Of a DNA stretch of 64,000 nucleotides, positions 1-64,000 are shown in pieces. The translations under genes were made by a program, and so were the position numbers. The notes under the pieces are model-generated. The model ran no database searches and was not told the origin of the DNA. It saw nothing but the letters and a program-made list of their open reading frames with translations. Source of the stretch: Mariprofundus sp. EBB-1. GTDB lineage: Bacteria; Pseudomonadota; Zetaproteobacteria; Mariprofundales; Mariprofundaceae. Position 1 is the first letter of the stretch; each line of letters starts with the position of its first letter. The stretch spans positions 1-64,000 of the forward strand of contig NZ_RCFQ01000009.1 in NCBI RefSeq assembly GCF_003665155.1, read 5' to 3'.

Positions 1-2
1 TA

Positions 3-470
3 GGACCACAAGGCCCAGCGGGTTCAGTGCAAGGTATGGCATTTGTGAAATTCAAATGTGCAGCAAACAGTTCCCCCCTAATTCAGGGTAACAATCTACT
101 TTGCTTAAACACCATTTCCCAACAGTCTCCACTTGCTAATACAGCGATACAACAGTCGGCATTAGTGCAAGATGGCATAGAATTGTTGAAGGTTGGAATT
201 TACGAAATTACTACGACAGCAGCCATTATTGCAGGATTAGGAGGTACTGCATATATGGATATTCTAGCTGATAACATACCTGTCTCCAGAGTTCAGGCGT
301 ATTATAGTAACCAAGTATGGAAATCGCTTCATCAATCGACATATATATACGTAACAACGCCAGGCACTATAGTAACATCGATGATTACTATGAATGCCAG
401 CACTGGTACTGTGTGGCATTTGTCTGAAAACACTTCTCTACAAGTCATGTATCTTGGTGCAGGAAACTAA
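3..470 (+). CDS. Collagen-like protein, C-terminal part (5' end outside window)
   Basis: The frame is open from the window edge. Its first residues read GPQGPAGSVQG, a Gly-X-Y collagen-type repeat, so the gene begins upstream and the GTG at 27 is not a convincing start. About 145 residues follow with alternating hydrophobic and polar stretches and many Thr, Ser and Ile residues, compatible with a beta-sandwich. Collagen stalk followed by a C1q/TNF-like globular head is known from exosporium BclA-type proteins and some phage fibres; assigning that fold here is inference. The likely role is a trimeric surface or fibre protein. A terminator follows 60 bp downstream, so this is the last gene of its transcript. 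Confidence 0.6.
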   Translation, partial: GPQGPAGSVQGMAFVKFKCAANSSPLIQGNNLLCLNTISQQSPLANTAIQQSALVQDGIELLKVGIYEITTTAAIIAGLGGTAYMDILADNIPVSRVQAYYSNQVWKSLHQSTYIYVTTPGTIVTSMITMNASTGTVWHLSENTSLQVMYLGAGN

Positions 471-530
471 GCTTTTTTTAGACAATATTTTTTTGCACTA
501 GCGTGCATTATTTAGATTGCAAGTTCAGAA

Positions 531-568
531 AATAAGAGCCGCATCAAAAAAGCGGCTCTTATTTTTTT
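531..568 (+). terminator. Intrinsic terminator of the collagen-like gene
   Basis: A perfect 12-bp stem (AATAAGAGCCGC pairing with GCGGCTCTTATT) encloses a 9-nt A-rich loop and runs into seven T residues. It lies 60 bp after the collagen-like stop codon. The A-rich left flank is weaker, so it should act mainly on plus-strand transcription. Confidence 0.85.
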
Positions 569-723
569 AGTTCACAAAGGTAAACATATAGAAATCAACT
601 AAAATCACGTCATTTGATTGCTGTCCGGATTAGTCAGAATAGGAAGCCAAACAGGACTTGAACTAGATAAATGTGAACGTCTAAAGCTGGCCCTGGCAAA
701 TGGGGCTACCCGGAAGCCATCAC

Positions 724-2406
724 TTAAAACGGTGCTGGAATTTCAAACTCCATGCGTTCTCGGCTAGTCGGATGATTAAAGCAGAGGCGTTGAGCATGCA
801 GCATTAAGCGCTCCGCATCTTCACCATAAAGGGCATCTCCAATGATAGCGGCATTCAGGCCATTTCTGTGTGAGGCGTGCATGCGCAGTTGATGGGTGCG
901 GCCGGTGTGAGGATAAAACCAGATACGTGTTGATTCGCCTTCGTAGCCAATCACCTGCCAATGCGTTTGCGCAGTTTTGCCATATTCGTAACAGACCACC
1001 TGACGTGGACGATCATCAAAATCAACACGCAGGGGCAGATCAATATCACCCTCTTGCATATCCGGTGGCAAACGCCTGTTTAACAGAGCTTCATAACGCT
1101 TTTCCACACTGCGCTGGATAAATTGTTTCTGTAGTTGCTTATTCACACGCAAATTTTTCGCTACCAGCAGCAGGCCGGACGTAGCCATATCCAGCCTGTG
1201 CACCAGCTTTAACTCAGGACACTCCGGATAACGTTCCATCAGCCGTGTATAAACAGAGTCCTTCACATATTTACCCGGTGAGGACATCAATCCGGCCGGT
1301 TTATTGAGCACCAGCAGATCATCATCTTCAAACACAACCAGTGGCTCATCGGCACCAACCGTTGTAACGGCCAGACCAAAATCGGGCTCTGCTTCTACCT
1401 CTAAACCACGCAACATAAATGGTAAAATCGGATGACACTTCCCGCGACAAGCCGGATAAAACTGACCATGATGACGGATGCCACTGGCAGGTGATGCCCC
1501 CCACCAGAATTCAGCCAGCGCCAGCGGGTAGAGACCATGCAGATGGGCATATTGAATCAGTTTGGGCCCTGCACAATCACCTGCCCCTGCCGGCGGCATG
1601 CCTTCAAACAAGTCGGTCATAGGGTGCTTTTCACCAAGATGATTGGTCAGTACATAGGTTTCAAATACACGGCGATGCAGGATGCGTGATTTTTCTGTGC
1701 GGGTCTCTTTAATGCTTGTGATCTCAGTCTCAATCCCTGCCAACTGATCCTGCAACACTTGCAGTTGTTCACTCCAGATCAACATGGCATTGGTGGCTTC
1801 GCGTTTATGGTGCTGACTGGCCAGCGCCAGTGCTGCTATCGTTGGCTGCCGCTCAGCATCACTAAGATCCTGCCGTTGCTGTAATATCTGGCGCTGTTGT
1901 TTGCGCGCATCTTTTGCTGCTTTGTGTTTTTGTTTCAGTGCGTTCAATTCCTGATCGCGTGCAAGCATCAGTGCTGCAATCTGTTGTTTCAGACTTGCGC
2001 GCTGCTGCGATGTTTCAAGCTCTTGTAACTGTGCGGTGAGATCGGCTAACTGCTCATTACCCTCGGACAAGAATGCATCATGACCGGCCTGATCATACAC
2101 CTGCGGCACAAAGCCCGGCATGATCCACTCACCATTCATCATGGCTGAAAAGCCACTCAAAAAACCCACACCACCGCCCTGATCGCGAACCACCAACACA
2201 CCGAACATTTTGCCGCCATTGGCAGAGAAAAAGTCACGTGGCAGATCCGTTTGAGCAGCCAAACGTTCCTGCAGCATCAAACTGGCTTTTTCAGCCAATG
2301 GATGTGGTGCATTGGAAAATGGGCTGGGCATGATGGAGGGTATTTCATCTGCCGCCGGAGTTTCCGGGAAATAGGTTAGCAGATCATCTGAAATAGCCGC
2401 ATTCAT
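724..2406 (-). CDS. RluA-family pseudouridine synthase with long N-terminal coiled-coil extension
   Basis: The last third is an RluA-type pseudouridine synthase: VHRLD at 402-406 holds the catalytic aspartate, followed by DMATSGLLL and a C-terminal GRTHQLRMH motif. Such enzymes isomerise uridine in rRNA or tRNA. The protein has 560 residues against roughly 220-320 for RluA/C/D. The first 350 residues include a Gln/Lys-rich coiled coil (about 115-240) and a Cys/His-containing segment around 310-325. Long relatives of this kind occur in gammaproteobacteria. Its ATG overlaps the RND pump stop codon (ATGA), making it the last gene of the efflux operon. The RNA target cannot be read from the sequence. 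Confidence 0.85.
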   Translation of the reverse strand: MNAAISDDLLTYFPETPAADEIPSIMPSPFSNAPHPLAEKASLMLQERLAAQTDLPRDFFSANGGKMFGVLVVRDQGGGVGFLSGFSAMMNGEWIMPGFVPQVYDQAGHDAFLSEGNEQLADLTAQLQELETSQQRASLKQQIAALMLARDQELNALKQKHKAAKDARKQQRQILQQRQDLSDAERQPTIAALALASQHHKREATNAMLIWSEQLQVLQDQLAGIETEITSIKETRTEKSRILHRRVFETYVLTNHLGEKHPMTDLFEGMPPAGAGDCAGPKLIQYAHLHGLYPLALAEFWWGASPASGIRHHGQFYPACRGKCHPILPFMLRGLEVEAEPDFGLAVTTVGADEPLVVFEDDDLLVLNKPAGLMSSPGKYVKDSVYTRLMERYPECPELKLVHRLDMATSGLLLVAKNLRVNKQLQKQFIQRSVEKRYEALLNRRLPPDMQEGDIDLPLRVDFDDRPRQVVCYEYGKTAQTHWQVIGYEGESTRIWFYPHTGRTHQLRMHASHRNGLNAAIIGDALYGEDAERLMLHAQRLCFNHPTSRERMEFEIPAPF

Positions 2407-5400
2407 GAGGTGGCCATCACCACCTGAGTCTTATCATCGGATACAATCATTGAATCCTCATCGACACGTTGTTCGCTATCTGAAGGATCATTGACCGTAC
2501 GATCATCTGAACGGTCTTTGGCCAACAGCATATAGACAGCAGGCACCACAAACAGGGTAAATATGGTACCGATAGACAGACCTGTAAAAATTACCAGGCC
2601 CATTGAATAACGCCCGGCAGCTCCTGCCCCACTGGCTATCACCAGCGGAATCACACCAAGTACCATCGCAGCTGTAGTCATCAAAATTGGACGCAGTCGC
2701 ACACTGGACGCCTCAATAATCGCATCGAGTTTCGATCTGCCTGCCAATTGTAATTCATTGGCAAATTGCACCATCAAAATGCCATGTTTACTGATCAAGC
2801 CCATCAAGGTGACCAGCCCCACCTGGGTATAAATATTGATAGTGGCCAGCCCCAGATTGATGAACAGCAGTGCACCTAATAGTGCCAGCGGTACAGAGAC
2901 TAAAATCACCAGCGGATCACGGAAGCTGTTGAATTGAATCGACAGTGCCAGAAAGACAATCACAATCGCAAACAGCATGGTATAAACAAAACCACCGGAT
3001 TCCTGCATATACTGGCGTGACGGACCTGCATAATCGGCGCTATATCCACTCGGTGCTTCCTGATTGAGTGTATTGAGCATGAAATCGAGCACCTGCTGCT
3101 GCGATACACCCGGCGCATAAACACCCTGAATGGTGGCAGAATTGAGCTGCTGGAAGCGGTTGATCGATTCCGGTACCACTTCATACGTTATCGAAGCAAC
3201 CGTAGATGCCTGAATCATCTTACCTGTTGGGGTACGAATATAATAATCGAGTACCTGCTCAGCATTCAAACGGTGCTCCTGCGCCACCTGCGGCATCACG
3301 CGATACGAACGCCCACCAATAGAGAAATAGTTCACATAACCGCCACCGAGAGCCGAGCCTAAAGCCGCACCTACATCCTGCTGACTTAAACCAAGATCAG
3401 TGACCATATCCCGATCCACCACCAGTGTGGACTGCGGTTTATCAATTTTCAGATCTGAATCGATGAAAAAGAACATACCGCTGGCCTTTGCCTTAGCCAC
3501 CACGCGGGCAACAATCTCATTCAGGTTTTCAAATGATTCAGTGGTTTTAATAACAAACTGAAGTGGCAGACCACCTGAACCCGGCAGGGCAGGAAACTGG
3601 AAGGCGGCAACATGGGCACCTGCAATGGTATTCCACTTCTGCTGCAACTCCATCTGTAGCTGCGCAGCACTCTTGGTGCGCTCTTCCCACGGCTTAAAGA
3701 TCACCCCGCCAATGCCCTGATTGATCGTTGGCATGCCGGTAAGCTGAAACATCTGATCATATTCAGGTAACTCTGCCGCCATCTTATATGCTTGATCGGC
3801 ATACACGCCCATCTGTTGTGATGTGGCGTTGGGAGCGCCAGCCATATGCGCCATGACAATGCCCTGATCTTCCTGCGGTGCGAGCTCAGCTTTGGATGTG
3901 GCAAACAAATAAACCACACCAACAAGCAGCAACAAACCCATCACCACCATCACAGGCCAGGTTTCCAACGTGCCTGTTAAACGACGCTGATAAGCACCAT
4001 GCAGGCGTGAAAACTGTCGATCAATAAACAAGACCAAACTGCCCTGTTGCTGAGATGGCTTGAACATCTTGGATGTCATCATTGGAGAGAGAGTCAATGC
4101 CACAATAGCCGAAATCGTTACAGCCCCCGCTAAAGTAAAGGCGAACTCACTAAACAGCGCACCGGTAAGCCCTCCCTGGAAACCAATCGGTACATACGCT
4201 GCGATCAATACCACGGTCATGGCAATAATCGGGCCACCAAGCTCGCGTGCAGCCAGAATTGCTGCTTCAAATGGAGATTTTCCTTCGTGATGCATATGGC
4301 GATCAACATTTTCCACCACAATAATTGCATCATCCACCACCAACCCAATGGCCAGCACCAGCGACAGCAGCGTCAGCAAATTAATCGTATAACCGAGTGA
4401 CTCCATAATAAAAAAGGCACCGATCAATGACAAAGGAATCGCTATTAGCGGCACAACCACTGCACGCCAGTTACCAAGGAATATAAATACCACAAACGCA
4501 ACAATAAGCAGGGCTTCGACCAGTGTTTTAATGACCTCATCAATCGAACTTTCGATAAACTTGGTTCCGTCATAGACCACCTTGCCGGTCAGGCCATTGG
4601 GCATTTGTGCAACAATGGCCGGGAATGCATTGCGCACACGCTCAACCACCTCCAACACATTGGCATCAGGGGCTACCTTCACTCCGATAAATACCGATTT
4701 TTCGCCATCGAAGGCGGTAGTCAGATTATAATCTTCAGCACCCAGCACCACGTTGGCAATATCTTCCAGCCGTACAATCGCACCGTTCTGCTCGCGGATC
4801 GCCAGCTGTTTAAATTCATCCACCGAGTGCAGGCTGGTTGCAGCATTCAACTCCACACTGACCATCTGTCCTTTACTGCTACCGAGTGCCGCCAGATAGT
4901 TGTTACGGGCAAGGGCTGCATGCACATCGGAAGCAGAGAGCCCATAAGCAGCCATGCGGGCAGGATCAAGCCATGCACGCAGCGCAAACTGGCGCGCACC
5001 AATAATTTCGGCGCGCTGCACACCTTCAATACCATCAAGCTGAGGTTTGACCACGCGCAGCAAATAATCGGTGACATTATTGGCCGGTAGCACTTTACTA
5101 AAAAAGCCCATATACATCGAATCAATCGTTTCACCGACCTGTACGGTAATCACCGGCTGTTGGGCTTCGGCTGGCAACTGATTGAGCACCGCATTCACCT
5201 TAGCACTGATATCGGTCAGGGCCCGATTGGAGTCATGATTCAGGCGCAATGTCGCTGTGATGGTTGAGGCTCCACTGACACTGACTGATGACAAATAATC
5301 AATGCCCTCTGTCTGCGCAATGGCCGTTTCCAGCGGTTGCGTGATAAAGCCGGAAATGGTTTCAGCATCAGCACCAAAATAGACCGTACTCACCGTCACC

Positions 5401-5531
5401 ACTGCATTTTGTGTTTCAGGGTACTGGCGAATCGGCATATTCATGATCGCCTGAAACCCTAATACCAGCAGCAACAGGCTAATCGTTGTGGCCAGTACAG
5501 GCCGGCGTATAAATATATCGGTATAACGCAT
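2403..5531 (-). CDS. RND (HAE1-type) multidrug efflux inner-membrane pump
   Basis: At 1042 residues this has the usual AcrB/MexB-family length. It starts with the typical RND N-terminus (MRYTDIFIRRPVLA) and first membrane helix. The transmembrane helix 4 motif GLVVDDAIIVVEN carries the two aspartates of the proton relay, and a helix 10 motif includes SKHGILMVQFANE with the relay lysine. Two large periplasmic loops flank these helices. It would export drugs, bile-like compounds or solvents by proton antiport, together with the membrane-fusion and outer-membrane genes immediately upstream. The start lies 2 bp after the membrane-fusion stop codon. The substrate is not predictable. The cytoplasmic C-terminal tail is acidic. 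Confidence 0.93.
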   Translation of the reverse strand: MRYTDIFIRRPVLATTISLLLLVLGFQAIMNMPIRQYPETQNAVVTVSTVYFGADAETISGFITQPLETAIAQTEGIDYLSSVSVSGASTITATLRLNHDSNRALTDISAKVNAVLNQLPAEAQQPVITVQVGETIDSMYMGFFSKVLPANNVTDYLLRVVKPQLDGIEGVQRAEIIGARQFALRAWLDPARMAAYGLSASDVHAALARNNYLAALGSSKGQMVSVELNAATSLHSVDEFKQLAIREQNGAIVRLEDIANVVLGAEDYNLTTAFDGEKSVFIGVKVAPDANVLEVVERVRNAFPAIVAQMPNGLTGKVVYDGTKFIESSIDEVIKTLVEALLIVAFVVFIFLGNWRAVVVPLIAIPLSLIGAFFIMESLGYTINLLTLLSLVLAIGLVVDDAIIVVENVDRHMHHEGKSPFEAAILAARELGGPIIAMTVVLIAAYVPIGFQGGLTGALFSEFAFTLAGAVTISAIVALTLSPMMTSKMFKPSQQQGSLVLFIDRQFSRLHGAYQRRLTGTLETWPVMVVMGLLLLVGVVYLFATSKAELAPQEDQGIVMAHMAGAPNATSQQMGVYADQAYKMAAELPEYDQMFQLTGMPTINQGIGGVIFKPWEERTKSAAQLQMELQQKWNTIAGAHVAAFQFPALPGSGGLPLQFVIKTTESFENLNEIVARVVAKAKASGMFFFIDSDLKIDKPQSTLVVDRDMVTDLGLSQQDVGAALGSALGGGYVNYFSIGGRSYRVMPQVAQEHRLNAEQVLDYYIRTPTGKMIQASTVASITYEVVPESINRFQQLNSATIQGVYAPGVSQQQVLDFMLNTLNQEAPSGYSADYAGPSRQYMQESGGFVYTMLFAIVIVFLALSIQFNSFRDPLVILVSVPLALLGALLFINLGLATINIYTQVGLVTLMGLISKHGILMVQFANELQLAGRSKLDAIIEASSVRLRPILMTTAAMVLGVIPLVIASGAGAAGRYSMGLVIFTGLSIGTIFTLFVVPAVYMLLAKDRSDDRTVNDPSDSEQRVDEDSMIVSDDKTQVVMATS

Positions 5532-5533
5532 TA

Positions 5534-6715
5534 TTAATGTTCCTGCGGTTTCGGAGCAGCGTTATTGGCCGGTTGCACACTGTTATTAATGATCAGCGGT
5601 GTACCGTTTTTCAATTTCAACTGACCACTGGTTACAACGCGATCACCTTCCTTCAATCCTTCAAGAACAGCCACCTGATCACCACGCTTTTCACCGGTTT
5701 TCACAAACACCTGTTGCGCCACAAGTGTCTCTTTTCCATCTGCACCCTTTTCAGATTTCGCAACAAATAACGTAGAGCCATAGGCATTAAAACTGATAGC
5801 TGTCTGAGGCAGTGTTAATAGCTGCAGCGCTGCTCCACTTTCAACCTTCACATGTGCAAACATACCGGGCAATAGAACCCCATCCGCATTATCGATCACA
5901 CCTTCCAGCAACACATTGCGTGTACTGTTGTCCACTACGGCATTGATGGTATTGATGCGGCCTTTGAAAACCCCAACACTGTTTGTAGCTGTTGCGTTAA
6001 GCGCTCCGGATTGTTGTTGAACAGAGATAGAAATCTCCTGATCACGCTTGATCATACCGACAAACTTCTGCGGCAGATTAAAATCGACATATAGCTTGAG
6101 ATTATTTTGCAGCGACACGATCTGTTGCGCCACATTAAGGAATTGACCGGGATTGATCTGACTCACACCAAGGCGGCCATCAAAAGGGGCGCGGATACGT
6201 TTCTTATCGATGATTGCCTGCTGTTGAGCGACCTGTGCCTGCCTGTTACTCAACTCAGCCTGTGAAATATCAAGCTGCGCTTTGCTGATCGCATGAATCT
6301 TATACTGCTGTTTATCCCGTTTGAACGTGATATCGGCGAGCTTACGACTTGCCCGCAAAGCCTGTAGCTGTGCTGTCTCTTCGGATACATTGAGCTCAAT
6401 CAACAGATCACCCTGCTTAACCCAGTCACCCGATTTGAAATGCACCTTTTTCACCACGCCGGATGTTTCAGCACTGATATCCACACCTTGGATCGCACGC
6501 AGTGTACCGACGGCAGCAATTTGGGGTTGCCACGATTGGTTGGAAACCTGCATCGCTGTCACCGTGGCAGGGGGTTGGGTATTGGACGCTAAAAACTTGG
6601 CCATCATACTGGCAACAAACATTTGGTACCCGATAATGGCCGCAAACAGCACACCAACCATCAGCAACATGATGATCATGCGTTTCGTCATTCGTTTTGT
6701 CGTAGGTTTTTTCAT
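5534..6715 (-). CDS. RND efflux membrane-fusion protein (periplasmic adaptor)
   Basis: This 393-residue protein has an N-terminal membrane anchor (about 11-32), a barrel-sandwich/lipoyl half with VKQGDLLIELN, a coiled-coil hairpin rich in Gln and Ala (about 115-165), the returning half RIRAPFDGRLGVSQINPGQ, and a C-terminal beta-barrel and membrane-proximal domain. This is the HlyD/AcrA order. It bridges the RND pump to the outer-membrane factor. Its ATG overlaps the outer-membrane factor stop codon (ATGA), and the pump starts 2 bp after its own stop, so the three parts are translationally coupled. Confidence 0.92.
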   Translation of the reverse strand: MKKPTTKRMTKRMIIMLLMVGVLFAAIIGYQMFVASMMAKFLASNTQPPATVTAMQVSNQSWQPQIAAVGTLRAIQGVDISAETSGVVKKVHFKSGDWVKQGDLLIELNVSEETAQLQALRASRKLADITFKRDKQQYKIHAISKAQLDISQAELSNRQAQVAQQQAIIDKKRIRAPFDGRLGVSQINPGQFLNVAQQIVSLQNNLKLYVDFNLPQKFVGMIKRDQEISISVQQQSGALNATATNSVGVFKGRINTINAVVDNSTRNVLLEGVIDNADGVLLPGMFAHVKVESGAALQLLTLPQTAISFNAYGSTLFVAKSEKGADGKETLVAQQVFVKTGEKRGDQVAVLEGLKEGDRVVTSGQLKLKNGTPLIINNSVQPANNAAPKPQEH

Positions 6716-8292
6716 TGCTGTTTCTCCACATTCACATTCTGATCTATAACGATTTGATACAAATCATCCTGTTCTAAATCGGTCTTTTCTAAATCTGGCT
6801 GTTCTAAATTGCTCTGATCTATCATATTCCGGTGTGCAGCCACATCACCATCCCACCAGCCACCACCGAGCGCATACATCAGTGCAGCGGTATCGGAATA
6901 GAGCATCGCTCTCGATTGAATCAAATTGATACGCGCCTGTTGATACTGCTTCTGTGCATTCAGCAGATCCAAATAGCTTACGGCGCCATGTTGATGCTGC
7001 AAAAGCACCAGCTCCAGACGTTCAGATGCCAATCCTTCCGCCCGCTTTTCCAATACCAGCCCCTGACCATCCATATCCAGTGCCATCAGTGCATCCGCAA
7101 CATTCTGAAACGCAGTCAGAACACTTTGTCGATATTGTGCGGCAGCCTGCTCATAGAGGGCAATTGCAGCCCTTTTTTTGGCACGCAGTGCCCCGCCTCT
7201 GAACAACGGTTGCAGCACTCCCGCGCCTAAGCCCCACACAGCTGTGCCGGCATTGAACAAATCCGATATTTTAACGGCTTCTGTACCATAAGAACCGCTG
7301 AGCGTGAGGTTGGGATAAAGATTGGCTGTCGCCACTCCGATCTGGGCACTGGCCTGATGCAACAGTGCTTCAGATGCGCGTACATCCGGACGCTGACGTG
7401 TTAATGTAGATGGCAGTGTAAGCGGAATTTCCCGTGGCATGACCAGTTCACTCAAATTAAACGCTGGCAGCGCTTCCCCGCCCGGTGTGCGGCCGACTAA
7501 CATGGAAAGCTGATGTTTGGCCTGAGCCTGCTGTTTTTGCAAAAGCGGCAGCTGTGTACGTGTCTGAGCCAGTGTGACACGTTGGCTTAACAACTCTACC
7601 TTGGCGACCACACCAATTTCATACTGTTTCTCGGTCACATTCAATTGTTCAGTTTCAGATGCGATAATCTCTTTAAGCGCTTCTACCTGCTCTCTCAACG
7701 AGGCTTCATTGATAGCAGCGGTGACTATATTGGAGACCAGCGTAATTTGGGCGGCATGCAACTGAAATGCATCATAATCCACTTGCGCCTGACTATATTC
7801 CAACGTACGCCGTTCACCACCAAACAGATCAAGACTATAACTTACATCCACCGATGCAGTATGTACGGTATACAGACTGCCAAAGGCTGTGCTACCAAAG
7901 GCAGCACCAGAAATTTTCTTTCGTGTACTATTCGCACTGGCATCAACAGATGGAAACAGAATTGACCCGCTCTGTGCACTGTATGTTTCCTGCGTTGCTT
8001 TCAACTTGGCTTTGGCAGCTATCAGGGTAGGACTATCCTTCAGTCCCAACGCAACCAATTGCTGCAAGGCTGGTGATTCAAACAGCTGCCACCATTGCGC
8101 AGGGATGTTCTCTCTCGTCACCAGCTTGCTTTGCTCCGCATCTGAAGAAGTTACATCGGAGCCCTTGTTGTAATAATGATCCACCTTGGGTGAAGCAGGC
8201 CGCTGAAAATCAGGCCCCACCACACAGGCTGTCAAAACCAGCGCCAACAACGACACAAGCAGTGCGTTTATGTTTCGGTACAAAACTCTCAT
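6712..8292 (-). CDS. RND efflux outer-membrane factor lipoprotein (NodT/OprM family)
   Basis: The signal peptide ends in a lipobox (LALVLTAC, Cys about 23), followed by VVGPDFQRP, which is typical of NodT/OprM-type outer-membrane factors. Two OEP repeats follow, with long helices and motifs such as RPDVRASEALLHQASAQIGVATA and a QYRQSVLTAFQNVADAL segment in the second half. It would form the TolC-like exit duct for the pump. The protein is 526 residues, a little longer than usual because of an extra hydrophilic tail with acidic LEQ/LEK pentapeptide repeats after the conserved end near GGGWW. Its ATG overlaps the TetR stop codon (ATGA). Confidence 0.93.
   Translation of the reverse strand: MRVLYRNINALLVSLLALVLTACVVGPDFQRPASPKVDHYYNKGSDVTSSDAEQSKLVTRENIPAQWWQLFESPALQQLVALGLKDSPTLIAAKAKLKATQETYSAQSGSILFPSVDASANSTRKKISGAAFGSTAFGSLYTVHTASVDVSYSLDLFGGERRTLEYSQAQVDYDAFQLHAAQITLVSNIVTAAINEASLREQVEALKEIIASETEQLNVTEKQYEIGVVAKVELLSQRVTLAQTRTQLPLLQKQQAQAKHQLSMLVGRTPGGEALPAFNLSELVMPREIPLTLPSTLTRQRPDVRASEALLHQASAQIGVATANLYPNLTLSGSYGTEAVKISDLFNAGTAVWGLGAGVLQPLFRGGALRAKKRAAIALYEQAAAQYRQSVLTAFQNVADALMALDMDGQGLVLEKRAEGLASERLELVLLQHQHGAVSYLDLLNAQKQYQQARINLIQSRAMLYSDTAALMYALGGGWWDGDVAAHRNMIDQSNLEQPDLEKTDLEQDDLYQIVIDQNVNVEKQQ
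6769..6813 (+). repeat. 15-bp tandem repeat (about 3 units) inside the outer-membrane factor gene
   Basis: Units begin at 6769, 6784 and 6799 and share TTCTAAAT; a degenerate fourth unit (CTGATCTATCA) starts at 6814. On the coding (minus) strand they encode pentapeptide-like units of the form LEQxD/LEKTD in the hydrophilic tail of the outer-membrane factor. The period is five codons, so unit gain or loss keeps the frame. Confidence 0.75.
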
Positions 8293-9044
8293 ATATGTTG
8301 CTCCGTCTGATGGTCTTTGAACCAGATTGTCTGATTCATCACCTTATGCGCATCTGCTTTGCAGCGCTCGAACAGTGCTTCAGGGTCTGTTTCGTGCCAC
8401 CCATAACCTTTGAGAAAATTACTATAATTGGTGGTGAAATGGGTATATTTCCCTTCGCTGCTCTCAGGACACAGCGTGCTGGCATATCCGGACTGGGCAG
8501 TGCTCGATAGCCCCACACACAGCCCCCACATACCGTGAGTTAGATGATGCGCCAGTCGCTCAGTCTCATCCTTATCAAGCGCGGCATGACCGTCCAAACT
8601 CTCTTCAATCGCATCCAGTGCAATATCCAAAAACATATTGGCCAGTTCCACATGCAATTGATTCAACCTATCTGCGCGTGTCTCTGTAGCCCGGCGCCAA
8701 ACCGATGGCATCATGGAAAGATTATCAATCTCGATCAAATCAGGGTGCTGCATCGACATATGCCAACTGCATTGCACCATGGTAATAATTTTCTCTATAG
8801 CAGGAATCGTTTGTTTCTGAATAGCTAACAGCAGATCTTTATGCTCGAGTACCAGGGTATGGGCGCAAGCAAGCAGCAGATCTTCTTTTGTCTCAAAGTG
8901 AGAATAAATAGTGCCCATTGAATACTGGGTTCCCTTGGCAATATCTGACATACGCACATCAAGAAACCCACGCTGCGATAGCAGCTCAATGGTATTCTTG
9001 ATGATCTCTTGCTCTCGAAGTTCACGTTTCTCTCGACGCTGCAT
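8289..9044 (-). CDS. TetR-family regulator of the efflux operon
   Basis: The N-terminal helix-turn-helix of about 60 residues (RGFLDVRMSDIAKGTQYSMGTIYSHFETKEDLL) is characteristic of TetR repressors. The remaining roughly 190 residues are a helical ligand domain. I place the start at the ATG ending at 9044, because an SD-like GGGGTGG sits just before it; an in-frame GTG two codons upstream (9050) is an alternative. It is the first gene of the operon, so it very probably represses its own transcript and that of the pump. The CGAATA repeats immediately upstream are the operator candidate. The inducer is unknown. Confidence 0.88.
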   Translation of the reverse strand: MQRREKRELREQEIIKNTIELLSQRGFLDVRMSDIAKGTQYSMGTIYSHFETKEDLLLACAHTLVLEHKDLLLAIQKQTIPAIEKIITMVQCSWHMSMQHPDLIEIDNLSMMPSVWRRATETRADRLNQLHVELANMFLDIALDAIEESLDGHAALDKDETERLAHHLTHGMWGLCVGLSSTAQSGYASTLCPESSEGKYTHFTTNYSNFLKGYGWHETDPEALFERCKADAHKVMNQTIWFKDHQTEQHI

Positions 9045-9063
9045 ATCCACCCCGCTATAAAAA

Positions 9064-9107
9064 CGAATAATATTCGAATATTAATCGAATACATCTGCAT
9101 GAAGCAA
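9064..9107 (-). promoter_or_regulatory. Candidate promoter and TetR operator (three CGAATA repeats, 11-bp period)
   Basis: CGAATA occurs at 9064, 9075 and 9086, exactly 11 bp apart. It also forms inverted pairs: CGAATA-A-TATTCG at 9064-9076, and TATTCG (9071-9076) opposite CGAATA (9086-9091). On the minus strand a sigma-70-like TTGCTT (9107-9102) and TAATAT (9083-9078) are separated by 18 bp, so the -10 lies inside the repeats. A repressor bound here would block the promoter. Operator function is inferred from position and symmetry. Confidence 0.5.
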
Positions 9108-9131
9108 CCATTATCTTTTTGAACGTTTAAT

Positions 9132-9366
9132 TTCTCACCGCAAAGGACGCAAAGTTCACCCCAGGGTGCCTTCTCTTGCGCAAACGCAATTCACCTTGGC
9201 GCAAAGAAGGTCAAAAACATTGTATTGCAGGACTCAATAAGCATGTCATGGAGCAGAAAGAACAATCATTCAAACATGAGAAATCATCAAACCAATGAGA
9301 GAGCACCAAAATAACATTTTGTTGTTTGTTTTTACTTTGCGTAACTCTGCGTCCTTTGCGGTGAAT
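9132..9366. repeat. Inverted pair of GCAAAGGACGCAAAG-type intergenic repeats
   Basis: The left arm at about 9132-9156 reads TCACCGCAAAGGACGCAAAG. The right arm at about 9331-9366 is its reverse complement with one change, extended by TTTTTACTTTGCGTAACT. A third copy lies at 24414-24450. The 170 bp between the arms contain further GCGCAAAG fragments and no gene. Together with the operator this accounts for the 9045-9443 gap. The element resembles palindromic repeats scattered through many environmental genomes. Confidence 0.6.
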
Positions 9367-9404
9367 GCTTTTATGCATTTTAATGCGATAACCCTAGCCT
9401 TATC

Positions 9405-9422
9405 AGGAGGGTTCATTGCATT
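9405..9422 (+). promoter_or_regulatory. Strong Shine-Dalgarno (AGGAGGG) with no standard in-frame start
   Basis: AGGAGGG at 9405-9411 is the only strong ribosome site ahead of the AarF-type gene. The in-frame codon at proper distance is ATT at 9420. A TTG at 9416 is out of frame and gives only six codons. The usual gene call would begin at TTG 9444, 32 nt from the site. Confidence 0.4.
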
Positions 9423-9443
9423 ACGAATCTGTTTAATCCATGG

Positions 9444-11012
9444 TTGAACCTCACCAATATTCCACGCACGGAGCCGGCTTTTTTGAATACGTTAAAACGC
9501 TTCATTTATCTCATGCATAGCACCTGGTTGCTCCAAAAAATCCGTCGCAGTAAACACGCTGCAACGCGCCAGATCGCACAGCAGCGATTAACCCAACTCC
9601 TTGGCAGCAAACGTGGTATCGGCATGAAAATTGGTCAGGCGATGGCTGGCATGGATGACCAGAGCCATTTCACCGAACTCACACAGAGTGTTCAAGCATG
9701 GCCTCTCAAGGATATCCTCCCGGTGCTTGAGCATGCATGGCAGCAGCCTGTGAACAATATACTGGAATCAATTGAAGAGAGTGTGGCAGCCGCCTCGCTG
9801 GGGCAGGTGCATAAGGGCACACGCAACACAGATAGCGGCACGCCTGAGCATCTTGCGATCAAGGTACAATACCCTGATATTCGACAGGCTATTGAGAGTG
9901 AACTGAGTTTAGCTGCCCTTCTGCCCAAAGCAGGCCCGGTCAAACGCTGGGACTTTGACCTGAACAGCTACCAACAGACATTACAGAACACCTTGAATGA
10001 TGAACTGGATTACAGCCATGAAATGAAACAACAACAGCGCTTTCAGCAACATATCCATGTACCAGGACTTAAAGTCGCAGAGGTCTGTCCCGAACTATCC
10101 TCCGCACAAGTGCTTACCCAGCAATGGATGCATGGGCAACGCCTCTCTGAAGCCTGCAACTGGCCTGATCAAGCGCGCCTGAAAGCTGGTAAAACCTTAA
10201 TGCAAACCTTGTGGAAGAGCCTGTTTGAAATTGGCTTGGTACATGGCGACCCGCACCCGGGCAATCTGCTGTTTCAATATGATGAAGATCAACCGCAAGT
10301 ATGCCTGCTCGATTTCGGATGCATGTTAAATATCCCCTTCACACGCCGCATGTCGTTATTAAATCTCATTTTAGGCCTGCGCGGCAAAACCACCCTTAAT
10401 AGTTTCGATGCATTTGTTGGATTGGGTTTTGATGCTCAAAAACTGGAGCCTATCAAAGCCGAACTGGATGATCTGGCCAGGATTCTGTTTCGCCCCTTCT
10501 TACAGCCTGAACCTTTTGACACTGCCCAGTGGCAGCTATCAAAACAGGTTAATGATCTGCTCGGCGATCAACGCTGGCAATTTCGCTCGGCCAGTCCTGC
10601 TGATCTCTTTTTAGTACTGCGCACCTTTCAAGGCCTGGTACACCAACTGGAGAGCCTGAAGGTTCAACTCTCCTGGCCCGATATGCTCGATGCATCTGTA
10701 GGCGGGCAATATATTGAAACCGCCCTGCTCTGGAAATTCCCTAAAGCTGCGCACGAACCCGCCCCAACATACAAAGGCAGCGCCAAGAGCTTGCATGTTC
10801 ACATCACACGTGCTGGAAAATCACCCATGAAAATTGAACTGACTGCAGCCAGCGCACTGGATCTGCACAACCTGATTCCGGAACATCTGTTACCGCAAAT
10901 CATGGCCGCCAACATTGATATTTTTACCATAGAACAAGACCTGCACGAATCAGGTCTTGAGCCTCAAACACTTCTGGACATCACCCTTGAAGATAAACAT
11001 TACCACCTTTAG
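9444..11012 (+). CDS. AarF/UbiB (ABC1) family atypical kinase-like protein
   Basis: The protein carries the hallmarks of the ABC1/UbiB/ADCK family: KIGQ at 62-65, ASLGQVH at 117-123 replacing the glycine-rich loop, the lysine of AIKVQYPD at 140, the catalytic-loop equivalent HGDPHPGN at 267-274 and DFG at 290-292. Relatives support ubiquinone biosynthesis or lipid homeostasis through ATPase activity. At 522 residues it is near family length but lacks the C-terminal membrane helices of UbiB. The true start is uncertain: TTG 9444 has no ribosome site, while AGGAGGG at 9405 points to an ATT at 9420 in the same frame. No ubiquinone genes are adjacent. Confidence 0.8.
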   Translation: MNLTNIPRTEPAFLNTLKRFIYLMHSTWLLQKIRRSKHAATRQIAQQRLTQLLGSKRGIGMKIGQAMAGMDDQSHFTELTQSVQAWPLKDILPVLEHAWQQPVNNILESIEESVAAASLGQVHKGTRNTDSGTPEHLAIKVQYPDIRQAIESELSLAALLPKAGPVKRWDFDLNSYQQTLQNTLNDELDYSHEMKQQQRFQQHIHVPGLKVAEVCPELSSAQVLTQQWMHGQRLSEACNWPDQARLKAGKTLMQTLWKSLFEIGLVHGDPHPGNLLFQYDEDQPQVCLLDFGCMLNIPFTRRMSLLNLILGLRGKTTLNSFDAFVGLGFDAQKLEPIKAELDDLARILFRPFLQPEPFDTAQWQLSKQVNDLLGDQRWQFRSASPADLFLVLRTFQGLVHQLESLKVQLSWPDMLDASVGGQYIETALLWKFPKAAHEPAPTYKGSAKSLHVHITRAGKSPMKIELTAASALDLHNLIPEHLLPQIMAANIDIFTIEQDLHESGLEPQTLLDITLEDKHYHL

Positions 11013-11240
11013 TTGGAGTAATAGATCAGCTTCAAAAGTTTCTTACAGCCCCCCTAAAAAAGAGGATCTAAGCCCTTACAACACCAGTTATTTTGACATT
11101 ACTCCTGAGTAATTAATACCTAAATCTGGTTCGAGCAGCCCCTTCCCCACAGCGTCATCGCATTGTCACAAACCTGTCTCCTTACTGTCATATCCCACCA
11201 ATAGAATGCATAACGTAAGTCACTCAAAGGAGCGTTCATC

Positions 11241-12563
11241 ATGGATAAGAATCAATTAGGGTTTTTGGTATTTATACTGCTTGCCTCAGCAGGCCTTTCA
11301 TCCTGTGGTAATGGTGGAAATACGATTGTACCAGCGGTCACCGCTGCTACAGCGACAGTCACACCACAATTCAAAGTCTTCCAACCCCAAGATGTTGTTT
11401 TATTTTCTGGCGGAACAAAAAAAGTGCCGCTGGATATAGCATTCGGAAGTGCTGCATTTCATTTACAAACAGACCCTGCCAATATTGTGTATACCATGTC
11501 AGATCGTGGCCCAAACATTAAATGTAAAGATTCATTTAAGGTTTTTGGGGCAGCCGTCGGTTTTTGTCCTACTGGCAACAAAATATTCCCCGTCCCATCT
11601 TTTTCACCATCTATTTTTAAATGGCAAATAGATCATACTGGTGTGACATTGCTAGAAACAATCAAAATGAAAGATGCAGCAGGGAAGCCAATCACTGGCG
11701 TATCTAATCCTTCAAGCGTATTGCTACCTACAGAAGCCAATTATGACAAAAATGCTGTGGCATTTGCAGGAGATCCTAATGGTTTGGATCCAGAAGCATT
11801 TGTAAAAATGCAAGATGGGACGTTCTGGGTAGGCGAAGAATACGGCCCAAGCATATTACATCTATCAGCAACAGGTCGTGTGATCGAACGCCTTGTTCCT
11901 TCCGGTGTAGAAGTGCAATTGGCTGCAGCTACTTACCCAGTTGTTGGTTCCCTGCCTGCGATTTTAAGTAAACGAAAACTAAATCGTGGCATTGAAGACA
12001 TTGCGATTTCACCTAACGAACAATTTCTATATTTTTTGATGCAAAGTCCATTGGCAAATCCAGCAGTTGCTGACTATAAAACATCACGCAATGCTCGTTT
12101 GTTCAAGTTTGATTTGGTAACGAAAACTGTAGTAGGTGAGTATGTCTATCAACTTGATTTACCAGCCACATTTAGTGCCGATGCAACAACGGTGCAGAGT
12201 AACGTGAAGTTGAGCGAAATGGTTGCAACAGGGTTGGATCAATTGATTGTGCTGGAACGCGTGAGTAATACGACCAAACTATATCGCATCAACCTAGCAG
12301 GCGCGACAAACATATTTGGAACCAATTGGGATGTAATTGGCACGCTTCCATCTTTAGAGCAATCGAATTTAATCACAGCTGGCATAGCCTCTATCTCTAA
12401 AACATTGGCTATGGATTCTTCGGTTGATTATCCCGGTCTTTTACCTCCCAAAGTTGAAGGCATTGGCTTGCTAAACAACAATGAACTCGTGTTGATTAAT
12501 GATAATGATTTCGGAATTTTTGCTAGCCCTACTCAAATCACCATTATTCCACCACTGCCTTAA
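11241..12563 (+). CDS. Lipoprotein with phytase-esterase-like beta-propeller domain
   Basis: A signal peptide ends in the lipobox GLSSC (Cys about 22), predicting a lipid-anchored envelope protein. The body (about 50-435) matches the family called esterase-like activity of phytase, with YTMSDRGPN, GLDPEAFVKMQDGTFWVGEEYGPSILH, GIEDIAISPNEQFLYF and a C-terminal PPKVEGIGLLNNNELVLINDNDF. These motifs are typical of a calcium-binding propeller. The substrate is unknown, and known members are not all true phytases. AAGGAG lies 8 nt before the ATG, and a strong terminator follows 22 bp after the stop, so it is probably a single-gene transcript. It looks more AT-rich than the neighbouring tgt gene. 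Confidence 0.75.
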   Translation: MDKNQLGFLVFILLASAGLSSCGNGGNTIVPAVTAATATVTPQFKVFQPQDVVLFSGGTKKVPLDIAFGSAAFHLQTDPANIVYTMSDRGPNIKCKDSFKVFGAAVGFCPTGNKIFPVPSFSPSIFKWQIDHTGVTLLETIKMKDAAGKPITGVSNPSSVLLPTEANYDKNAVAFAGDPNGLDPEAFVKMQDGTFWVGEEYGPSILHLSATGRVIERLVPSGVEVQLAAATYPVVGSLPAILSKRKLNRGIEDIAISPNEQFLYFLMQSPLANPAVADYKTSRNARLFKFDLVTKTVVGEYVYQLDLPATFSADATTVQSNVKLSEMVATGLDQLIVLERVSNTTKLYRINLAGATNIFGTNWDVIGTLPSLEQSNLITAGIASISKTLAMDSSVDYPGLLPPKVEGIGLLNNNELVLINDNDFGIFASPTQITIIPPLP

Positions 12564-12584
12564 TTCTTTTAGCCTGCTTGACGA

Positions 12585-12611
12585 AATCCTCGCCGAAAGG
12601 CGAGGATTTTT
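12585..12611 (+). terminator. Intrinsic terminator of the phytase-esterase-like gene
   Basis: A perfect 10-bp stem (AATCCTCGCC pairing with GGCGAGGATT) closes a GAAA tetraloop and is followed by a T tract interrupted by one G. Confidence 0.88.
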
Positions 12612-12722
12612 GTCTTTATTCAAAATAAAGGCTCAAACCAAAGAGGGCCAGGTCTATTATTGATGCATAAAAACACTCTTAATAACTTGATGTGACATGA
12701 TCACCTCGTCAGTCTGCCCGCC

Positions 12723-13847
12723 ATGTCTGCACTCTCATTTGAAATACTCGCAAAAGATAAAACCGGTTACGCCCGTCGCGGCCGCGTTACACTCCCCCAC
12801 GGTACCGTAGAAACGCCTGTGTTTATGCCTGTCGGCACTCAGGCCACGGTTAAGAGCCTTACACCGGCTGATCTGACTGACGACATCGAAGCCAGCATTA
12901 TTCTCGGTAACACATATCACCTCATGCTACGCCCGGGTGCAGATCTGGTGGAGAAAATGGGTGGCCTGCATAAGTTTATGGCCTGGGATCGTCCAATCTT
13001 AACGGACTCCGGTGGATTTCAAGTCTGGTCCTTAGGTGAACTGCGTAAGATTGAAGAGCACGGCGTGCGTTTTCGTTCTCATATTGATGGACGCGAAGTG
13101 TTCCTTGGCCCGAAAGAGAGCATGGAGATTCAGCGCCAACTGGGCAGTGATATTGTCATGGCCTTTGATGAATGCACGCCCTACCCCGCCACCTATGAAG
13201 AAGCCAATGACTCCATGCAGATGTCGATGCGCTGGGCTGGTGAATGCAGAGAAGCGCTGCCTGTAAACGACACTCAAGCGCTGTTCGGCATTGTACAGGG
13301 GGGTATGTATCCCGAATTACGACTGGAAAGTTTGAAAGCCGTAGCTGACATCGATTTTGAGGGCATTGCCATTGGTGGGCTCTCCGTTGGCGAACCCAAA
13401 GAAGAGATGATGGCCATGCTCGATGCCCTGGCTCCACATCTGCCTGAAGATAAACCGCACTATGTGATGGGGGTGGGCACACCTGCTGATTTGATCGAAG
13501 GTATTGATCGCGGCATTGATATGTTTGATTGCGTGATGCCAAGCCGCAACGCCCGCAACGGCACACTGTTTACCGATGATGGCAAAATCAACATCAAAAA
13601 CCTCAAACATTTTGATGATAAACGCCCCATTATGGACGATTGCAGCTGCTATACCTGCAAAAACTTCTCCCGTGCCTATTTGCGTCATCTGTTCATGGCC
13701 AAAGAGATTTTAAGCTCAAGATTGAATACACTGCACAATCTTCACTACTATTGTGACCTTATGAAGCGCGCCAGAACTGCCCTTGAGCAAGGAAATTGGC
13801 CCGAATTTAAAAAACAGTTTTTACAACGCTACCATAGCAATGCATAA
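12723..13847 (+). CDS. tgt: tRNA-guanine(34) transglycosylase
   Basis: The enzyme swaps guanine-34 for the queuosine precursor preQ1 in GUN-anticodon tRNAs. At 374 residues it has bacterial Tgt length. D95 in [11 protein letters not shown] and D269 in [14 protein letters not shown] are the two catalytic aspartates. C307, C309, C312 and H338 form the zinc site (CxCxxC and a histidine 26 residues later). It heads the classic tgt-yajC-secD-secF cluster. queD, an early queuosine gene, lies 3.5 kb downstream on the same strand, which supports an active pathway. Confidence 0.97.
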
Positions 13848-13881
13848 TCGCCGCCTCTCAAAATTCAGGAGTTCCATTCAT

Positions 13882-14388
13882 ATGACATCCCCATCCATCT
13901 CTCTATCCCCAATCACTACCGTGATCGCATCAGCAGTTGCTGCCATGGCTATCATTAATCCGGCTTTCGCTGAAGCAGCGGCTGGTGGCAGTGGCGGTTT
14001 CGCCTCATTGATTCCATTGGTTCTGATCATGGTCATCTTCTATTTCCTGCTTATCCGCCCACAGCAGAAAAAATTGAAAGAGCATCGCAACCTTGTTGAT
14101 GAACTGAAAAAGGGTGACAACATTCTTACCGGTGGCGGTTTGTACGGTAAAGTCATCGATGTGAAAGAAGATATCCTTAAAGTTGAAATTGCTGATGGCG
14201 TACGCATCAATGTAAAACGCGACACCATTGCTGGCCTGACTGATATCGGACCGGCTAAAGAAAAAGCAAGCAAAGGTAAACCTGCAAAAAAAGCCAAACC
14301 TGTAAAAGCTACCCCTGCAGCAGTAACTGAAGAAAAAGTTGCTGAAAGCAGCGACGCTGATTCAACTGACTCTAAAGACAAAGCATAA
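13882..14388 (+). CDS. yajC: Sec translocon accessory subunit YajC
   Basis: YajC binds SecDF in the inner membrane and modulates protein export. The start is placed at ATG 13882, preceded by AGGAG at 13867, rather than at earlier in-frame codons that overlap tgt. A signal-like first segment ending in AFAEAAA is followed by the YajC membrane helix (LIPLVLIMVIFYFLLIRPQQ) and the cytoplasmic domain with KKLKEHRNLVDELKKGDNILTGGGLYGKV. The protein is 168 residues against about 110 for E. coli. The excess is the leader plus a Lys/Ala-rich tail ending in an acidic stretch. secD starts 11 bp downstream. Confidence 0.95.
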   Translation: MTSPSISLSPITTVIASAVAAMAIINPAFAEAAAGGSGGFASLIPLVLIMVIFYFLLIRPQQKKLKEHRNLVDELKKGDNILTGGGLYGKVIDVKEDILKVEIADGVRINVKRDTIAGLTDIGPAKEKASKGKPAKKAKPVKATPAAVTEEKVAESSDADSTDSKDKA

Positions 14389-14399
14389 GGATTAGACCC

Positions 14400-15980
14400 A
14401 TGCATAGCTTTCCTCGCTGGAAAATCTGGCTTATTTTAGCCGTATTGGTGGTCTCCACAATGGGAGCACTACCTAATGTAACATCAGTACCATCCTGGTG
14501 GCCTTCCTCATTGAGTCATCCCATGAGCCTTGGCCTGGATCTCAAGGGCGGTATTCATTTGGTACTTGACGTTGATGTCGATAAAGCCGTTAACCACAGT
14601 GTGGAAGAAGATGTTGATGCAGCCAGACAAGCCTTGCGTAAAGAGAAAATTCGCTATCGCAAATTATCTGCTGAGGGCATGAACCTTAACATTGAAATAA
14701 AAAACAGTGATGACCTTGCCAGCGCTGAAAAAATATTAGCTGATACATTCGACAGCTACGCAATGTCTTCAGCTGTAGATAACACCTTCACATTGACGCT
14801 GAAAGCGTCTGTGGCAGATGAAACACGCAAGTTTGCTGTTGAGCAGTCCATTGAAGTTATTCGTGGCCGTATTGATGCGCTTGGTACAACAGAGCCGGTG
14901 ATTATCAAACAGGGCACGCATCGCATCCTGGTACAGATACCCGGTTATGAAGATTCAGCCCATGCCAAGCAGTTGATTGGCCGTACGGCTCAGCTGCAAT
15001 TTAAACTGGTAGATGAAAAAGGTGATCTTGATAAAGCCATGAGTGGCAGCATTCCACCGGGTGATATCATCATGTATGGCCCTGAACAGACGGTTAATGG
15101 CAACACATCCCGCCAACCATACTTGCTGAAGAAACGCACCGAATTATCCGGTGATGAAATCTCCGATGCGCGTGTTTCTATTGACTCACGTTACAATGAA
15201 TATGCCGTAACACTGAAATTCAACAGCAAAGGTTCACGTAAATTTGACAAACTGACTGCAGCACATGTCGGTGAACGCTTCGCTATTATTCTTGAAGGTG
15301 TGGTCAATTCGGCTCCGGTCATTCGTGAACGTATTGCCGGTGGTTCAGCTCAAATTACGGGCAGTTTCTCTCCAGCAGAAGCACATGATCTTGCCATCAT
15401 TCTACGTGCCGGTGCCCTCCCCGCTCCTGTTAAGGTAGTGGAAGAACGCTCCATTGGTCCCAGCCTCGGACAAGACTCCATCGACCAGGGTATGAACTCC
15501 ATCATCGTTGGCTGTATTCTGGTACTGATCTTCATGGCCGTGTATTACCGCATGTTCGGCGTTGTCGCCAATGTCGCACTGATCTTCAATATGCTGTTGA
15601 TTCTGTCTATCATGAGCATTATCGGTGGTACATTAACGCTGCCGGGCATTGCCGGTATCGTACTGACCATTGGTATGGCTGTGGATGCAAACGTACTTAT
15701 CTTTGAACGCATCCGTGAAGAGCTACGACTGGGTAAAACCCCATTGGCAGCTATTGATGGTGGTTATGACAAAGCATTTTCCACCATTGTGGATGCCAAC
15801 ATCACTACCCTGATTGCTGCTATCGTACTGTTCCAGTTCGGCTCAGGGCCGGTCAAAGGTTTCGCGATCACGCTTTCTGTCGGTATTCTGGCTTCCATGT
15901 TCACCGCGATCACTGTTACCCGTGCCATCGTTGCAGTTTCAACTGCCAAACGTGGCCGCATTGAAAAACTGAGCATTTAA
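14400..15980 (+). CDS. secD: Protein translocase subunit SecD
   Basis: SecD uses the proton-motive force to finish preprotein translocation on the periplasmic side. There is one N-terminal helix, then GLDLKGG at 45-51 (conserved region D1), a large periplasmic domain including GRIDALGTTEPVI, and five C-terminal helices with GMAVDANVLIFERIREE near 425 (the D4 motif holding the functional aspartate). The length of 526 residues is somewhat below E. coli SecD (615), because the periplasmic P1 head is shorter. yajC ends 11 bp upstream and secF starts 18 bp downstream. Confidence 0.97.
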   Translation: MHSFPRWKIWLILAVLVVSTMGALPNVTSVPSWWPSSLSHPMSLGLDLKGGIHLVLDVDVDKAVNHSVEEDVDAARQALRKEKIRYRKLSAEGMNLNIEIKNSDDLASAEKILADTFDSYAMSSAVDNTFTLTLKASVADETRKFAVEQSIEVIRGRIDALGTTEPVIIKQGTHRILVQIPGYEDSAHAKQLIGRTAQLQFKLVDEKGDLDKAMSGSIPPGDIIMYGPEQTVNGNTSRQPYLLKKRTELSGDEISDARVSIDSRYNEYAVTLKFNSKGSRKFDKLTAAHVGERFAIILEGVVNSAPVIRERIAGGSAQITGSFSPAEAHDLAIILRAGALPAPVKVVEERSIGPSLGQDSIDQGMNSIIVGCILVLIFMAVYYRMFGVVANVALIFNMLLILSIMSIIGGTLTLPGIAGIVLTIGMAVDANVLIFERIREELRLGKTPLAAIDGGYDKAFSTIVDANITTLIAAIVLFQFGSGPVKGFAITLSVGILASMFTAITVTRAIVAVSTAKRGRIEKLSI

Positions 15981-15998
15981 GGCTTACAGGTAGATACT

Positions 15999-16943
15999 AT
16001 GCAACTGATACGTTCCGACATTCATTATGATTTCATTGGCAAACGCAAATTCGCCCTACTGGTCTCCGGCATCATGATTCTTATTTCACTTGGTGCTCTG
16101 GCGGCAAAAGGGCTTAACTTCGGTATCGACTTTACCGGCGGTACGCTGGTTGAAGTCAAATTCACACCGGCACCAAGCATTGCCGATGTGCGTAGCGCCA
16201 TTTCGCCTAAAGGCTATGGCAATGCAATGATTCAGGAATTCGGGACTCCCGAAGAGATACTGATCCGCGTTCAAAATAAAGAATCTGAAGAGTCATCCAC
16301 GATTAGTAACGCGATTCTTGACGGTTTGAGTGAAAAGTTCGGTGCTGATGCCATTGAAATGCGTCGTGTTGAATTTGTGGGCCCCCAGGTGGGTGAAGAG
16401 CTTACCCGCGCGGGTATTATGGCTGTGCTGGTCGCCATGTTGGCTATCCTTGTCTATGTTACTTTCCGCTTCGAATTCCGCTTTGCGATCGGTGCCGATG
16501 CTGCTCTTTTACACGATATCACCATCGTTGTCGGGCTATTTGCATTGACCGGAAAAGAGTTCTCATTGCCTGTTATTGCAGCACTATTGACGGTTATTGG
16601 TTATTCATTAAATGATACAATCGTGGTCTTTGACCGCATTCGCGAAAACTTTGAAGCCAACAGAAAACGGAAAAAACCTGAAGAAGAAACCGCCGTAGTA
16701 AACAACTCCATCAACCAAACACTGGCACGCACCCTAATGACCTCTCTGACCACGCTTTTGGTGGTACTGGCACTATTTATTCTTGGTGGTGAAGTCATTC
16801 ACGATTTCGCCTTTGCCCTGATTGCCGGTATTGTGGTCGGAACGTACTCTTCGATTTATGTTGCCAGCCCGGTAATGATTTCACTTGCGGGACGCTTCAA
16901 GAGCGATGAGGATGAAGTCAAAGCCATGGAAGCACGGCCGTAA
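15999..16943 (+). CDS. secF: Protein translocase subunit SecF
   Basis: At 314 residues this is a normal SecF: one N-terminal helix, FGIDFTGG at 41-48, a small periplasmic domain with VEFVGPQVGEELTRAG, and five further helices including IGYSLNDTIVVFDRIRENF, the counterpart of the SecD functional motif. It pairs with SecD to form the proton-driven SecDF complex. It is expressed from the yajC-secD-secF transcript, and the Mth938-like gene follows after 28 bp. Confidence 0.97.
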   Translation: MQLIRSDIHYDFIGKRKFALLVSGIMILISLGALAAKGLNFGIDFTGGTLVEVKFTPAPSIADVRSAISPKGYGNAMIQEFGTPEEILIRVQNKESEESSTISNAILDGLSEKFGADAIEMRRVEFVGPQVGEELTRAGIMAVLVAMLAILVYVTFRFEFRFAIGADAALLHDITIVVGLFALTGKEFSLPVIAALLTVIGYSLNDTIVVFDRIRENFEANRKRKKPEEETAVVNNSINQTLARTLMTSLTTLLVVLALFILGGEVIHDFAFALIAGIVVGTYSSIYVASPVMISLAGRFKSDEDEVKAMEARP

Positions 16944-16971
16944 CTATCTCTTTTTACAAGGCTAAACATCC

Positions 16972-17361
16972 ATGAAGGGAGATATCAGCGCCCAATTGCC
17001 AACCGGCACACTGCTGTTCAGTGCCTATGATGATGCCTATCTCAAGCTGAATGAGCAGATTCATCACAGTGGATTGATCATTCACGCTAACGTGATCACA
17101 GCTCCATGGAGCCCTACATGCCTGTCTGATGTCAGACTACAGGATCTGGCACCGATCATCGCCTCTCCCCCCGAAGTTATCTTGCTCGGTACAGGCCGAA
17201 TGACAGCCTTTCCGAATCATGAAATATTGGATTATATGGCAGAACACCATATTGGATTTGAATGCATGGACACACGTGCTGCTGCTCGCACCTACAATAT
17301 TCTCGTGGGTGAGGGGCGCACTGTATCAGCAGCGATGTTATTACCCGGAGCAAAACAATGA
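16972..17361 (+). CDS. Mth938/NDUFAF3-like domain protein (DUF498)
   Basis: This 129-residue protein matches the Mth938-like family (DUF498), recognisable by GLIIHANVITAPWSP, PEVILLGTGRM and FECMDTRAAARTYNILVGEGRTVSAAMLLPG. The family is a small single-domain fold whose mitochondrial member NDUFAF3 helps assemble respiratory complex I. The bacterial role is unsettled. It often sits next to secDF in proteobacteria, as here. Its stop codon overlaps the queD start (ATGA), implying coupled translation with the queuosine gene. There is no signal peptide or membrane segment. Confidence 0.88.
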   Translation: MKGDISAQLPTGTLLFSAYDDAYLKLNEQIHHSGLIIHANVITAPWSPTCLSDVRLQDLAPIIASPPEVILLGTGRMTAFPNHEILDYMAEHHIGFECMDTRAAARTYNILVGEGRTVSAAMLLPGAKQ

Positions 17362-17735
17362 GCGCAACATTTGAGCTGTCTATCGAAACCCACTTCTCTG
17401 CTGCTCACAGCCTGCGCGATTACCCGGGTGATTGTGCCCGCCTGCATGGCCACAACTGGCATGTGAAGCTGTATGTGGTCTGTGAAGAGCTAGATGAGCT
17501 AGGCCTTGGCATTGACTACAAAATTATGAAAACCGAGTTGAAGGCCGCTTTAGAGCCTTGGGATCACTATAATCTGAACGATGTAGCACCATTTGATGCC
17601 ATTAACCCATCGAGCGAAAATGTTGCCCGTGAATTGTATCATACCATGAGTAGTAAACTGGATGATGATCGCATTCATGTTTCCCGCATAGATATTTCAG
17701 AAACCTGCACTGCCAAAGTCACCTATAGACCCTAA
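17358..17735 (+). CDS. queD: 6-carboxytetrahydropterin synthase QueD
   Basis: QueD converts dihydroneopterin triphosphate to 6-carboxytetrahydropterin, an early step of queuosine synthesis. Zinc ligands H17, H30 and H32 and the catalytic cysteine C26 are in place (FSAAHSLRDYPGDCARLHGHN), and the C-terminal SETCTAKVTY is typical. At 125 residues it has family length. The start overlaps the preceding Mth938-like gene by 4 nt. Within the window tgt provides the last queuosine transfer step, but queC, queE and queF are not present. Confidence 0.93.
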   Translation: MSATFELSIETHFSAAHSLRDYPGDCARLHGHNWHVKLYVVCEELDELGLGIDYKIMKTELKAALEPWDHYNLNDVAPFDAINPSSENVARELYHTMSSKLDDDRIHVSRIDISETCTAKVTYRP

Positions 17736-17840
17736 TTAGCGCTGCTGCGCAGCTCAAGCGCTTGAATCACAACACTCATTCAATTTAATCAAACAGATAT
17801 TTATCGAAAACATTCATCTTAACTGAACGCTCCATAAAAA

Positions 17841-17917
17841 TGGTCGGGACGAGAGGATTTGAACCTCCGACCACCACACCCCCAGTGTGGTGCGCTACCA
17901 GGCTGCGCTACGCCCCG
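17841..17917 (-). tRNA. tRNA-Pro (anticodon GGG)
   Basis: The minus strand folds into a 77-nt cloverleaf. The acceptor arm CGGGGCG pairs with CGTCCCG, followed by A and an encoded CCA. The anticodon stem CCACA/TGTGG closes the loop CTGGGGG, giving anticodon GGG for CCC/CCU codons. A TTCGAAT T-loop is present. It follows ihfA and merR on the same strand, an arrangement seen in many proteobacteria. Confidence 0.96.
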
Positions 17918-17946
17918 ATTATTTCAACAAAGGTAAGACCCGGAAT

Positions 17947-18318
17947 TCAGGTCAATAGAGAATGAACTTCTTTTAGCTCTTGCTTCAACTGCTTCAGAAT
18001 CGCCTGACTATCTTTTGTTTCCACAATGTCTTCAAGGTCACCATTAAGCAAACGCTTCTTGGCTCCGCGTATGGTGAAATTCAGATCATATAAAAGATGT
18101 TTAATTTGTAACACGGCATACACATCACGGTGGCGATAAAAACGGCGATTGCCACTCTTCTTAACCGGCTTGATATGCTTGAATTCGGTTTCCCAATAAC
18201 GTAACACATGCGGTTCAACTCCACACACATCACTCACTTCGCGGATAGAGAAGAACAGTTTATCTGAAAGCTCCGGCACCTGAACACCGGCTTTCGTCAA
18301 TGCCTGTTGAGCATTCAT
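17947..18318 (-). CDS. MerR-family transcriptional regulator (ihfA-linked)
   Basis: The MerR winged helix-turn-helix lies at about 23-90: FSIREVSDVCGVEPHVLRYWETEF followed by GNRRFYRHRDVYAVLQIKHLL. A short C-terminal helix follows, with no cysteine cluster or ligand domain, so metal or drug sensing is not indicated. This 123-residue protein is the MerR-like regulator conserved directly downstream of ihfA in many gammaproteobacteria; its targets are not established. Its start overlaps the ihfA stop codon (ATGA). Confidence 0.9.
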   Translation of the reverse strand: MNAQQALTKAGVQVPELSDKLFFSIREVSDVCGVEPHVLRYWETEFKHIKPVKKSGNRRFYRHRDVYAVLQIKHLLYDLNFTIRGAKKRLLNGDLEDIVETKDSQAILKQLKQELKEVHSLLT

Positions 18319-18599
18319 TCATGCGCTCCAATCAACTTTTGCTTCAGCAATGGACTAGCACGAAATGTTACAACCGAACGTGATGCAATAGTAATATCGC
18401 TACCTGTTTTAGGGTTACGACCGCGTCTGGCATGTTTCTGACGCACAATAAAATGACCAAAACCTGACAGTTTTACGTTTTCACCTTTTTCAAGTGAATT
18501 ACGTACCACACTCAATACGGATTCAACAATTTGAGCTGACTCTTTTTTTGTCAGTCCAACTCGTTCATGAACAATTTTAGCAATTTCAGATTTGGTCAC
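18315..18599 (-). CDS. ihfA: Integration host factor subunit alpha
   Basis: IHF-alpha forms a heterodimer with IHF-beta that bends DNA sharply. At 94 residues, with MTKSEIAKIVHERVGLTKKES, GFGHFIVRQKHARRGRNPKTG and the intercalating proline in RNPKTG, it matches the alpha subunit. The start codon is GTG, supported by GAGGGA a few bases upstream. pheT, its usual upstream neighbour, is absent: an intergenic repeat and lolD lie there instead. A good sigma-70-type promoter sits 70-95 bp upstream, so ihfA and merR form their own transcript. Confidence 0.95.
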   Translation of the reverse strand: MTKSEIAKIVHERVGLTKKESAQIVESVLSVVRNSLEKGENVKLSGFGHFIVRQKHARRGRNPKTGSDITIASRSVVTFRASPLLKQKLIGAHE

Positions 18600-18666
18600 A
18601 GTCCCTCACCCTATAAAGAAACATTAAATCAGGCCATTAGACAGCCTTATTAGAATCAACATCTGG

Positions 18667-18694
18667 AGATTATCAGAACCTATTAATCTGTCAA
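18667..18694 (-). promoter_or_regulatory. Candidate sigma-70 promoter for ihfA-merR
   Basis: Read on the minus strand, a perfect TTGACA (18694-18689) is followed after 16 bp by TAATCT (18672-18667). The predicted start is about 60 nt before the ihfA GTG. The spacing is one base below optimum. Confidence 0.55.
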
Positions 18695-18790
18695 AGAATT
18701 TTGTCATCCAAAAACAAGGTTCATCGCGGAAGTCTGGGAAGGCTGCTTTCCGCAGACGAGGAAAAGGGAGCTGTGACCTGATCGAAAATC

Positions 18791-18951
18791 TAGCCACGAA
18801 TACACACGAATTTACACGAATTAAAAATCTATGATTATTGCCTTATTCGTGTTCATTCGTCCCCCAGTGGGGCAAGCAACGGCGCTCCCGTTGCACGACA
18901 GAGCTTTACGCCATTCACCTTCTGTTCATTCGTGTGTATTCGTGGCTATTT
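18791..18951. repeat. Long inverted repeat of the TAGCCACGAATACACACGAAT type
   Basis: The left arm (18791-18829, TAGCCACGAATACACACGAA then TTTACACGAATTAAAAATC) and the right arm ending at 18951 (ATTCGTGTGTATTCGTGGCTA) are reverse complements, giving a near-perfect stem of about 30 bp once the insertion at 18861-18922 is removed. A T8 run follows the right arm. It fills the 18600-18985 gap between ihfA and lolD. Similar hairpins recur in unrelated environmental genomes. Confidence 0.75.
18850..18933. mobile_element. 62-bp insertion inside the hairpin repeat, flanked by 11-bp direct repeats
   Basis: TGTTCATTCGT occurs at 18850-18860 and again at 18923-18933. Deleting one copy plus the 62 bp between restores the right arm of the surrounding hairpin. 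The insert is GC-rich, unlike its host repeat, and contains two small hairpins: CCCCAGTGGGG, and GCAACGG-CGCTC-CCGTTGC. This is what a tiny non-coding mobile element with a target duplication would look like. It has no coding capacity, and I do not recognise a family. Confidence 0.5.
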
Positions 18952-18985
18952 TTTTTATGATTGAGTAACGTCGAACAGTTGCTAT

Positions 18986-19675
18986 TTATGAAACGGCCGC
19001 ATCCACGACTTTGCCATCATGTAATTTTAAAACTCGGTCACAGTCCAGAGCCAATTGCTTACTATGGGTTACCATCACCACTGCAGCACGCTCTTCCCTG
19101 CACAATAGACGTAACAATTCAAACACCTCTTGAGCCGTGCGTTCATCCAGGTTACCTGTCGGTTCATCAGCCAATAAAAGACGTGGTTTGGTAGAGAGTG
19201 ATCTGGCTACAGCTACCCGCTGCGCCTCGCCACCAGAAAGCTTTCCGGGCACATGGTCAGCCCGTTCGCTCATATTTAGCCGCGCTAGCAATGCGTGGGC
19301 CCGCTGCTCGGCTACAGATGTTTCCACGCCTTGAATCAACAGCGGCAGTGTTACATTTTCCAGTGCCGTCAACTCAGGAATGAGATGATGCGCCTGATAC
19401 ACAAAACCTATTTTCTCATTACGCAAACGTGCCTGCTTATTTGATGAGAGAGCATGAATAAATTCACCATCAAGGCTGATTGTTCCCTCATCAGGCTGCT
19501 CAAGTGTGCCAAGAAGCTGCAGCATGGTGGACTTACCAGAGCCTGATTCTCCTACCACAGCGAGAAATTCACCTTCATTCACTTCAAAATCAATACCCTG
19601 AAGAATATGTAATTTGCCCGCTGCCGCAGCAAAGTATTTATGCAGATTTGAAACCTTAAGCAGTGGTGCACCCAT
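18986..19675 (-). CDS. lolD: Lipoprotein-releasing ABC transporter ATPase LolD
   Basis: LolD powers release of lipoproteins from the inner membrane to LolA. Walker A GESGSGKST is at 42-50, the signature LSGGEAQRVAVARSL and Walker B LLLADEPTGNLDE follow, and the H-loop VTHS is near the end. The length of 229 residues and the N-terminal KVSNLHKYF favour the LolD/MacB-type subfamily. No lolC or lolE lies beside it, unlike most genomes, so the permease must be encoded elsewhere, or it may serve another LolD-like transporter. AAGGAG precedes the start, and era ends 14 bp upstream on the same strand. Confidence 0.85.
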   Translation of the reverse strand: MGAPLLKVSNLHKYFAAAAGKLHILQGIDFEVNEGEFLAVVGESGSGKSTMLQLLGTLEQPDEGTISLDGEFIHALSSNKQARLRNEKIGFVYQAHHLIPELTALENVTLPLLIQGVETSVAEQRAHALLARLNMSERADHVPGKLSGGEAQRVAVARSLSTKPRLLLADEPTGNLDERTAQEVFELLRLLCREERAAVVMVTHSKQLALDCDRVLKLHDGKVVDAAVS

Positions 19676-19689
19676 TACGCATTACTCCT

Positions 19690-20619
19690 TTAATAATTAT
19701 CTGTGCCCAAACCGAGATCAATCAATTTTCCCGGATGATCAAACCAGTCTTCATCGACTTTCACCCAGATATTAAGACGCACTCGAGAGCCCAGAATCTC
19801 TTCAAGACCGAGTCTTGCTCTGGTACCGACTGCCTTCATACCGCCACCACCTTTACCAATCAACATCGGTTTATGCCGCTCACTACCAACCAGGATAGCC
19901 GCTTCAATTTCAATGATATCACCCATATCTTCAAAGCGTTCAATATCCACTGCCGTCTGGAATGGAATCTCCTGATGCATAGACATAAACACCTGCTCAC
20001 GCACATATTCAGCGGCCAACTGACGCTGACTCTGGTCGGTAAACCAGTCAGGATCATGAATAGCAGGCTGCTCCGGCAGATATTTCGCAATCTCTTTAAG
20101 CAAACTGTCCAATTGCGTGCCTTTACGCGCGGATACAGGAATCAGAGCTTTCGCACCCGGATCCAATTGCTGCAACTGCTGTAGGCGTGGTAACAGACGG
20201 GCTTTATCAGCTCGATCCACCTTATTGAGTACATGAATACGAGGCTGTTTCAAACGTCCATCCGCAAAGCGTTCAATCAGTGTTTTGGTCATTTTATCCA
20301 ATGGTTTGCTGGCATCCTGCATAATCGCCAACACATCGGCCTCTTCTGCCGCAGCATAAGCAATGCGCACCATATTACGGTTGAGTTGCTGCGCCCCTTT
20401 ATGGATACCCGGTGTATCAACAAAAATCATCTGACACGTCTCATCTGTGTGAATACCCAGAATACGGTGCCGTGTGGTTTGTGGTTTCGGTGTCACAATA
20501 GCCACCTTGGCCCCAATCACCCGGTTCATGAGTGTTGATTTCCCCACATTGGGAATTCCCAATAACGCAACCGTTCCACAATGGAATGGTTTTTCTTTTA
20601 TTTCTTCAGATGTTGCCAT
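19690..20619 (-). CDS. era: GTPase Era
   Basis: Era is an essential GTPase that assists 16S rRNA processing and 30S assembly. G1 GIPNVGKST is at 21-29, an effector region follows, then DTPGIHKG (G3) and LNKVD (G4). A C-terminal KH domain is marked by MLIGKGGGGMKAVGTRARL and ILGSRVRLNIWVKV. The length of 309 residues is normal. Its start overlaps the end of rnc by 22 nt, the usual rnc-era coupling. Confidence 0.97.
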   Translation of the reverse strand: MATSEEIKEKPFHCGTVALLGIPNVGKSTLMNRVIGAKVAIVTPKPQTTRHRILGIHTDETCQMIFVDTPGIHKGAQQLNRNMVRIAYAAAEEADVLAIMQDASKPLDKMTKTLIERFADGRLKQPRIHVLNKVDRADKARLLPRLQQLQQLDPGAKALIPVSARKGTQLDSLLKEIAKYLPEQPAIHDPDWFTDQSQRQLAAEYVREQVFMSMHQEIPFQTAVDIERFEDMGDIIEIEAAILVGSERHKPMLIGKGGGGMKAVGTRARLGLEEILGSRVRLNIWVKVDEDWFDHPGKLIDLGLGTDNY

Positions 20620-21305
20620 GCTTGCTCCGCCGCTTTTATTTCGGCAATTTTCTTGCGATCACCATGCCCTTCTCCGAGCATATCACTATTGACCCTACAT
20701 ATTGCACCGAAACGCGGCGAATGCCCCGCACCTCTGTCGGTCAACGTATATTCTGGTAAACCCCAGCCTTTAGATTGTGTGAATTCCTGCAAACGGCTTT
20801 TAGCATCACGGGCATCCAATGCATCCACGCCTATGAGCAACGGCTGCCACGCCTCTCTCACCAGCTTATGCGCTGCTGGCCAGCCACCATCCTGAAATAC
20901 CGCTCCAATCACTGCTTCAACTGCATTGGCCGAGATAGACGGGGATTTAATACGCATGATGGATGATGCTTTGCCACCGCGACCCTTTTCAAGGCGCTCA
21001 CTATCTCCTACATCCAAATAACTAACCAGACCCCAAAACCCGGCTACAACCAGCAGACTCTCCTTGCGCACCAATGCTGCGCGCATACGCGAAAGATCAC
21101 CCTCCTGCTTATCTGGAAAGTGATGATGCAAATACTCAGAGATAACCAAACCCAACACCGCATCCCCAAGGAATTCCAATCGCTCCATATGATTGCCATC
21201 TCCGGACTGATTGGAAGATCGATGTCTCAACGCACGCAGCAACAGATTTTTATCCGAGAACAGATAACCAATTCGGGATTCTAAACGGCCTAAATGTTCA
21301 GACAT
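20598..21305 (-). CDS. rnc: Ribonuclease III
   Basis: RNase III cuts double-stranded RNA, including the rRNA precursor. The catalytic signature ERLEFLGDAVLGLVISEYL lies at about 41-59, and the second acidic site is EAVIGAVFQDGG. A double-stranded RNA-binding domain occupies the C-terminal 70 residues (DAKSRLQEFTQSKGWGLPEY onward). The 235-residue length is normal. Its start overlaps the preceding DUF4845 gene by one base, and its end overlaps era by 22 nt. Confidence 0.97.
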   Translation of the reverse strand: MSEHLGRLESRIGYLFSDKNLLLRALRHRSSNQSGDGNHMERLEFLGDAVLGLVISEYLHHHFPDKQEGDLSRMRAALVRKESLLVVAGFWGLVSYLDVGDSERLEKGRGGKASSIMRIKSPSISANAVEAVIGAVFQDGGWPAAHKLVREAWQPLLIGVDALDARDAKSRLQEFTQSKGWGLPEYTLTDRGAGHSPRFGAICRVNSDMLGEGHGDRKKIAEIKAAEQAWQHLKK

Positions 21306-21793
21306 TATTGATCGCCGACAGCTGAAATTGCATATGGGTTAAAAGACAAATCAATACGGAACTTATGCTTCAACACATCCAGCCCCTCCAGATCATCAGG
21401 ATCATATGCTCCGACCTCATCTAACGCTTCAACCTGACCCAATGGCCAAATAGTCACATTATAAACAGTTGAAATTTCAACGCCAAAACCAGTCGCATTA
21501 ATTACCAATTCATCATAAAAAGCAGGCGGAAAATCCTGTTTATCAATATACTGCACATGAAACAGAGTATCCATTTTAGCCAGAATGGCTGCTTCATCAG
21601 CCGTTGGCATTTTCTGACTCAAACTTTCAAAACAACCCTGCGCCTTACTGTTATTATAATAAGCCTGCGCGATCAGCGCACCATTAAGCGTCACAAAGCC
21701 CAGCAATGCCAACCAGAACAGCATTCTAAACACTGAAAAACCAGCCGCGTTCGGATGAGACCGCGCGGCAACCCTATACGCAGATTTATTCAA
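21305..21793 (-). CDS. DUF4845 membrane protein between lepB and rnc
   Basis: This 162-residue protein has one N-terminal membrane segment (about 23-45) and an extracytoplasmic domain. It matches DUF4845 by position and organisation; that family is regularly found between lepB and rnc in proteobacteria. Its function is unknown. It overlaps lepB upstream by 8 nt and rnc downstream by 1 nt, so it is co-translated with both. No catalytic motif is visible. Confidence 0.8.
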   Translation of the reverse strand: MNKSAYRVAARSHPNAAGFSVFRMLFWLALLGFVTLNGALIAQAYYNNSKAQGCFESLSQKMPTADEAAILAKMDTLFHVQYIDKQDFPPAFYDELVINATGFGVEISTVYNVTIWPLGQVEALDEVGAYDPDDLEGLDVLKHKFRIDLSFNPYAISAVGDQ

Positions 21794-22463
21794 TCACGTG
21801 CCCGATACGATCCCAGCGAACGGAATTCGTATTCTGATCCCAGGACCACCAGACGATAGCCGCGCGACCGACCATATAATTCTGCGGAACAAAACCCCAA
21901 AAACGCGAATCACGTGAATTATTGCGATTATCACCCATGGCAAAATAATGCCTTGCAGGTACTGTCCATTGACCATCACGCAAGGAGAACGGTTTTCGCA
22001 ACACATCATGTTTAATGCCGTTAAAGTTTTCTTCAAACAGACCGGATACATCGGCATTGCCGCCCTGCATAAAATAGGTCCGGTCACCCTTGGACGTTAA
22101 AGGCATTTCTTTACCATTCACGCTCAATTTGTTGTCACGGTATTTCACCACATCACCAGGAATACCTACGATGCGTTTAATATAATCTTTGCTTTTATCT
22201 TCCGGGTAAACAAAAACAGCCACATCACCACGTGCAACCTCTTTCGACAGCAGTTGAATATCTGTCAAGGGAATTTTAAAACCATAGGGATAGCGCAATA
22301 CAAACAGGTAGTCACCAATCTCCAGCGTTGGAATCATGCTGGATGAAGGAATCTTAAACGGAGCCACAATAAAACTGCGAATCACAATGGCCAGCACCGC
22401 TATAATAATCAAACTTTCAATCCATTCCTGCCAGACCGGTTTTTTATTTTCGCTCATATTCAA
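21786..22463 (-). CDS. lepB: Signal peptidase I
   Basis: LepB removes signal peptides from exported proteins. The catalytic serine S42 sits in PSSSMIPTL and the lysine base K96 in DYIKRIVGIPGD; the later box FAMGDNRNNSRDSRFWGFV is also present. One N-terminal membrane helix (about 16-36) precedes the periplasmic domain. At 225 residues it is shorter than E. coli LepB (324), lacking the second membrane helix and beta-domain insertions, as in many other proteobacteria. It lies 44 bp downstream of lepA on the same strand. Confidence 0.96.
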   Translation of the reverse strand: MNMSENKKPVWQEWIESLIIIAVLAIVIRSFIVAPFKIPSSSMIPTLEIGDYLFVLRYPYGFKIPLTDIQLLSKEVARGDVAVFVYPEDKSKDYIKRIVGIPGDVVKYRDNKLSVNGKEMPLTSKGDRTYFMQGGNADVSGLFEENFNGIKHDVLRKPFSLRDGQWTVPARHYFAMGDNRNNSRDSRFWGFVPQNYMVGRAAIVWWSWDQNTNSVRWDRIGHVIE

Positions 22464-22507
22464 TTCCTTCTCTTTTCAGATTCAATCTTTTCATCCACAC
22501 AGAACAA

Positions 22508-24325
22508 TCATTCGTTGAGTTTCAACACTGCCAAAAATGCCTCTTTCGGCACGTCCACGCTACCAATGGATTTCATGCGTTTCTTACCCTTCTTCTGCTT
22601 CTCAAGCAATTTACGCTTACGGCTAATATCACCACCATAACATTTTGCTGTCACGTTTTTACGAACTGCCTTGATGGTTTCTCTTGCAACAATACGGCCA
22701 CCAATCGCCGCTTGAATAGGCACATCAAACTGTTGGCGCGGAATAAGTTCGCGTAATTTTTTCACCAGCTCACGCCCACGTGTTTCAGCAATCGATCGAT
22801 GCACGATCAACGACAACGCATCGACAGGTTCCGCATGCACAAGCACATCCAGTTTCACCACATCATCTTCGGAGAAGTCGGACAACTCATAATCCATCGA
22901 AGCATAACCGCGCGATACCGATTTCAAACGATCATAAAAATCGATCACCATTTCAGCCAACGGCAAGCGGTAGGTCAACATCACCCTGCCCTGCCCGATA
23001 AATTTCATATCCTGCTGTATGCCACGGCGTTCCTGACACAGCTTCATCAATGCACCGACAAACTCTTCCGGCATAAAAATATTGGCGATCACCGTAGGCT
23101 CTTCTATTCGGCTAATCTCCGTTGGATCGGGGAATTCACTGGGATTAGAAATTTCAATCGTTTCATCATCGGATGTATGAATACGATAGACCACGCTAGG
23201 AGCAGTCGTAATCAAATCCAGATCATACTCACGCTCCAGACGCTCCTGCACAATTTCCATATGCAGCAAGCCCAGGAAACCACAGCGGAACCCCAGCCCC
23301 AAAGCCGATGAATTCTCCGCCTCAAAACTGAAGGCAGGATCATTCATATTAAGTTTTTCCAGCGAATCACGCAGATCGTTATAATCAGCAGAATCAACCG
23401 GATACAGACCGGAAAAGACCATTGCTTTTGGCTCACGATAACCCGGTAAGGGATCCGTTGAACCATGTTTCAGTGTGGTGACCGTGTCGCCAACCTTCAA
23501 GTCAGCTAGTTTTTTGATACCACCGGTAAGATATCCTACCGAACCAGAAGCCAACAGGGGGGACGAAAATGGTGCCGGTACGAAATACCCCACATCCTGC
23601 ACTTCATAACTGGCAGCTGTCGGCATCGACATCAAACGGAAGCGATCACCCTTTTTAAGCACACCATCAACCACACGAATCAAGGCCATCGCACCCACAT
23701 AAGCATCAAACCAGGAGTCCACCACCAGTGCCCTGAGCGGTTTATCGTCACGGTTTTCCGGTGGCGGCACATGTTTCACAATGGCCTCAAGCACATCATT
23801 AATACCTACGCCTGTTTTAGCTGATACTGGAATAGCATACGAAGCATCCAGACCAATCACATCTTCAATTTGTCGTTTGGCTTCATCAATATCAGCGCTC
23901 GGCAGGTCTATCTTGTTGATGATCGGAATAATTTCCAGATCGTTATCCATCGCCAAATATACATTGGCCAGCGTCTGCGCTTCCACCCCCTGGGCGGCAT
24001 CAACAATCAACAGAGCACCTTCGCAAGCCTGTAAGGAGCGGGACACCTCATAAGTGAAATCCACATGGCCAGGGGTATCGATAAGATTCAACTGGTAAGT
24101 TTCACCATCCAGAGCAGTATAAATGAGTGTCGCAGTCTGCGACTTAATGGTAATGCCACGTTCCTGTTCCAGCTCCATGGAATCGAGCACCTGATTGGTT
24201 TTCATCTCGCGCTCGCTCAATGTACCGGTTACTTCAATAAGACGGTCAGCCAGCGTCGACTTACCATGGTCGATATGGGCAATAATAGAAAAGTTGCGTA
24301 TATGGGTTTGTTTTATCTTGTTCAT
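22508..24325 (-). CDS. lepA: Elongation factor 4 (LepA) back-translocation GTPase
   Basis: LepA is a ribosomal GTPase acting on stalled or mistranslocated ribosomes. It opens with [21 protein letters not shown] (G1), then RGITIKSQ (G2), DTPGHVDF (G3) and NKIDLP (G4). The C-terminal unique domain ends in [22 protein letters not shown] place the start at ATG 24325, which matches the family N-terminus (605 residues). A longer frame to 24364 adds 13 unconserved residues. No strong ribosome site marks either start. It heads lepA-lepB-DUF4845-rnc-era. Confidence 0.95.
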
Positions 24326-24413
24326 TGGGTCGGCAGTGTAGCGATGCCCTGTAAGCAGCGCCATAAGACAATATAAACAACATACGCCAATCGCATTAAA
24401 TATTTAAAATATT

Positions 24414-24450
24414 TTACCGCAAAGGACGCAAAGTTACGCGAAGTAAAAAC
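24414..24450 (+). repeat. Third copy of the ACCGCAAAGGACGCAAAG repeat
   Basis: TTACCGCAAAGGACGCAAAG followed by TTACGCGAAGTAAAAAC agrees closely with the reverse complement of the copy at 9331-9366, including the shared GTAAAAAC end. It lies between the divergent lepA and gspC-like genes. The rest of the 24326-24640 gap holds no convincing gene; it ends with the ribosome site AGAAGGA of the gspC-like gene. Confidence 0.65.
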
Positions 24451-24640
24451 AAGAACAAATGCAAGCATCTATATCCGACTCTACATTTTGCATGGTTTTT
24501 TTGGTTATAGCATTGAACTTTTTGCACCCTTTACGACACACAAATTTAATGCGCTTACCCTGACCATGAAACTGTGCATTCGCTTTATAGATGCTGACTT
24601 GATAATGTTGTCCCATAGCATCAATATGTAAGAAGGAACC

Positions 24641-25498
24641 ATGATGAACCATGTATTGTCGTCATTGAATCGATTACCGTTGTTAAGTGAACTTGCACTG
24701 GTCATTCTTTTGGCCTGGATGGTTGCAGGTTGGTTTCTCCCTCAATCCGATGCACCAATTTCAAACAACCTGGAAAGCATTGAAAAGACTACAACAGCAT
24801 TACCAGAATTAAGTGCCATGCTTGCCGTGAAGCTATTTGGTCAGGCCCCTCAACAAGCCAAGCCAGTTGCCCCGGTTGTTGCTCAACCCAAGCCTGTTAT
24901 CAAACGCCCACTGACCTTGAAGTTATTAGGTACGGTAGTTGCCGGAAAAAACTCAGCAGCCATTATCGCCATTCGCACTGGTGTGGAAGAACAAGTATTC
25001 TTTGTGAACGACACCATCCAGCCCGGTGTTATTCTGCAAACGGTTGAGGCTGATGCCATCATCGTCAATCAGGGTGGTAATCTGCAACGTATCTCTCTTG
25101 AACAGGGAAATAAATTGACCTCCACTACAATTGCAGATGCCATTCCATCAGCACCGATGCGCCTTGCCCCAACGCCCCCCGTGCATAAATTGATGGATCG
25201 CAATCAGTTACAAAGACAGCTGCAAGATTTTCCGACACTGTTATCCCAGGCGCGGGCTACCCCTCATTTTGCCAATGGCAAAGTCAATGGATTCAGTGTT
25301 AACGATATTGTTAAGGGATCGCTATATCAACAGGCAGGCCTACAAAATGGCGATATCATTCTCAGTATCAATGGCGAAAAAATCACCGGAACACAGCAGG
25401 CAATGGGCATCTACAGCAAACTAAAAAGCTCGCCTTCACTAGACCTCCAATTGATTCGTGCAGGTAGTTTGCAGAACATTCACTACGATATCCGCTAA
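24641..25498 (+). CDS. gspC: Type II secretion GspC-like protein with PDZ domain
   Basis: GspC links the outer-membrane secretin to the inner-membrane platform. The protein has a short cytoplasmic start, one membrane helix (about 17-33), a Pro/Ala linker (about 67-88), the homology region LKLLGTVVAGKNSAAIIAIR..EEQVFFVNDTIQPG (about 90-160), and a C-terminal PDZ domain (about 205-285) with KGSLYQQAGLQNGDIILSINGEKI. This is the canonical GspC order at 285 residues. A gspN-like gene follows after 8 bp. The other gsp genes are not in the window. Confidence 0.85.
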   Translation: MMNHVLSSLNRLPLLSELALVILLAWMVAGWFLPQSDAPISNNLESIEKTTTALPELSAMLAVKLFGQAPQQAKPVAPVVAQPKPVIKRPLTLKLLGTVVAGKNSAAIIAIRTGVEEQVFFVNDTIQPGVILQTVEADAIIVNQGGNLQRISLEQGNKLTSTTIADAIPSAPMRLAPTPPVHKLMDRNQLQRQLQDFPTLLSQARATPHFANGKVNGFSVNDIVKGSLYQQAGLQNGDIILSINGEKITGTQQAMGIYSKLKSSPSLDLQLIRAGSLQNIHYDIR

Positions 25499-25506
25499 AA
25501 TCACAC

Positions 25507-26355
25507 ATGACCTCATCCCTCACGACAAGCCAGCAGTCACATGCATCATGGCGCATATTGCTTATCACTTTTGTCATCGCCCTATTGCTATTTGTGGCAA
25601 TGCGCTGGCAACCTGAAGCATGGCTTCAAGCGCAAATAAATATACAATCGCAACAGTACGGCATTGATATCTCCTACAAAGCCTTACAAACGGATGGTTT
25701 TACCATACAGCTTGATCAAGTAGTTATTCAGACAATACAAATGCCTCAGCCGGTCAAACTGGACAGATTGAGTTTGAGTCCAGCCTGGTCTTCACTGTTT
25801 AGTGGTAACCCTGCTGTGCAAATGCATCTGATCTGGAATGGTCAACAGGCCAGTGCTATAGCTATTCAGCGCACCGATAATATAGAGCTACAGGCACTAC
25901 ATGCAGAACTTGATATTGCAGCACTACAGCCTTTATTGAGCAAAAGCCTTCCTCTGCCTTTAAATCTCGGGGGCATAGCCCAGATCAATGGCAACATCCT
26001 CTTAAACGCCCTCAACGGACAGCCACTGCTCGGCAAGATAGATGTCAACTGGAATACTGCCGTAGTAGATATGCCGCCAATGAAATTACCTCTTGGTGAT
26101 TATGCACTCTCCCTACAAACCGATGATGCTAAAAAAGCCTGGAGTTGGGATCTTAGTGGCGGCACAGCACTAACACTCGATGGCAAAGGTAAGCTGAACA
26201 CCTCCGCGCCTAATCCGACAGCCTGGACCATCGACGGCATGGTGCAGGCTCAGGCCGATCAAAAAGAGCCCACCCTTTCAGCCCTTCTGGGCAATAAAAA
26301 CAGACAGTTCAGCTTATCAGGAAACATCACCCAGCCACGTCTGCAAGCCTTATAG
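25507..26355 (+). CDS. gspN: Type II secretion GspN-like protein
   Basis: This 282-residue protein has one N-terminal membrane helix (about 15-35) and a beta-rich periplasmic region with LSLSPAWSSLFSGNPAV and GGIAQINGNILL, resembling the GspN family (usually about 250 residues). GspN is an accessory, non-essential inner-membrane secretion protein. Its position 8 bp after gspC is the main supporting context. A gap of 169 bp without visible signals separates it from lptG. Confidence 0.65.
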   Translation: MTSSLTTSQQSHASWRILLITFVIALLLFVAMRWQPEAWLQAQINIQSQQYGIDISYKALQTDGFTIQLDQVVIQTIQMPQPVKLDRLSLSPAWSSLFSGNPAVQMHLIWNGQQASAIAIQRTDNIELQALHAELDIAALQPLLSKSLPLPLNLGGIAQINGNILLNALNGQPLLGKIDVNWNTAVVDMPPMKLPLGDYALSLQTDDAKKAWSWDLSGGTALTLDGKGKLNTSAPNPTAWTIDGMVQAQADQKEPTLSALLGNKNRQFSLSGNITQPRLQAL

Positions 26356-26524
26356 CGTGCTACCAGAAAAAGGTTTTCTATACGTAAATATTGTTCCCAA
26401 CACATTAGGATTGATCAACGCCACGCTGAATAGATATCAAAATAATGCGCATATTATTCATGCCCGGAAAGCGTCAAGAATATCAGGTACTTCCTTTCCT
26501 GACTGTGATACCTAGATTATCGCC

Positions 26525-27583
26525 ATGCCTGTAATTTTCAGATGGATATTTTCCGGTTGCATGAGCCGTTCGCTCTTTACCATGACGGTACTTTTGTCCA
26601 TTTACATCATCATTGAATCTTTCGATAAAGCCCGCCATCTTGGTAGCGGGCTTAGCAGCAACCTGATGATTGAATACATATTATTAAAAATCCCGTTCAT
26701 GGTTTCCGAGTTTATGCCCATCATTATTCTGGTTGGCAGCAGCGTCTATCTCATAGAACTCTCGCGCCATCATGAAATGGTCGCCGTTCGTGCGGCAGGT
26801 CTGGGCATCAATAAAATACTCACGCCACTGTTAATGGTTGCCACACTGGCTGCGCTGCTCAGCTTTATTATTGGCGAATGGGTAACACCAACCACCAACA
26901 AACGACTGGATACCATCGAACGTATTCACATCCAGCACAAACAAGCGCAAAAACAAGGCGTTCAATGGTTAAAAGACGGCCATCGTTTTTTCCGCTTAAC
27001 GCCACTGAGTAATAGCACATTCGCCCTGATCATGCTTGAAACAGATAAACAGGGAAGCTGGAAGAAGCGTATCGACAGCAGTAAAGCGCAATACAAGAAT
27101 GGTGCATGGCTTCTGCATGATGTGCACATCAGCACCCCTTCAGCAGATCAGGGCATGCAGATGCAGCAGCATAAAACCTTCACCATCAGATCCACCGCAG
27201 GCCCTGAAGCAACAGAACTACCTAAACCTCGCTACATGCATGCGTCTCAATTGTATCATTACATTAAGGATCTTGAACATGCAGGCTTAAGTAACAGCGC
27301 CTATAGTTATGCCCTGCATAAAAAGTTCTCGGCTCCATTCTCCTGCTTGTTGATGGTGATTCTGGCAGCTGCACTATGCCTGCATTCCGGTGACCGGAAC
27401 AACCGTGCATCATGGGGATTAATCCTCACCATTGCGCTCGGCCTGGCCTATTACATTTTGAGTAATGCCAGCTATCTGCTGGCCAATAGCGAACATATAC
27501 CAGCCTCATACGCAGCCTGGCTTCCCAGTCTGGTATTTGGTGGTGTTGCTATATTTTTATTGCTGAAAAAAGAAGGCAACTAA
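26525..27583 (+). CDS. lptG: LPS export permease LptG
   Basis: LptG, with LptF and LptB, extracts lipopolysaccharide from the inner membrane. The 352-residue protein has three N-terminal helices, a periplasmic beta-jellyroll-like middle (about 135-240) and three C-terminal helices. Family features include LKIPFMVSEFMPIIILVGSSVYLIELSRHHEMVAVRAAG with the coupling-helix region, and KKFSAPFSCLLMVILAAAL. I favour LptG over LptF by overall resemblance, but the two are alike. No lptF is adjacent, although the two are normally neighbours. It converges on suhB. Confidence 0.82.
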   Translation: MPVIFRWIFSGCMSRSLFTMTVLLSIYIIIESFDKARHLGSGLSSNLMIEYILLKIPFMVSEFMPIIILVGSSVYLIELSRHHEMVAVRAAGLGINKILTPLLMVATLAALLSFIIGEWVTPTTNKRLDTIERIHIQHKQAQKQGVQWLKDGHRFFRLTPLSNSTFALIMLETDKQGSWKKRIDSSKAQYKNGAWLLHDVHISTPSADQGMQMQQHKTFTIRSTAGPEATELPKPRYMHASQLYHYIKDLEHAGLSNSAYSYALHKKFSAPFSCLLMVILAAALCLHSGDRNNRASWGLILTIALGLAYYILSNASYLLANSEHIPASYAAWLPSLVFGGVAIFLLLKKEGN

Positions 27584-27684
27584 CTCTAAATACAGCATGC
27601 CTTTTTGTGCTGGCAGAAAACACCGTAGAAAACGCCACACCTTCTTCGCTTACAATCACCCATCACTTACCTGCTTGAGAGGCC

Positions 27685-28455
27685 TTAGACCTTCAACAAG
27701 CGCGTGACCGAGGAGTGCAAATGAGGATTTGCAGCCAGAATATCACCTTTTTTAAGATCAACCGTTGAACCATCCAGCCCGGTAGCCAACCCACCAGCTT
27801 CCTGCACCAACAAGTAACCAGCGGCAATATCCCATGAACGCAAGCCTGCTTCCCAATACACATCCAGACGGCCTGCCGCCACATAAGCCAGATCCAGCGC
27901 TGCTGAACCACCACGACGATATCCATCCATGCTACGCATACAGACATCCATACGCTTCTGAAACAGATCAATGGTATCACGTTGGTACGACGGCATACCG
28001 GATGCAAACAAGGCATGATCAAGTTTCTTTTCCTGACTCACACGCAATCTACGACGGTTTAAAAATGCTCCACCACCATTGCGAGCCTCAAAGGTTTCAT
28101 CCCGAATAGGATCATGAATCACAGCCAGCAAAGGTTTGCCATTTTTCCATGCAGCAATGGATACCGCAAAATGCGGATAACCATGAATGAAGTTCGTTGT
28201 TCCATCCAGAGGATCAATATACCATTGAATATCCGCATCAGGACGCAGATGTTTATCCATCTCTTCAGCAACAATACCGTGATCAGGATAATGGTGTGCA
28301 ATTTCTCTGACAATCAAATCTTCAGCACGCTGATCTACGTCTGTGACATAATCCCGATCACTTTTCTGAGTGATTTTCATTCCATCACGCTCATCATAAG
28401 CTCGGGCAATCATATCTCCGGCTCGTCTGGCAGCCCGGACAGCTACATATAACAT
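27685..28455 (-). CDS. suhB: Inositol-1-monophosphatase family protein (SuhB-like)
   Basis: The metal-binding signature is complete: VAEE at 62-65, DPLDGTTNF at 81-89 and the late motif SWDIAAGYLLVQEAGG. Family enzymes dephosphorylate myo-inositol-1-phosphate with magnesium; E. coli SuhB also joins the rRNA antitermination complex. At 256 residues it is close to SuhB (267). It stands alone on the minus strand between the convergent lptG and the divergent hybrid kinase. The start at ATG 28455 has GGAGT about 8 bases upstream. Confidence 0.92.
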   Translation of the reverse strand: MLYVAVRAARRAGDMIARAYDERDGMKITQKSDRDYVTDVDQRAEDLIVREIAHHYPDHGIVAEEMDKHLRPDADIQWYIDPLDGTTNFIHGYPHFAVSIAAWKNGKPLLAVIHDPIRDETFEARNGGGAFLNRRRLRVSQEKKLDHALFASGMPSYQRDTIDLFQKRMDVCMRSMDGYRRGGSAALDLAYVAAGRLDVYWEAGLRSWDIAAGYLLVQEAGGLATGLDGSTVDLKKGDILAANPHLHSSVTRLLKV

Positions 28456-28699
28456 TGGTGACTCCTGAAATTAACTTTGTGATTTTCATTGGAAAAGAAC
28501 GTGAAAATGGCCGCGAACATTAGCACATCGGCAACCGGAAAAGCACCTTTGAGTTTAGCACCCCAAGACTATCGCATGATAACATACTCTATTTGCAATC
28601 ATTACTTACTCTACTAGTGAATACTGGTTACAAGGTCATTCCCTTCAAATACTGCTATATCCATTTAAATACACTAAGCAACAGCAACTTTCGTCTGCC

Positions 28700-28714
28700 T
28701 GCTTGCAGCAAGCA
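28700..28714. other. 15-bp perfect palindrome upstream of the hybrid kinase gene
   Basis: TGCTTGC-A-GCAAGCA is a perfect inverted repeat with one central base, located about 80 bp before the kinase start, in the roughly 340-bp space between suhB and the kinase. It is not followed by a T tract, so it is a possible protein-binding site rather than a terminator. I see nothing else in this space. Confidence 0.35.
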
Positions 28715-28794
28715 AAAATAGCACTACACTTATTTACTGGAAACGCATGATGTCGGTTCCGTCTTTGCTATCATTAATCGTGAATGGAGTGTTC

Positions 28795-30927
28795 ATGCTC
28801 AAGGTGAAAAACCTCAATCAATTGCTTCATAACCATACAGGTGACGCTTCACTTGCAGAAACACAACTTCAGCAAACCAAGGCCCGCATCCTGCTCACTT
28901 GTGCCAGCCTCTCTTACATCATACTTCACGGTGATTATTTCGATTATTTTATGGTCGAAGCACTTAGCTTCGCGTTCTTCTACTTTGCAACCAACTTCGT
29001 TGCACTCATCAAGCTGCGAAAAACAACATTCTCTGCATTTGAAAACCTGGCCTATCCGGTTCTGGATGTAATCATTGTCAGCTTCGGCATGCTCATTGAT
29101 GGCGGTCACTCCAGTGGCGTTTATTTCATGCTGTTGGTCATCATCATTGGTAACGGTTTGCGTTTCGGCAATCCAATGCTCATTTACACTCAGGTTTTAT
29201 GCCTCATCGGACTGGCAACCATCACCAGCTATGCCTATACCTTGATGCAAATCCCCGTAGATATTACGCTCCTATCGTGGCAAATATTCACACTTCTCGC
29301 AGTACCGTTTTATGTCTATTTAATTGTCCGGAAACTTGAAAAAGCCATCAAGGATAAAAACATTGCTGAAGAAACTTCATTTCACCTGCTCGATAAGGGG
29401 CCTCTGCCAGTATTCACTTACGATCTGGATCAGCGGGGCACACCGAGAGTGCGTTATGCCAACGATACGATCAATCACATGTTCCAGCACAATCACCAGG
29501 TATTGATTGGCGAGCCTGTCGATATTTTTGTGCTGGCAGAAGACAGTCAGGAGATATTGGAATTTTGCAGGCAAGCACTTGATCAGAAAAACAGGGAAAC
29601 CAATGCGACAGCAAACAACTTTTATATTCGTGGTAGAGACAAATCTGGCAATATTTTAAAGCTCATGCTCTCTACTATCTGCATGCGCTGGCGAGATCAC
29701 TGGATTGGTGTCTGTTTTATGATGGACATTACACAACGTGAAACCACTCAGGAAGAGATGGAATCCGTGCATCGTTATGCCTACATGTCCACCTTGGTAG
29801 CTGGTATTGTGCATGATTTTCGTAATGTACTGACCAATATGATTGGTTATGCTGAAGTCATGCAAATGAACAGCACCAAGGATTCAGATCGGGAACAGCT
29901 TGAAGCCATCATAGCAGCCGGTGAACGTGGTTCTGAACTCACCTCCCACTTGTTAAAACTCGGACATATGCCCAATGATAGTGAGCCTGCAATGAGCTTC
30001 ACCCAGGGCCACACCCTAGCGCAACCACTTGAGCATATTATTGGCCTCACCCGCTTGCAGTTACCATCTTATATTCAATTACAATCTCATATCGAAGAAC
30101 CGCTGCATGATGTCAGCATCAGCACCACTGAAATTGAACAGATCCTGTTGAATCTCATCAATAACTCCACTCAAGCCATCTCAGAGAATGGGCAGATTGC
30201 TATAGATATTCGTAATGAACCCAATAACAAATTGGCCAAACCCGGACACCCATGTCTATGTATTCGGGTGACTGATAATGGAGCTGGTATTACGGCGGAT
30301 CATATCGACAGCATCTTCAAACCATTCTGGACATCCAAAAGCACTGAAGGCGGTTCAGGGCTTGGGTTAACGATGGTTGAACGCATCATCAAACGAAACC
30401 ACGGCAGTATTGATGTCACATCGACACCCTATCAAGCAACCAGCTTCACTGTTCATTTACCACCTTATATTCCCCCTTCTAAGGAAGAGGAAAGTCATAC
30501 TCATCAACAAGAATCGCCCGCCCTCAAACAACAATCAGCGCCTAAACAGACTACCTATGAAGGTGGCGACCATGCTCTCGTGGTAGATGATGTAGCTGAT
30601 ATTGTAAAAATCCATCAGGCCATGCTCACCCATTTAAAGATCACATCCGATACAGCAGAAAACGGCCAGGAGGCCCTTGCAATGCTGCAACAACCAGATC
30701 ATCCATTTGATCTGGTGATCACTGACTATAAAATGCCTGTCATGGATGGTTTGCAGTTAATTCAGCATATTCGACAGTTTGATGAGAAACTGCCTATTGT
30801 GATGATTACAGCCTTCGGTGAAGACCATCAATTATTACAAGCTATTGATTATAATGTCACACTACTGAATAAACCAATCAACATGGATAAGTTGAAAGAT
30901 GCCGTTATCAACACCTTAGCCAAATAG
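28795..30927 (+). CDS. RpfC-like membrane hybrid sensor histidine kinase
   Basis: I prefer the start at ATG 28795, which has GGAG five bases upstream; in-frame ATGs at 28747 would add 16 residues. Residues 30-180 form about five membrane helices with few loops and the motif GNGLRFG at 119-125, which resembles the sensory region of RpfC-type kinases. A PAS-like domain follows (about 195-315), then HisKA with H340 in GIVHDFRN, an ATPase domain with LLNLINNSTQAI, DNGAGIT and GGSGLGLTM, and a C-terminal receiver with VVDDV and the phosphorylatable Asp in VITDYKMPVMDG. There is no Hpt domain and no regulator beside it. The ligand is unknown. Confidence 0.88.
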   Translation: MLKVKNLNQLLHNHTGDASLAETQLQQTKARILLTCASLSYIILHGDYFDYFMVEALSFAFFYFATNFVALIKLRKTTFSAFENLAYPVLDVIIVSFGMLIDGGHSSGVYFMLLVIIIGNGLRFGNPMLIYTQVLCLIGLATITSYAYTLMQIPVDITLLSWQIFTLLAVPFYVYLIVRKLEKAIKDKNIAEETSFHLLDKGPLPVFTYDLDQRGTPRVRYANDTINHMFQHNHQVLIGEPVDIFVLAEDSQEILEFCRQALDQKNRETNATANNFYIRGRDKSGNILKLMLSTICMRWRDHWIGVCFMMDITQRETTQEEMESVHRYAYMSTLVAGIVHDFRNVLTNMIGYAEVMQMNSTKDSDREQLEAIIAAGERGSELTSHLLKLGHMPNDSEPAMSFTQGHTLAQPLEHIIGLTRLQLPSYIQLQSHIEEPLHDVSISTTEIEQILLNLINNSTQAISENGQIAIDIRNEPNNKLAKPGHPCLCIRVTDNGAGITADHIDSIFKPFWTSKSTEGGSGLGLTMVERIIKRNHGSIDVTSTPYQATSFTVHLPPYIPPSKEEESHTHQQESPALKQQSAPKQTTYEGGDHALVVDDVADIVKIHQAMLTHLKITSDTAENGQEALAMLQQPDHPFDLVITDYKMPVMDGLQLIQHIRQFDEKLPIVMITAFGEDHQLLQAIDYNVTLLNKPINMDKLKDAVINTLAK

Positions 30928-30928
30928 C

Positions 30929-31759
30929 TTAGAAGGAACCAATCAAAGCCTGACTGGAAAAATCATCGTATTGGGCATCAACAAAATAGAGGCCATGAGC
31001 CGGTGCTGTAGCTGCCCCTAAACTTCTGTCTTTGCCTGCTAATAACGCAGCAAAAGCATCTGGCGTTGATCTTCCACAGCCCACATCCACAAGATTACCA
31101 ACCAGATTACGCACCATATGGTAAAGGAATGCATCAGCCGACACTGAGATAGTGATACAATGACCTGATTGTTCGACGGTTAATGTGTGAATACAGCGCG
31201 TGGCGCTCGATGCCTGACAACCAGATGCTCTGATCGCACTGAAGTCCTGCCGGCCCATACAGTGTTGAGCAGCCTCCCGCATGGCTTCCACATCCAGTGT
31301 TTTTGGCATCCACCAGTGCTGCCATCGATGCAGGGCAGATGCAGTGCTTCGGTTCCAAATCTGATAACGATAAGAACGACCTCGACAATCAAAACGAGCA
31401 TGGAAATTGGCATCCACGGCTCTCACACCAATGACCCTGATCTGAAGTGGTAAAAAACTGTTGATGCCATGCACATATGCCAGATGTGACCTTTGCCAGC
31501 GGCTTGCGCTCACATCCGCATGTACCATCATTGCCTCAGCATGCACACCAGCATCTGTACGCCCGGCAGCGGTTACCACGACACTACCCCCTTCAATTCT
31601 CTGTAATGCTTCCTGCATGGTTGCCTGAACCGAACATGCATTATTTTGCTGCTGCCAACCGTGAAAAGGCTGACCATCAAATTCCACAACCATGGCAATA
31701 CGTTGCTTTTCCGGCAAATCACTGTTGGCTGTATTCATATCCGTCTCATTCAATTGCAT
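30929..31759 (-). CDS. truA: tRNA pseudouridine(38-40) synthase TruA
   Basis: TruA modifies uridines 38-40 in tRNA anticodon arms. The catalytic aspartate D69 lies in AAGRTDAGVHAEA. The N-terminal strand MVVEFDGQPFHGWQQQ and the later DAFLYHMVRNLVG are conserved. It is 276 residues from ATG 31759; an in-frame ATG at 31738 is equally plausible, and neither has a strong ribosome site. It is the last gene of the glyA-nrdR-leuB-asd-fimV-membrane protein-truA series; leuB-asd-fimV-truA is also the order in pseudomonads. Confidence 0.95.
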   Translation of the reverse strand: MQLNETDMNTANSDLPEKQRIAMVVEFDGQPFHGWQQQNNACSVQATMQEALQRIEGGSVVVTAAGRTDAGVHAEAMMVHADVSASRWQRSHLAYVHGINSFLPLQIRVIGVRAVDANFHARFDCRGRSYRYQIWNRSTASALHRWQHWWMPKTLDVEAMREAAQHCMGRQDFSAIRASGCQASSATRCIHTLTVEQSGHCITISVSADAFLYHMVRNLVGNLVDVGCGRSTPDAFAALLAGKDRSLGAATAPAHGLYFVDAQYDDFSSQALIGSF

Positions 31760-31763
31760 AGCG

Positions 31764-32477
31764 TTATATTATCCAGGGGTATAGAAATGCCAACAATCCG
31801 ATACCTGCCAATAATAGCGACGCAGGCATTACAGCAGTGCGCTGCTGAATGGATGGATGTGTCTGGCACATCATATGATCAGGCCAACGCAACCACAGTG
31901 CACAGGCATGATCCGTGGCATCAGCCAGCGATTGCCTGAAAGCGGCCATCAACAACAGCGGCATTTTTTTAATATCTTTTCGTAATGTAAATTGCAAACG
32001 CAAATCCCCAAGCAATGCCATATTACCCATTTTCATACAGCTCAACATCCACACATACATCGCCAAGCGTTTGCCTACATAAGGTATTGCCAGCATGTAT
32101 CGTATCCATTCAAACCGTTTCAACAGACGAAACATCACCATAGCAATAAAGAACATTGTTCCTAGATGAAGGCTTAATATGCCACCATGCAGCAAACCTT
32201 CCCGACTTATAGCAATAAAAAAATCAGGCCATAGTAACTGTCCTGGAGTGAACAGAGCGTGCAACACGATAATGGGCACGACAAACCAGCGTAGTAATCG
32301 CAATAATCGGATAATGGTCAATGGATGCCCATCCAGTATACGAATGATCACAATTGATAAGATAAGCAGTACAAGTGATATACCCATGGATTGGGTAAAT
32401 ATAGCCATGAACAGCAACCCGGAGCCAAGCAACAGTCTGGAAGCCGGGTAGCAATCATACATTGTAAACAATTTCAT
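31764..32477 (-). CDS. Integral membrane protein, possibly CbiQ/EcfT-like
   Basis: This 237-residue protein is very hydrophobic, with about five predicted membrane helices (roughly 14-45, 62-78, 95-118, 140-150, 217-235) and a basic cytoplasmic stretch around 165-185. The topology and the opening YPASRLLLGSGLLFMAIF recall the T component of energy-coupling-factor transporters, but the Ala-Arg-Gly coupling motifs of that family are not clearly visible. The label is therefore tentative. It lies between fimV and truA, 4 bp before truA, where pseudomonads have no such gene. Confidence 0.5.
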   Translation of the reverse strand: MKLFTMYDCYPASRLLLGSGLLFMAIFTQSMGISLVLLILSIVIIRILDGHPLTIIRLLRLLRWFVVPIIVLHALFTPGQLLWPDFFIAISREGLLHGGILSLHLGTMFFIAMVMFRLLKRFEWIRYMLAIPYVGKRLAMYVWMLSCMKMGNMALLGDLRLQFTLRKDIKKMPLLLMAAFRQSLADATDHACALWLRWPDHMMCQTHPSIQQRTAVMPASLLLAGIGLLAFLYPWII

Positions 32478-32541
32478 TTATTGGAACCAAACAACAACAC
32501 GCTCTGCCCGATCGAACACCGTAGTTGAAAGAGGCGATGGG

Positions 32542-35500
32542 TCAGCTTTTCTTGTCATCCCCGTCATCATCGAAGTTAAACTCATCCAACAGGTGACCCA
32601 ATACTTGCGTAGCACTATGATTATCGTCTGACTTACTCACATTGCTCTCCTCTTTATTAGAGAACTCACCAAGTAGTGAATCAAGTTCCTGTGTAGAACC
32701 AAACGCTACATCATTATCAGGAGAATCTGACTGGCTTGTTTCAGGAGTCTCAGTCGGATCGATGAAACTGACGCCAAGATCATCCTCGTCATCTGTGAAC
32801 TCAGACAGCAGACCATCAAGTTCCTGCGTAGCACAGTGATCTATATCAAGGCCAAGCTCAACGCCCGAGGCTGGAGCAGCTTTTCCTTCTTCTATCACTG
32901 CAGCCATATCGAAATCATCTTCTAAGCTGGAAAAGCTGAGGTCTTCATCGTCATCAGAAAACTCACCCAGCAATGAATCCAGATGCTGGGTAGCGCTATG
33001 GTCTGTTTCCCCTTTTTCTGCATCCGCTCCAAGCTTGGTTGATGCGGTCTCATCCTGTTCTGTAAATTCGGATAACAGGTTACCTAGCTCTTGCGTATCG
33101 CTAAGGCCTATCTCTTCAGCGGCTTCAACCAGAGGTTTTTTATCTGCATCTGATGAGGCAGCGACCACACTATCCGGCTCATTAAATTCAGAAAATAAGT
33201 GACCTAATTCCTGCGTTGCTCCCAACACAATCGTATCGGATGATAAGTCAGTGCTATCATCAGGATTAACTGGAGACATATTTTCAGACTCGAGATCGCT
33301 TGTATCACTGACATCAGCGCCCTGCTCATCCACTGTTTCAAAAGCAAAATCCTGCGCTTCTTCTTTCGCATCACCATCTGTTTCAAAGCCCATGGAAAGA
33401 TCAGGTTCGCCTTCAATATCTTTCTCATCATCAAAAGCAGGATCGCTCAACCAGTTCAGTTCATTCGTAGCCTCAAGATTCGCATCTGCATGGTTATCGA
33501 CATCCGCCTTCACTTGCTCAGCGCCAGCCATCTCTAAACCACCCAAATCGAAGTCCAGACCATCAATTTCAGTATCATCAATCGCAATAGTAAGTGCAGA
33601 CTCTATTTCAGTGGTTTCAACCATAGGTTCAGTCACTGCTTCGGGAACAGCCTCAGAAGCTGCAGATGGCGCTTCCAAAGCCCCTCCAAACGATTCAACC
33701 GCCGCTTTATATTGTTGCAACGCTACGCCAGCCAACGCCACTGAAGCGGCAGTTACAGCTGCAGCAAAACCACTTTGATCATGTTTGCCATGCAATATTT
33801 CAGATTTCTTCACATGCGCTTCGGTATTTGCAGGGTTTACACGCAACGCCAGATCCAACTGCTGTAGAGCTTCGTCATCCATACCATAACGAATATAAAC
33901 ATCAGCTTCAGATAAATAATCCACATTCGGATCTACTTCCGGGCTGGCATTTACATCAAACGCTTCGAGCTCAGCCGTATCGGTATCGCTTAACTCATCT
34001 GAGAAAGAAGCCATCGAAGCCGTTGTGTTGGCATCCATACCCTTACTTTCATCCGTTTCAATACTATCAACGGCTTCTTCAACCACTTCCTCGAATGATT
34101 CATCATGCGCTGTTTGTTCTGCTATAGTTTCAGATAAGTGCTGATCAGAGGCAGGGTGCACAGGTTCTTTGCGCATGCGCATGGCAATGATACCAAGCAT
34201 AACAATCACCAAAGAGAGTAATAGCCATGTGACCCACTCGGATGTAGAACTTGTTTGCGTTACAGCAGCAGGCTTCACCTGGTTTTCCAGCTGAGCCTGT
34301 AGTCGCGTTAATAAAATCTCCAGCTTCGCAATACGCGCATCCGACGCTGCCGAAGAACCTTCATCCACTTTCGTTTTAAGTCCGTCAACACTAGCTTTGT
34401 TGGCAAGCAATTGCGTTTGAAGCTCTTCATTCTTCTGTTGCAAGGCTAACAAAAGCTGGTTTGTTTCTGACTGCACCTGCAAAAACTGTTCAATATTGGG
34501 GGTGCTCGCACCTTTACTCTGAGCAGGCACTGCTGTTTTGATAGCGGATGGACTTGCAATAGCAGCTGCATCTTTTTTCTGAGATTTAAGCAGATCCTGT
34601 GTCGCTTCAACAGGTTTTACAGCTAATGCTTCTCCTTCGGCTTGCTCACCGAAGCTTACACGATTGGTATAACGGTTACGCTGCGCTTCTGCTTCAGCAG
34701 GGTATTTCGGTTGCACCTTCCATGCGGCCTCTTGATCAGCTACAACACGACTTGCTTCTGAGCGATCCAGTTTTTCAACTTCCTGCTCGCTTGGCGTCAA
34801 TAAATATGAACCGGCCTTAATCAGATTTATATTATCTTTTTCAAAACTACTTCTATTTCTTTCAAACAGAGCAACCATCACCTGGTTATTGCTGTAGCGA
34901 GCATCTGTGCGCAGGCGTTTGGCTATAATTGAAAGGCTATCACCGCGAACAATCGGCCCATATTTATCAGTTCTTGCCCATGAAGCAGCTTTTACAGGAG
35001 CGTTCTGTATCACTTCAGTCTGTAGTTCAGCTTGCTGCTTCGCATAGTCTTTAGTCTGTTTGGTAATCAGTGCATTGCCAGCGGATTCAGTCAATTTTGA
35101 CTTGACCGGAGGAGTGTTGACACCTTCACCTGTTTCAAGTGCTATAGCTTTGGCAGCGTGAACTTCCGGTAAAGGATCTTTGGCAACAATACGCTCTATG
35201 GATTTTGCAGAATCGAGGAAAACCGAATATTTCTTAAAGTGAGACACACGACCATAACGTACCTTCAACACCAGATTAAAGAATGGGGTCTTAATGCCAG
35301 TCCGCGAAGTAAGTTTCACCCGTGCACCACGTTCATCACTGGCTACATCGGCACGAATACTGTTTAGAATAGGGTCACGATATACTTCGAAAATTTTGTA
35401 ATCAGCCGCCGAAGCGATTTCAATAAACACCTTGGAAGCCAGTTCATTGCCCTCAAGCAAAAGAGGAACTTCAGCATATAATGGCTGGCCGATCGCACTA

Positions 35501-35631
35501 GCAACTTCAATTTTCTCTAAGGAAGCTGCCTGGGCGTTGCTTGAAAACAGTAGAAAAGCCGTGCTAAGACAAGCAACAGCAGCGTTACGCCAACTGCGCC
35601 ACCCTCCGTTATGCCTTATCTGACCCTTCAT
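32542..35631 (-). CDS. fimV: FimV-like peptidoglycan-associated polar protein with repeated C-terminus
   Basis: FimV is a cell-pole protein that supports type IV pili, twitching and cAMP signalling. This 1029-residue protein has a signal peptide (about 1-35), the FimV N-terminal domain (LEKIEVASAIGQPLYAEVPL onward), a LysM-like segment YGPIVRGDSLSIIAKRL (about 223-240), a coiled coil near 380-450, one membrane helix near 470-488, a TPR-like stretch (about 565-600) and a very acidic C-terminal third. That third ends in six copies of ATQELxxLLxEFxDD instead of a recognisable standard FimV C-terminal helix motif. AAGGGGG precedes the ATG. asd lies 37 bp upstream. Confidence 0.88.
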   Translation of the reverse strand: MKGQIRHNGGWRSWRNAAVACLSTAFLLFSSNAQAASLEKIEVASAIGQPLYAEVPLLLEGNELASKVFIEIASAADYKIFEVYRDPILNSIRADVASDERGARVKLTSRTGIKTPFFNLVLKVRYGRVSHFKKYSVFLDSAKSIERIVAKDPLPEVHAAKAIALETGEGVNTPPVKSKLTESAGNALITKQTKDYAKQQAELQTEVIQNAPVKAASWARTDKYGPIVRGDSLSIIAKRLRTDARYSNNQVMVALFERNRSSFEKDNINLIKAGSYLLTPSEQEVEKLDRSEASRVVADQEAAWKVQPKYPAEAEAQRNRYTNRVSFGEQAEGEALAVKPVEATQDLLKSQKKDAAAIASPSAIKTAVPAQSKGASTPNIEQFLQVQSETNQLLLALQQKNEELQTQLLANKASVDGLKTKVDEGSSAASDARIAKLEILLTRLQAQLENQVKPAAVTQTSSTSEWVTWLLLSLVIVMLGIIAMRMRKEPVHPASDQHLSETIAEQTAHDESFEEVVEEAVDSIETDESKGMDANTTASMASFSDELSDTDTAELEAFDVNASPEVDPNVDYLSEADVYIRYGMDDEALQQLDLALRVNPANTEAHVKKSEILHGKHDQSGFAAAVTAASVALAGVALQQYKAAVESFGGALEAPSAASEAVPEAVTEPMVETTEIESALTIAIDDTEIDGLDFDLGGLEMAGAEQVKADVDNHADANLEATNELNWLSDPAFDDEKDIEGEPDLSMGFETDGDAKEEAQDFAFETVDEQGADVSDTSDLESENMSPVNPDDSTDLSSDTIVLGATQELGHLFSEFNEPDSVVAASSDADKKPLVEAAEEIGLSDTQELGNLLSEFTEQDETASTKLGADAEKGETDHSATQHLDSLLGEFSDDDEDLSFSSLEDDFDMAAVIEEGKAAPASGVELGLDIDHCATQELDGLLSEFTDDEDDLGVSFIDPTETPETSQSDSPDNDVAFGSTQELDSLLGEFSNKEESNVSKSDDNHSATQVLGHLLDEFNFDDDGDDKKS
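32545..33222 (-). repeat. Six ATQELxxLLxEF repeats in FimV
   Basis: The TQ dipeptides of the six units fall at residues 806, 846, 881, 935, 980 and 1008. Each unit is a 12-14 residue amphipathic stretch, usually followed by two to four acidic residues, and the linkers are acidic and variable (12 to 40 residues). At the DNA level only short stretches are shared, so the units are old or under protein-level selection. Confidence 0.85.
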
Positions 35632-35668
35632 AATGCCCCCTTCTCGAGTTACTGCGCTTTTATGGATA

Positions 35669-36697
35669 CTATCGAATCAAAATTTCCGCTATTTGTACAG
35701 CGTTTAGAGCCGCACCTTTACGCACATTATCGGCAACAACCCATAAATGCAAAGAATTAGGGCACGAATGATCATCCCGAATACGCCCTACCCAAACAGG
35801 ATCCGTACCAGCCGCTTCAGTCGCCATTGGATAATCTTCACAGGCAGGATCATCCACCACACAGACACCATCAAAGTTCGCCAATAGCTCACGCGCTTTT
35901 TCGGCATTCATAGGGCCGTCAAATGTGATATTGATGGATTCAGAATGACCATAAAATACTGGCACACGAACAGCCGTTGCTGTAAGCGCTATATCCGAGC
36001 CCATGATTTTACATGTCTCATCCATCATTTTACGTTCTTCTTTGGTGTATCCGTCATCCATGAATACATCGATATGCGGAATGACATTGAACGCAATACG
36101 AGCAGGGAACACATTCACATCCACACTCTGTGCATTGAGTAACTGAGCAGTCTGCTTGGCCAACTCATCCATCGCCTTACCACCGGCACCACTTACCGCC
36201 TGATAAGTTGAAACGACCACACGCTCAATCGGCACAGCATCATGCAATGGTTTTAAGGCCACCACCATCTGAATCGTTGAACAGTTCGGGTTGGCTATAA
36301 TTTTGTTCTCGCGCGCCATCTCCAACGCCTCAGGGTTCACTTCCGGCACCACCAGCGCAATCGCTTCGTCCATACGCCAGGCACTGGAGTTATCCACTAC
36401 ATAACAGCCCGCTTCAGCAAAACGCGGAGCGTGGGTTTTAGACGTGTCTCCACCGGCAGAAAATAGTGCAATATCGACACCTTTCGGATCAAATGTCTCC
36501 AGATCCTGAACTACATAGTCTTTGCCTTTATAAGCAACTACAGAACCTGCACTACGGCTTGATGCCACAAGTATCAACTCTGCTATGGGAAACTTTCGTT
36601 CTGCCAGTATCTCCAGCATGGTTTGTCCGACGGCACCGGTAGCACCAACGACAGCAACCTTATATCCCTCTTTTTTTTCAATGAAGCGCTCACTCAT
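35669..36697 (-). CDS. asd: Aspartate-semialdehyde dehydrogenase
   Basis: Asd makes aspartate semialdehyde for lysine, threonine, methionine and diaminopimelate synthesis. NADP-binding [10 protein letters not shown] lies at 18-27, and the catalytic C139 is in [24 protein letters not shown] is another family motif. The start is set at ATG 36697, which overlaps the leuB stop (ATGA) and gives [11 protein letters not shown] before the first strand. A longer frame to 36724 would lie inside leuB. The protein is 342 residues, normal for this family. Confidence 0.96.
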
Positions 36698-37779
36698 GAA
36701 GCTAATTCCTCCAATGCAGCACACACCGCATCACCCATCGCTGAACAGCTCACCGATGCTTCCCCACCAAAGGCGAGATCCACTGTGCGCACACCTGCAT
36801 CCAAGGTGTTTTCCACTGCCTTTTCTACTATTTCAGCCAGATCATTTCGATCCAGTGAAAAACGTAACATCATCGCAACCGACAAAATTGTCGCTAACGG
36901 ATTAGCTTTATTTTCTCCGGCGATATCTGGCGCAGAGCCATGAATCGGCTCATACATACCGAATTTTTCACCTAGCGAAGCCGATGGCAACATACCAATC
37001 GAACCCGTCAGCATGGATGCCTCATCCGACAAAATATCACCAAACAGGTTACCTGTAACAATCACATCAAACTGACGCGGATTACGGATCAACTGCATGG
37101 CGGCATTGTCCACATACATATGTGATAACTCCACATCAGCGTACTCGCTCTCATGCAGCTCTATGATCACATTGCGCCACAACTCTGATACATCCAGCAC
37201 ATTGGCTTTTTCGACACTGCAAACGCGATTTGAACGCAGGCGCGCCGCTTCAAAAGCAGTGCGACCAATACGGCGAATTTCACTCTCGCTGTAAACCATC
37301 GTATTATAACCACGACGCTCACCATCAACTGTTTCTATGCCACGCGGCTGACCAAAATAGATACCGCCAACCAGTTCACGCACAACAAGGATATCCACAC
37401 CATCAATCACTTCAGGTTTCAAGGTTGAAGCATCCAGCAACTGCGAGTGCACCTTGGTCGGCCGATAATTCGCAAACAGCCCCAGATCTTCACGGATACG
37501 CAACAAGCCTGCTTCCGGACGCAGCGGTTTATCCAGTTTTTCCCATTTCGGACCACCAACAGCACCAAGCAGCACTGCATCAGATGCATGTACCAGTTTA
37601 CGTGTCGCTTCAGAATATGGAGCACCGTCAACGTCGTAACCGACACCACCAATCGTGCCCTCCTGCCAACTGGCATTCAGACCAAAAGAGCGATTCAACA
37701 CGCCCAGTACTTTGACAGCCTCATTGACAATTTCCGGGCCTATACCGTCACCCGGTAACACTGCAATTTTGATAGTCAT
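36694..37779 (-). CDS. leuB: 3-isopropylmalate dehydrogenase
   Basis: LeuB oxidatively decarboxylates 3-isopropylmalate in leucine synthesis using NAD. Family motifs include [13 protein letters not shown] at 5-17, [23 protein letters not shown], and the metal/substrate signature [27 protein letters not shown] near 255-280. At 361 residues it is full length. leuA, leuC and leuD are not in the window. It follows nrdR by 3 bp and overlaps asd by 4 nt. Confidence 0.96.
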
Positions 37780-37782
37780 CCC

Positions 37783-38241
37783 CTACTCCTTTTGTCCTAC
37801 TGCAGTTTTCACCGCAGAAAGGAACTCATCCACATCTGTAAATTCACGATACACCGAAGCAAAACGCACATAAGCCACACCATCAAGACGACGCAACTGC
37901 TCCATAACAAACTCGCCCAGACTGCCGGCCACAATTTCCGATTGGCCTGTTTCCTGCACAGCTCTGAGCACATCATTCAAACCTTTCTCCAGCTGTTCTG
38001 CCGAGACTGGTCTTTTTTCCAGCGCCTTTTGCATACCCGCCCTGATTTTTTCAATATCAAATGATTGGCGTGCTCCATCTTTTTTAATGACCAGAGGCAA
38101 TCGCAATTCAGCCCGCTCATAGGATGAAAAGCGTTTACCGCAGGCCTCGCACTCGCGTCTGCGGCGCACAGCGCGCCCTTCTTCTACAACACGAGAGTCC
38201 ACCACACGGGTGTCATCATTGGCACAAAATGGACAGAACAT
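37783..38241 (-). CDS. nrdR: Transcriptional repressor NrdR
   Basis: NrdR is the nucleotide-sensing repressor of ribonucleotide reductase genes. The zinc ribbon ligands C3, C6, C31 and C34 are intact (MFCPFC and CEACGKRF), followed by the ATP-cone domain (about 49-139: LPLVIKKDGARQSFDIEKI). The length of 152 residues is normal. It lies 22 bp after glyA and 3 bp before leuB. No pair of NrdR boxes or nrd genes is visible nearby. Confidence 0.96.
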   Translation of the reverse strand: MFCPFCANDDTRVVDSRVVEEGRAVRRRRECEACGKRFSSYERAELRLPLVIKKDGARQSFDIEKIRAGMQKALEKRPVSAEQLEKGLNDVLRAVQETGQSEIVAGSLGEFVMEQLRRLDGVAYVRFASVYREFTDVDEFLSAVKTAVGQKE

Positions 38242-38263
38242 ATGCTATTGCAACTATTTACGT

Positions 38264-39523
38264 TCAACCTTCGTAAACAGGAAAGCGATCGGTCAACGCA
38301 CGTACTTCTTTGGCAACAGCCTGATGTACAGCCGCATCTTCGGGCGCCTTCAACACACGCAAAATCATGTCACCAACCTGGCGAGATTCCGCTTCTTTCA
38401 TGCCACGCGCAGTAATCACAGAAGCACCGATACGAATACCGGAGGTAACAAACGGCGATTCAGGATCAAACGGAATAGTATTTTTATTGGTTGTGATATC
38501 AGCAGCTTCCAAGGCTTCTTCAGCCTGTTTGCCATTAATACCCTGCGGGCGCACATCAAGCCTGAACATATGACAATCGGTACCACCGGAAACAATACGG
38601 AAACCACCTTTTGTTAAGGTTTCTGCCATAGCGCGGGCATTGACGATCACCTGTTTCTGATCTGCTTTAAAGTCATCACCCAGCGCTTCACCAAACGCCA
38701 CTGCTTTTGCAGCAATCACATGCATCAAGGGGCCACCCTGAATACCAGGGAAAATACGCGAATTAATCTTTTTAGCCAGATCATCATCGTCAGTCATAAT
38801 CATGCCACCACGCGGGCCACGCAATGTTTTATGGGTGGTTGTGGTAATCACATGTGCATGGCCTACAGGACTTGGATACACACCCGCCGCAATCAAACCG
38901 GCATAATGCGCCATATCCACCATCAGAATTGCACCTACAGAATCAGCAATTTGACGCATACGGGCAAAATCAATACCACGCTCATAGGCTGAGGCGCCAC
39001 CAATAATCATTTTGGGACGCTGCACTTCCGCAATCTTCTGCATCACATCATAATCAATAAGTTCATTATCTTTGCGTACGCCATAGGCGACAATCTCATA
39101 CAAGCGACCTGAAAAGTTCACCGATGAACCGTGTGTCAAATGACCACCATGGGCGAGATCCATACCCATCACCGTGTCGCCGGTATTCAACGCGGCCATA
39201 TACACAGCCATATTCGCCTGCGAACCGGAATGCGGTTGCACATTGACATGCTTCACACCGAACAATTCACGCGCACGATCCTGAGCCAACCGTTCCACGG
39301 CATCGACATGTTCACAGCCACCATAATAACGACGTCCGGGATAACCTTCGGCATATTTGTTGGTCATAATGGAACCTTGTGCTTCCATGACCGCTTTTGA
39401 GACGATATTTTCACTGGCGATGAGCTCCAGTGTATGTTGCTGGCGACCAAGCTCCGCTGCTATGGCCTCCTGAACGGCTGTATCCGCCAGAGGGGCGTTA
39501 AAAAACTGCTTGCGATCAGACAT
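38264..39523 (-). CDS. glyA: Serine hydroxymethyltransferase
   Basis: GlyA interconverts serine and glycine and supplies one-carbon units on tetrahydrofolate. At 419 residues it matches the family. The PLP lysine lies in [18 protein letters not shown], and [20 protein letters not shown] and [15 protein letters not shown] are further signatures. AGGAG is present 8 bases before the ATG. It heads the seven-gene minus-strand series. The 196 bp upstream to the next gene contain no glycine riboswitch that I can recognise. Confidence 0.97.
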
Positions 39524-39719
39524 GTAAACTCCTGAGATAATTAAAAAGTACGATCAAATGACCTGTACACCTTGCATCAAAATCAACCGATACAAATCAA
39601 GGACGCGCATTATGTCGAATCATGTAGCTTTCGTCATCCATACAATGTGACCCAACTTGCATAAGATGCATTATTCAACCCTGACACACCATTTTCAACG
39701 CAAATTATGCCAATGCGTG

Positions 39720-41225
39720 TTAATGCAATAATCTCACATTCATCAAACCAGACAAGCTGCCATCCGGCTTGGCTTCAAACCCCGAAACATGTGGGCCTGA
39801 AACGGCAATAACAGGATCATACCACAGGGGAATATAGACCATATCATCCTGCATTTTATGCTGAATCAATGCATACAAGCGCTTGCGCTCCTCCTGAGAA
39901 GAGAGTGATGCAGCCTCATCCAGCCACGCATCCATCTGCGCACTGCTATAGCGCCCACGGTTCGCGCCCTTGGGCGGCCACATCTCGGAATGCAAAATCC
40001 AACGGTAAATATCCGGATCCGTAATACCCACCCATGCCAATGAAAAGACTTGAAAATCACCACGCTTGATGCGCGCATAAAACCCGCCCCACTCCAGTGA
40101 TTCAATCGACACTTTCACACCGACCTCTTGCCACATTGCAGCTATAGCTGTGGCTAGCCTCAAACGGGTTGGATCGGTACTGGTACGGTAGTTGATGGTA
40201 AAACGCGTGCCATCAGCATCCCGAGGGAAACCTGCCGCATCCAACAAGGATTCAGCTTGCTTAGGATCAAAGGCTATATGTGGCAATGCTGAGGAGGCCC
40301 AGTGATCAGGCGTTAAAACCGACTCTGCCAATTCAGGCAGATCAGCGAACAACGCCTGTTTCAATGTATTGCGATCCAACGCCAAAAATAGCGCACGCCG
40401 CACCCGCACATCTTTCAGTGTTTCATCCTGCATATTCAAACCGATATAAGAGAACGTAGTCGATGGTCGGGTCTGAATCTGCAAATCTTGCGCTTTGATA
40501 TAGGCGAGCAAATGTGGAGGCAGATCATTTTGTACAAAATCAAGTTCACCACGGGTCAGCTTGAGGATACGCGTCACCGGATCTTTTACGCCAGAAAAAC
40601 GAATCGTCTCGGCTTTTCCTTCAACATTCTCTTTCAAATCGGCAACGCGATGCAATGTAAGCGCGCTTTCCGTCCATGACCGCAGTTGAAACGCTCCACA
40701 ACCAATCGTGAAATGGGCCTGATGCGGCGCATGCGCTATTGATTCAGGCAACACTCCCAGATTCAAGCGGGTCAACAATGAGGCATCAGCTTTATGTAAG
40801 CGGATCAACACGACATCATCTCCTTCCGCCTGCACCGATGCGATGGCTGCGAAACTCGCTTTCAGAGGGCTGCTCAGAGCAGGGTCCAACACTGCCTCAA
40901 GTGTTGCCACGACATCGGCCGCATCTACGCTGGAACCATCTGAAAAACGCACCCCTTTCTGCAAATGAAAGCGCCATAACAAGGGTTCAGGATGATCCCA
41001 GGACTCCGCCAGATCAGCCTGCACATTAAAATGATCATCCAACTTCAACAGACCGCGATGTACAAAATCCTGCACCCGCGTGGATGCGGCATCGGTAGCA
41101 AAACGGGGATCTAAGGTAATCGGCATTTGCGCCAAGCCAACACGCAGCACGCCCTTCTCCTGCTCTACTGCCTGACAACCGAGCAACAAAGTGCAGCAGA
41201 TAAGCATCCATCCGGCACGCATCAT
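39720..41225 (-). CDS. Family 5 ABC-type peptide-binding lipoprotein
   Basis: A signal sequence ends in the lipobox LLLGC (Cys 17). The remaining roughly 480 residues match the family 5 solute-binding proteins (OppA/DppA type): LRVGLAQMPITLDPRFATDAAS near the start, AESWDHPEPLLWRFHLQKGVRFSDGSSVDAADVV, and a C-terminal region with WPPKGANRGRYSSAQMDAWLDEA. It would bind oligopeptides or a similar ligand in the periplasm. No permease or ATPase gene is adjacent. It is 7 bp downstream of the RNA methyltransferase gene. Confidence 0.88.
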   Translation of the reverse strand: MMRAGWMLICCTLLLGCQAVEQEKGVLRVGLAQMPITLDPRFATDAASTRVQDFVHRGLLKLDDHFNVQADLAESWDHPEPLLWRFHLQKGVRFSDGSSVDAADVVATLEAVLDPALSSPLKASFAAIASVQAEGDDVVLIRLHKADASLLTRLNLGVLPESIAHAPHQAHFTIGCGAFQLRSWTESALTLHRVADLKENVEGKAETIRFSGVKDPVTRILKLTRGELDFVQNDLPPHLLAYIKAQDLQIQTRPSTTFSYIGLNMQDETLKDVRVRRALFLALDRNTLKQALFADLPELAESVLTPDHWASSALPHIAFDPKQAESLLDAAGFPRDADGTRFTINYRTSTDPTRLRLATAIAAMWQEVGVKVSIESLEWGGFYARIKRGDFQVFSLAWVGITDPDIYRWILHSEMWPPKGANRGRYSSAQMDAWLDEAASLSSQEERKRLYALIQHKMQDDMVYIPLWYDPVIAVSGPHVSGFEAKPDGSLSGLMNVRLLH

Positions 41226-41232
41226 CGATTCA

Positions 41233-42501
41233 CTACCTCTTTTCCCATAAGCTCATCGCCTCAACATGCCCTGCAAAAGGGAACAGATCAAGGCCACGCA
41301 ACACCTTTAAACAATACCCCTGTTGCTTCAATATTGCTGCGTCACGAGCTCCGGCAGCCACATCACACGACACCATAATGATCTTCTTCGGCAGTAATCT
41401 ACCCATCTGATTACACAATCGTTTTGCACCGCGACGTGGTGGATCAAGGATCAACACATCCGCACCAATGTAAGGCTCCTGATCAAAGGTTTCAAACAGA
41501 TTCGCCACCACAAATTTAGCTTTTACACCAATTACCCCGGCATTGCTTGAAGCTGCCCGCACACTGGCTGCATTCAGCTCAGCACCAAACACCTCTGCAC
41601 CGGTCGCAGCAGCCAATGGCAATGACAGATTCCCGATACCACAAAACAGATCTGCAATCCTGTGTACAGGCCCGGCCCATGCCTGAATCTGGCCAATCAA
41701 TGCCCGGTTCCCCTCGCGCTGACCCTGCACAAAATCATCAGGCCCGACAGTCAACTGAACTGCCTTGCCGGCCGCAGGCAATATATCGTGAAAATAACAC
41801 ACCGGCTTTTGCAATGGCCGGGTAATATGATGCTCATCCCGCCACCACCATTGTACGGATAGCGTACCCATGACATCCATGTAATCTGCCGGGATTGCTT
41901 CCGGGCGATGATCAGCCTCTACAATCACATGCATGCCATCATCAAGCTGCACAGCCTGCACACTGACTACACCATCCAGATCGACATGCTCCTCCAACAA
42001 CAATCGCATGGCATTCAATTCAGCCGTAACCACCATACAGTGTTGATGGCGCACCGCCTGATGACTGGCTGGCGCATAAAAACCTAAAAATTTCCCCTGT
42101 TCATCCTCGCCGACAAACCAGCGCACCCGTCTGCGATAATGTTGTTCAATCGAATCAACAGCCATCCATACTGTATGTTCATCCATCACCCGATTGAATG
42201 CATCACGAACCCAGTTCGATTTCTCAAGCGCCTGCTGCTCTCTGGATATACACTGCAACGCACAACCACCACAGGCTCCTGCCACAGCACAAGGCGACTG
42301 CACCCGCTGCGCAGATGGTTTAGTCACAGATTTAATTTCCGCCCGCAATACACCACGCCGCTTACCCTGCATTTCGAGCTGCAACAGATCTCCGGGCACA
42401 CCATTGCTCACCAATACAGACAGACCATCGACCCGCACCAAGGCTTCACCACCGGGTAACAGCTTCTCCACCATTCCTTCACATGTTTCCAATCCACTCA
42501 T
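41233..42501 (-). CDS. RlmD/TrmA-family RNA (uracil-5)-methyltransferase
   Basis: The protein has an N-terminal TRAM domain (about 1-60), then iron-sulfur ligands C71, C77 and C80 (SPCAVAGACGGC) with a probable fourth at C155, as in RlmD/RumA. The Rossmann methyltransferase half contains IADLFCGIGNLSLPLA, ILDPPRRGAKRL, VSCDVAAGARD with the nucleophilic cysteine, and the C-terminal HVEAMSLWEKR with the base glutamate. It methylates a uracil, probably in 23S rRNA; the exact position is not decided. At 422 residues it is close to RlmD (433). Its start overlaps the cyclase stop codon (ATGA). Confidence 0.9.
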   Translation of the reverse strand: MSGLETCEGMVEKLLPGGEALVRVDGLSVLVSNGVPGDLLQLEMQGKRRGVLRAEIKSVTKPSAQRVQSPCAVAGACGGCALQCISREQQALEKSNWVRDAFNRVMDEHTVWMAVDSIEQHYRRRVRWFVGEDEQGKFLGFYAPASHQAVRHQHCMVVTAELNAMRLLLEEHVDLDGVVSVQAVQLDDGMHVIVEADHRPEAIPADYMDVMGTLSVQWWWRDEHHITRPLQKPVCYFHDILPAAGKAVQLTVGPDDFVQGQREGNRALIGQIQAWAGPVHRIADLFCGIGNLSLPLAAATGAEVFGAELNAASVRAASSNAGVIGVKAKFVVANLFETFDQEPYIGADVLILDPPRRGAKRLCNQMGRLLPKKIIMVSCDVAAGARDAAILKQQGYCLKVLRGLDLFPFAGHVEAMSLWEKR

Positions 42502-43409
42502 CCCTGCTTCAATCCCAGCACTTCGTATAATAAATAGTCACCACTTTTTCCTTTCAACTGCGTGTTCACCGTTTGTCCAATTTCAACCTGGGCATGGATA
42601 TGCGCATATATACACTGCGAAACCAGAATGGACGAATCAATCATTTTTGTCTCACTTTCAACCCGGGAAGCCATATTGACGGCATCACCAATCGCCGTGA
42701 AATGGGCTTTATCGCGATGACCAATATTGCCAAGCACTACCTCACCAATATGAACACCTACACCAATCTCAAACTGCTCATTAAAATTTTGTTTCAAATA
42801 ACCATTTACGCGTTTTAACGCCTCATCCATTTGCAATGCAGCAGTCACAGCCTGCATACAGATAGCTGAATTATCCTGTTCATCCACGCCAAACAGTGCC
42901 ATCAAACCATCACCCATATATTTATCAATATATCCATGATTGGCCAACACGACTTCCCCCATTTCCTGAAAATAGCGATTGAGAATATGGATGATGTCGT
43001 AGGATAGATGGCGTTCAGAAAATTGCGTGAATCCACGAATATCACTAAACAGAATGGCCACATTCTGCTCGCGCCCTGTAGTTGCCTGTCGCTCAAACAT
43101 GGCCGTTTCAGCATCCTCATCATCCAGTACGAGACGACGCACACTGACATCACCCTTCACACGTGCCTGACAGGCCAGGCGGATATTGGATTCCAACCCC
43201 TTTTTCTCGGCCAATGTTTGTTCTGCCACATTCATAGGTAATAGGTTTTCCGCCCCCTCACACACCAAAACCCGGCAGGTTGAACAACGCGCCTTGCCAC
43301 CACACACATGCATATGGGGTATCGCATGCTTAAGCGAGATATCCAGCAGCGACTGCTTTAAATCATCTTCCAGAATATCCCGTTCGTTCTCAAAACATAT
43401 CTTTGCCAT
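42498..43409 (-). CDS. [2Fe-2S] ferredoxin fused to a class III nucleotide cyclase
   Basis: Residues 1-95 are an adrenodoxin-type ferredoxin: C36, C42, C45 and C80 in the spacing C-x5-C-x2-C-x34-C. Residues 113-300 are an adenylate/guanylate cyclase catalytic domain, with metal-binding D123 (LFSDIRGF) and D167 (KYMGDG), purine-selecting K163, and transition-state N245 and R249 in GDAVNMASRVES. The position usually Asp in class IIIa is T238, the pattern of class IIIb cyclases, which favours cAMP and is associated with bicarbonate response. No signal or membrane segment is visible, so the protein is cytoplasmic. The ATG overlaps the midA-like stop by one base. Redox control of cyclase activity is inference. 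Confidence 0.9.
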   Translation of the reverse strand: MAKICFENERDILEDDLKQSLLDISLKHAIPHMHVCGGKARCSTCRVLVCEGAENLLPMNVAEQTLAEKKGLESNIRLACQARVKGDVSVRRLVLDDEDAETAMFERQATTGREQNVAILFSDIRGFTQFSERHLSYDIIHILNRYFQEMGEVVLANHGYIDKYMGDGLMALFGVDEQDNSAICMQAVTAALQMDEALKRVNGYLKQNFNEQFEIGVGVHIGEVVLGNIGHRDKAHFTAIGDAVNMASRVESETKMIDSSILVSQCIYAHIHAQVEIGQTVNTQLKGKSGDYLLYEVLGLKQG

Positions 43410-44548
43410 CAGAGCACATCCAAATGATCAAATTGATTGAGGTAGGCCGGTTTTCTGGCTTCTATACCTTTCGACTGTACCAATAACTTAAACACCTCTC
43501 CCATACCATACGGCATCAACATACGCTTGGCATGGGCCAGTAGATGCATGCTCACCGCATCATTCTGTGCTGCCAGCGATTGAATCAAGGATTGCACCGA
43601 AGGTGATTGCGCCAACCAGCCACCTTGCGACATCCATAACAACGCTCTTAAATCACATTCACTACCGGCTTTAACCAGTGCACTAAAATCCACATGGGCT
43701 GTAATATCACTGCTACCGGGTAGCGTTAGCACCTCGTCAGTCGCTGTCTGACCAATATGCGCCAACAATGTACCCTCCACGCGTGCCTGCCTATAATATT
43801 CCTGATGTGAATAACCGTAATCCACGGTAAATATGAATCCGCTTTTTATAACGCGCGATAGTTGCTTCTGCCATCCATTCAGGGCGGGATTCCACTCACT
43901 TTTGTAACTATCCGGCCAGTTCTCAATCAGTTCAGGTGCAATGTCGGGCGCTTGTTGCATAGGCTCATCAGCATCAGACCAACAAAATTCATTCCCCTGC
44001 ATGGCAACAGAACGCTCAAAAAAATTACCATTCTTATAATGAAAACACGACACAGGAAAAGCATCCGGCAACTCATTACTATAATAGATCACATGTTCAG
44101 CAGCATCGATCTCATCCAGTGATGGCACCAGCCGCACATCCAGCCCGCGTTCTGCAAACAATTGCGATTGACGTTCTCTAAGCTGGCTACAATGTTCGAC
44201 TGAAATAACCGCTACAGCCTGGTGCATGGAAAATTGCGAAAGAATATCCAGTAGTGCAGCCATCTGCTGTCCTGAACCGGAACCCTGCTCAATCAGCGTC
44301 CACTGCTTCGGCTCACCCATCTGCTGCCATGCATCAAAAACCAGATCCGCCATCGCCAGTGACAGCCATGGTCCTAATTCGGATGCAGTAACAAAGTCGC
44401 CCTGCTCTCCAAACACGGTCTTGGTATCATAATAACCCAGACCCGGCTCATACAGTGCTGCCTGCATAAACTGCGCAAAAGGAAGTGATCCACCAGCACT
44501 GTCTATGCGTTGGTGGATGATATCTGTTAATCTATTTTCTTCTGACAT
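43409..44548 (-). CDS. MidA/NDUFAF7-like SAM-dependent methyltransferase
   Basis: This 379-residue protein matches the family of mitochondrial NDUFAF7 (MidA): [42 protein letters not shown] and the SAM-binding [16 protein letters not shown], then [14 protein letters not shown] and [19 protein letters not shown]7 methylates an arginine of a complex I subunit; bacterial targets are unproven. It is the first gene of the four-gene minus-strand series midA, cyclase, RNA methyltransferase and peptide-binding lipoprotein. It diverges from trxA, with only 65 bp between the start codons. Confidence 0.88.
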
Positions 44549-44550
44549 GG

Positions 44551-44579
44551 TTGACGCTTTTCTCCCCTCGAACTAACGT
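44551..44579 (+). promoter_or_regulatory. Candidate sigma-70 promoter of trxA
   Basis: TTGACG at 44551-44556 is followed after 17 bp by TAACGT at 44574-44579, which would start transcription about 28 nt before the trxA ATG. ACGAGGA at 44601 is the ribosome site. Confidence 0.5.
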
Positions 44580-44613
44580 ATCGACTATTCCAACCAACAA
44601 ACGAGGAAAACAT

Positions 44614-44946
44614 ATGTCTTCAGATTTAATTATTCATGTTAGCGACGAAAGCTTTGATGCCGATGTCTTAAAAGCTTCCGGTCCTGTTGTTGTTGATTTT
44701 TGGGCTCCTTGGTGTGGCCCTTGCAAACAAATCGCGCCAATTCTGGACGAAGTAGCAGGCGAGAAGCAAGGCAAAGTCACTATCGCTAAAATCAACATCG
44801 ATGATAATCCAAACACTCCGGGTAAATATGGCGTGCGTGGCATTCCTACACTGATGCTGTTTAACGATGGTAATGTCCAAGGTACCAAGGTTGGTGCTGT
44901 TAACAAGGCCAAACTTTCCGAGTTCATCGACGAACATCTAGACTAA
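44614..44946 (+). CDS. trxA: Thioredoxin
   Basis: This is a classical 110-residue thioredoxin with active site WCGPC (C34 and C37) in [17 protein letters not shown], and the cis-proline loop [11 protein letters not shown]. It reduces protein disulfides in the cytoplasm. The ATG at 44614 is chosen because a ribosome site precedes it and the protein aligns with E. coli thioredoxin length; the upstream in-frame extension begins at a TTG within the promoter. It is monocistronic, with its own terminator. Confidence 0.96.
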
Positions 44947-44965
44947 AAAATCATAAGATTCTTTA

Positions 44966-44996
44966 AAAAGGCAGGGCTCATCCCCTGCCTTTTTTT
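44966..44996 (+). terminator. Intrinsic terminator of trxA
   Basis: An A-flanked stem (AAGGCAGGG pairing with CCCTGCCTT) around a short CTCATC loop is followed by seven T residues. The A-rich left flank means it can also act for the opposing gene that ends at 45003. Confidence 0.88.
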
Positions 44997-45002
44997 ATGG
45001 CA

Positions 45003-45818
45003 TTAACTGAGTTTCTCTAAGCCGGGATACTCTTCCACTTCAATATATACCGATTCCGGGTAAACCGGGCCAACATCTACCATCACCCAGCTGTCGCCTC
45101 TTAAACCCAGCTCAATATCAAATACATCGCCCTCTTCAATCAAATCAAGCACTACCTGAGGCAATACTACAGGGCCGATCTCTTCCTCTTGATTTTCAAA
45201 ATTAAAATGCAAGGCACCGTTCTCAATCGCTGATGCCCGCGCATGACCTTCTATAAACCGGGAAAACCGCTGCGCACGCAATCGCGGTGACACCCCTGTA
45301 CCTGAGCGTACAAAATGGAACAGCACCTGCGATACGCGGGCCGTTCTCTCGGAAGCAGGACCTACATCAGCAAGAATTTCACTAAATCCAAGATACTCAC
45401 TCTGATTCAACGAACCGCGCTGATGCATAAACTCAACCCAATCTATTAATACCTTTGCGTAAGCATGCAACACGTCCGCATCACTGGTTTCACGCAACAC
45501 AAACCAACCAAGAAAATCACGTAAATGTTCCGGATCCAGCTTCTCAAGCGCCAACTGACCCAGATCGCAAGCAGGCTCCACATCACCATCAAGCAGCTTA
45601 CTCATATGCTCTTCCAACCCCTGTTCCCATTCAGCATATTCCTCATTATCGGAAAAATCCTGGTCTTTAAAAAGGTCAGAGAAATGGATTAAATATTGAG
45701 CCAGCGCCTCAAAACACTGTTCAGTATGGGTCAACATCTGAGAGTCTGTCTCACGATCAACCGTGAGACTTTGAATAAAAGCATCCATGCTTTCCTGTAG
45801 AATAGGTAAACGGCTCAT
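45003..45818 (-). CDS. Hypothetical acidic cytoplasmic protein
   Basis: I do not recognise this 271-residue protein. It is acidic and mostly helical in character over residues 1-210 (many Leu, Glu and Ala, with two tryptophans in EEYAEWEQGLEEHM and LRDFLGWFVLRE). The C-terminal 60 residues are more beta-like and carry VVLPQVVLDLIEEGDVFDIELGLRGDSWV. There is no signal peptide, membrane segment, cysteine pair or repeat. It is divergent from efp, with 118 bp between the starts, and convergent with trxA. Length, start and normal composition make it a real gene. Confidence 0.7.
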   Translation of the reverse strand: MSRLPILQESMDAFIQSLTVDRETDSQMLTHTEQCFEALAQYLIHFSDLFKDQDFSDNEEYAEWEQGLEEHMSKLLDGDVEPACDLGQLALEKLDPEHLRDFLGWFVLRETSDADVLHAYAKVLIDWVEFMHQRGSLNQSEYLGFSEILADVGPASERTARVSQVLFHFVRSGTGVSPRLRAQRFSRFIEGHARASAIENGALHFNFENQEEEIGPVVLPQVVLDLIEEGDVFDIELGLRGDSWVMVDVGPVYPESVYIEVEEYPGLEKLS

Positions 45819-45936
45819 AGCGACATCGGTAAAAGGTTTGAATAGTTACACATGCGCCAATTGTTGCCGGAAAAGCATCAAATGGCTATGTTCCGCGTCC
45901 GCTGCATATCTTATTCATGCTTTTCTGGAGATTCAT

Positions 45937-46497
45937 ATGATAATCAATGTTACCGCTGTTCGTGTTGGAAACATCCTCGAATGGAACAATGCCTTATGGC
46001 GTATCATGAAAACTCAGCATGTTACTCCGGGTAAAGGTGTGGCCTGCATGCAGCTGGAAATGCGTAATATCGAAGCTGGTACCAAAACCAATAAACGCTT
46101 CAACTCGACTGAAAAGGTTGAGCGTGTTGTCTTAAGCCAGCGTGAAATGCAGTACCTATACTCCGATGGTGAAGATTTTCACTTCATGGATACTGAAACG
46201 TATGACCAGATTACCTTGCCTGAAGATATGTTGGAAAACGCACTACCTTACATGCTTCCAGAAACCATGGTAACGGTGGAGTTCCATGAAGAGCGCCCGC
46301 TAAATGTAAAATTACCCATGGTTGTTGCACTGGTAGTGGTTGAATGTGATGCATCTATCAAAGGCCAAACCGCGACAGGATCTTATAAACCGGGTACGTT
46401 GGAGACTGGTGCATCCATCCAGGTTCCACCTTATTTGGAAGCAGGTACTAAAGTAAAAGTAAACACTGAAACCGGCGAATATATGGAACGCGCCTAA
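45937..46497 (+). CDS. efp: Elongation factor P
   Basis: EF-P rescues ribosomes stalled at polyproline stretches. The start is placed at ATG 45937, after TGGAG, giving 186 residues; a longer open frame upstream runs into the divergent gene. The N-terminal domain has VGNILEWNNALWRIMKTQHVTPGKGVA with the loop lysine K33, the residue that is beta-lysylated where EpmA/EpmB are present. The C-terminal OB domain ends with GASIQVPPYLEAGTKVKVNTETGEYMERA. The modification enzymes are not in the window. Confidence 0.96.
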   Translation: MIINVTAVRVGNILEWNNALWRIMKTQHVTPGKGVACMQLEMRNIEAGTKTNKRFNSTEKVERVVLSQREMQYLYSDGEDFHFMDTETYDQITLPEDMLENALPYMLPETMVTVEFHEERPLNVKLPMVVALVVVECDASIKGQTATGSYKPGTLETGASIQVPPYLEAGTKVKVNTETGEYMERA

Positions 46498-46559
46498 TTC
46501 CACGTCACCATACCCCGTATCACAGCACTATCACGCCATCTTTACGGGGTAGACACTGG

Positions 46560-48755
46560 CTATTCATCCAGTAATTGGCGTATCGTTTCACCAAGTTCAT
46601 CAATATTTACAGGCTTGGAAATCACAACATCTCCACTGAACGCCTGATCATGGCTCAGCACTTCACTCTTATCATAACCTGTTGAAAAAATAATTTTCAC
46701 ATCAGGCTGAATCTCTCTGATTCGCTTAACTGCATCAATACCACCAAGCTTTGGCATCACCACATCAACAATCGCAAGAGCGATATCATGCTTATTGTTC
46801 TTAAACACATCGATCGCTTCCAAACCGTCAGATGCCTCACAGATTTGATAATTCATGCTCTCAAGAATCTCTCTACTGCTTGCACGCACCATCTCATCAT
46901 CATCAACGATGAGGATTACCTCTCCATTTCCTGTCATGACTGGGCTGTCAGACGCATCGGCAACAATCTCTTTTAACTGCTGCATCGGCATATAAATATG
47001 AAAAGCTGTACCAATATCCAGGCTACTCTCTACTTCAATATAACCCTCATGCATTTTAATTGCCCCGAACACCATGGCCAAGCCAAGTCCTGTACCTCTA
47101 CCCTGTTCTTTAGTCGTAAAAAACGGATCGAAAATATGATCAAGCTGATCTTTGCCAATGCCACAACCATTATCTTCAACATTAAGCAGTGCATAATCTC
47201 CCACCTTAAAATACGGATTACTTTCTACAAAGCGATCGTCGGCATGAAAGACGTTCAATTTAATAGTAATCGACGGGTTCTCTGCACCCTCTACTGCATC
47301 ACGGGCATTATTGATCAAGTTCATCAACACCTGATGCAACTGGGTGACATCGCCAATCACCTGCATATCGTCAGAACAAAGCTCCTGATGCACCACAATA
47401 TTCTCAGGAATTGATGATCTCATAAATTTCACCATCTCTTTCACAAATGGTGTCAATGCTATTGGTTTCATCACCACCTCACCCTTGCGGGCAAACGTGA
47501 GTAGCTGCTGAATCATGTTGGCGGCTCTGAATGAGAGCGCTTCAACATCACTTAATTTTTGTGTTACATCGGGCATATCCTGAGTGCGCTTTTTCACCAG
47601 ATAGAGATTCCCGGTGATACCGGCCAGCATATTATTGAAATCATGCGCAATACCGCCCACCAGCGTGCCTACTGCTTCCATTTTTTGCGCCTGATAAAAC
47701 TGTTCCTGACTCTTTGCCAACGCCTCTTCCATCTTGTTGCGCTCTGTAAGGTCATGAAAAATAACAAGGCTGGAGTTATCATCTATCTTTGCCATGCTAA
47801 AAAGAATATCGCGTATGGTTCCATCTTTGCAGGTAACGTTGAATTCCAAGGGTCCAAATGCATCGGCACTATGCCGCGCCTTTTCAATAGCATCATCCCA
47901 CCCCTGCATAACTTGTTGCCGATACTCCGGGTCCGGATATGCACGTGGCCACCACGCTTCCAGGGTTGGAATATCAGCCAGTGTATAACCGAACATCTCT
48001 ACAAATTTCTCATTAAGCAGGGTGATGTTCTGGCCATTATCATTTACCGCCATGGGCAGTGGTGCAGAGTTGATCATTAAACGAAAACGTTCTTCTGTCT
48101 TTCTAAGCTCGGCAGTACGCTCAGCCACACGCAGTTCCAGATCATCATGCGCTTTCTGCAAGGCTTTCTCGTATCGTTTACGCTCTGCTTTCTCCTTCAT
48201 CAAATCCAGGGTGCGCGATGAGAGCGTATCGTACATATTCATTACGGTATCAATCAGCAGCTTCATAGAGCCGCTCATTTCGCGATCCGCCTGCTGCACT
48301 GCCTGCTCCAGTGTCAAACCGGAATCTACAGCCAGAATAGTCTTGGCCATGCGCTTATCGCTATCGAGAATATGATAGGCCAACCAGTGGGTCAGAAACT
48401 TCAGCACATCTTCAATCACCTCATCGAGTGATTTTGTACCCTCTTCTTCCTTTAATCTAAGTACCTGTGTGATAAAAGAGTCATGGGTATGCTGGTGACT
48501 GATAAATCTACTATCTGCTTTGAAATAGGGTTGCCAGATAGCCTCTTCTGCTTTGAAGTGATAGTCAGCGTATGCTGCCAGTTCATCAAAGACCTGATTT
48601 AATTTAACCGGCGCAGATTGATGCGCTAAATGTGCAGCGAGCAAATTTAACAGATGAACCAGCTGCTTATGCTGCTCATCAATGAGCGCAACACCGGTTT
48701 CAAAGTTCGCATTCCAGGGAAACACTTCGAAAAATTCAACTGCATCATTCTTCAT
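46560..48755 (-). CDS. Bacteriohemerythrin-PAS hybrid sensor histidine kinase
   Basis: The start is set at ATG 48755, preceded by GAGGGA at good spacing; the frame is open to 48884 but that extension is unlike the family. Residues 8-140 form a bacteriohemerythrin domain with all seven di-iron ligands: H29, H66, E70, H87, H91, H128 and D133. A coiled coil (about 195-245) leads to a PAS domain, HisKA with GGIAHDFNN, an ATPase domain with DNGCGIG and [10 protein letters not shown], and a receiver with the Asp in [12 protein letters not shown]. The 731-residue protein has no membrane segment. It should sense oxygen or a related diatomic ligand in the cytoplasm. No partner regulator is adjacent. 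Confidence 0.92.
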
Positions 48756-49003
48756 CAAGATTCCCTCACTTATTTGCATGGCATAGTTCTTCTTCAAGAC
48801 AACACATAAACATAAAAAAGTGTTTTGAAATATCCAGTTAAACAGATCTTGTGTCAATACGACGAGCACATATATGATGGACACAAATGAATAATATAAA
48901 TCACTTTTGCGTCTGGCACTTCAATAACCTGGTGTAATAACACACCATTACTGAATCCCATCTCCCACGCTATTGTTTTGAATGGCATCTCCCGACAGAA
49001 CAG

Positions 49004-49726
49004 CTACTTTCTTCCGCCCTCAAAATGCAGCACCCATTCACCGATATCGCGGTACACGCGCATGGGATTGTAAGGTTTTCTGACTCGAAATGGATTCAAC
49101 CACAGATTCTTAGAAATCAATTCAAAGTGATCGCAGGGCAGTGTCTTTATATGCTCTCCCCATTCGGCGGAGACAATGGATACTTGTGAATCATTATCTC
49201 CCTCCTGACTTTGAATATAACGGGCATACCTGCGTACAACCCACGGTTGCTCATCAAGCTTACGCGTGGCGCTATAACTTCTATAGACAACGCCCGGCAA
49301 ATCAGCGGTGCGCGCGTTGAACCTTTGCATGTTTTTTGTAGTCAGGGAGCGCACACCAGCCAACAATTTAAAGGGTGATCTGCAAGCACATACATAATCA
49401 GCCACGGAGGAGCCTCGGTGTGGCGTTACCAACGTGGTAAGCGTTGCTACTTTTTCCGCGCCATGCAAATGATTGATATAATAGCGCGCATCAAGCCCGC
49501 CCATCGAGTGCCCCACCAGATGCAGGGGGCCGGCTTCATCTTCAAGCTGAAGTGCCAGTGATTTGGCACGCTGTTCCAGACTACCGACAGGCGGGAGCCT
49601 TGGCACAATCACTCTCAAGCCCATGCTTTCATATAGCGACCGTACACCCTGAAAATATTCAATCCACAGCAGCTTACGAAACCCGAATAGCCCGTGGATC
49701 AATACGATTGTCGGCTGGTCATGCAT
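49004..49726 (-). CDS. Triacylglycerol-lipase-like alpha/beta hydrolase
   Basis: The first residues hold the oxyanion strand TIVLIHGLFG, and the nucleophile S74 lies in VGHSMGGLDARYYINHL, typical of bacterial lipases; TLVTPHRGSSVADY follows. Candidate acid and base residues lie in the C-terminal third (DNDSQVSIVSAEWGEH and CDHFELI). At 240 residues it is short. As called it starts directly on the core fold without a signal peptide and without a ribosome site. A 22-codon frame immediately upstream encodes a good signal peptide in a different frame, so the gene may be frameshifted at its 5' end. Confidence 0.8.
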   Translation of the reverse strand: MHDQPTIVLIHGLFGFRKLLWIEYFQGVRSLYESMGLRVIVPRLPPVGSLEQRAKSLALQLEDEAGPLHLVGHSMGGLDARYYINHLHGAEKVATLTTLVTPHRGSSVADYVCACRSPFKLLAGVRSLTTKNMQRFNARTADLPGVVYRSYSATRKLDEQPWVVRRYARYIQSQEGDNDSQVSIVSAEWGEHIKTLPCDHFELISKNLWLNPFRVRKPYNPMRVYRDIGEWVLHFEGGRK

Positions 49727-49787
49727 TGGGCACTACAAATAGATTGAAGCACAAAAAGATAGTCATAAATATCATGATTCTTCCCAT
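49719..49787 (-). CDS. 22-residue signal-peptide-like ORF overlapping the lipase start
   Basis: ATG 49787 is preceded by GGGGAGA at ideal spacing and reads MGRIMIFMTIFLCFNLFVVP followed by NA and a stop. The layout is that of a signal peptide: a basic residue, a hydrophobic core, and a small-residue end. Its TGA lies five bases inside the lipase frame. Either it is a short coupled leader, or it is the true N-terminus of the lipase displaced by one base. Confidence 0.4.
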   Translation of the reverse strand: MGRIMIFMTIFLCFNLFVVPNA

Positions 49788-49861
49788 AGTGAATCTCCCC
49801 TCTGTGGTTTATACGCAAGTGCTATACATCCATGCTCTTATACCAATAAAAACTGCGCAAT

Positions 49862-49895
49862 AAAAAAGTCGGATGATCAAACACCCGACTTTTTC
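49862..49895 (-). terminator. Intrinsic terminator of the small secreted protein gene
   Basis: AAAAAAGTCGG (49863-49872 region) pairs with CCGACTTTTT (49885-49895) around a 12-nt loop; both flanks are A/T runs, so it could work in both directions. On the minus strand it follows the small-protein stop by about 30 bp. Confidence 0.8.
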
Positions 49896-49922
49896 AAACC
49901 TACTGCATGGCTCAAATGGCTC

Positions 49923-50246
49923 TTACCAGAATTGCCACCACTCGCGTGCCTGGTCAATTTTTCGTCCAGCTTGATCCAGCGTGTTACCCACGTGATTAAG
50001 GCTATTGCTTACCGGGCCATGTGCAGAGCTACCTGCGGTATTCGACCGATTATCATTCTGCTCATGACGAAAGTCCCGACCGTCGTGTTCATCTTTATCA
50101 CCGTATCTATCATGATCTTTCTCAGAACCATCATCTTTATTCTCATATTTATCATGTTGTTTACTATTAGAATCAGCGTAACTACTACCTGCAAAAGTCA
50201 CGCTCATAAATGTTAATGCAATCAACACTGTGAATATTCGTAGCAT
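49923..50246 (-). CDS. Small secreted charged protein, unknown function
   Basis: The start is placed at ATG 50246, which has GGAGG at good distance; this gives 107 residues beginning with a clear signal peptide (MLRIFTVLIALTFMSVTFAG, cleavage near SYA-DS). The mature part is extremely hydrophilic, with runs of Lys, Asp, His, Glu and Arg (about 25-65), then a Ser/Asn-rich middle and an amphipathic, Trp-containing end (DQAREWWQFW). I recognise no family. A periplasmic or outer-membrane-associated location follows from the signal peptide. It has its own terminator. Confidence 0.7.
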   Translation of the reverse strand: MLRIFTVLIALTFMSVTFAGSSYADSNSKQHDKYENKDDGSEKDHDRYGDKDEHDGRDFRHEQNDNRSNTAGSSAHGPVSNSLNHVGNTLDQAGRKIDQAREWWQFW

Positions 50247-50362
50247 CAGAACCTCCAGATTTAAATAATGAAACAATAACTCAGTCAGCGAGTAACAACC
50301 AGAACGAGCTGGTATCAACATCATTCAAACAAGTAATTTATCCGCATTAAGGGCTAAAGTTT

Positions 50363-51874
50363 CTATTCATGGCCTTTATTCAAACAGGGCCATACATTGT
50401 TGGCACTAAGGAATTCAAGCCAGGGCTCATCGGGCCGTCGATATTGGCTAAGTTGTAGGGTAAGCACACGCAGGTCTGCATCAGAGATATCATTGGCAGC
50501 GCTCTGGCGTTGTTTGACCCGTTGTTCCAATACAGATCTTTCAACATCGAGCCAAAAGAAGTGCATCTGCACACCACATGTCTGCGCCAATTCATTCACC
50601 TGCTGACGGGATTCCGAATCCAAAAAGGTAGCATCAAGAATCACAGAGAATCCTGCCTCCAGTGCTGTCCGGGCATCAGCAAACATGCGTTGATATGTAT
50701 GGACATGCATCTCAAAGCTATACAAATCCAGATCAGGATAATCACTGGCGATGCGTTTGCGGGTAGCATCCGAGCGAATGATAATGGCGCGCTCCACACC
50801 ACAGCCCTGCAATGCCAGATGGCTTTTACCACTGCCAGAAAGACCACCAACAGCAAACAGTATCGCTGGTGATGATCGGCTATAACGCGCTGCAAGATCA
50901 AAATATTTCCGGGCCTCTTCATATTGCTGCTGACGTTCGGTTTCATCTGCCAGCTCCCTAGCCAATAAAATGAATACTTTGCCACGTACTGTGGCGCGAT
51001 AGAACAGGTAGAGATTGAGCAGGCTGAGCCCGGCATAATCACCGGAATGTTCCAGATATCGTGATAAAAATCTGAAGCCCAGATCAGGATGGCCATGTGC
51101 ATCGCAATCCATCACCAGAAAGGCGACATCATTCATGGTATCGATGATGCGGAAATCATCACTGAATTCGATACAGTCAAAGATCCACGGCGCATGATTG
51201 ATCAGGGTGATATTTTTCAGATGCAAATCACCATGGCATGGCCGAATAAACCCATCGGATTGTCGTTGCATCAACCTCTCTTTCTGATTATCCAGTACTT
51301 CTGTCGCAAAGCGCCTCAGCTCAAGCATGATCTTTGCATCCAGTGCATCACCAATATGCTGTGCAGCAATATCGAGATTGGTTTGAATATGATCAGCTAA
51401 CATCTGCGGATTACCGAATTCCGCTCTGCTTTGCTGTCCAGCATGAAAAGCCGCCGTATCCCGGGCCAGCACATCCATCCATGCCGGATCGAATTGATTA
51501 TCTTTCAAACGCTGATCCAGCAAGCCTGATTGATCGAACTGGTGCATTTTCACAGCATAGTCGAGTACCTTTCCCGAGCCATCCAGTTCTATACGTTCAC
51601 CCTTTTTGGTCAGTGCCACTACGTCCAGATAAATATCCGCTGACAGCCGACGGTTAAGTATTAACTCCTGCGCACAGTAAAACTTGCGTTTGGCCAGTGT
51701 AGAAAAATCGAGGAAATCGAGGTTTAACGGTTTCTTTAACTTATAAACATAAACACCTGTTAAAAAGACCCATGAAATATGGGTCTGAATCATCTCAATA
51801 TCATCAACTTCATGCGGGTATGTTTCAGGGCAAAACATAGCCTGAATATGTGCGGGTAGAGGTGACTTGTTCAT
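50363..51874 (-). CDS. Aminoglycoside-phosphotransferase-like / P-loop kinase two-domain protein
   Basis: The N-terminal half (about 1-320) resembles aminoglycoside/choline-type phosphotransferases, with a HGDLHLKNITL catalytic loop and IFDCIEFSDDFR in the place of the metal motif. The C-terminal half is a P-loop kinase with GGLSGSGKSHLA and RSDATRKRIA, similar to gluconate- or Zeta-toxin-type kinases. Such fused proteins are widespread, and their substrate is unknown; antibiotic resistance should not be assumed. I place the start at ATG 51874 (503 residues). A strong ribosome site lies 30 bp upstream and serves an overlapping 7-codon ORF. Confidence 0.85.
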   Translation of the reverse strand: MNKSPLPAHIQAMFCPETYPHEVDDIEMIQTHISWVFLTGVYVYKLKKPLNLDFLDFSTLAKRKFYCAQELILNRRLSADIYLDVVALTKKGERIELDGSGKVLDYAVKMHQFDQSGLLDQRLKDNQFDPAWMDVLARDTAAFHAGQQSRAEFGNPQMLADHIQTNLDIAAQHIGDALDAKIMLELRRFATEVLDNQKERLMQRQSDGFIRPCHGDLHLKNITLINHAPWIFDCIEFSDDFRIIDTMNDVAFLVMDCDAHGHPDLGFRFLSRYLEHSGDYAGLSLLNLYLFYRATVRGKVFILLARELADETERQQQYEEARKYFDLAARYSRSSPAILFAVGGLSGSGKSHLALQGCGVERAIIIRSDATRKRIASDYPDLDLYSFEMHVHTYQRMFADARTALEAGFSVILDATFLDSESRQQVNELAQTCGVQMHFFWLDVERSVLEQRVKQRQSAANDISDADLRVLTLQLSQYRRPDEPWLEFLSANNVWPCLNKGHE

Positions 51875-51897
51875 TATACTGCAGGGGCATACATCAT
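51874..51897 (-). CDS. 7-codon leader ORF ahead of the two-domain kinase
   Basis: AAGGAGGGG (51913-51905) sits 7 nt before ATG 51897. The frame reads MMYAPAV and stops with TAA, whose last base is the first base of the kinase ATG (TAATG). Such overlap normally means translation of the second gene depends on reinitiation after the first. Confidence 0.4.
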   Translation of the reverse strand: MMYAPAV

Positions 51898-52037
51898 TGT
51901 TTATCCCCTCCTTCAAATCGGTTGACTGATGAGATAATAATTTAGTTACACATCATCGGCAACGGCAAGCTGATGAGTAAAGCGCATAACATATGATGCA
52001 GTTGTCTTGTGCAGTGCCATCTTTTACAATCTCATCC

Positions 52038-52463
52038 ATGGCAATTGAACGTATCTATTATCGCGAACATAATTTCGTACTAACCCTTATTTATGGCAAG
52101 TTAAGCAATGCTGAACTTGCTGAACACGTCATTAAAATGCATCAGGAAAATGAGAAGGAATCAGCGTTAACTGAACTGGCTGATTGCAGGTATCTAACGG
52201 ATGTCTCTGAATTGAATGTAAATGGCATTGTACTTTCTGCCAGCATGGAAAAAGACCACCCACGCACATTTAATGGTCTGGGTGCAATTGTTGTAGCCCA
52301 TGATGCAGATCATATCTATGGGCTAGCGCGTGCCTACGCAGCCATCGCATCACAAGCCCGTATTGATTCCCATGTATATCGCAGCCTGGATGAAGCTATT
52401 GATTGGCTTGCAGTGAATCATTTAAAAGATGAGATTGTACATGCTTGTGAAAGGGTCGCCTGA
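52038..52463 (+). CDS. SpoIIAA/STAS-like small cytoplasmic protein
   Basis: From ATG 52038 this is a 141-residue protein; ATG 51993 would add 15 unconserved residues, and neither start has a strong ribosome site. The pattern of alternating strands and helices, with FVLTLIYGKLSNAELAEHV, ELADCRYLTDVSEL, GAIVVAHDADHIYGLARAYAAIA and a final YRSLDEAIDWL, recalls the SpoIIAA-like/STAS proteins that carry a similar terminal DEAxxWL motif. Function is unknown. It lies 81 bp before ald on the same strand. Confidence 0.6.
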   Translation: MAIERIYYREHNFVLTLIYGKLSNAELAEHVIKMHQENEKESALTELADCRYLTDVSELNVNGIVLSASMEKDHPRTFNGLGAIVVAHDADHIYGLARAYAAIASQARIDSHVYRSLDEAIDWLAVNHLKDEIVHACERVA

Positions 52464-52544
52464 GATTATAAGCATCCCTGCTATTTACGCACCTTCATTG
52501 AATAAACAGATCACTATACCTTTAAACCTTCGGAGGTTCATGCG

Positions 52545-53639
52545 ATGAACATTGGTTTACCCAAAGAGATTAAAAATGGTGAATTTCGTGTCGCACTAAC
52601 CCCTCTCCGTGTTGCAGCACTGGTAGGAGATGGACACCGCGTTGTCGTGCAGACATTGGCAGGAGCAGGCAGTGGCTTTACCGATCAAGCCTATATCGAT
52701 GCAGGGGCTGAACTGGTTGATGATGCAGCCTATGCATGGAATGTGGATCTGGTTGTGAAGGTCAAAGAACCACTACCTCAGGAATTTCAGTATCTACGTC
52801 CCGAATTAGGACTATTCACCTTTCTGCACCTTGCCGGAGAGCCGGATCTGGCCACCGAACTGCTAAATAAAAATGTACGTGCCATAGCCTATGAAACGGT
52901 ATGTCTGGCTGATGGAAGTCTGCCGTTACTGGCTCCCATGAGTCAGATCGCAGGTCGGGTGGCGATGCTATTTGCAGCGCATTTTTTGCAAAAAAACTGT
53001 ATGGGATCATTCAAAGGAAAAGGGAAACTGTTCGGAGGTATTGCAGGCATCCCAGCAGCCCGCGTTGTGATTCTTGGCGGTGGTAATGTTGGCCAACATG
53101 CCGCGCGCGTGGCGCTCGGGCTTGCGGCAGATGTCATTGTATTTGATCAAAATGAACATTGCCTGCAACACCTGGACCTTCTGTTTCAAGGCCAGCTGCA
53201 AACCCAGCTTTACAGCAAGAAAGCATTGCAGGAAAAGCTGGCAGGATGCGATGTACTCATTGGTGCAGCCCTGGTGCAGGGAGAACATGCACCTGAATTG
53301 TTAACGCGTGAGATGATAGCGATGATGGATAAGGGCAGCGTATTTGTTGATGTAGCGATTGACCAGGGTGGTATGAGTGAAACCAGCCGTGCCACCTCGT
53401 ATGATGACCCCACCTATGAAGAAGAAGGAGTCATCCATTGTTGCCTGCCCAACCTGCCTGCATCGGTTGCACAGAGCAGCAGTGAAGCATTGGGGGCAGC
53501 TTCGTTTCCCTATCTGAAAGAACTGGCGACTCTGGGTTTAGAAAAAGCCATCGCCGCTAACCCCGCATTGGCCCAAGGCGTAAACACATGGGATGGAGAA
53601 CTACGCCATGCAGGTGTAATCAAAGCCCTGGCTTTGTAA
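52545..53639 (+). CDS. ald: Alanine dehydrogenase
   Basis: Ald catalyses the reversible NAD-dependent deamination of alanine to pyruvate and ammonia. Substrate residues R15, K74 (VKVKEPL) and H95 (FLHLAGEP) are conserved, as is the nucleotide-binding GIPAARVVILGGGNVGQHAAR; DVAIDQGG and HCCLPNLPASVAQSSSEAL complete the signature. The length of 364 residues is normal. CGGAGG precedes the ATG at 9 nt. No nearby regulator of the Lrp/BkdR type was seen. Confidence 0.95.
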   Translation: MNIGLPKEIKNGEFRVALTPLRVAALVGDGHRVVVQTLAGAGSGFTDQAYIDAGAELVDDAAYAWNVDLVVKVKEPLPQEFQYLRPELGLFTFLHLAGEPDLATELLNKNVRAIAYETVCLADGSLPLLAPMSQIAGRVAMLFAAHFLQKNCMGSFKGKGKLFGGIAGIPAARVVILGGGNVGQHAARVALGLAADVIVFDQNEHCLQHLDLLFQGQLQTQLYSKKALQEKLAGCDVLIGAALVQGEHAPELLTREMIAMMDKGSVFVDVAIDQGGMSETSRATSYDDPTYEEEGVIHCCLPNLPASVAQSSSEALGAASFPYLKELATLGLEKAIAANPALAQGVNTWDGELRHAGVIKALAL

Positions 53640-53802
53640 ATTCGTATCTATCCGTAGTTGTTACCCTTGCTCATCAGCCATACCTCGAACTTTCCACAGC
53701 ATTTTTCATCATTTCATGCATATAGCTTTATCGACTGCTTTTACACATTGCAAAAAGCGTACTGACGGCTGTGAGCACGCCACCTCACTGATTCTTCAAC
53801 CC

Positions 53803-54564
53803 TCAAGCGTCATGTTTTTCGACGCATCGTTCAGAGATATCCATTACTCTGAATTCAGTGACCCGGTAGAACGAACAAAAAATATTTTGATGGGACACGA
53901 CCTCTACCTGCTTCCCGAATATGCAAGCCGCACTATTCAATAAAGCTTCAATATCTTCATGCCAATAACTATTCAGAAAGGGCTCTAATCGCGTAATAAG
54001 CCAACGCGTCAATGGAAAACGATATAACAAATGTGTTTCAGGCAACACACCATATTCTGTTATGATTAATGAACCACCTGCGCGCAATGTACGCATAGTT
54101 TCAGATAATGTATGAGCACGCGCTTCATGCGGCATTTCGTGCAATAAAAAAAACAATACAATGGCAGAAAAACTGTCGGATTTATAAGCTAAAGACTCAG
54201 TATTCATGCGTGTAGCCAGCAAGTCATGTTGATCGGCAGCCTTACTTTTAGCTAACGCCAGCTGCACTGGTGCCACGTCTGTGATATGCAAGGATAAAGG
54301 TTTCATCCGCTGGATTAAGTTCGGAGTAAGAGAGCCGTAAACACAGGTAAGTTGCAAGACACTTTCCAGTGGAGCTTGCTCTAATCGCAGCAAGGTAGCA
54401 TCCATCAGCTTTTTATATTGCCCAAATAAAATAGCATTAATGATCATCTGATGATCAAAAAACCACACTGCTTTGGGCCAGAGATATGCCCACCAATAAT
54501 GACGTACCAGATAGCCCGGCATGCCACCTTTAACATCACGATATAATTTAAACATACGTTTCAC
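53803..54564 (-). CDS. rquA: Probable rhodoquinone biosynthesis protein RquA
   Basis: The 253-residue protein is methyltransferase-like but has the altered signature of RquA: YWWAYLWPKAVWFFDHQ at 23-39, a modified SAM loop VLQLTCVYGSLTP at 69-81 in place of a DxGxGxG motif, ITDVAPVQL at 94-102 and LFFLLHEMP at 137-145. RquA converts ubiquinone to rhodoquinone, using SAM as amino donor, and enables fumarate respiration at low oxygen. The assignment rests on remembered family motifs; a diverged class I methyltransferase is the alternative. It is a single gene between ald (convergent) and the lipoprotein hydrolase. Confidence 0.72.
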   Translation of the reverse strand: MKRMFKLYRDVKGGMPGYLVRHYWWAYLWPKAVWFFDHQMIINAILFGQYKKLMDATLLRLEQAPLESVLQLTCVYGSLTPNLIQRMKPLSLHITDVAPVQLALAKSKAADQHDLLATRMNTESLAYKSDSFSAIVLFFLLHEMPHEARAHTLSETMRTLRAGGSLIITEYGVLPETHLLYRFPLTRWLITRLEPFLNSYWHEDIEALLNSAACIFGKQVEVVSHQNIFCSFYRVTEFRVMDISERCVEKHDA

Positions 54565-54763
54565 CTCTCAATCAGGCGCATTATATCTTCAACCTCAATA
54601 TCACTTGTATGCATTTCTAAAGACTTTTTCACTAAACCAGATCATGTATCAAAAGCGCTTTCCCAGACAATATTGACCTGATTAGCATCACCCCTATTTA
54701 AAGCTGCGTGATCATTATTCGCTCATTTCGCGAGCCTTTCTCCAGTATTCATCATCTAAAGTA

Positions 54764-56116
54764 TCATTCATCAACAGTCAGGACACGCTTCAAATCACAT
54801 CCCTCTGTTGTGAAGCATATCATAGCCTGTTCTAACTTTTCGTAATCAGGATTAAATGTCCCTCTGCGAAGATATAGATAACCGGGCTTCCCCTGATCAG
54901 TTAAGTATCTGGTATTTGTCTCTCCGAAAAAACTATGCTGCGACTCATTCTGGCACTTTTTAAAGGAGCCATCTTCCTTACCCTCGTAATATTTACAGCT
55001 TCGGTATTTGCCATTCACACCATAATGTTTATCTCCCGGCCCCATTGAAATACCTGTGTGGGCAAAGTTCGTAAACCTGTAGCTGGTACCATTATAATTC
55101 TGATCAAGATCCTTCATCTGCCGTGTTACAATATCTTTCTCACATGAAGCAGATGGCAATGCTTGCTTTTCAGTAAAGCGGGATTGATACCAGATAAGCG
55201 TGCGCTCAGAAACCATTCTATCGCAAAAAAAGTCGCGCGCCGCATACGGGTCAATGGTTTCATCATCGGCACTGACAGCCATCAAGACAGGTACATCCAG
55301 TGTATAGATACTGGATGTGAGATTTTTAGTGAGTTCATAAAATTCAGCGCCGGCATTGAGAGAGAACGACTCATATCGCGCGCCATCTCGCTCGCCTTTT
55401 TTATCCACCCAATCCATCACTCCTCTCAAATATGGTGATAGAAAAGCAAACTTACTTTTGGCTTTAACTGCCGCCGATAATAAAATAAGTCCTTTAATTT
55501 TTTCTGTGTTGCTCCCCTCTTTCATATAGTTCAGGGCCAATGTTGTGCCGGTAGAAAAACCAGCCAGATAGAGTTCCTTAATCTTATCCATCTTCTGAAA
55601 ACTATGAACACCATAGCTTGTAATACGCACCCAATCTTTATATGTCATGTCCAAGGTATCGCCTGAGACCGTGCCATGACCAGGCAGCAACACCGCCCGG
55701 ATTAATGCGCACGGATAGGCTTTATGCAAAGAGTCACTGATATTTCTCATCAGATAAGGTGAATCCGTTAAACCATGAATCAGCAGAAAACCTTTTCCAC
55801 CACCCAAAGCTGAATCCCAACACATGTTATTATCTTCTGCCGGCACCTGAAAAGGGCCACGCATTTTTGCAATTTCTTTACTACTATATCCTCCAAGATA
55901 AGGAGAAGTAGCCGCGCCATTCTGAAATCGAAGATCATCCAAAACCGATTGAATGTTTTCACGGCTCTCTTCAGCATAGGTTGAAAACGCAACCGAATCG
56001 TCAGGTACAGAAGCAGCCTTTCCAGTTGGCTTCATCCATGCCGGGTTGGAACTGCATGATGCCAGCAATACCAAACCGATGGTCATCAGGATGAATTTAA
56101 TCCTTGCGTTCGCCAT
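54764..56116 (-). CDS. Lipoprotein alpha/beta hydrolase
   Basis: A signal peptide ends in the lipobox LLASC (Cys 21), so the enzyme is lipid-anchored. The hydrolase core starts near residue 100 with GFLLIHGLTDSPYLM; the nucleophile motif is GFSTG, and later DDETIDP and AHTGIS regions are candidates for the acid and histidine. Several cysteines are spread through the C-terminal region (CEKD, CKYY, CQNE, CFTTEGC), suggesting disulfides in the envelope. The start is set at ATG 56116 with GGAGG nine bases upstream; ATG 56122 is possible. The substrate, probably an ester or lipid, is unknown. The OMPLA-like gene lies 149 bp upstream. Confidence 0.8.
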   Translation of the reverse strand: MANARIKFILMTIGLVLLASCSSNPAWMKPTGKAASVPDDSVAFSTYAEESRENIQSVLDDLRFQNGAATSPYLGGYSSKEIAKMRGPFQVPAEDNNMCWDSALGGGKGFLLIHGLTDSPYLMRNISDSLHKAYPCALIRAVLLPGHGTVSGDTLDMTYKDWVRITSYGVHSFQKMDKIKELYLAGFSTGTTLALNYMKEGSNTEKIKGLILLSAAVKAKSKFAFLSPYLRGVMDWVDKKGERDGARYESFSLNAGAEFYELTKNLTSSIYTLDVPVLMAVSADDETIDPYAARDFFCDRMVSERTLIWYQSRFTEKQALPSASCEKDIVTRQMKDLDQNYNGTSYRFTNFAHTGISMGPGDKHYGVNGKYRSCKYYEGKEDGSFKKCQNESQHSFFGETNTRYLTDQGKPGYLYLRRGTFNPDYEKLEQAMICFTTEGCDLKRVLTVDE

Positions 56117-56264
56117 GCTCATTTTCCTCCATAATATTGAGGCCAACTGACGCTGGAACTCAGATGAGTGGGTCTATTGAACTTCATCATCGCGCAACAA
56201 GCCATCTGCCTTTAATTGTTCTCTACATGCCTCATAGTGTGATTTCCATGTTTTTTCTACCCAA

Positions 56265-57269
56265 CTATTTCTCTGACTTTCCTTTGCCAAAAACCTGCAC
56301 GACACCAAACTGCAGGCGATTTATTTTGTTGCGATAATTGATATTGTAATAATCATATCCATAGTCCCATCGGGCATATAGTCCCAAATCACTCCACCCG
56401 ACAGGTACAAATTCACATTCAAGACCAAACTGAACATTATCTTTTGTCTTTGCTCTTACATTGGGTGATATAAAATGTCTGCCAAACTTGTAGCCCAAAT
56501 GCGCGGTAGCGGAAATATCATATCTTCCCAGCGCTGGCAGTCTGATCCTCTGTTTTTTTGTTTTTCCGGTTACCGTCACCACATTTGTCTGATAATAATC
56601 ACTTTGCCCCTGTTCCCAGGTTAAGCCGGTCAGATATTGTCTGACATTCAACTTAGCCCACTTCAGAAGAGGCAGATCAGTAACATGATAGTAAGCGAAT
56701 TCAACATAATCGGTAGAAAAACTGCCATCGATGGTGTTAATAGCACCGGTAACCGGATCGGTATGCAACCCACTTTGCCCATTGGAATAGTGATGAAACC
56801 CCAGTGATAAATAGCGCATAGCTTCTCTGTTTTCACTATTCAGCCAAGCACTGTTCGTGTAAAAAAGGCGAATACCGGGATTATAGCTCGGAGTTCTCAC
56901 TGGCGAAGAGTTCGATTGTAGCTGCCGCATCTGAATGCGGATTGGAAAATAGACACTAAAGATATGCTGGTTAAAAAAGCTGGAACTATTGCCCGAATCA
57001 TCGTTAAACCAACGGTGAAAGGAATCTCCATTCAACAAGTTAAGATGCATGTAAATCTGACCTTCATAAAAGAGATCATTTTGATTGATATTTCCAGTCT
57101 GATCAATGCCTCCAAGTGCCGTGACATAACTGGCTTCAAAGTACTGTTCCATACTCTTCGAAATCGCCTCAAAACGATCTGTCTCTTTATGACTCACCTC
57201 TTGCGTCAATCCACTCACCGGCAACATCGCAAACATCATCAATAGAAGAGAGATCTTCACTACTTTCAT
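56265..57269 (-). CDS. pldA: Outer-membrane phospholipase A1 (OMPLA-like)
   Basis: From ATG 57269 (GGAG eight bases upstream) the protein has 334 residues, with a signal peptide of about 22. The rest alternates aromatic and polar residues, as in a 12-strand beta-barrel, and ends in a barrel-closing strand region. The motif FHHYSNGQSG corresponds to the OMPLA catalytic H-x-S-N-G, and NPGIRLFYTNSAW resembles the preceding strand. OMPLA hydrolyses phospholipids in the outer leaflet and is activated by dimerisation and calcium. It neighbours a lipoprotein hydrolase, suggesting an envelope lipid function. Confidence 0.68.
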   Translation of the reverse strand: MKVVKISLLLMMFAMLPVSGLTQEVSHKETDRFEAISKSMEQYFEASYVTALGGIDQTGNINQNDLFYEGQIYMHLNLLNGDSFHRWFNDDSGNSSSFFNQHIFSVYFPIRIQMRQLQSNSSPVRTPSYNPGIRLFYTNSAWLNSENREAMRYLSLGFHHYSNGQSGLHTDPVTGAINTIDGSFSTDYVEFAYYHVTDLPLLKWAKLNVRQYLTGLTWEQGQSDYYQTNVVTVTGKTKKQRIRLPALGRYDISATAHLGYKFGRHFISPNVRAKTKDNVQFGLECEFVPVGWSDLGLYARWDYGYDYYNINYRNKINRLQFGVVQVFGKGKSEK

Positions 57270-57293
57270 GCGCTCACTCCACAGCATAGACAC

Positions 57294-57642
57294 GCAGTTC
57301 TAAGCATTCTCAAAAGTAAGTTCCTGCTTCCTGAACCAATCATCACCTTGTTGCTCTCCTCGATTACAAACTTATTATTAAACGGAAAAGCGACCTTATT
57401 CTCCGCCACTTAGAACATCAAATAAAACACAGCACCAAGATAAACTCCCCCCACCATCATACAAAAACATTCATATATCATATATAGTTTAATATCTCAC
57501 ATTTTGCACGATTATTCATAGCCTCCATGAAACACGCACAATGATAAACGCCCCTGGAAACCGTCTGTATCTCGCCAGTGAACAAGAGCTTTCAGCATGA
57601 TATTCTTGACTTGCAGCCAGCCATTCACAGTCTCATTCTGTT
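57294..57642. other. Gene-poor interval between pldA-like and feoB
   Basis: This 349-bp stretch is AT-rich, particularly at 57460-57510 (ATTCATATATCATATATAG), and must hold the divergent promoters of both genes. I find no convincing Fur box, terminator, RNA or coding frame, and no clear ribosome site before the feoB TTG at 57643. Confidence 0.4.
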
Positions 57643-59700
57643 TTGAATCCAATCACGTCTTCCATACCTACCCAACCGGTCACCCTGCACGGCCATGTTT
57701 ATCGCGGTGAAAATCGCCTGCGCGTGGCTTTGACTGGCCAACCAAATAGTGGAAAAAGTACCATTTTCCACGCTGTTGCCAGCACCCGTTACCGCACAGG
57801 AAAGCTTACCGGCACACATAAACCCTATGCCGAATGTCCGGTACAAATTGGCGTAGATGAAGTGCATCTGGTTGATCTGCCTGACCTGAACTCCTTGCGT
57901 GGTTTACAGGGTGATGACCTTGAAGCACTAAAATATCTACTCTGGGGCGATGCACGCCCTTTGATTTCCCTTCACGAACAGCAAGCTCCTCCGGCTCCTT
58001 TTTCCCGGCCGGATGTGCTTGTTTATGTGATTGATGCCAGTGCACTGCAGCAAAGTCTGGAACTTGGCCTTGAACTATCAGAGCTGGGGTTACCCGTAGT
58101 TGTCGCGCTAAACATGATGGATGAAGCACACCGCAAAGGTGTTGAAATCGATGTCGAACTACTGTCAAACAGACTCGGTGTTCCTGTTATTCCAACCACC
58201 GCCTTAAAAGGACATGGTCTATCTGAACTGTTTGAACAAGTATTAAAAACTGGCAGGAAACCAGTTTGTCCCCTAACGCAACCAGCCAGCCAGCATATTC
58301 AACATTGGGCCGCAAAGATGCACAAACTGATTGATCAGCCGGACATCAAGGCTGCTTTTGCCATGCCCAAATATATGCTGACCATGAATTTACTGGAAGC
58401 AGATCCATATATACTTTCGGAAATGCAGAGTCATTTCCCTGAAACTGTGCCAGCTATTCTTGCTCTGCATGCGTCTGCCAATCAGGAATTACCAAGACCT
58501 TTAACCGAAGAGGTCAAAGCAGATCGCCATCATCGTGCCATCAGTATGTTTGATGACGTCGCCAAACTGATCCATAAACCGAAACTGAGTTGGGAAGACC
58601 GACTAGACATGCTATTTTTGCACCCCCGCTGGGGTCTGGTCGGTTCACTGGCTGTATTTGCCGCCGTTCTATTCATGGTCTTTGAAGTGAGCACTGCACT
58701 CGATGCCATGTCTGCAGCCAGACTGGCTGAGATGATTTCCGGCTGGCAACCGGAAACTGCTACAGCTGTTGTCGGGCGTGCGGTAGTCGATGGCTTAATC
58801 GGACTGATTGGTATTGTTGTGCCCTATATGTTGCCTTTGGTATTGATGCTCGTTGCACTCGAAGAGAGCGGTATCATGCATCGCATTGCTTTTGTCGTGG
58901 ACCGTTTTTTTCATACCATCGGCCTGCATGGCAAAGTCGCTGTGCCATTTTTGTTAGGGCTCGGCTGCAACGTGCCCGCCATTGCCGCCACCCAGGGGCT
59001 AACAAGTGGCCGTGACCGGGTAGTCTCTTCCTTGTTGATCACCTTTGTGCCCTGCTCTGCCCGCTCTGCTATTGTATTAGCGCTCGGAGCAAAATATCTC
59101 GGTGCTATCGGTGTGTTGTTACTATTTATGTTGAGCTTACTGGTGATCGCAACACTCGGGCGATTACTATCACGCCGCTATCCAGAGATAAGCCCCGGTC
59201 TGATTCAGGAAATTCCGCCCTATGGCTGGCCCAAACTATCACCGCTACTGCACTCTACCTGGAACCGCACCAGTGATATCCTCACCATTGTTGCACCGCT
59301 TTTGGTGGCAGGCAGCGTAATCCTTGCCCTATTGCAATTTGCTGGTCTCGATCAAGCCATCAACACGGCGCTTGCCCCGATAACCGTCTGGGCTCTGGGA
59401 TTACCTGCTGTATTGGGAGTACCCATTCTTTTTGGTGTACTTAGGAAAGAGCTATCACTGGTAATGATTTATCAAGCCCTTGGCACCTTCGAAGTCGGCA
59501 TGATGCTGGATACCATTCAAATCAGCACTTTCCTCGTATTCCTGTTGTTTTACATCCCGTGTGTATCCACTTTCGCAGTCATGTTGCGGGTCATCGGGCG
59601 CAAGGAAGCACTCTTCTCGATTGCACTCTCCATCGGTGTTGCGCTCATCGTTGCGCTTGCCGTACGCTTCTCACTCACCGGTATTCAGAGCATCTTTTAG
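57643..59700 (+). CDS. feoB: FeoB-type ferrous iron transporter with altered G3 motif
   Basis: The N-terminal G domain has G1 GQPNSGKST at 32-40, G4 NMMD and TTALKGHG (G5). G3 reads DLPD at 78-81 instead of the usual DLPG. The membrane half (about 345-685) carries the Gate motifs GLGCNVPAI and FVPCSARSAIV plus LRKELSL, which define FeoB. It would import Fe(II) driven by nucleotide hydrolysis. At 685 residues it is shorter than E. coli FeoB (773). The start is a TTG without a good ribosome site. FeoA and FeoC genes are absent nearby. The altered G3 may affect GTP hydrolysis. Confidence 0.85.
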   Translation: MNPITSSIPTQPVTLHGHVYRGENRLRVALTGQPNSGKSTIFHAVASTRYRTGKLTGTHKPYAECPVQIGVDEVHLVDLPDLNSLRGLQGDDLEALKYLLWGDARPLISLHEQQAPPAPFSRPDVLVYVIDASALQQSLELGLELSELGLPVVVALNMMDEAHRKGVEIDVELLSNRLGVPVIPTTALKGHGLSELFEQVLKTGRKPVCPLTQPASQHIQHWAAKMHKLIDQPDIKAAFAMPKYMLTMNLLEADPYILSEMQSHFPETVPAILALHASANQELPRPLTEEVKADRHHRAISMFDDVAKLIHKPKLSWEDRLDMLFLHPRWGLVGSLAVFAAVLFMVFEVSTALDAMSAARLAEMISGWQPETATAVVGRAVVDGLIGLIGIVVPYMLPLVLMLVALEESGIMHRIAFVVDRFFHTIGLHGKVAVPFLLGLGCNVPAIAATQGLTSGRDRVVSSLLITFVPCSARSAIVLALGAKYLGAIGVLLLFMLSLLVIATLGRLLSRRYPEISPGLIQEIPPYGWPKLSPLLHSTWNRTSDILTIVAPLLVAGSVILALLQFAGLDQAINTALAPITVWALGLPAVLGVPILFGVLRKELSLVMIYQALGTFEVGMMLDTIQISTFLVFLLFYIPCVSTFAVMLRVIGRKEALFSIALSIGVALIVALAVRFSLTGIQSIF

Positions 59701-59849
59701 CTTACCTCATCATCATTAAATTAAATAAATTTCAGCAACGGACCATTATACTATCTCTGGCTACGCCAACCTATGCTTATAACCTTACCCACAACTCCCA
59801 TCCAAAGGTCAAGAAGAGCAATGATGTACAATCCAACACCCGTAACGGA

Positions 59850-61169
59850 TTAACGATCCAGGATCTCTCGCACAACCTGGCTTAGTTCACTGACAGCAAA
59901 CGGTTTACTAATGACTTTTTCTTTAGAGTTTTCTCCTCTGACACCAAGCGCACTGAGTTTATCATAACCGGTTGCAAACATGGCCTTCACATCCGGATTT
60001 ATCTCTCGGATACTTTGCAGTGCTTCCACGCCACCCAATCTCGGCATAACAACATCAAGGATAAGCAGGTCGATATCGAATTGTTGTTCACTGTAAACCT
60101 CAATGGCTGCAAGGCCATCTTCCGCGACAAGCACACGATAACCCAAGCCCTCCAGTACATCGCGACCTGTTTCCAGCACAGTCTTGTTATCATCTACAAG
60201 CAGAATCGTTTCGCCCTTTCCATTCACAACGGCATCTTCATTCATCGCTATGTTCATTTCTCCATCAGACTCAATCAATGGCAGATAGACTTTCATTGTA
60301 GTGCCCTTACCCGAAGATTTTGCTTCAATCACACCGTTGTGTGTTCTCAATGCACCATAGCCCATTGCCAGCCCCAGGCCCGTCCCTTTGCCCGGCTCTT
60401 TGGTCGTGAAAAACGGTTCAAAGATATGATCCATATACTTATCTTTAATCCCGCAACCATTATCAACCACTGAAATCACGGCATACTCAACGGCATCCAC
60501 ATCTTCATGCTTGGCTAAAAACTCAGCTGTCGCAAGATAGCGATTTAAATGAATCGTAATGGAAGGGTTTTTCACCCCCTGCACAGCATCAAAGGCATTA
60601 TTAATCAGATTCATCAACACCTGTTGCAACTGATTGAGATCACCGTTCACCTGCATATCCGACCCAGTAATATTCAGTTCCAGATGAATATTTTCAGGCA
60701 CTGAAACCTGCTGCATTTTGATGGTTTCTTTTAAAAAGGATCCAATCGAAAGCGGATGCATTTCAACAATGCCTTTACGAGAAAATGCTAACAACTGCTG
60801 AATCGTTGCGGCAGCACTGAATGACAGCTTCTCTACCACACCCAGACGTTTCACCACGTCGGGCAACCCATATGCCGCTTTTTTTGCCAGATACAGGTTA
60901 CCTGTAATACCCGCCAGCGTATTATTAAAATCATGTGCAATACCGCCAACCAGCGTACCTACCGCTTCCATTTTCTGCGATTGATGAAACTGTGCTTCAA
61001 GTTCTTCAAATTTCTCAAGGTTCTGCTGGATTCCAATATAATGAGTGGTTTTTCCTGCTTTATTTTTGATCGGTGAAACCGTCAGAATAGCGGGATAAAA
61101 TTCACCGTTCTTTTTCCTATTGATCACTTTCCCCTGCCATGTCTGCCCGTAAGTAATACTTTCCCACAA
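59850..61169 (-). pseudogene. Hybrid kinase fragment 3: PAS end, HisKA, ATPase, receiver
   Basis: This 439-residue frame begins in the middle of a PAS domain (LWESITYGQTWQGKVINRKKNGEFYPAIL), so it cannot be a natural protein start. HisKA has [19 protein letters not shown], the ATPase domain has DNGCGIKDKYMDHIFEPFFTTKEPGKG, and the receiver holds the Asp in LILDVVMPRLGG. The kinase core is clearly paralogous to the hemerythrin kinase at 46560. Its frame overlaps fragment 2 by about 45 bp. All functional kinase motifs are intact; only the connection to the sensor part is lost. Confidence 0.82.
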
Positions 61170-62449
61170 CTGTTCAACAGGCTGGTCTTTTTGCCCACGG
61201 CTTCCTCTTCTGTGTAACCGGTAATACTTGTGAAGGCAGGGTTGATATGTTCGATCATCCCCTTTGGGTCCGCAATGACAATGGCTTCGCCCGACTGCTC
61301 CATGGCCTGGGAATATAACCTAACTGTTTCTTCAATCTGTTTACGCTCTGTCACATCCATCCAGCTGGAACGACTATGTAAAACCTTGCCATTTTCATCA
61401 CAAACAGATGTGACATTCAGACTCACTTCAATCTTGCGGCCGTCCCTAGTTTTCAACTGCAATTCGGCGTTATGCACCTCACCGGTTTCGACAAATGATT
61501 CGAATGCGGCCTGAACTCTGTCCATACAATCAGGGTGATAGAGGAAGAAGATGGGCTGACCGATAATTTCGTCTTTACTGTAGCCAAGTTTATCAGCCAC
61601 GGTCTGATTGCATTGGAGCACTTCAGCTGTTTCTGCACTGACCGATGCATACATATCCGGTGCGTTGTCATACAGGTCAATATACTTCTCTTCCGATTCC
61701 ATCAGTTCTACCGTCAACTGCTCTGCCTGCTTTAACAGTGAATGCGTCTGCAGGTTTTTTTCCTTAAACACCGCCGCAGCGCGGGTCAAATCGCCAATTT
61801 CATCTTTAACCTGATATGGTGGAATTCTTGTATCTTGTGCGCCTTTCGATAGCGCATTAAATGCCGCCGTCAATCTCACCAATGGACGGGTTAAACTGCG
61901 ACCAATTAACAAGGAGAATAACACAACAAGCAGCAGCGAAATTACAATGGCAATAACAATGCGGGTAACAACCTGCTCAAACATGGAGAAAGTGCTTTGC
62001 TCAATAGCACCCATCTCCTGTACAACCTGCTCGGACATTTTTTGTGCATGATATAAAACCTCATACGCCTCAGCTGACATCACCACATTGACCAGAAACA
62101 GATACCCACGCGTACGCTGTACCGCCTCCAGAAAAATGCGTTCATATGTATCAATGTTCTGCAGTGCCTTTTGTGTTTCATCTGAACCGCCCTGTTGATT
62201 GAGGTGTTCTTTCAAGTTCTCAATCTGTGCTCGGACTTGGCTGAAATTTGCTTTGGTGTTTTTAACATATTTCGGATCCAGTGAATCAAAATAATGCATA
62301 GCCGCATTTTCTATCTCCAGCAGCGTATTGAGAATGCGCTCTTCCTGCATAACCTCATGACCATGGAGATGACTGTTTCCCTGCAGCATGTGTTGGCTGA
62401 AATAACCCTCGGCTTTGCTGGCAGCCTCACTGAAGTCGTGATTAATCAA
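61124..62449 (-). pseudogene. Hybrid kinase fragment 2: sensor end, HAMP, two PAS domains
   Basis: The frame opens with helical sensor sequence (AAKLINHDFSEAASKAEG read through the TTG at 62449), then a membrane helix near 163-185 (IVIAIVISLLLVVLFSLLIG), a HAMP domain (RSLTRPLVRLTAAFNALSKG), one full PAS domain with its C-terminal motif, and a second PAS domain that breaks off after GKKTSLLNS. The stretch after that, CGKVLLTGRHGRGK, is out-of-frame reading. It is the middle part of the same kinase gene as the flanking fragments. Confidence 0.82.
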
Positions 62450-62838
62450 CTTGGCTGCAAGTCTCTTTGCTTTTGCAGTTGTTCAAATGCCTGCATATAG
62501 CTTTGAAGGTGCTTTCTGATTAAATCTGCATGAACCGATTCAAGGTTTTCACCTCCATGAAGTGTAAGCCTCATGCCGTCATATAAGGTATGAACCTGTT
62601 CGGCGGCACTCTGATGACCTTCATAGGTATAAATCAGTGCCTGGCGTTGAATTTCAGAAACATTACGTACCAGCTCCAGGTTCACTTGTGCCCGATTAGA
62701 AAAATCGACAAAACCTTTGAAATTATTCAACACATTATCGAATGAATAATACGAATGTCCTGCGATAGCCGTGGCAAACAGTCCGACAATAAAAAAACTG
62801 GCAAATACTTTCTGTTTAAGCTTCAGAGCACCAAACAT
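62446..62838 (-). pseudogene. Hybrid kinase fragment 1: N-terminal membrane helix and sensor start
   Basis: ATG 62838 overlaps the solute-binding-protein stop (TGATG) and starts MFGALKLKQKVFASFFIVGL, a first membrane helix. About 100 residues of helical periplasmic sensor follow, similar in style to four-helix-bundle sensors. The frame ends at TGA 62446 just where fragment 2 continues in another frame. A single missing base within about 62446-62470 explains the break. Confidence 0.82.
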
Positions 62839-64000
62839 CACGACATCACAAATTCGTTCCATTTGAGGAGCGAATATTCATAAGTGTCCATCACCGTGTT
62901 CCATACGGCAACATTTTCAAAGCGTTTAATATATGAACCACCGGTTCTTATTTCTCCCTGCTGCACGGATATTCTTCCATCCGTTCCAAGCAAGGCTTCG
63001 ATTGCCGGCTTGCCATCGTACCAGTAATCCCATTCGGCCACGGACATATGTTTTCTGGCCCGATCGGGGTTAGATATATAATACCCCTGCCTGGCAATAA
63101 ATGCCCCGGGCCAACCTGACAACCACCAGTTCATAAAGGCATAGGCTGCTTCCTGTCGTTCACCCTTCGATTCGCGGGATAAACACATCACACCATGCCA
63201 GGCTCTGTACCCCTCTTTTGGCGCGGCATAGATACATGGAACCCCCATGCCTTTCAGTGCTGATACGCCGGGTGAAAACATACTCTGAATCACTACATCG
63301 CCACGTCTCATCAATTCAACAGACTGAGGTACAGAAGACCACACACCTCTGAAATGACCGCGCTTTTTATAATCGACCATAATTTTGAATAACTCGTCCA
63401 GCTCTGCTCGAGTCATATTTCCCATATTCTGAAAATCCATCAGGCCGCGCGCTTTTGCCGCCAGAGCCATATCAAACAGGCCAATGCTCGGCTCATTCAC
63501 CACTGCTACTTTTCCACTGTACTGTTCATCCAGTAGCCAGCCCCAGCTTTCTGTTTCATAGGGAAGACCTTTAGGAATCACTGCCGAGTTATAACCGAAG
63601 GAGTCGGTATTATGAACATAGGGTAAAAAGCTGATTTCACCTGTGGGATTTGGACCGATCGAGCCATCGGGTTGCACATAAAGTAGTTTGTATGGGGCAT
63701 CACCCAGTCCGATTCTCGCATTAGGAGAAATTTTACCCTTCTTGGTCAGGTCATTAATTTCATTCCAGTATTGCAGTTTATTGATTGAAATAGGCTGAAT
63801 CGCATCTGCCTGCCATAACACATTGATGCTGTTGGACCATTGCTCATACAGATCAAAAGAGGAGGGATCAGTTGATGCTTTGAGCATTACTTCGGCACTG
63901 CCACCGGGATAGAATTCGATATTGATGCCCAGGTCTTTCTCGGCTTTTTGACGCAGTTGTTCCTGAAGCGTCACATGTGTGCCAAGCACCCGAATCGTTG
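62838..64000 (-). CDS. Periplasmic solute-binding protein, 5' end outside window
   Basis: The frame is open to the window end; the first visible residues read TIRVLGTHVTLQEQLRQ, so the GTG at 63989 is internal and the signal peptide lies beyond the edge. The protein resembles PotD/AfuA-like extracellular solute-binding proteins: FYPGGSAEVMLKASTDPSSFDLYEQWS, LPYVHNTDSFGYN and AAYAFMNWWLSGWPGAFIARQGYY. The ligand could be a polyamine, iron or another small compound. No transporter gene is seen. Its stop overlaps the sensor kinase start, which suggests a binding protein that presents its ligand to the kinase rather than to a permease. Confidence 0.82.
   Translation of the reverse strand, partial: TIRVLGTHVTLQEQLRQKAEKDLGINIEFYPGGSAEVMLKASTDPSSFDLYEQWSNSINVLWQADAIQPISINKLQYWNEINDLTKKGKISPNARIGLGDAPYKLLYVQPDGSIGPNPTGEISFLPYVHNTDSFGYNSAVIPKGLPYETESWGWLLDEQYSGKVAVVNEPSIGLFDMALAAKARGLMDFQNMGNMTRAELDELFKIMVDYKKRGHFRGVWSSVPQSVELMRRGDVVIQSMFSPGVSALKGMGVPCIYAAPKEGYRAWHGVMCLSRESKGERQEAAYAFMNWWLSGWPGAFIARQGYYISNPDRARKHMSVAEWDYWYDGKPAIEALLGTDGRISVQQGEIRTGGSYIKRFENVAVWNTVMDTYEYSLLKWNEFVMS

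Follow-up and report, generated by a model that had tools for sequence, protein, structure and literature searches.

The rquA-like gene of Mariprofundus sp. EBB-1 probably encodes a divergent RquA, here called Zeta-type, which would make rhodoquinone from ubiquinone for a low-potential quinone pool at the oxic-anoxic interface; we put the probability of this reading at roughly 0.74. EBB-1, a member of the Zetaproteobacteria, is a microaerophile that oxidizes iron and has been brought into culture (PMC6763651). The reading draws on the family cut-off, the predicted fold, the retention of diagnostic residues, purifying selection and the presence of ubiquinone genes, from which we infer the reaction and its use.

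The initial annotation described an open reading frame at positions 53,803-54,564 of the window (i.e., the whole stretch of 64,000 nucleotides that was analysed), on the reverse strand, with the blocks CVYGSLTP, YWWAYLWP and LFFLLHEMP; the frame, its coordinates and the blocks are as described, and the frame is intact. The listed GTG start at 54,564 falls within the ribosome-binding sequence GAGAGGTGAAACGTATG, and several relatives begin at a codon aligned with the fourth codon of the GTG frame; therefore, the ATG at 54,555 is the better start. The coding sequence most likely spans 53,803-54,555 (reverse strand), with this probable ATG start and a predicted product of 250 amino acids followed by a stop codon. 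A probable ribosome-binding site, GAGAGGTG, lies 6 nt 5' of the ATG (54,562-54,569, reverse strand) and includes the listed GTG.

Compared with the NCBIfam RquA equivalog model (NF038261), the EBB-1 protein scored 180.2 bits (E = 4.5e-53), far more than chance would give and a small margin over the curated cut-off of 175 bits. The next-best family, the corrinoid-associated CpaM (NF043040, cut-off 180 bits), gave 42.5 bits (E = 4.9e-11), the UbiE model (TIGR01934, cut-off 158) gave 29.5 bits (E = 4.3e-07), and Pfam recognizes just a generic methyltransferase domain. With NF038261, canonical RquA sequences from other parts of the phylum reach about 225-317 bits; full-length sequences of the Zeta-type clade score 155-186 bits and straddle the cut-off, with about half of them below 175. 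At E <= 1e-20, this model had no match in 14 control genomes, nor in 321 of the 398 sampled genomes of the phylum. Judged by its sequence, the EBB-1 protein is probably a divergent rather than a textbook RquA, and is predicted to convert the respiratory quinone to rhodoquinone.

All of the following motifs lie on the reverse strand. In the N-terminal RquA region, the YWWAYLWP block (54,475-54,498) carries YWWAY, which hardly varies among the 35 canonical and 33 Zeta-type sequences and which UbiE lacks. The non-canonical SAM motif I loop, CVYGSLTP (54,322-54,345), begins with the CVYG found in 35/35 canonical RquA sequences, where UbiE has AAGSG; over the longer motif, EBB-1 reads LQLTCVYG, compared to LQVACVYG in canonical RquA and LDVAAGSG in UbiE. 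The FFLLHEMP block after strand 4 (54,130-54,153) conforms to the FFLLHExP common to both clades, its M being Q in 32 of the 35 canonical sequences, and the LEPF motif of the C-terminal helix (53,977-53,988) is likewise common to both. The three blocks named initially do set RquA apart from ordinary methyltransferases: canonical RquA keeps them almost unchanged, and UbiE has none of them. An altered SAM motif I, with the remaining class I motifs kept, has been used to recognize RquA (PMC5953543), and the EBB-1 protein has this combination.

Among the 64 near-invariant columns of canonical RquA, the EBB-1 protein retains 45, compared to 14-21 in UbiE and other methyltransferases. Those retained include P16, Y18-L19, YWWAY, Q71-x-x-CVYG, D96, Q101, K108, FFLLHExP, LEPF, W201 and Y233; the changes include, among others, W47F, R54M, A73T, N104L, D121N, D170E, H172G, P174L, R181Y, A197L and Q234R. 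The Zeta-type clade as a whole departs from canonical RquA at about 19 near-invariant columns. It should be noted that the clade states D37, H38, Q49 and Y50 are also present in canonical members scoring well above the cut-off.

In Rhodospirillum rubrum RquA, D118A and D143A together abolish activity, the text describing the double mutant only (PMC9814641). By position, in an alignment that lacked the R. rubrum sequence, and by the 25-residue spacing of D118 and D143, Asp96 (GTG numbering; 54,277-54,279, reverse strand), invariant in both clades, is the putative equivalent of D118, which is associated with the SAM ribose, and Asn121 (54,202-54,204, reverse strand) that of D143. Position 121 is Asn in 30/33 Zeta-type and Asp in 34/35 canonical sequences; because exceptions occur in both clades (one canonical sequence with a high score has Asn, and three Zeta-type sequences have Asp), Asn121 alone is not disqualifying.

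The AlphaFold2 model, built with 15 related sequences (pLDDT 77.5, pTM 0.80), has a class I SAM fold, and its top PDB match is SAM-bound yeast Coq5 (4obw, E = 2e-09, TM 0.61), which also served as the comparison enzyme for RquA in PMC9814641. Going by the usual topology of this fold, coordinates aside, the changed residues of the first helices and of the region after strand 5 would face the substrate.

We constructed a maximum likelihood tree of the 33 Zeta-type and 35 canonical RquA sequences together with UbiE and other methyltransferases. The RquA-type sequences of both kinds split from UbiE and the others at 98/96. The Zeta-type clade (support 97/90) consists nearly entirely of Zetaproteobacteria, with a few alpha- and gammaproteobacterial MAGs, and the canonical group has weak support (88/18). 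Joining the Zeta-type clade with one canonical sequence (G080) was not rejected by the AU test (p = 0.48); given this result and the weak canonical support, the clade may be either sister to canonical RquA or nested within it. The phylogenetic check proposed at the outset, RquA against UbiE outgroups, thus separates the protein from UbiE, and places it in a clade of its own beside the canonical set. The same qualification applies to the proposed identity as rquA: the score above the equivalog cut-off and the grouping with RquA, away from UbiE and the remaining methyltransferases, uphold it, while the position in a divergent clade narrows it. The canonical group includes a sequence that we take to be the RquA of Magnetococcus marinus MC-1 (G082). 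The M. marinus enzyme is functional in E. coli, with RQ8 present in the cells (PMC11707229).

Three sequences from alphaproteobacterial MAGs (L008, L009 and L014) nest inside the Zeta-type clade, and these bins may contain errors. The Rhodospirillales MAG SI075_bin47 (G400, locus L009) encodes two RquA proteins, one canonical (290.5 bits) and one Zeta-type (170.7 bits), at C355:201-845 and C245:1497-2153; either transfer, distinct functions or a mixed bin could account for this pair. Two Zeta-type copies from different subclades are present in the Mariprofundus MAG G055 (L020, L102).

The gene was detected in 31/78 zetaproteobacterial genomes (two of these are low-score fragments and one has an internal stop), and in 19 of the 39 genomes that are at least 90% complete. 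On an SdhA tree of 41 of these genomes, its presence and absence require at least 10 changes. The sibling MAG G064, with an SdhA 99% identical to that of EBB-1, has the orthologous locus (G064:C97), in which the two flanks (93% and 95% identical) abut one another; the 791 bp corresponding to window positions 53,957-54,747 are missing, the last ~50 rquA codons remain, and an imperfect repeat, TTCAATATCT / TTCATCATCT, marks the deletion ends. A second rquA in G064 is 61% identical to the EBB-1 copy and groups with one from another genus; its contig belongs to the G064 lineage, because the other part matches EBB-1 contig C12 at 93%. The copy of the common ancestor was deleted in G064 and a different copy resides elsewhere, a pattern that fits one retained function. 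The patchy horizontal spread anticipated by the initial annotation is supported by the changes on the SdhA tree and by the deletion and second copy in G064. A search for plasmid relatives gave no match at 1e-5. Values of dN/dS were 0.06-0.23 between pairs of the Zeta-type clade, several other pairs being saturated; Zeta-type rquA is under purifying selection. Decay is seen as well, in the 3' stub left in G064 at the EBB-1 locus and in the internal stop in G041.

In the window, rquA is surrounded by genes for alanine dehydrogenase, hydrolases and a phospholipase-like protein; no quinone gene adjoins it, and no recurring neighbour was found across 30 loci of the clade, in agreement with the initial description of a single gene without quinone neighbours. 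The sole remote quinone candidate in the window is an ABC1 atypical kinase of the UbiB superfamily (9,444-11,012), 43 kb from rquA and possibly quinone-related. Related sensor kinase-receiver proteins (46,560-48,884 and 59,850-61,169) flank the region, the first seeming haemerythrin-like at its start by eye, and a FeoB-like protein (FeoB_N, Gate, FeoB_C) is encoded at 57,643-59,700 in this iron oxidizer. At other loci, a small cytochrome c gene (CKMCH; Pfam Cytochrome_CBB3) directly precedes rquA in G064 (L012:1-318), cytochrome c-related sequence precedes it in L010, with fragments in L003 and L005, and ORFs with haem motifs lie nearby in L009, L014, L102 and L042. A consistent cytochrome c or haem link was rejected as inconsistent across loci, the control of 14 tiles (one with such an ORF) being too small to judge by. 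A dispersed-repeat or integron-like setting, considered on account of short repeats near L012 and L010, was dropped since no consistent pattern emerged.

The search for ubiquinone genes in EBB-1 covered UbiA, UbiE, the SCP2 protein, UbiH-type hydroxylases and U32 proteins (UbiU). UbiA scored 272 bits, just under the cut-off of 275; UbiE is followed by an SCP2 protein, and there are two UbiH-family hydroxylases. These genes predict an O2-dependent ubiquinone route, with substrate for RquA available. UbiU was not found in EBB-1, which has two members of the U32 family, TrhP and a protein of 754 amino acids. Across the class, UbiU-sized U32 proteins occur in four genomes only, three of these with rquA, and in 0/19 near-complete rquA carriers. 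Elsewhere, 73/84 rquA carriers have the O2-independent ubiquinone route (PMC11707229).

Complex II of EBB-1 is encoded by a single ordinary sdhCDAB operon, close to the bc1 complex; its sequence does not reveal in which direction the enzyme runs. Zetaproteobacterial genomes, with or without rquA, have at most one SdhA each plus a second, weaker homolog, which is taken to be NadB (in G055, SdhA is split over two contigs). No second fumarate reductase tied to rquA was found in carriers or non-carriers. The anaerobic fumarate-reducing quinone chain suggested by the initial annotation is not evident from the genome, which has the O2-dependent ubiquinone route and one ordinary SdhCDAB and lacks UbiUV and a second fumarate reductase. 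Our literature search found no measured quinones for any zetaproteobacterium.

In the mechanism we propose, the class I SAM fold with its rewritten motif I loop would bind SAM and ubiquinone at the membrane, and one ubiquinone methoxy group would be swapped for the SAM amino group to yield rhodoquinone. The potential of rhodoquinone is -63 mV, versus about +110 mV for ubiquinone. As the likeliest use, a minority low-potential pool would let the single SdhCDAB run towards fumarate reduction, and NADH would be re-oxidized once O2 is exhausted at the oxic-anoxic interface, the habitat of these microaerophiles. Lacking the O2-independent route, the cells would synthesize their ubiquinone during periods with some O2. 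Between zetaproteobacteria, rquA moves as a single unit, with losses and re-gains. We regard rhodoquinone production by the EBB-1 protein as likely, and consider it plausible that the single complex II uses this quinone to reduce fumarate.

To our knowledge, no member of the Zeta-type clade has been tested. RquA alone suffices to form rhodoquinone from ubiquinone with SAM and Mn2+ (PMC9814641); another outlying rquA gave no rhodoquinone in E. coli (PMC13386864). The latter result, together with the MAG that has both types, calls for caution. Counted against the preferred reading are the straddled cut-off, the roughly 19 changed columns, Asn at the D143 position and the presence of both types in one alphaproteobacterial MAG.

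Some of these observations would be expected if the clade were a neofunctionalized sister of RquA, with the same fold and SAM handling and another quinone or intermediate, ring position or SAM-derived group. The clade-wide changes at canonical-invariant columns cluster in the first helices and in the region that follows strand 5, the separation in the tree is deep, G400 has this type together with canonical RquA, and the usual partner UbiUV is missing. However, every RquA-specific motif is kept, D37, H38, Q49 and Y50 recur in well-scoring canonical members, D and N at position 121 are found in both clades, and the EBB-1 protein is still within the equivalog cut-off; we consider such a sister improbable. 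We are slightly more doubtful about the related proposal of a second, functionally distinct RquA-like branch, which would form another modified quinone, or start from another substrate, to suit the needs of microaerophilic iron oxidizers, and would coexist with true RquA in some bacteria. Somewhat unlikely is a third possibility, that rhodoquinone is made and its main role is another, e.g., as a low-potential pool feeding reverse electron flow through complex I to NAD+ or as an acceptor of electrons from other donors; this possibility deals with what rhodoquinone does rather than with whether it is formed, so its probability overlaps with that of the preferred reading. The carriers are microaerophilic Fe(II) oxidizers dependent on reverse electron flow (PMC6443915), and the single SdhCDAB beside the bc1 complex, together with the lack of another fumarate reductase whether or not a genome has rquA, agrees with such a role. 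Conversely, the 30 loci show no genetic link between rquA and either complex I or donors, and one succinate dehydrogenase is no argument against fumarate reduction, because a second sdh/frd operon is reported for only 12 of the rquA genomes of PMC5953543.

An ordinary SAM methyltransferase of the UbiE/Methyltransf_25 type, resembling RquA by chance, would match general Pfam methyltransferase models and Coq5 by fold, as the EBB-1 protein does. This identity was rejected on profile scores and motifs, and we consider it very improbable: the E-value is 4.5e-53 for RquA versus 4.3e-07 for UbiE, motif I is rewritten, and the genome has a separate UbiE with its SCP2 partner. A decaying, functionless remnant is hardly to be expected either; decay is known in the clade, including the stub at the same locus in G064, whereas the EBB-1 frame is intact with a ribosome-binding site, dN/dS in the clade is low (0.06-0.23) and the invariant motifs are kept.

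Rhodoquinone potential has been reported in 24 orders that the main text of PMC13386864 leaves unnamed, and zetaproteobacterial rquA may already be included there. For Mariprofundus, our literature search found no mention of either rquA or rhodoquinone. Three points seem to be novel: the divergent clade, its occurrence apart from UbiUV, and the replacement of one copy by another. If rhodoquinone is made, a low-potential quinone is available to many marine iron oxidizers that are considered strict microaerophiles, with consequences for how they outlast the loss of O2 and how they move electrons; rquA would also occur here without the O2-independent ubiquinone synthesis that normally accompanies it. 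If it is not made, the clade marks the border between RquA and a sister enzyme, and the present cut-off is not a safe basis for annotating such sequences.

Compared to canonical RquA (NF038261; R. rubrum Rru_A3227, M. marinus), the Zeta-type protein shares the class I fold, the CVYG motif I, YWWAY, FFLLHExP, LEPF, W201 and the Asp at the D118 position, as well as the solitary gene and its patchy spread. It differs in a mean identity of about 31%, in Asn at the D143 position, and in consistent changes, e.g., R34W, W47F, R54M, A73T, N104L, D170E, P174L, R181Y, A197L and Q234R. Nearly all Zeta-type carriers lack UbiUV, whereas the rquA carriers of PMC11707229 mostly have the O2-independent ubiquinone route. 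CpaM (NF043040) is the second sequence family for the EBB-1 protein, yet the score is far under the CpaM cut-off. With UbiE/Coq5 (TIGR01934; PDB 4obw), the protein shares the fold and the general SAM pocket; however, UbiE has the canonical motif I and none of the RquA blocks, and the EBB-1 protein is ~15% identical to the host's own UbiE.
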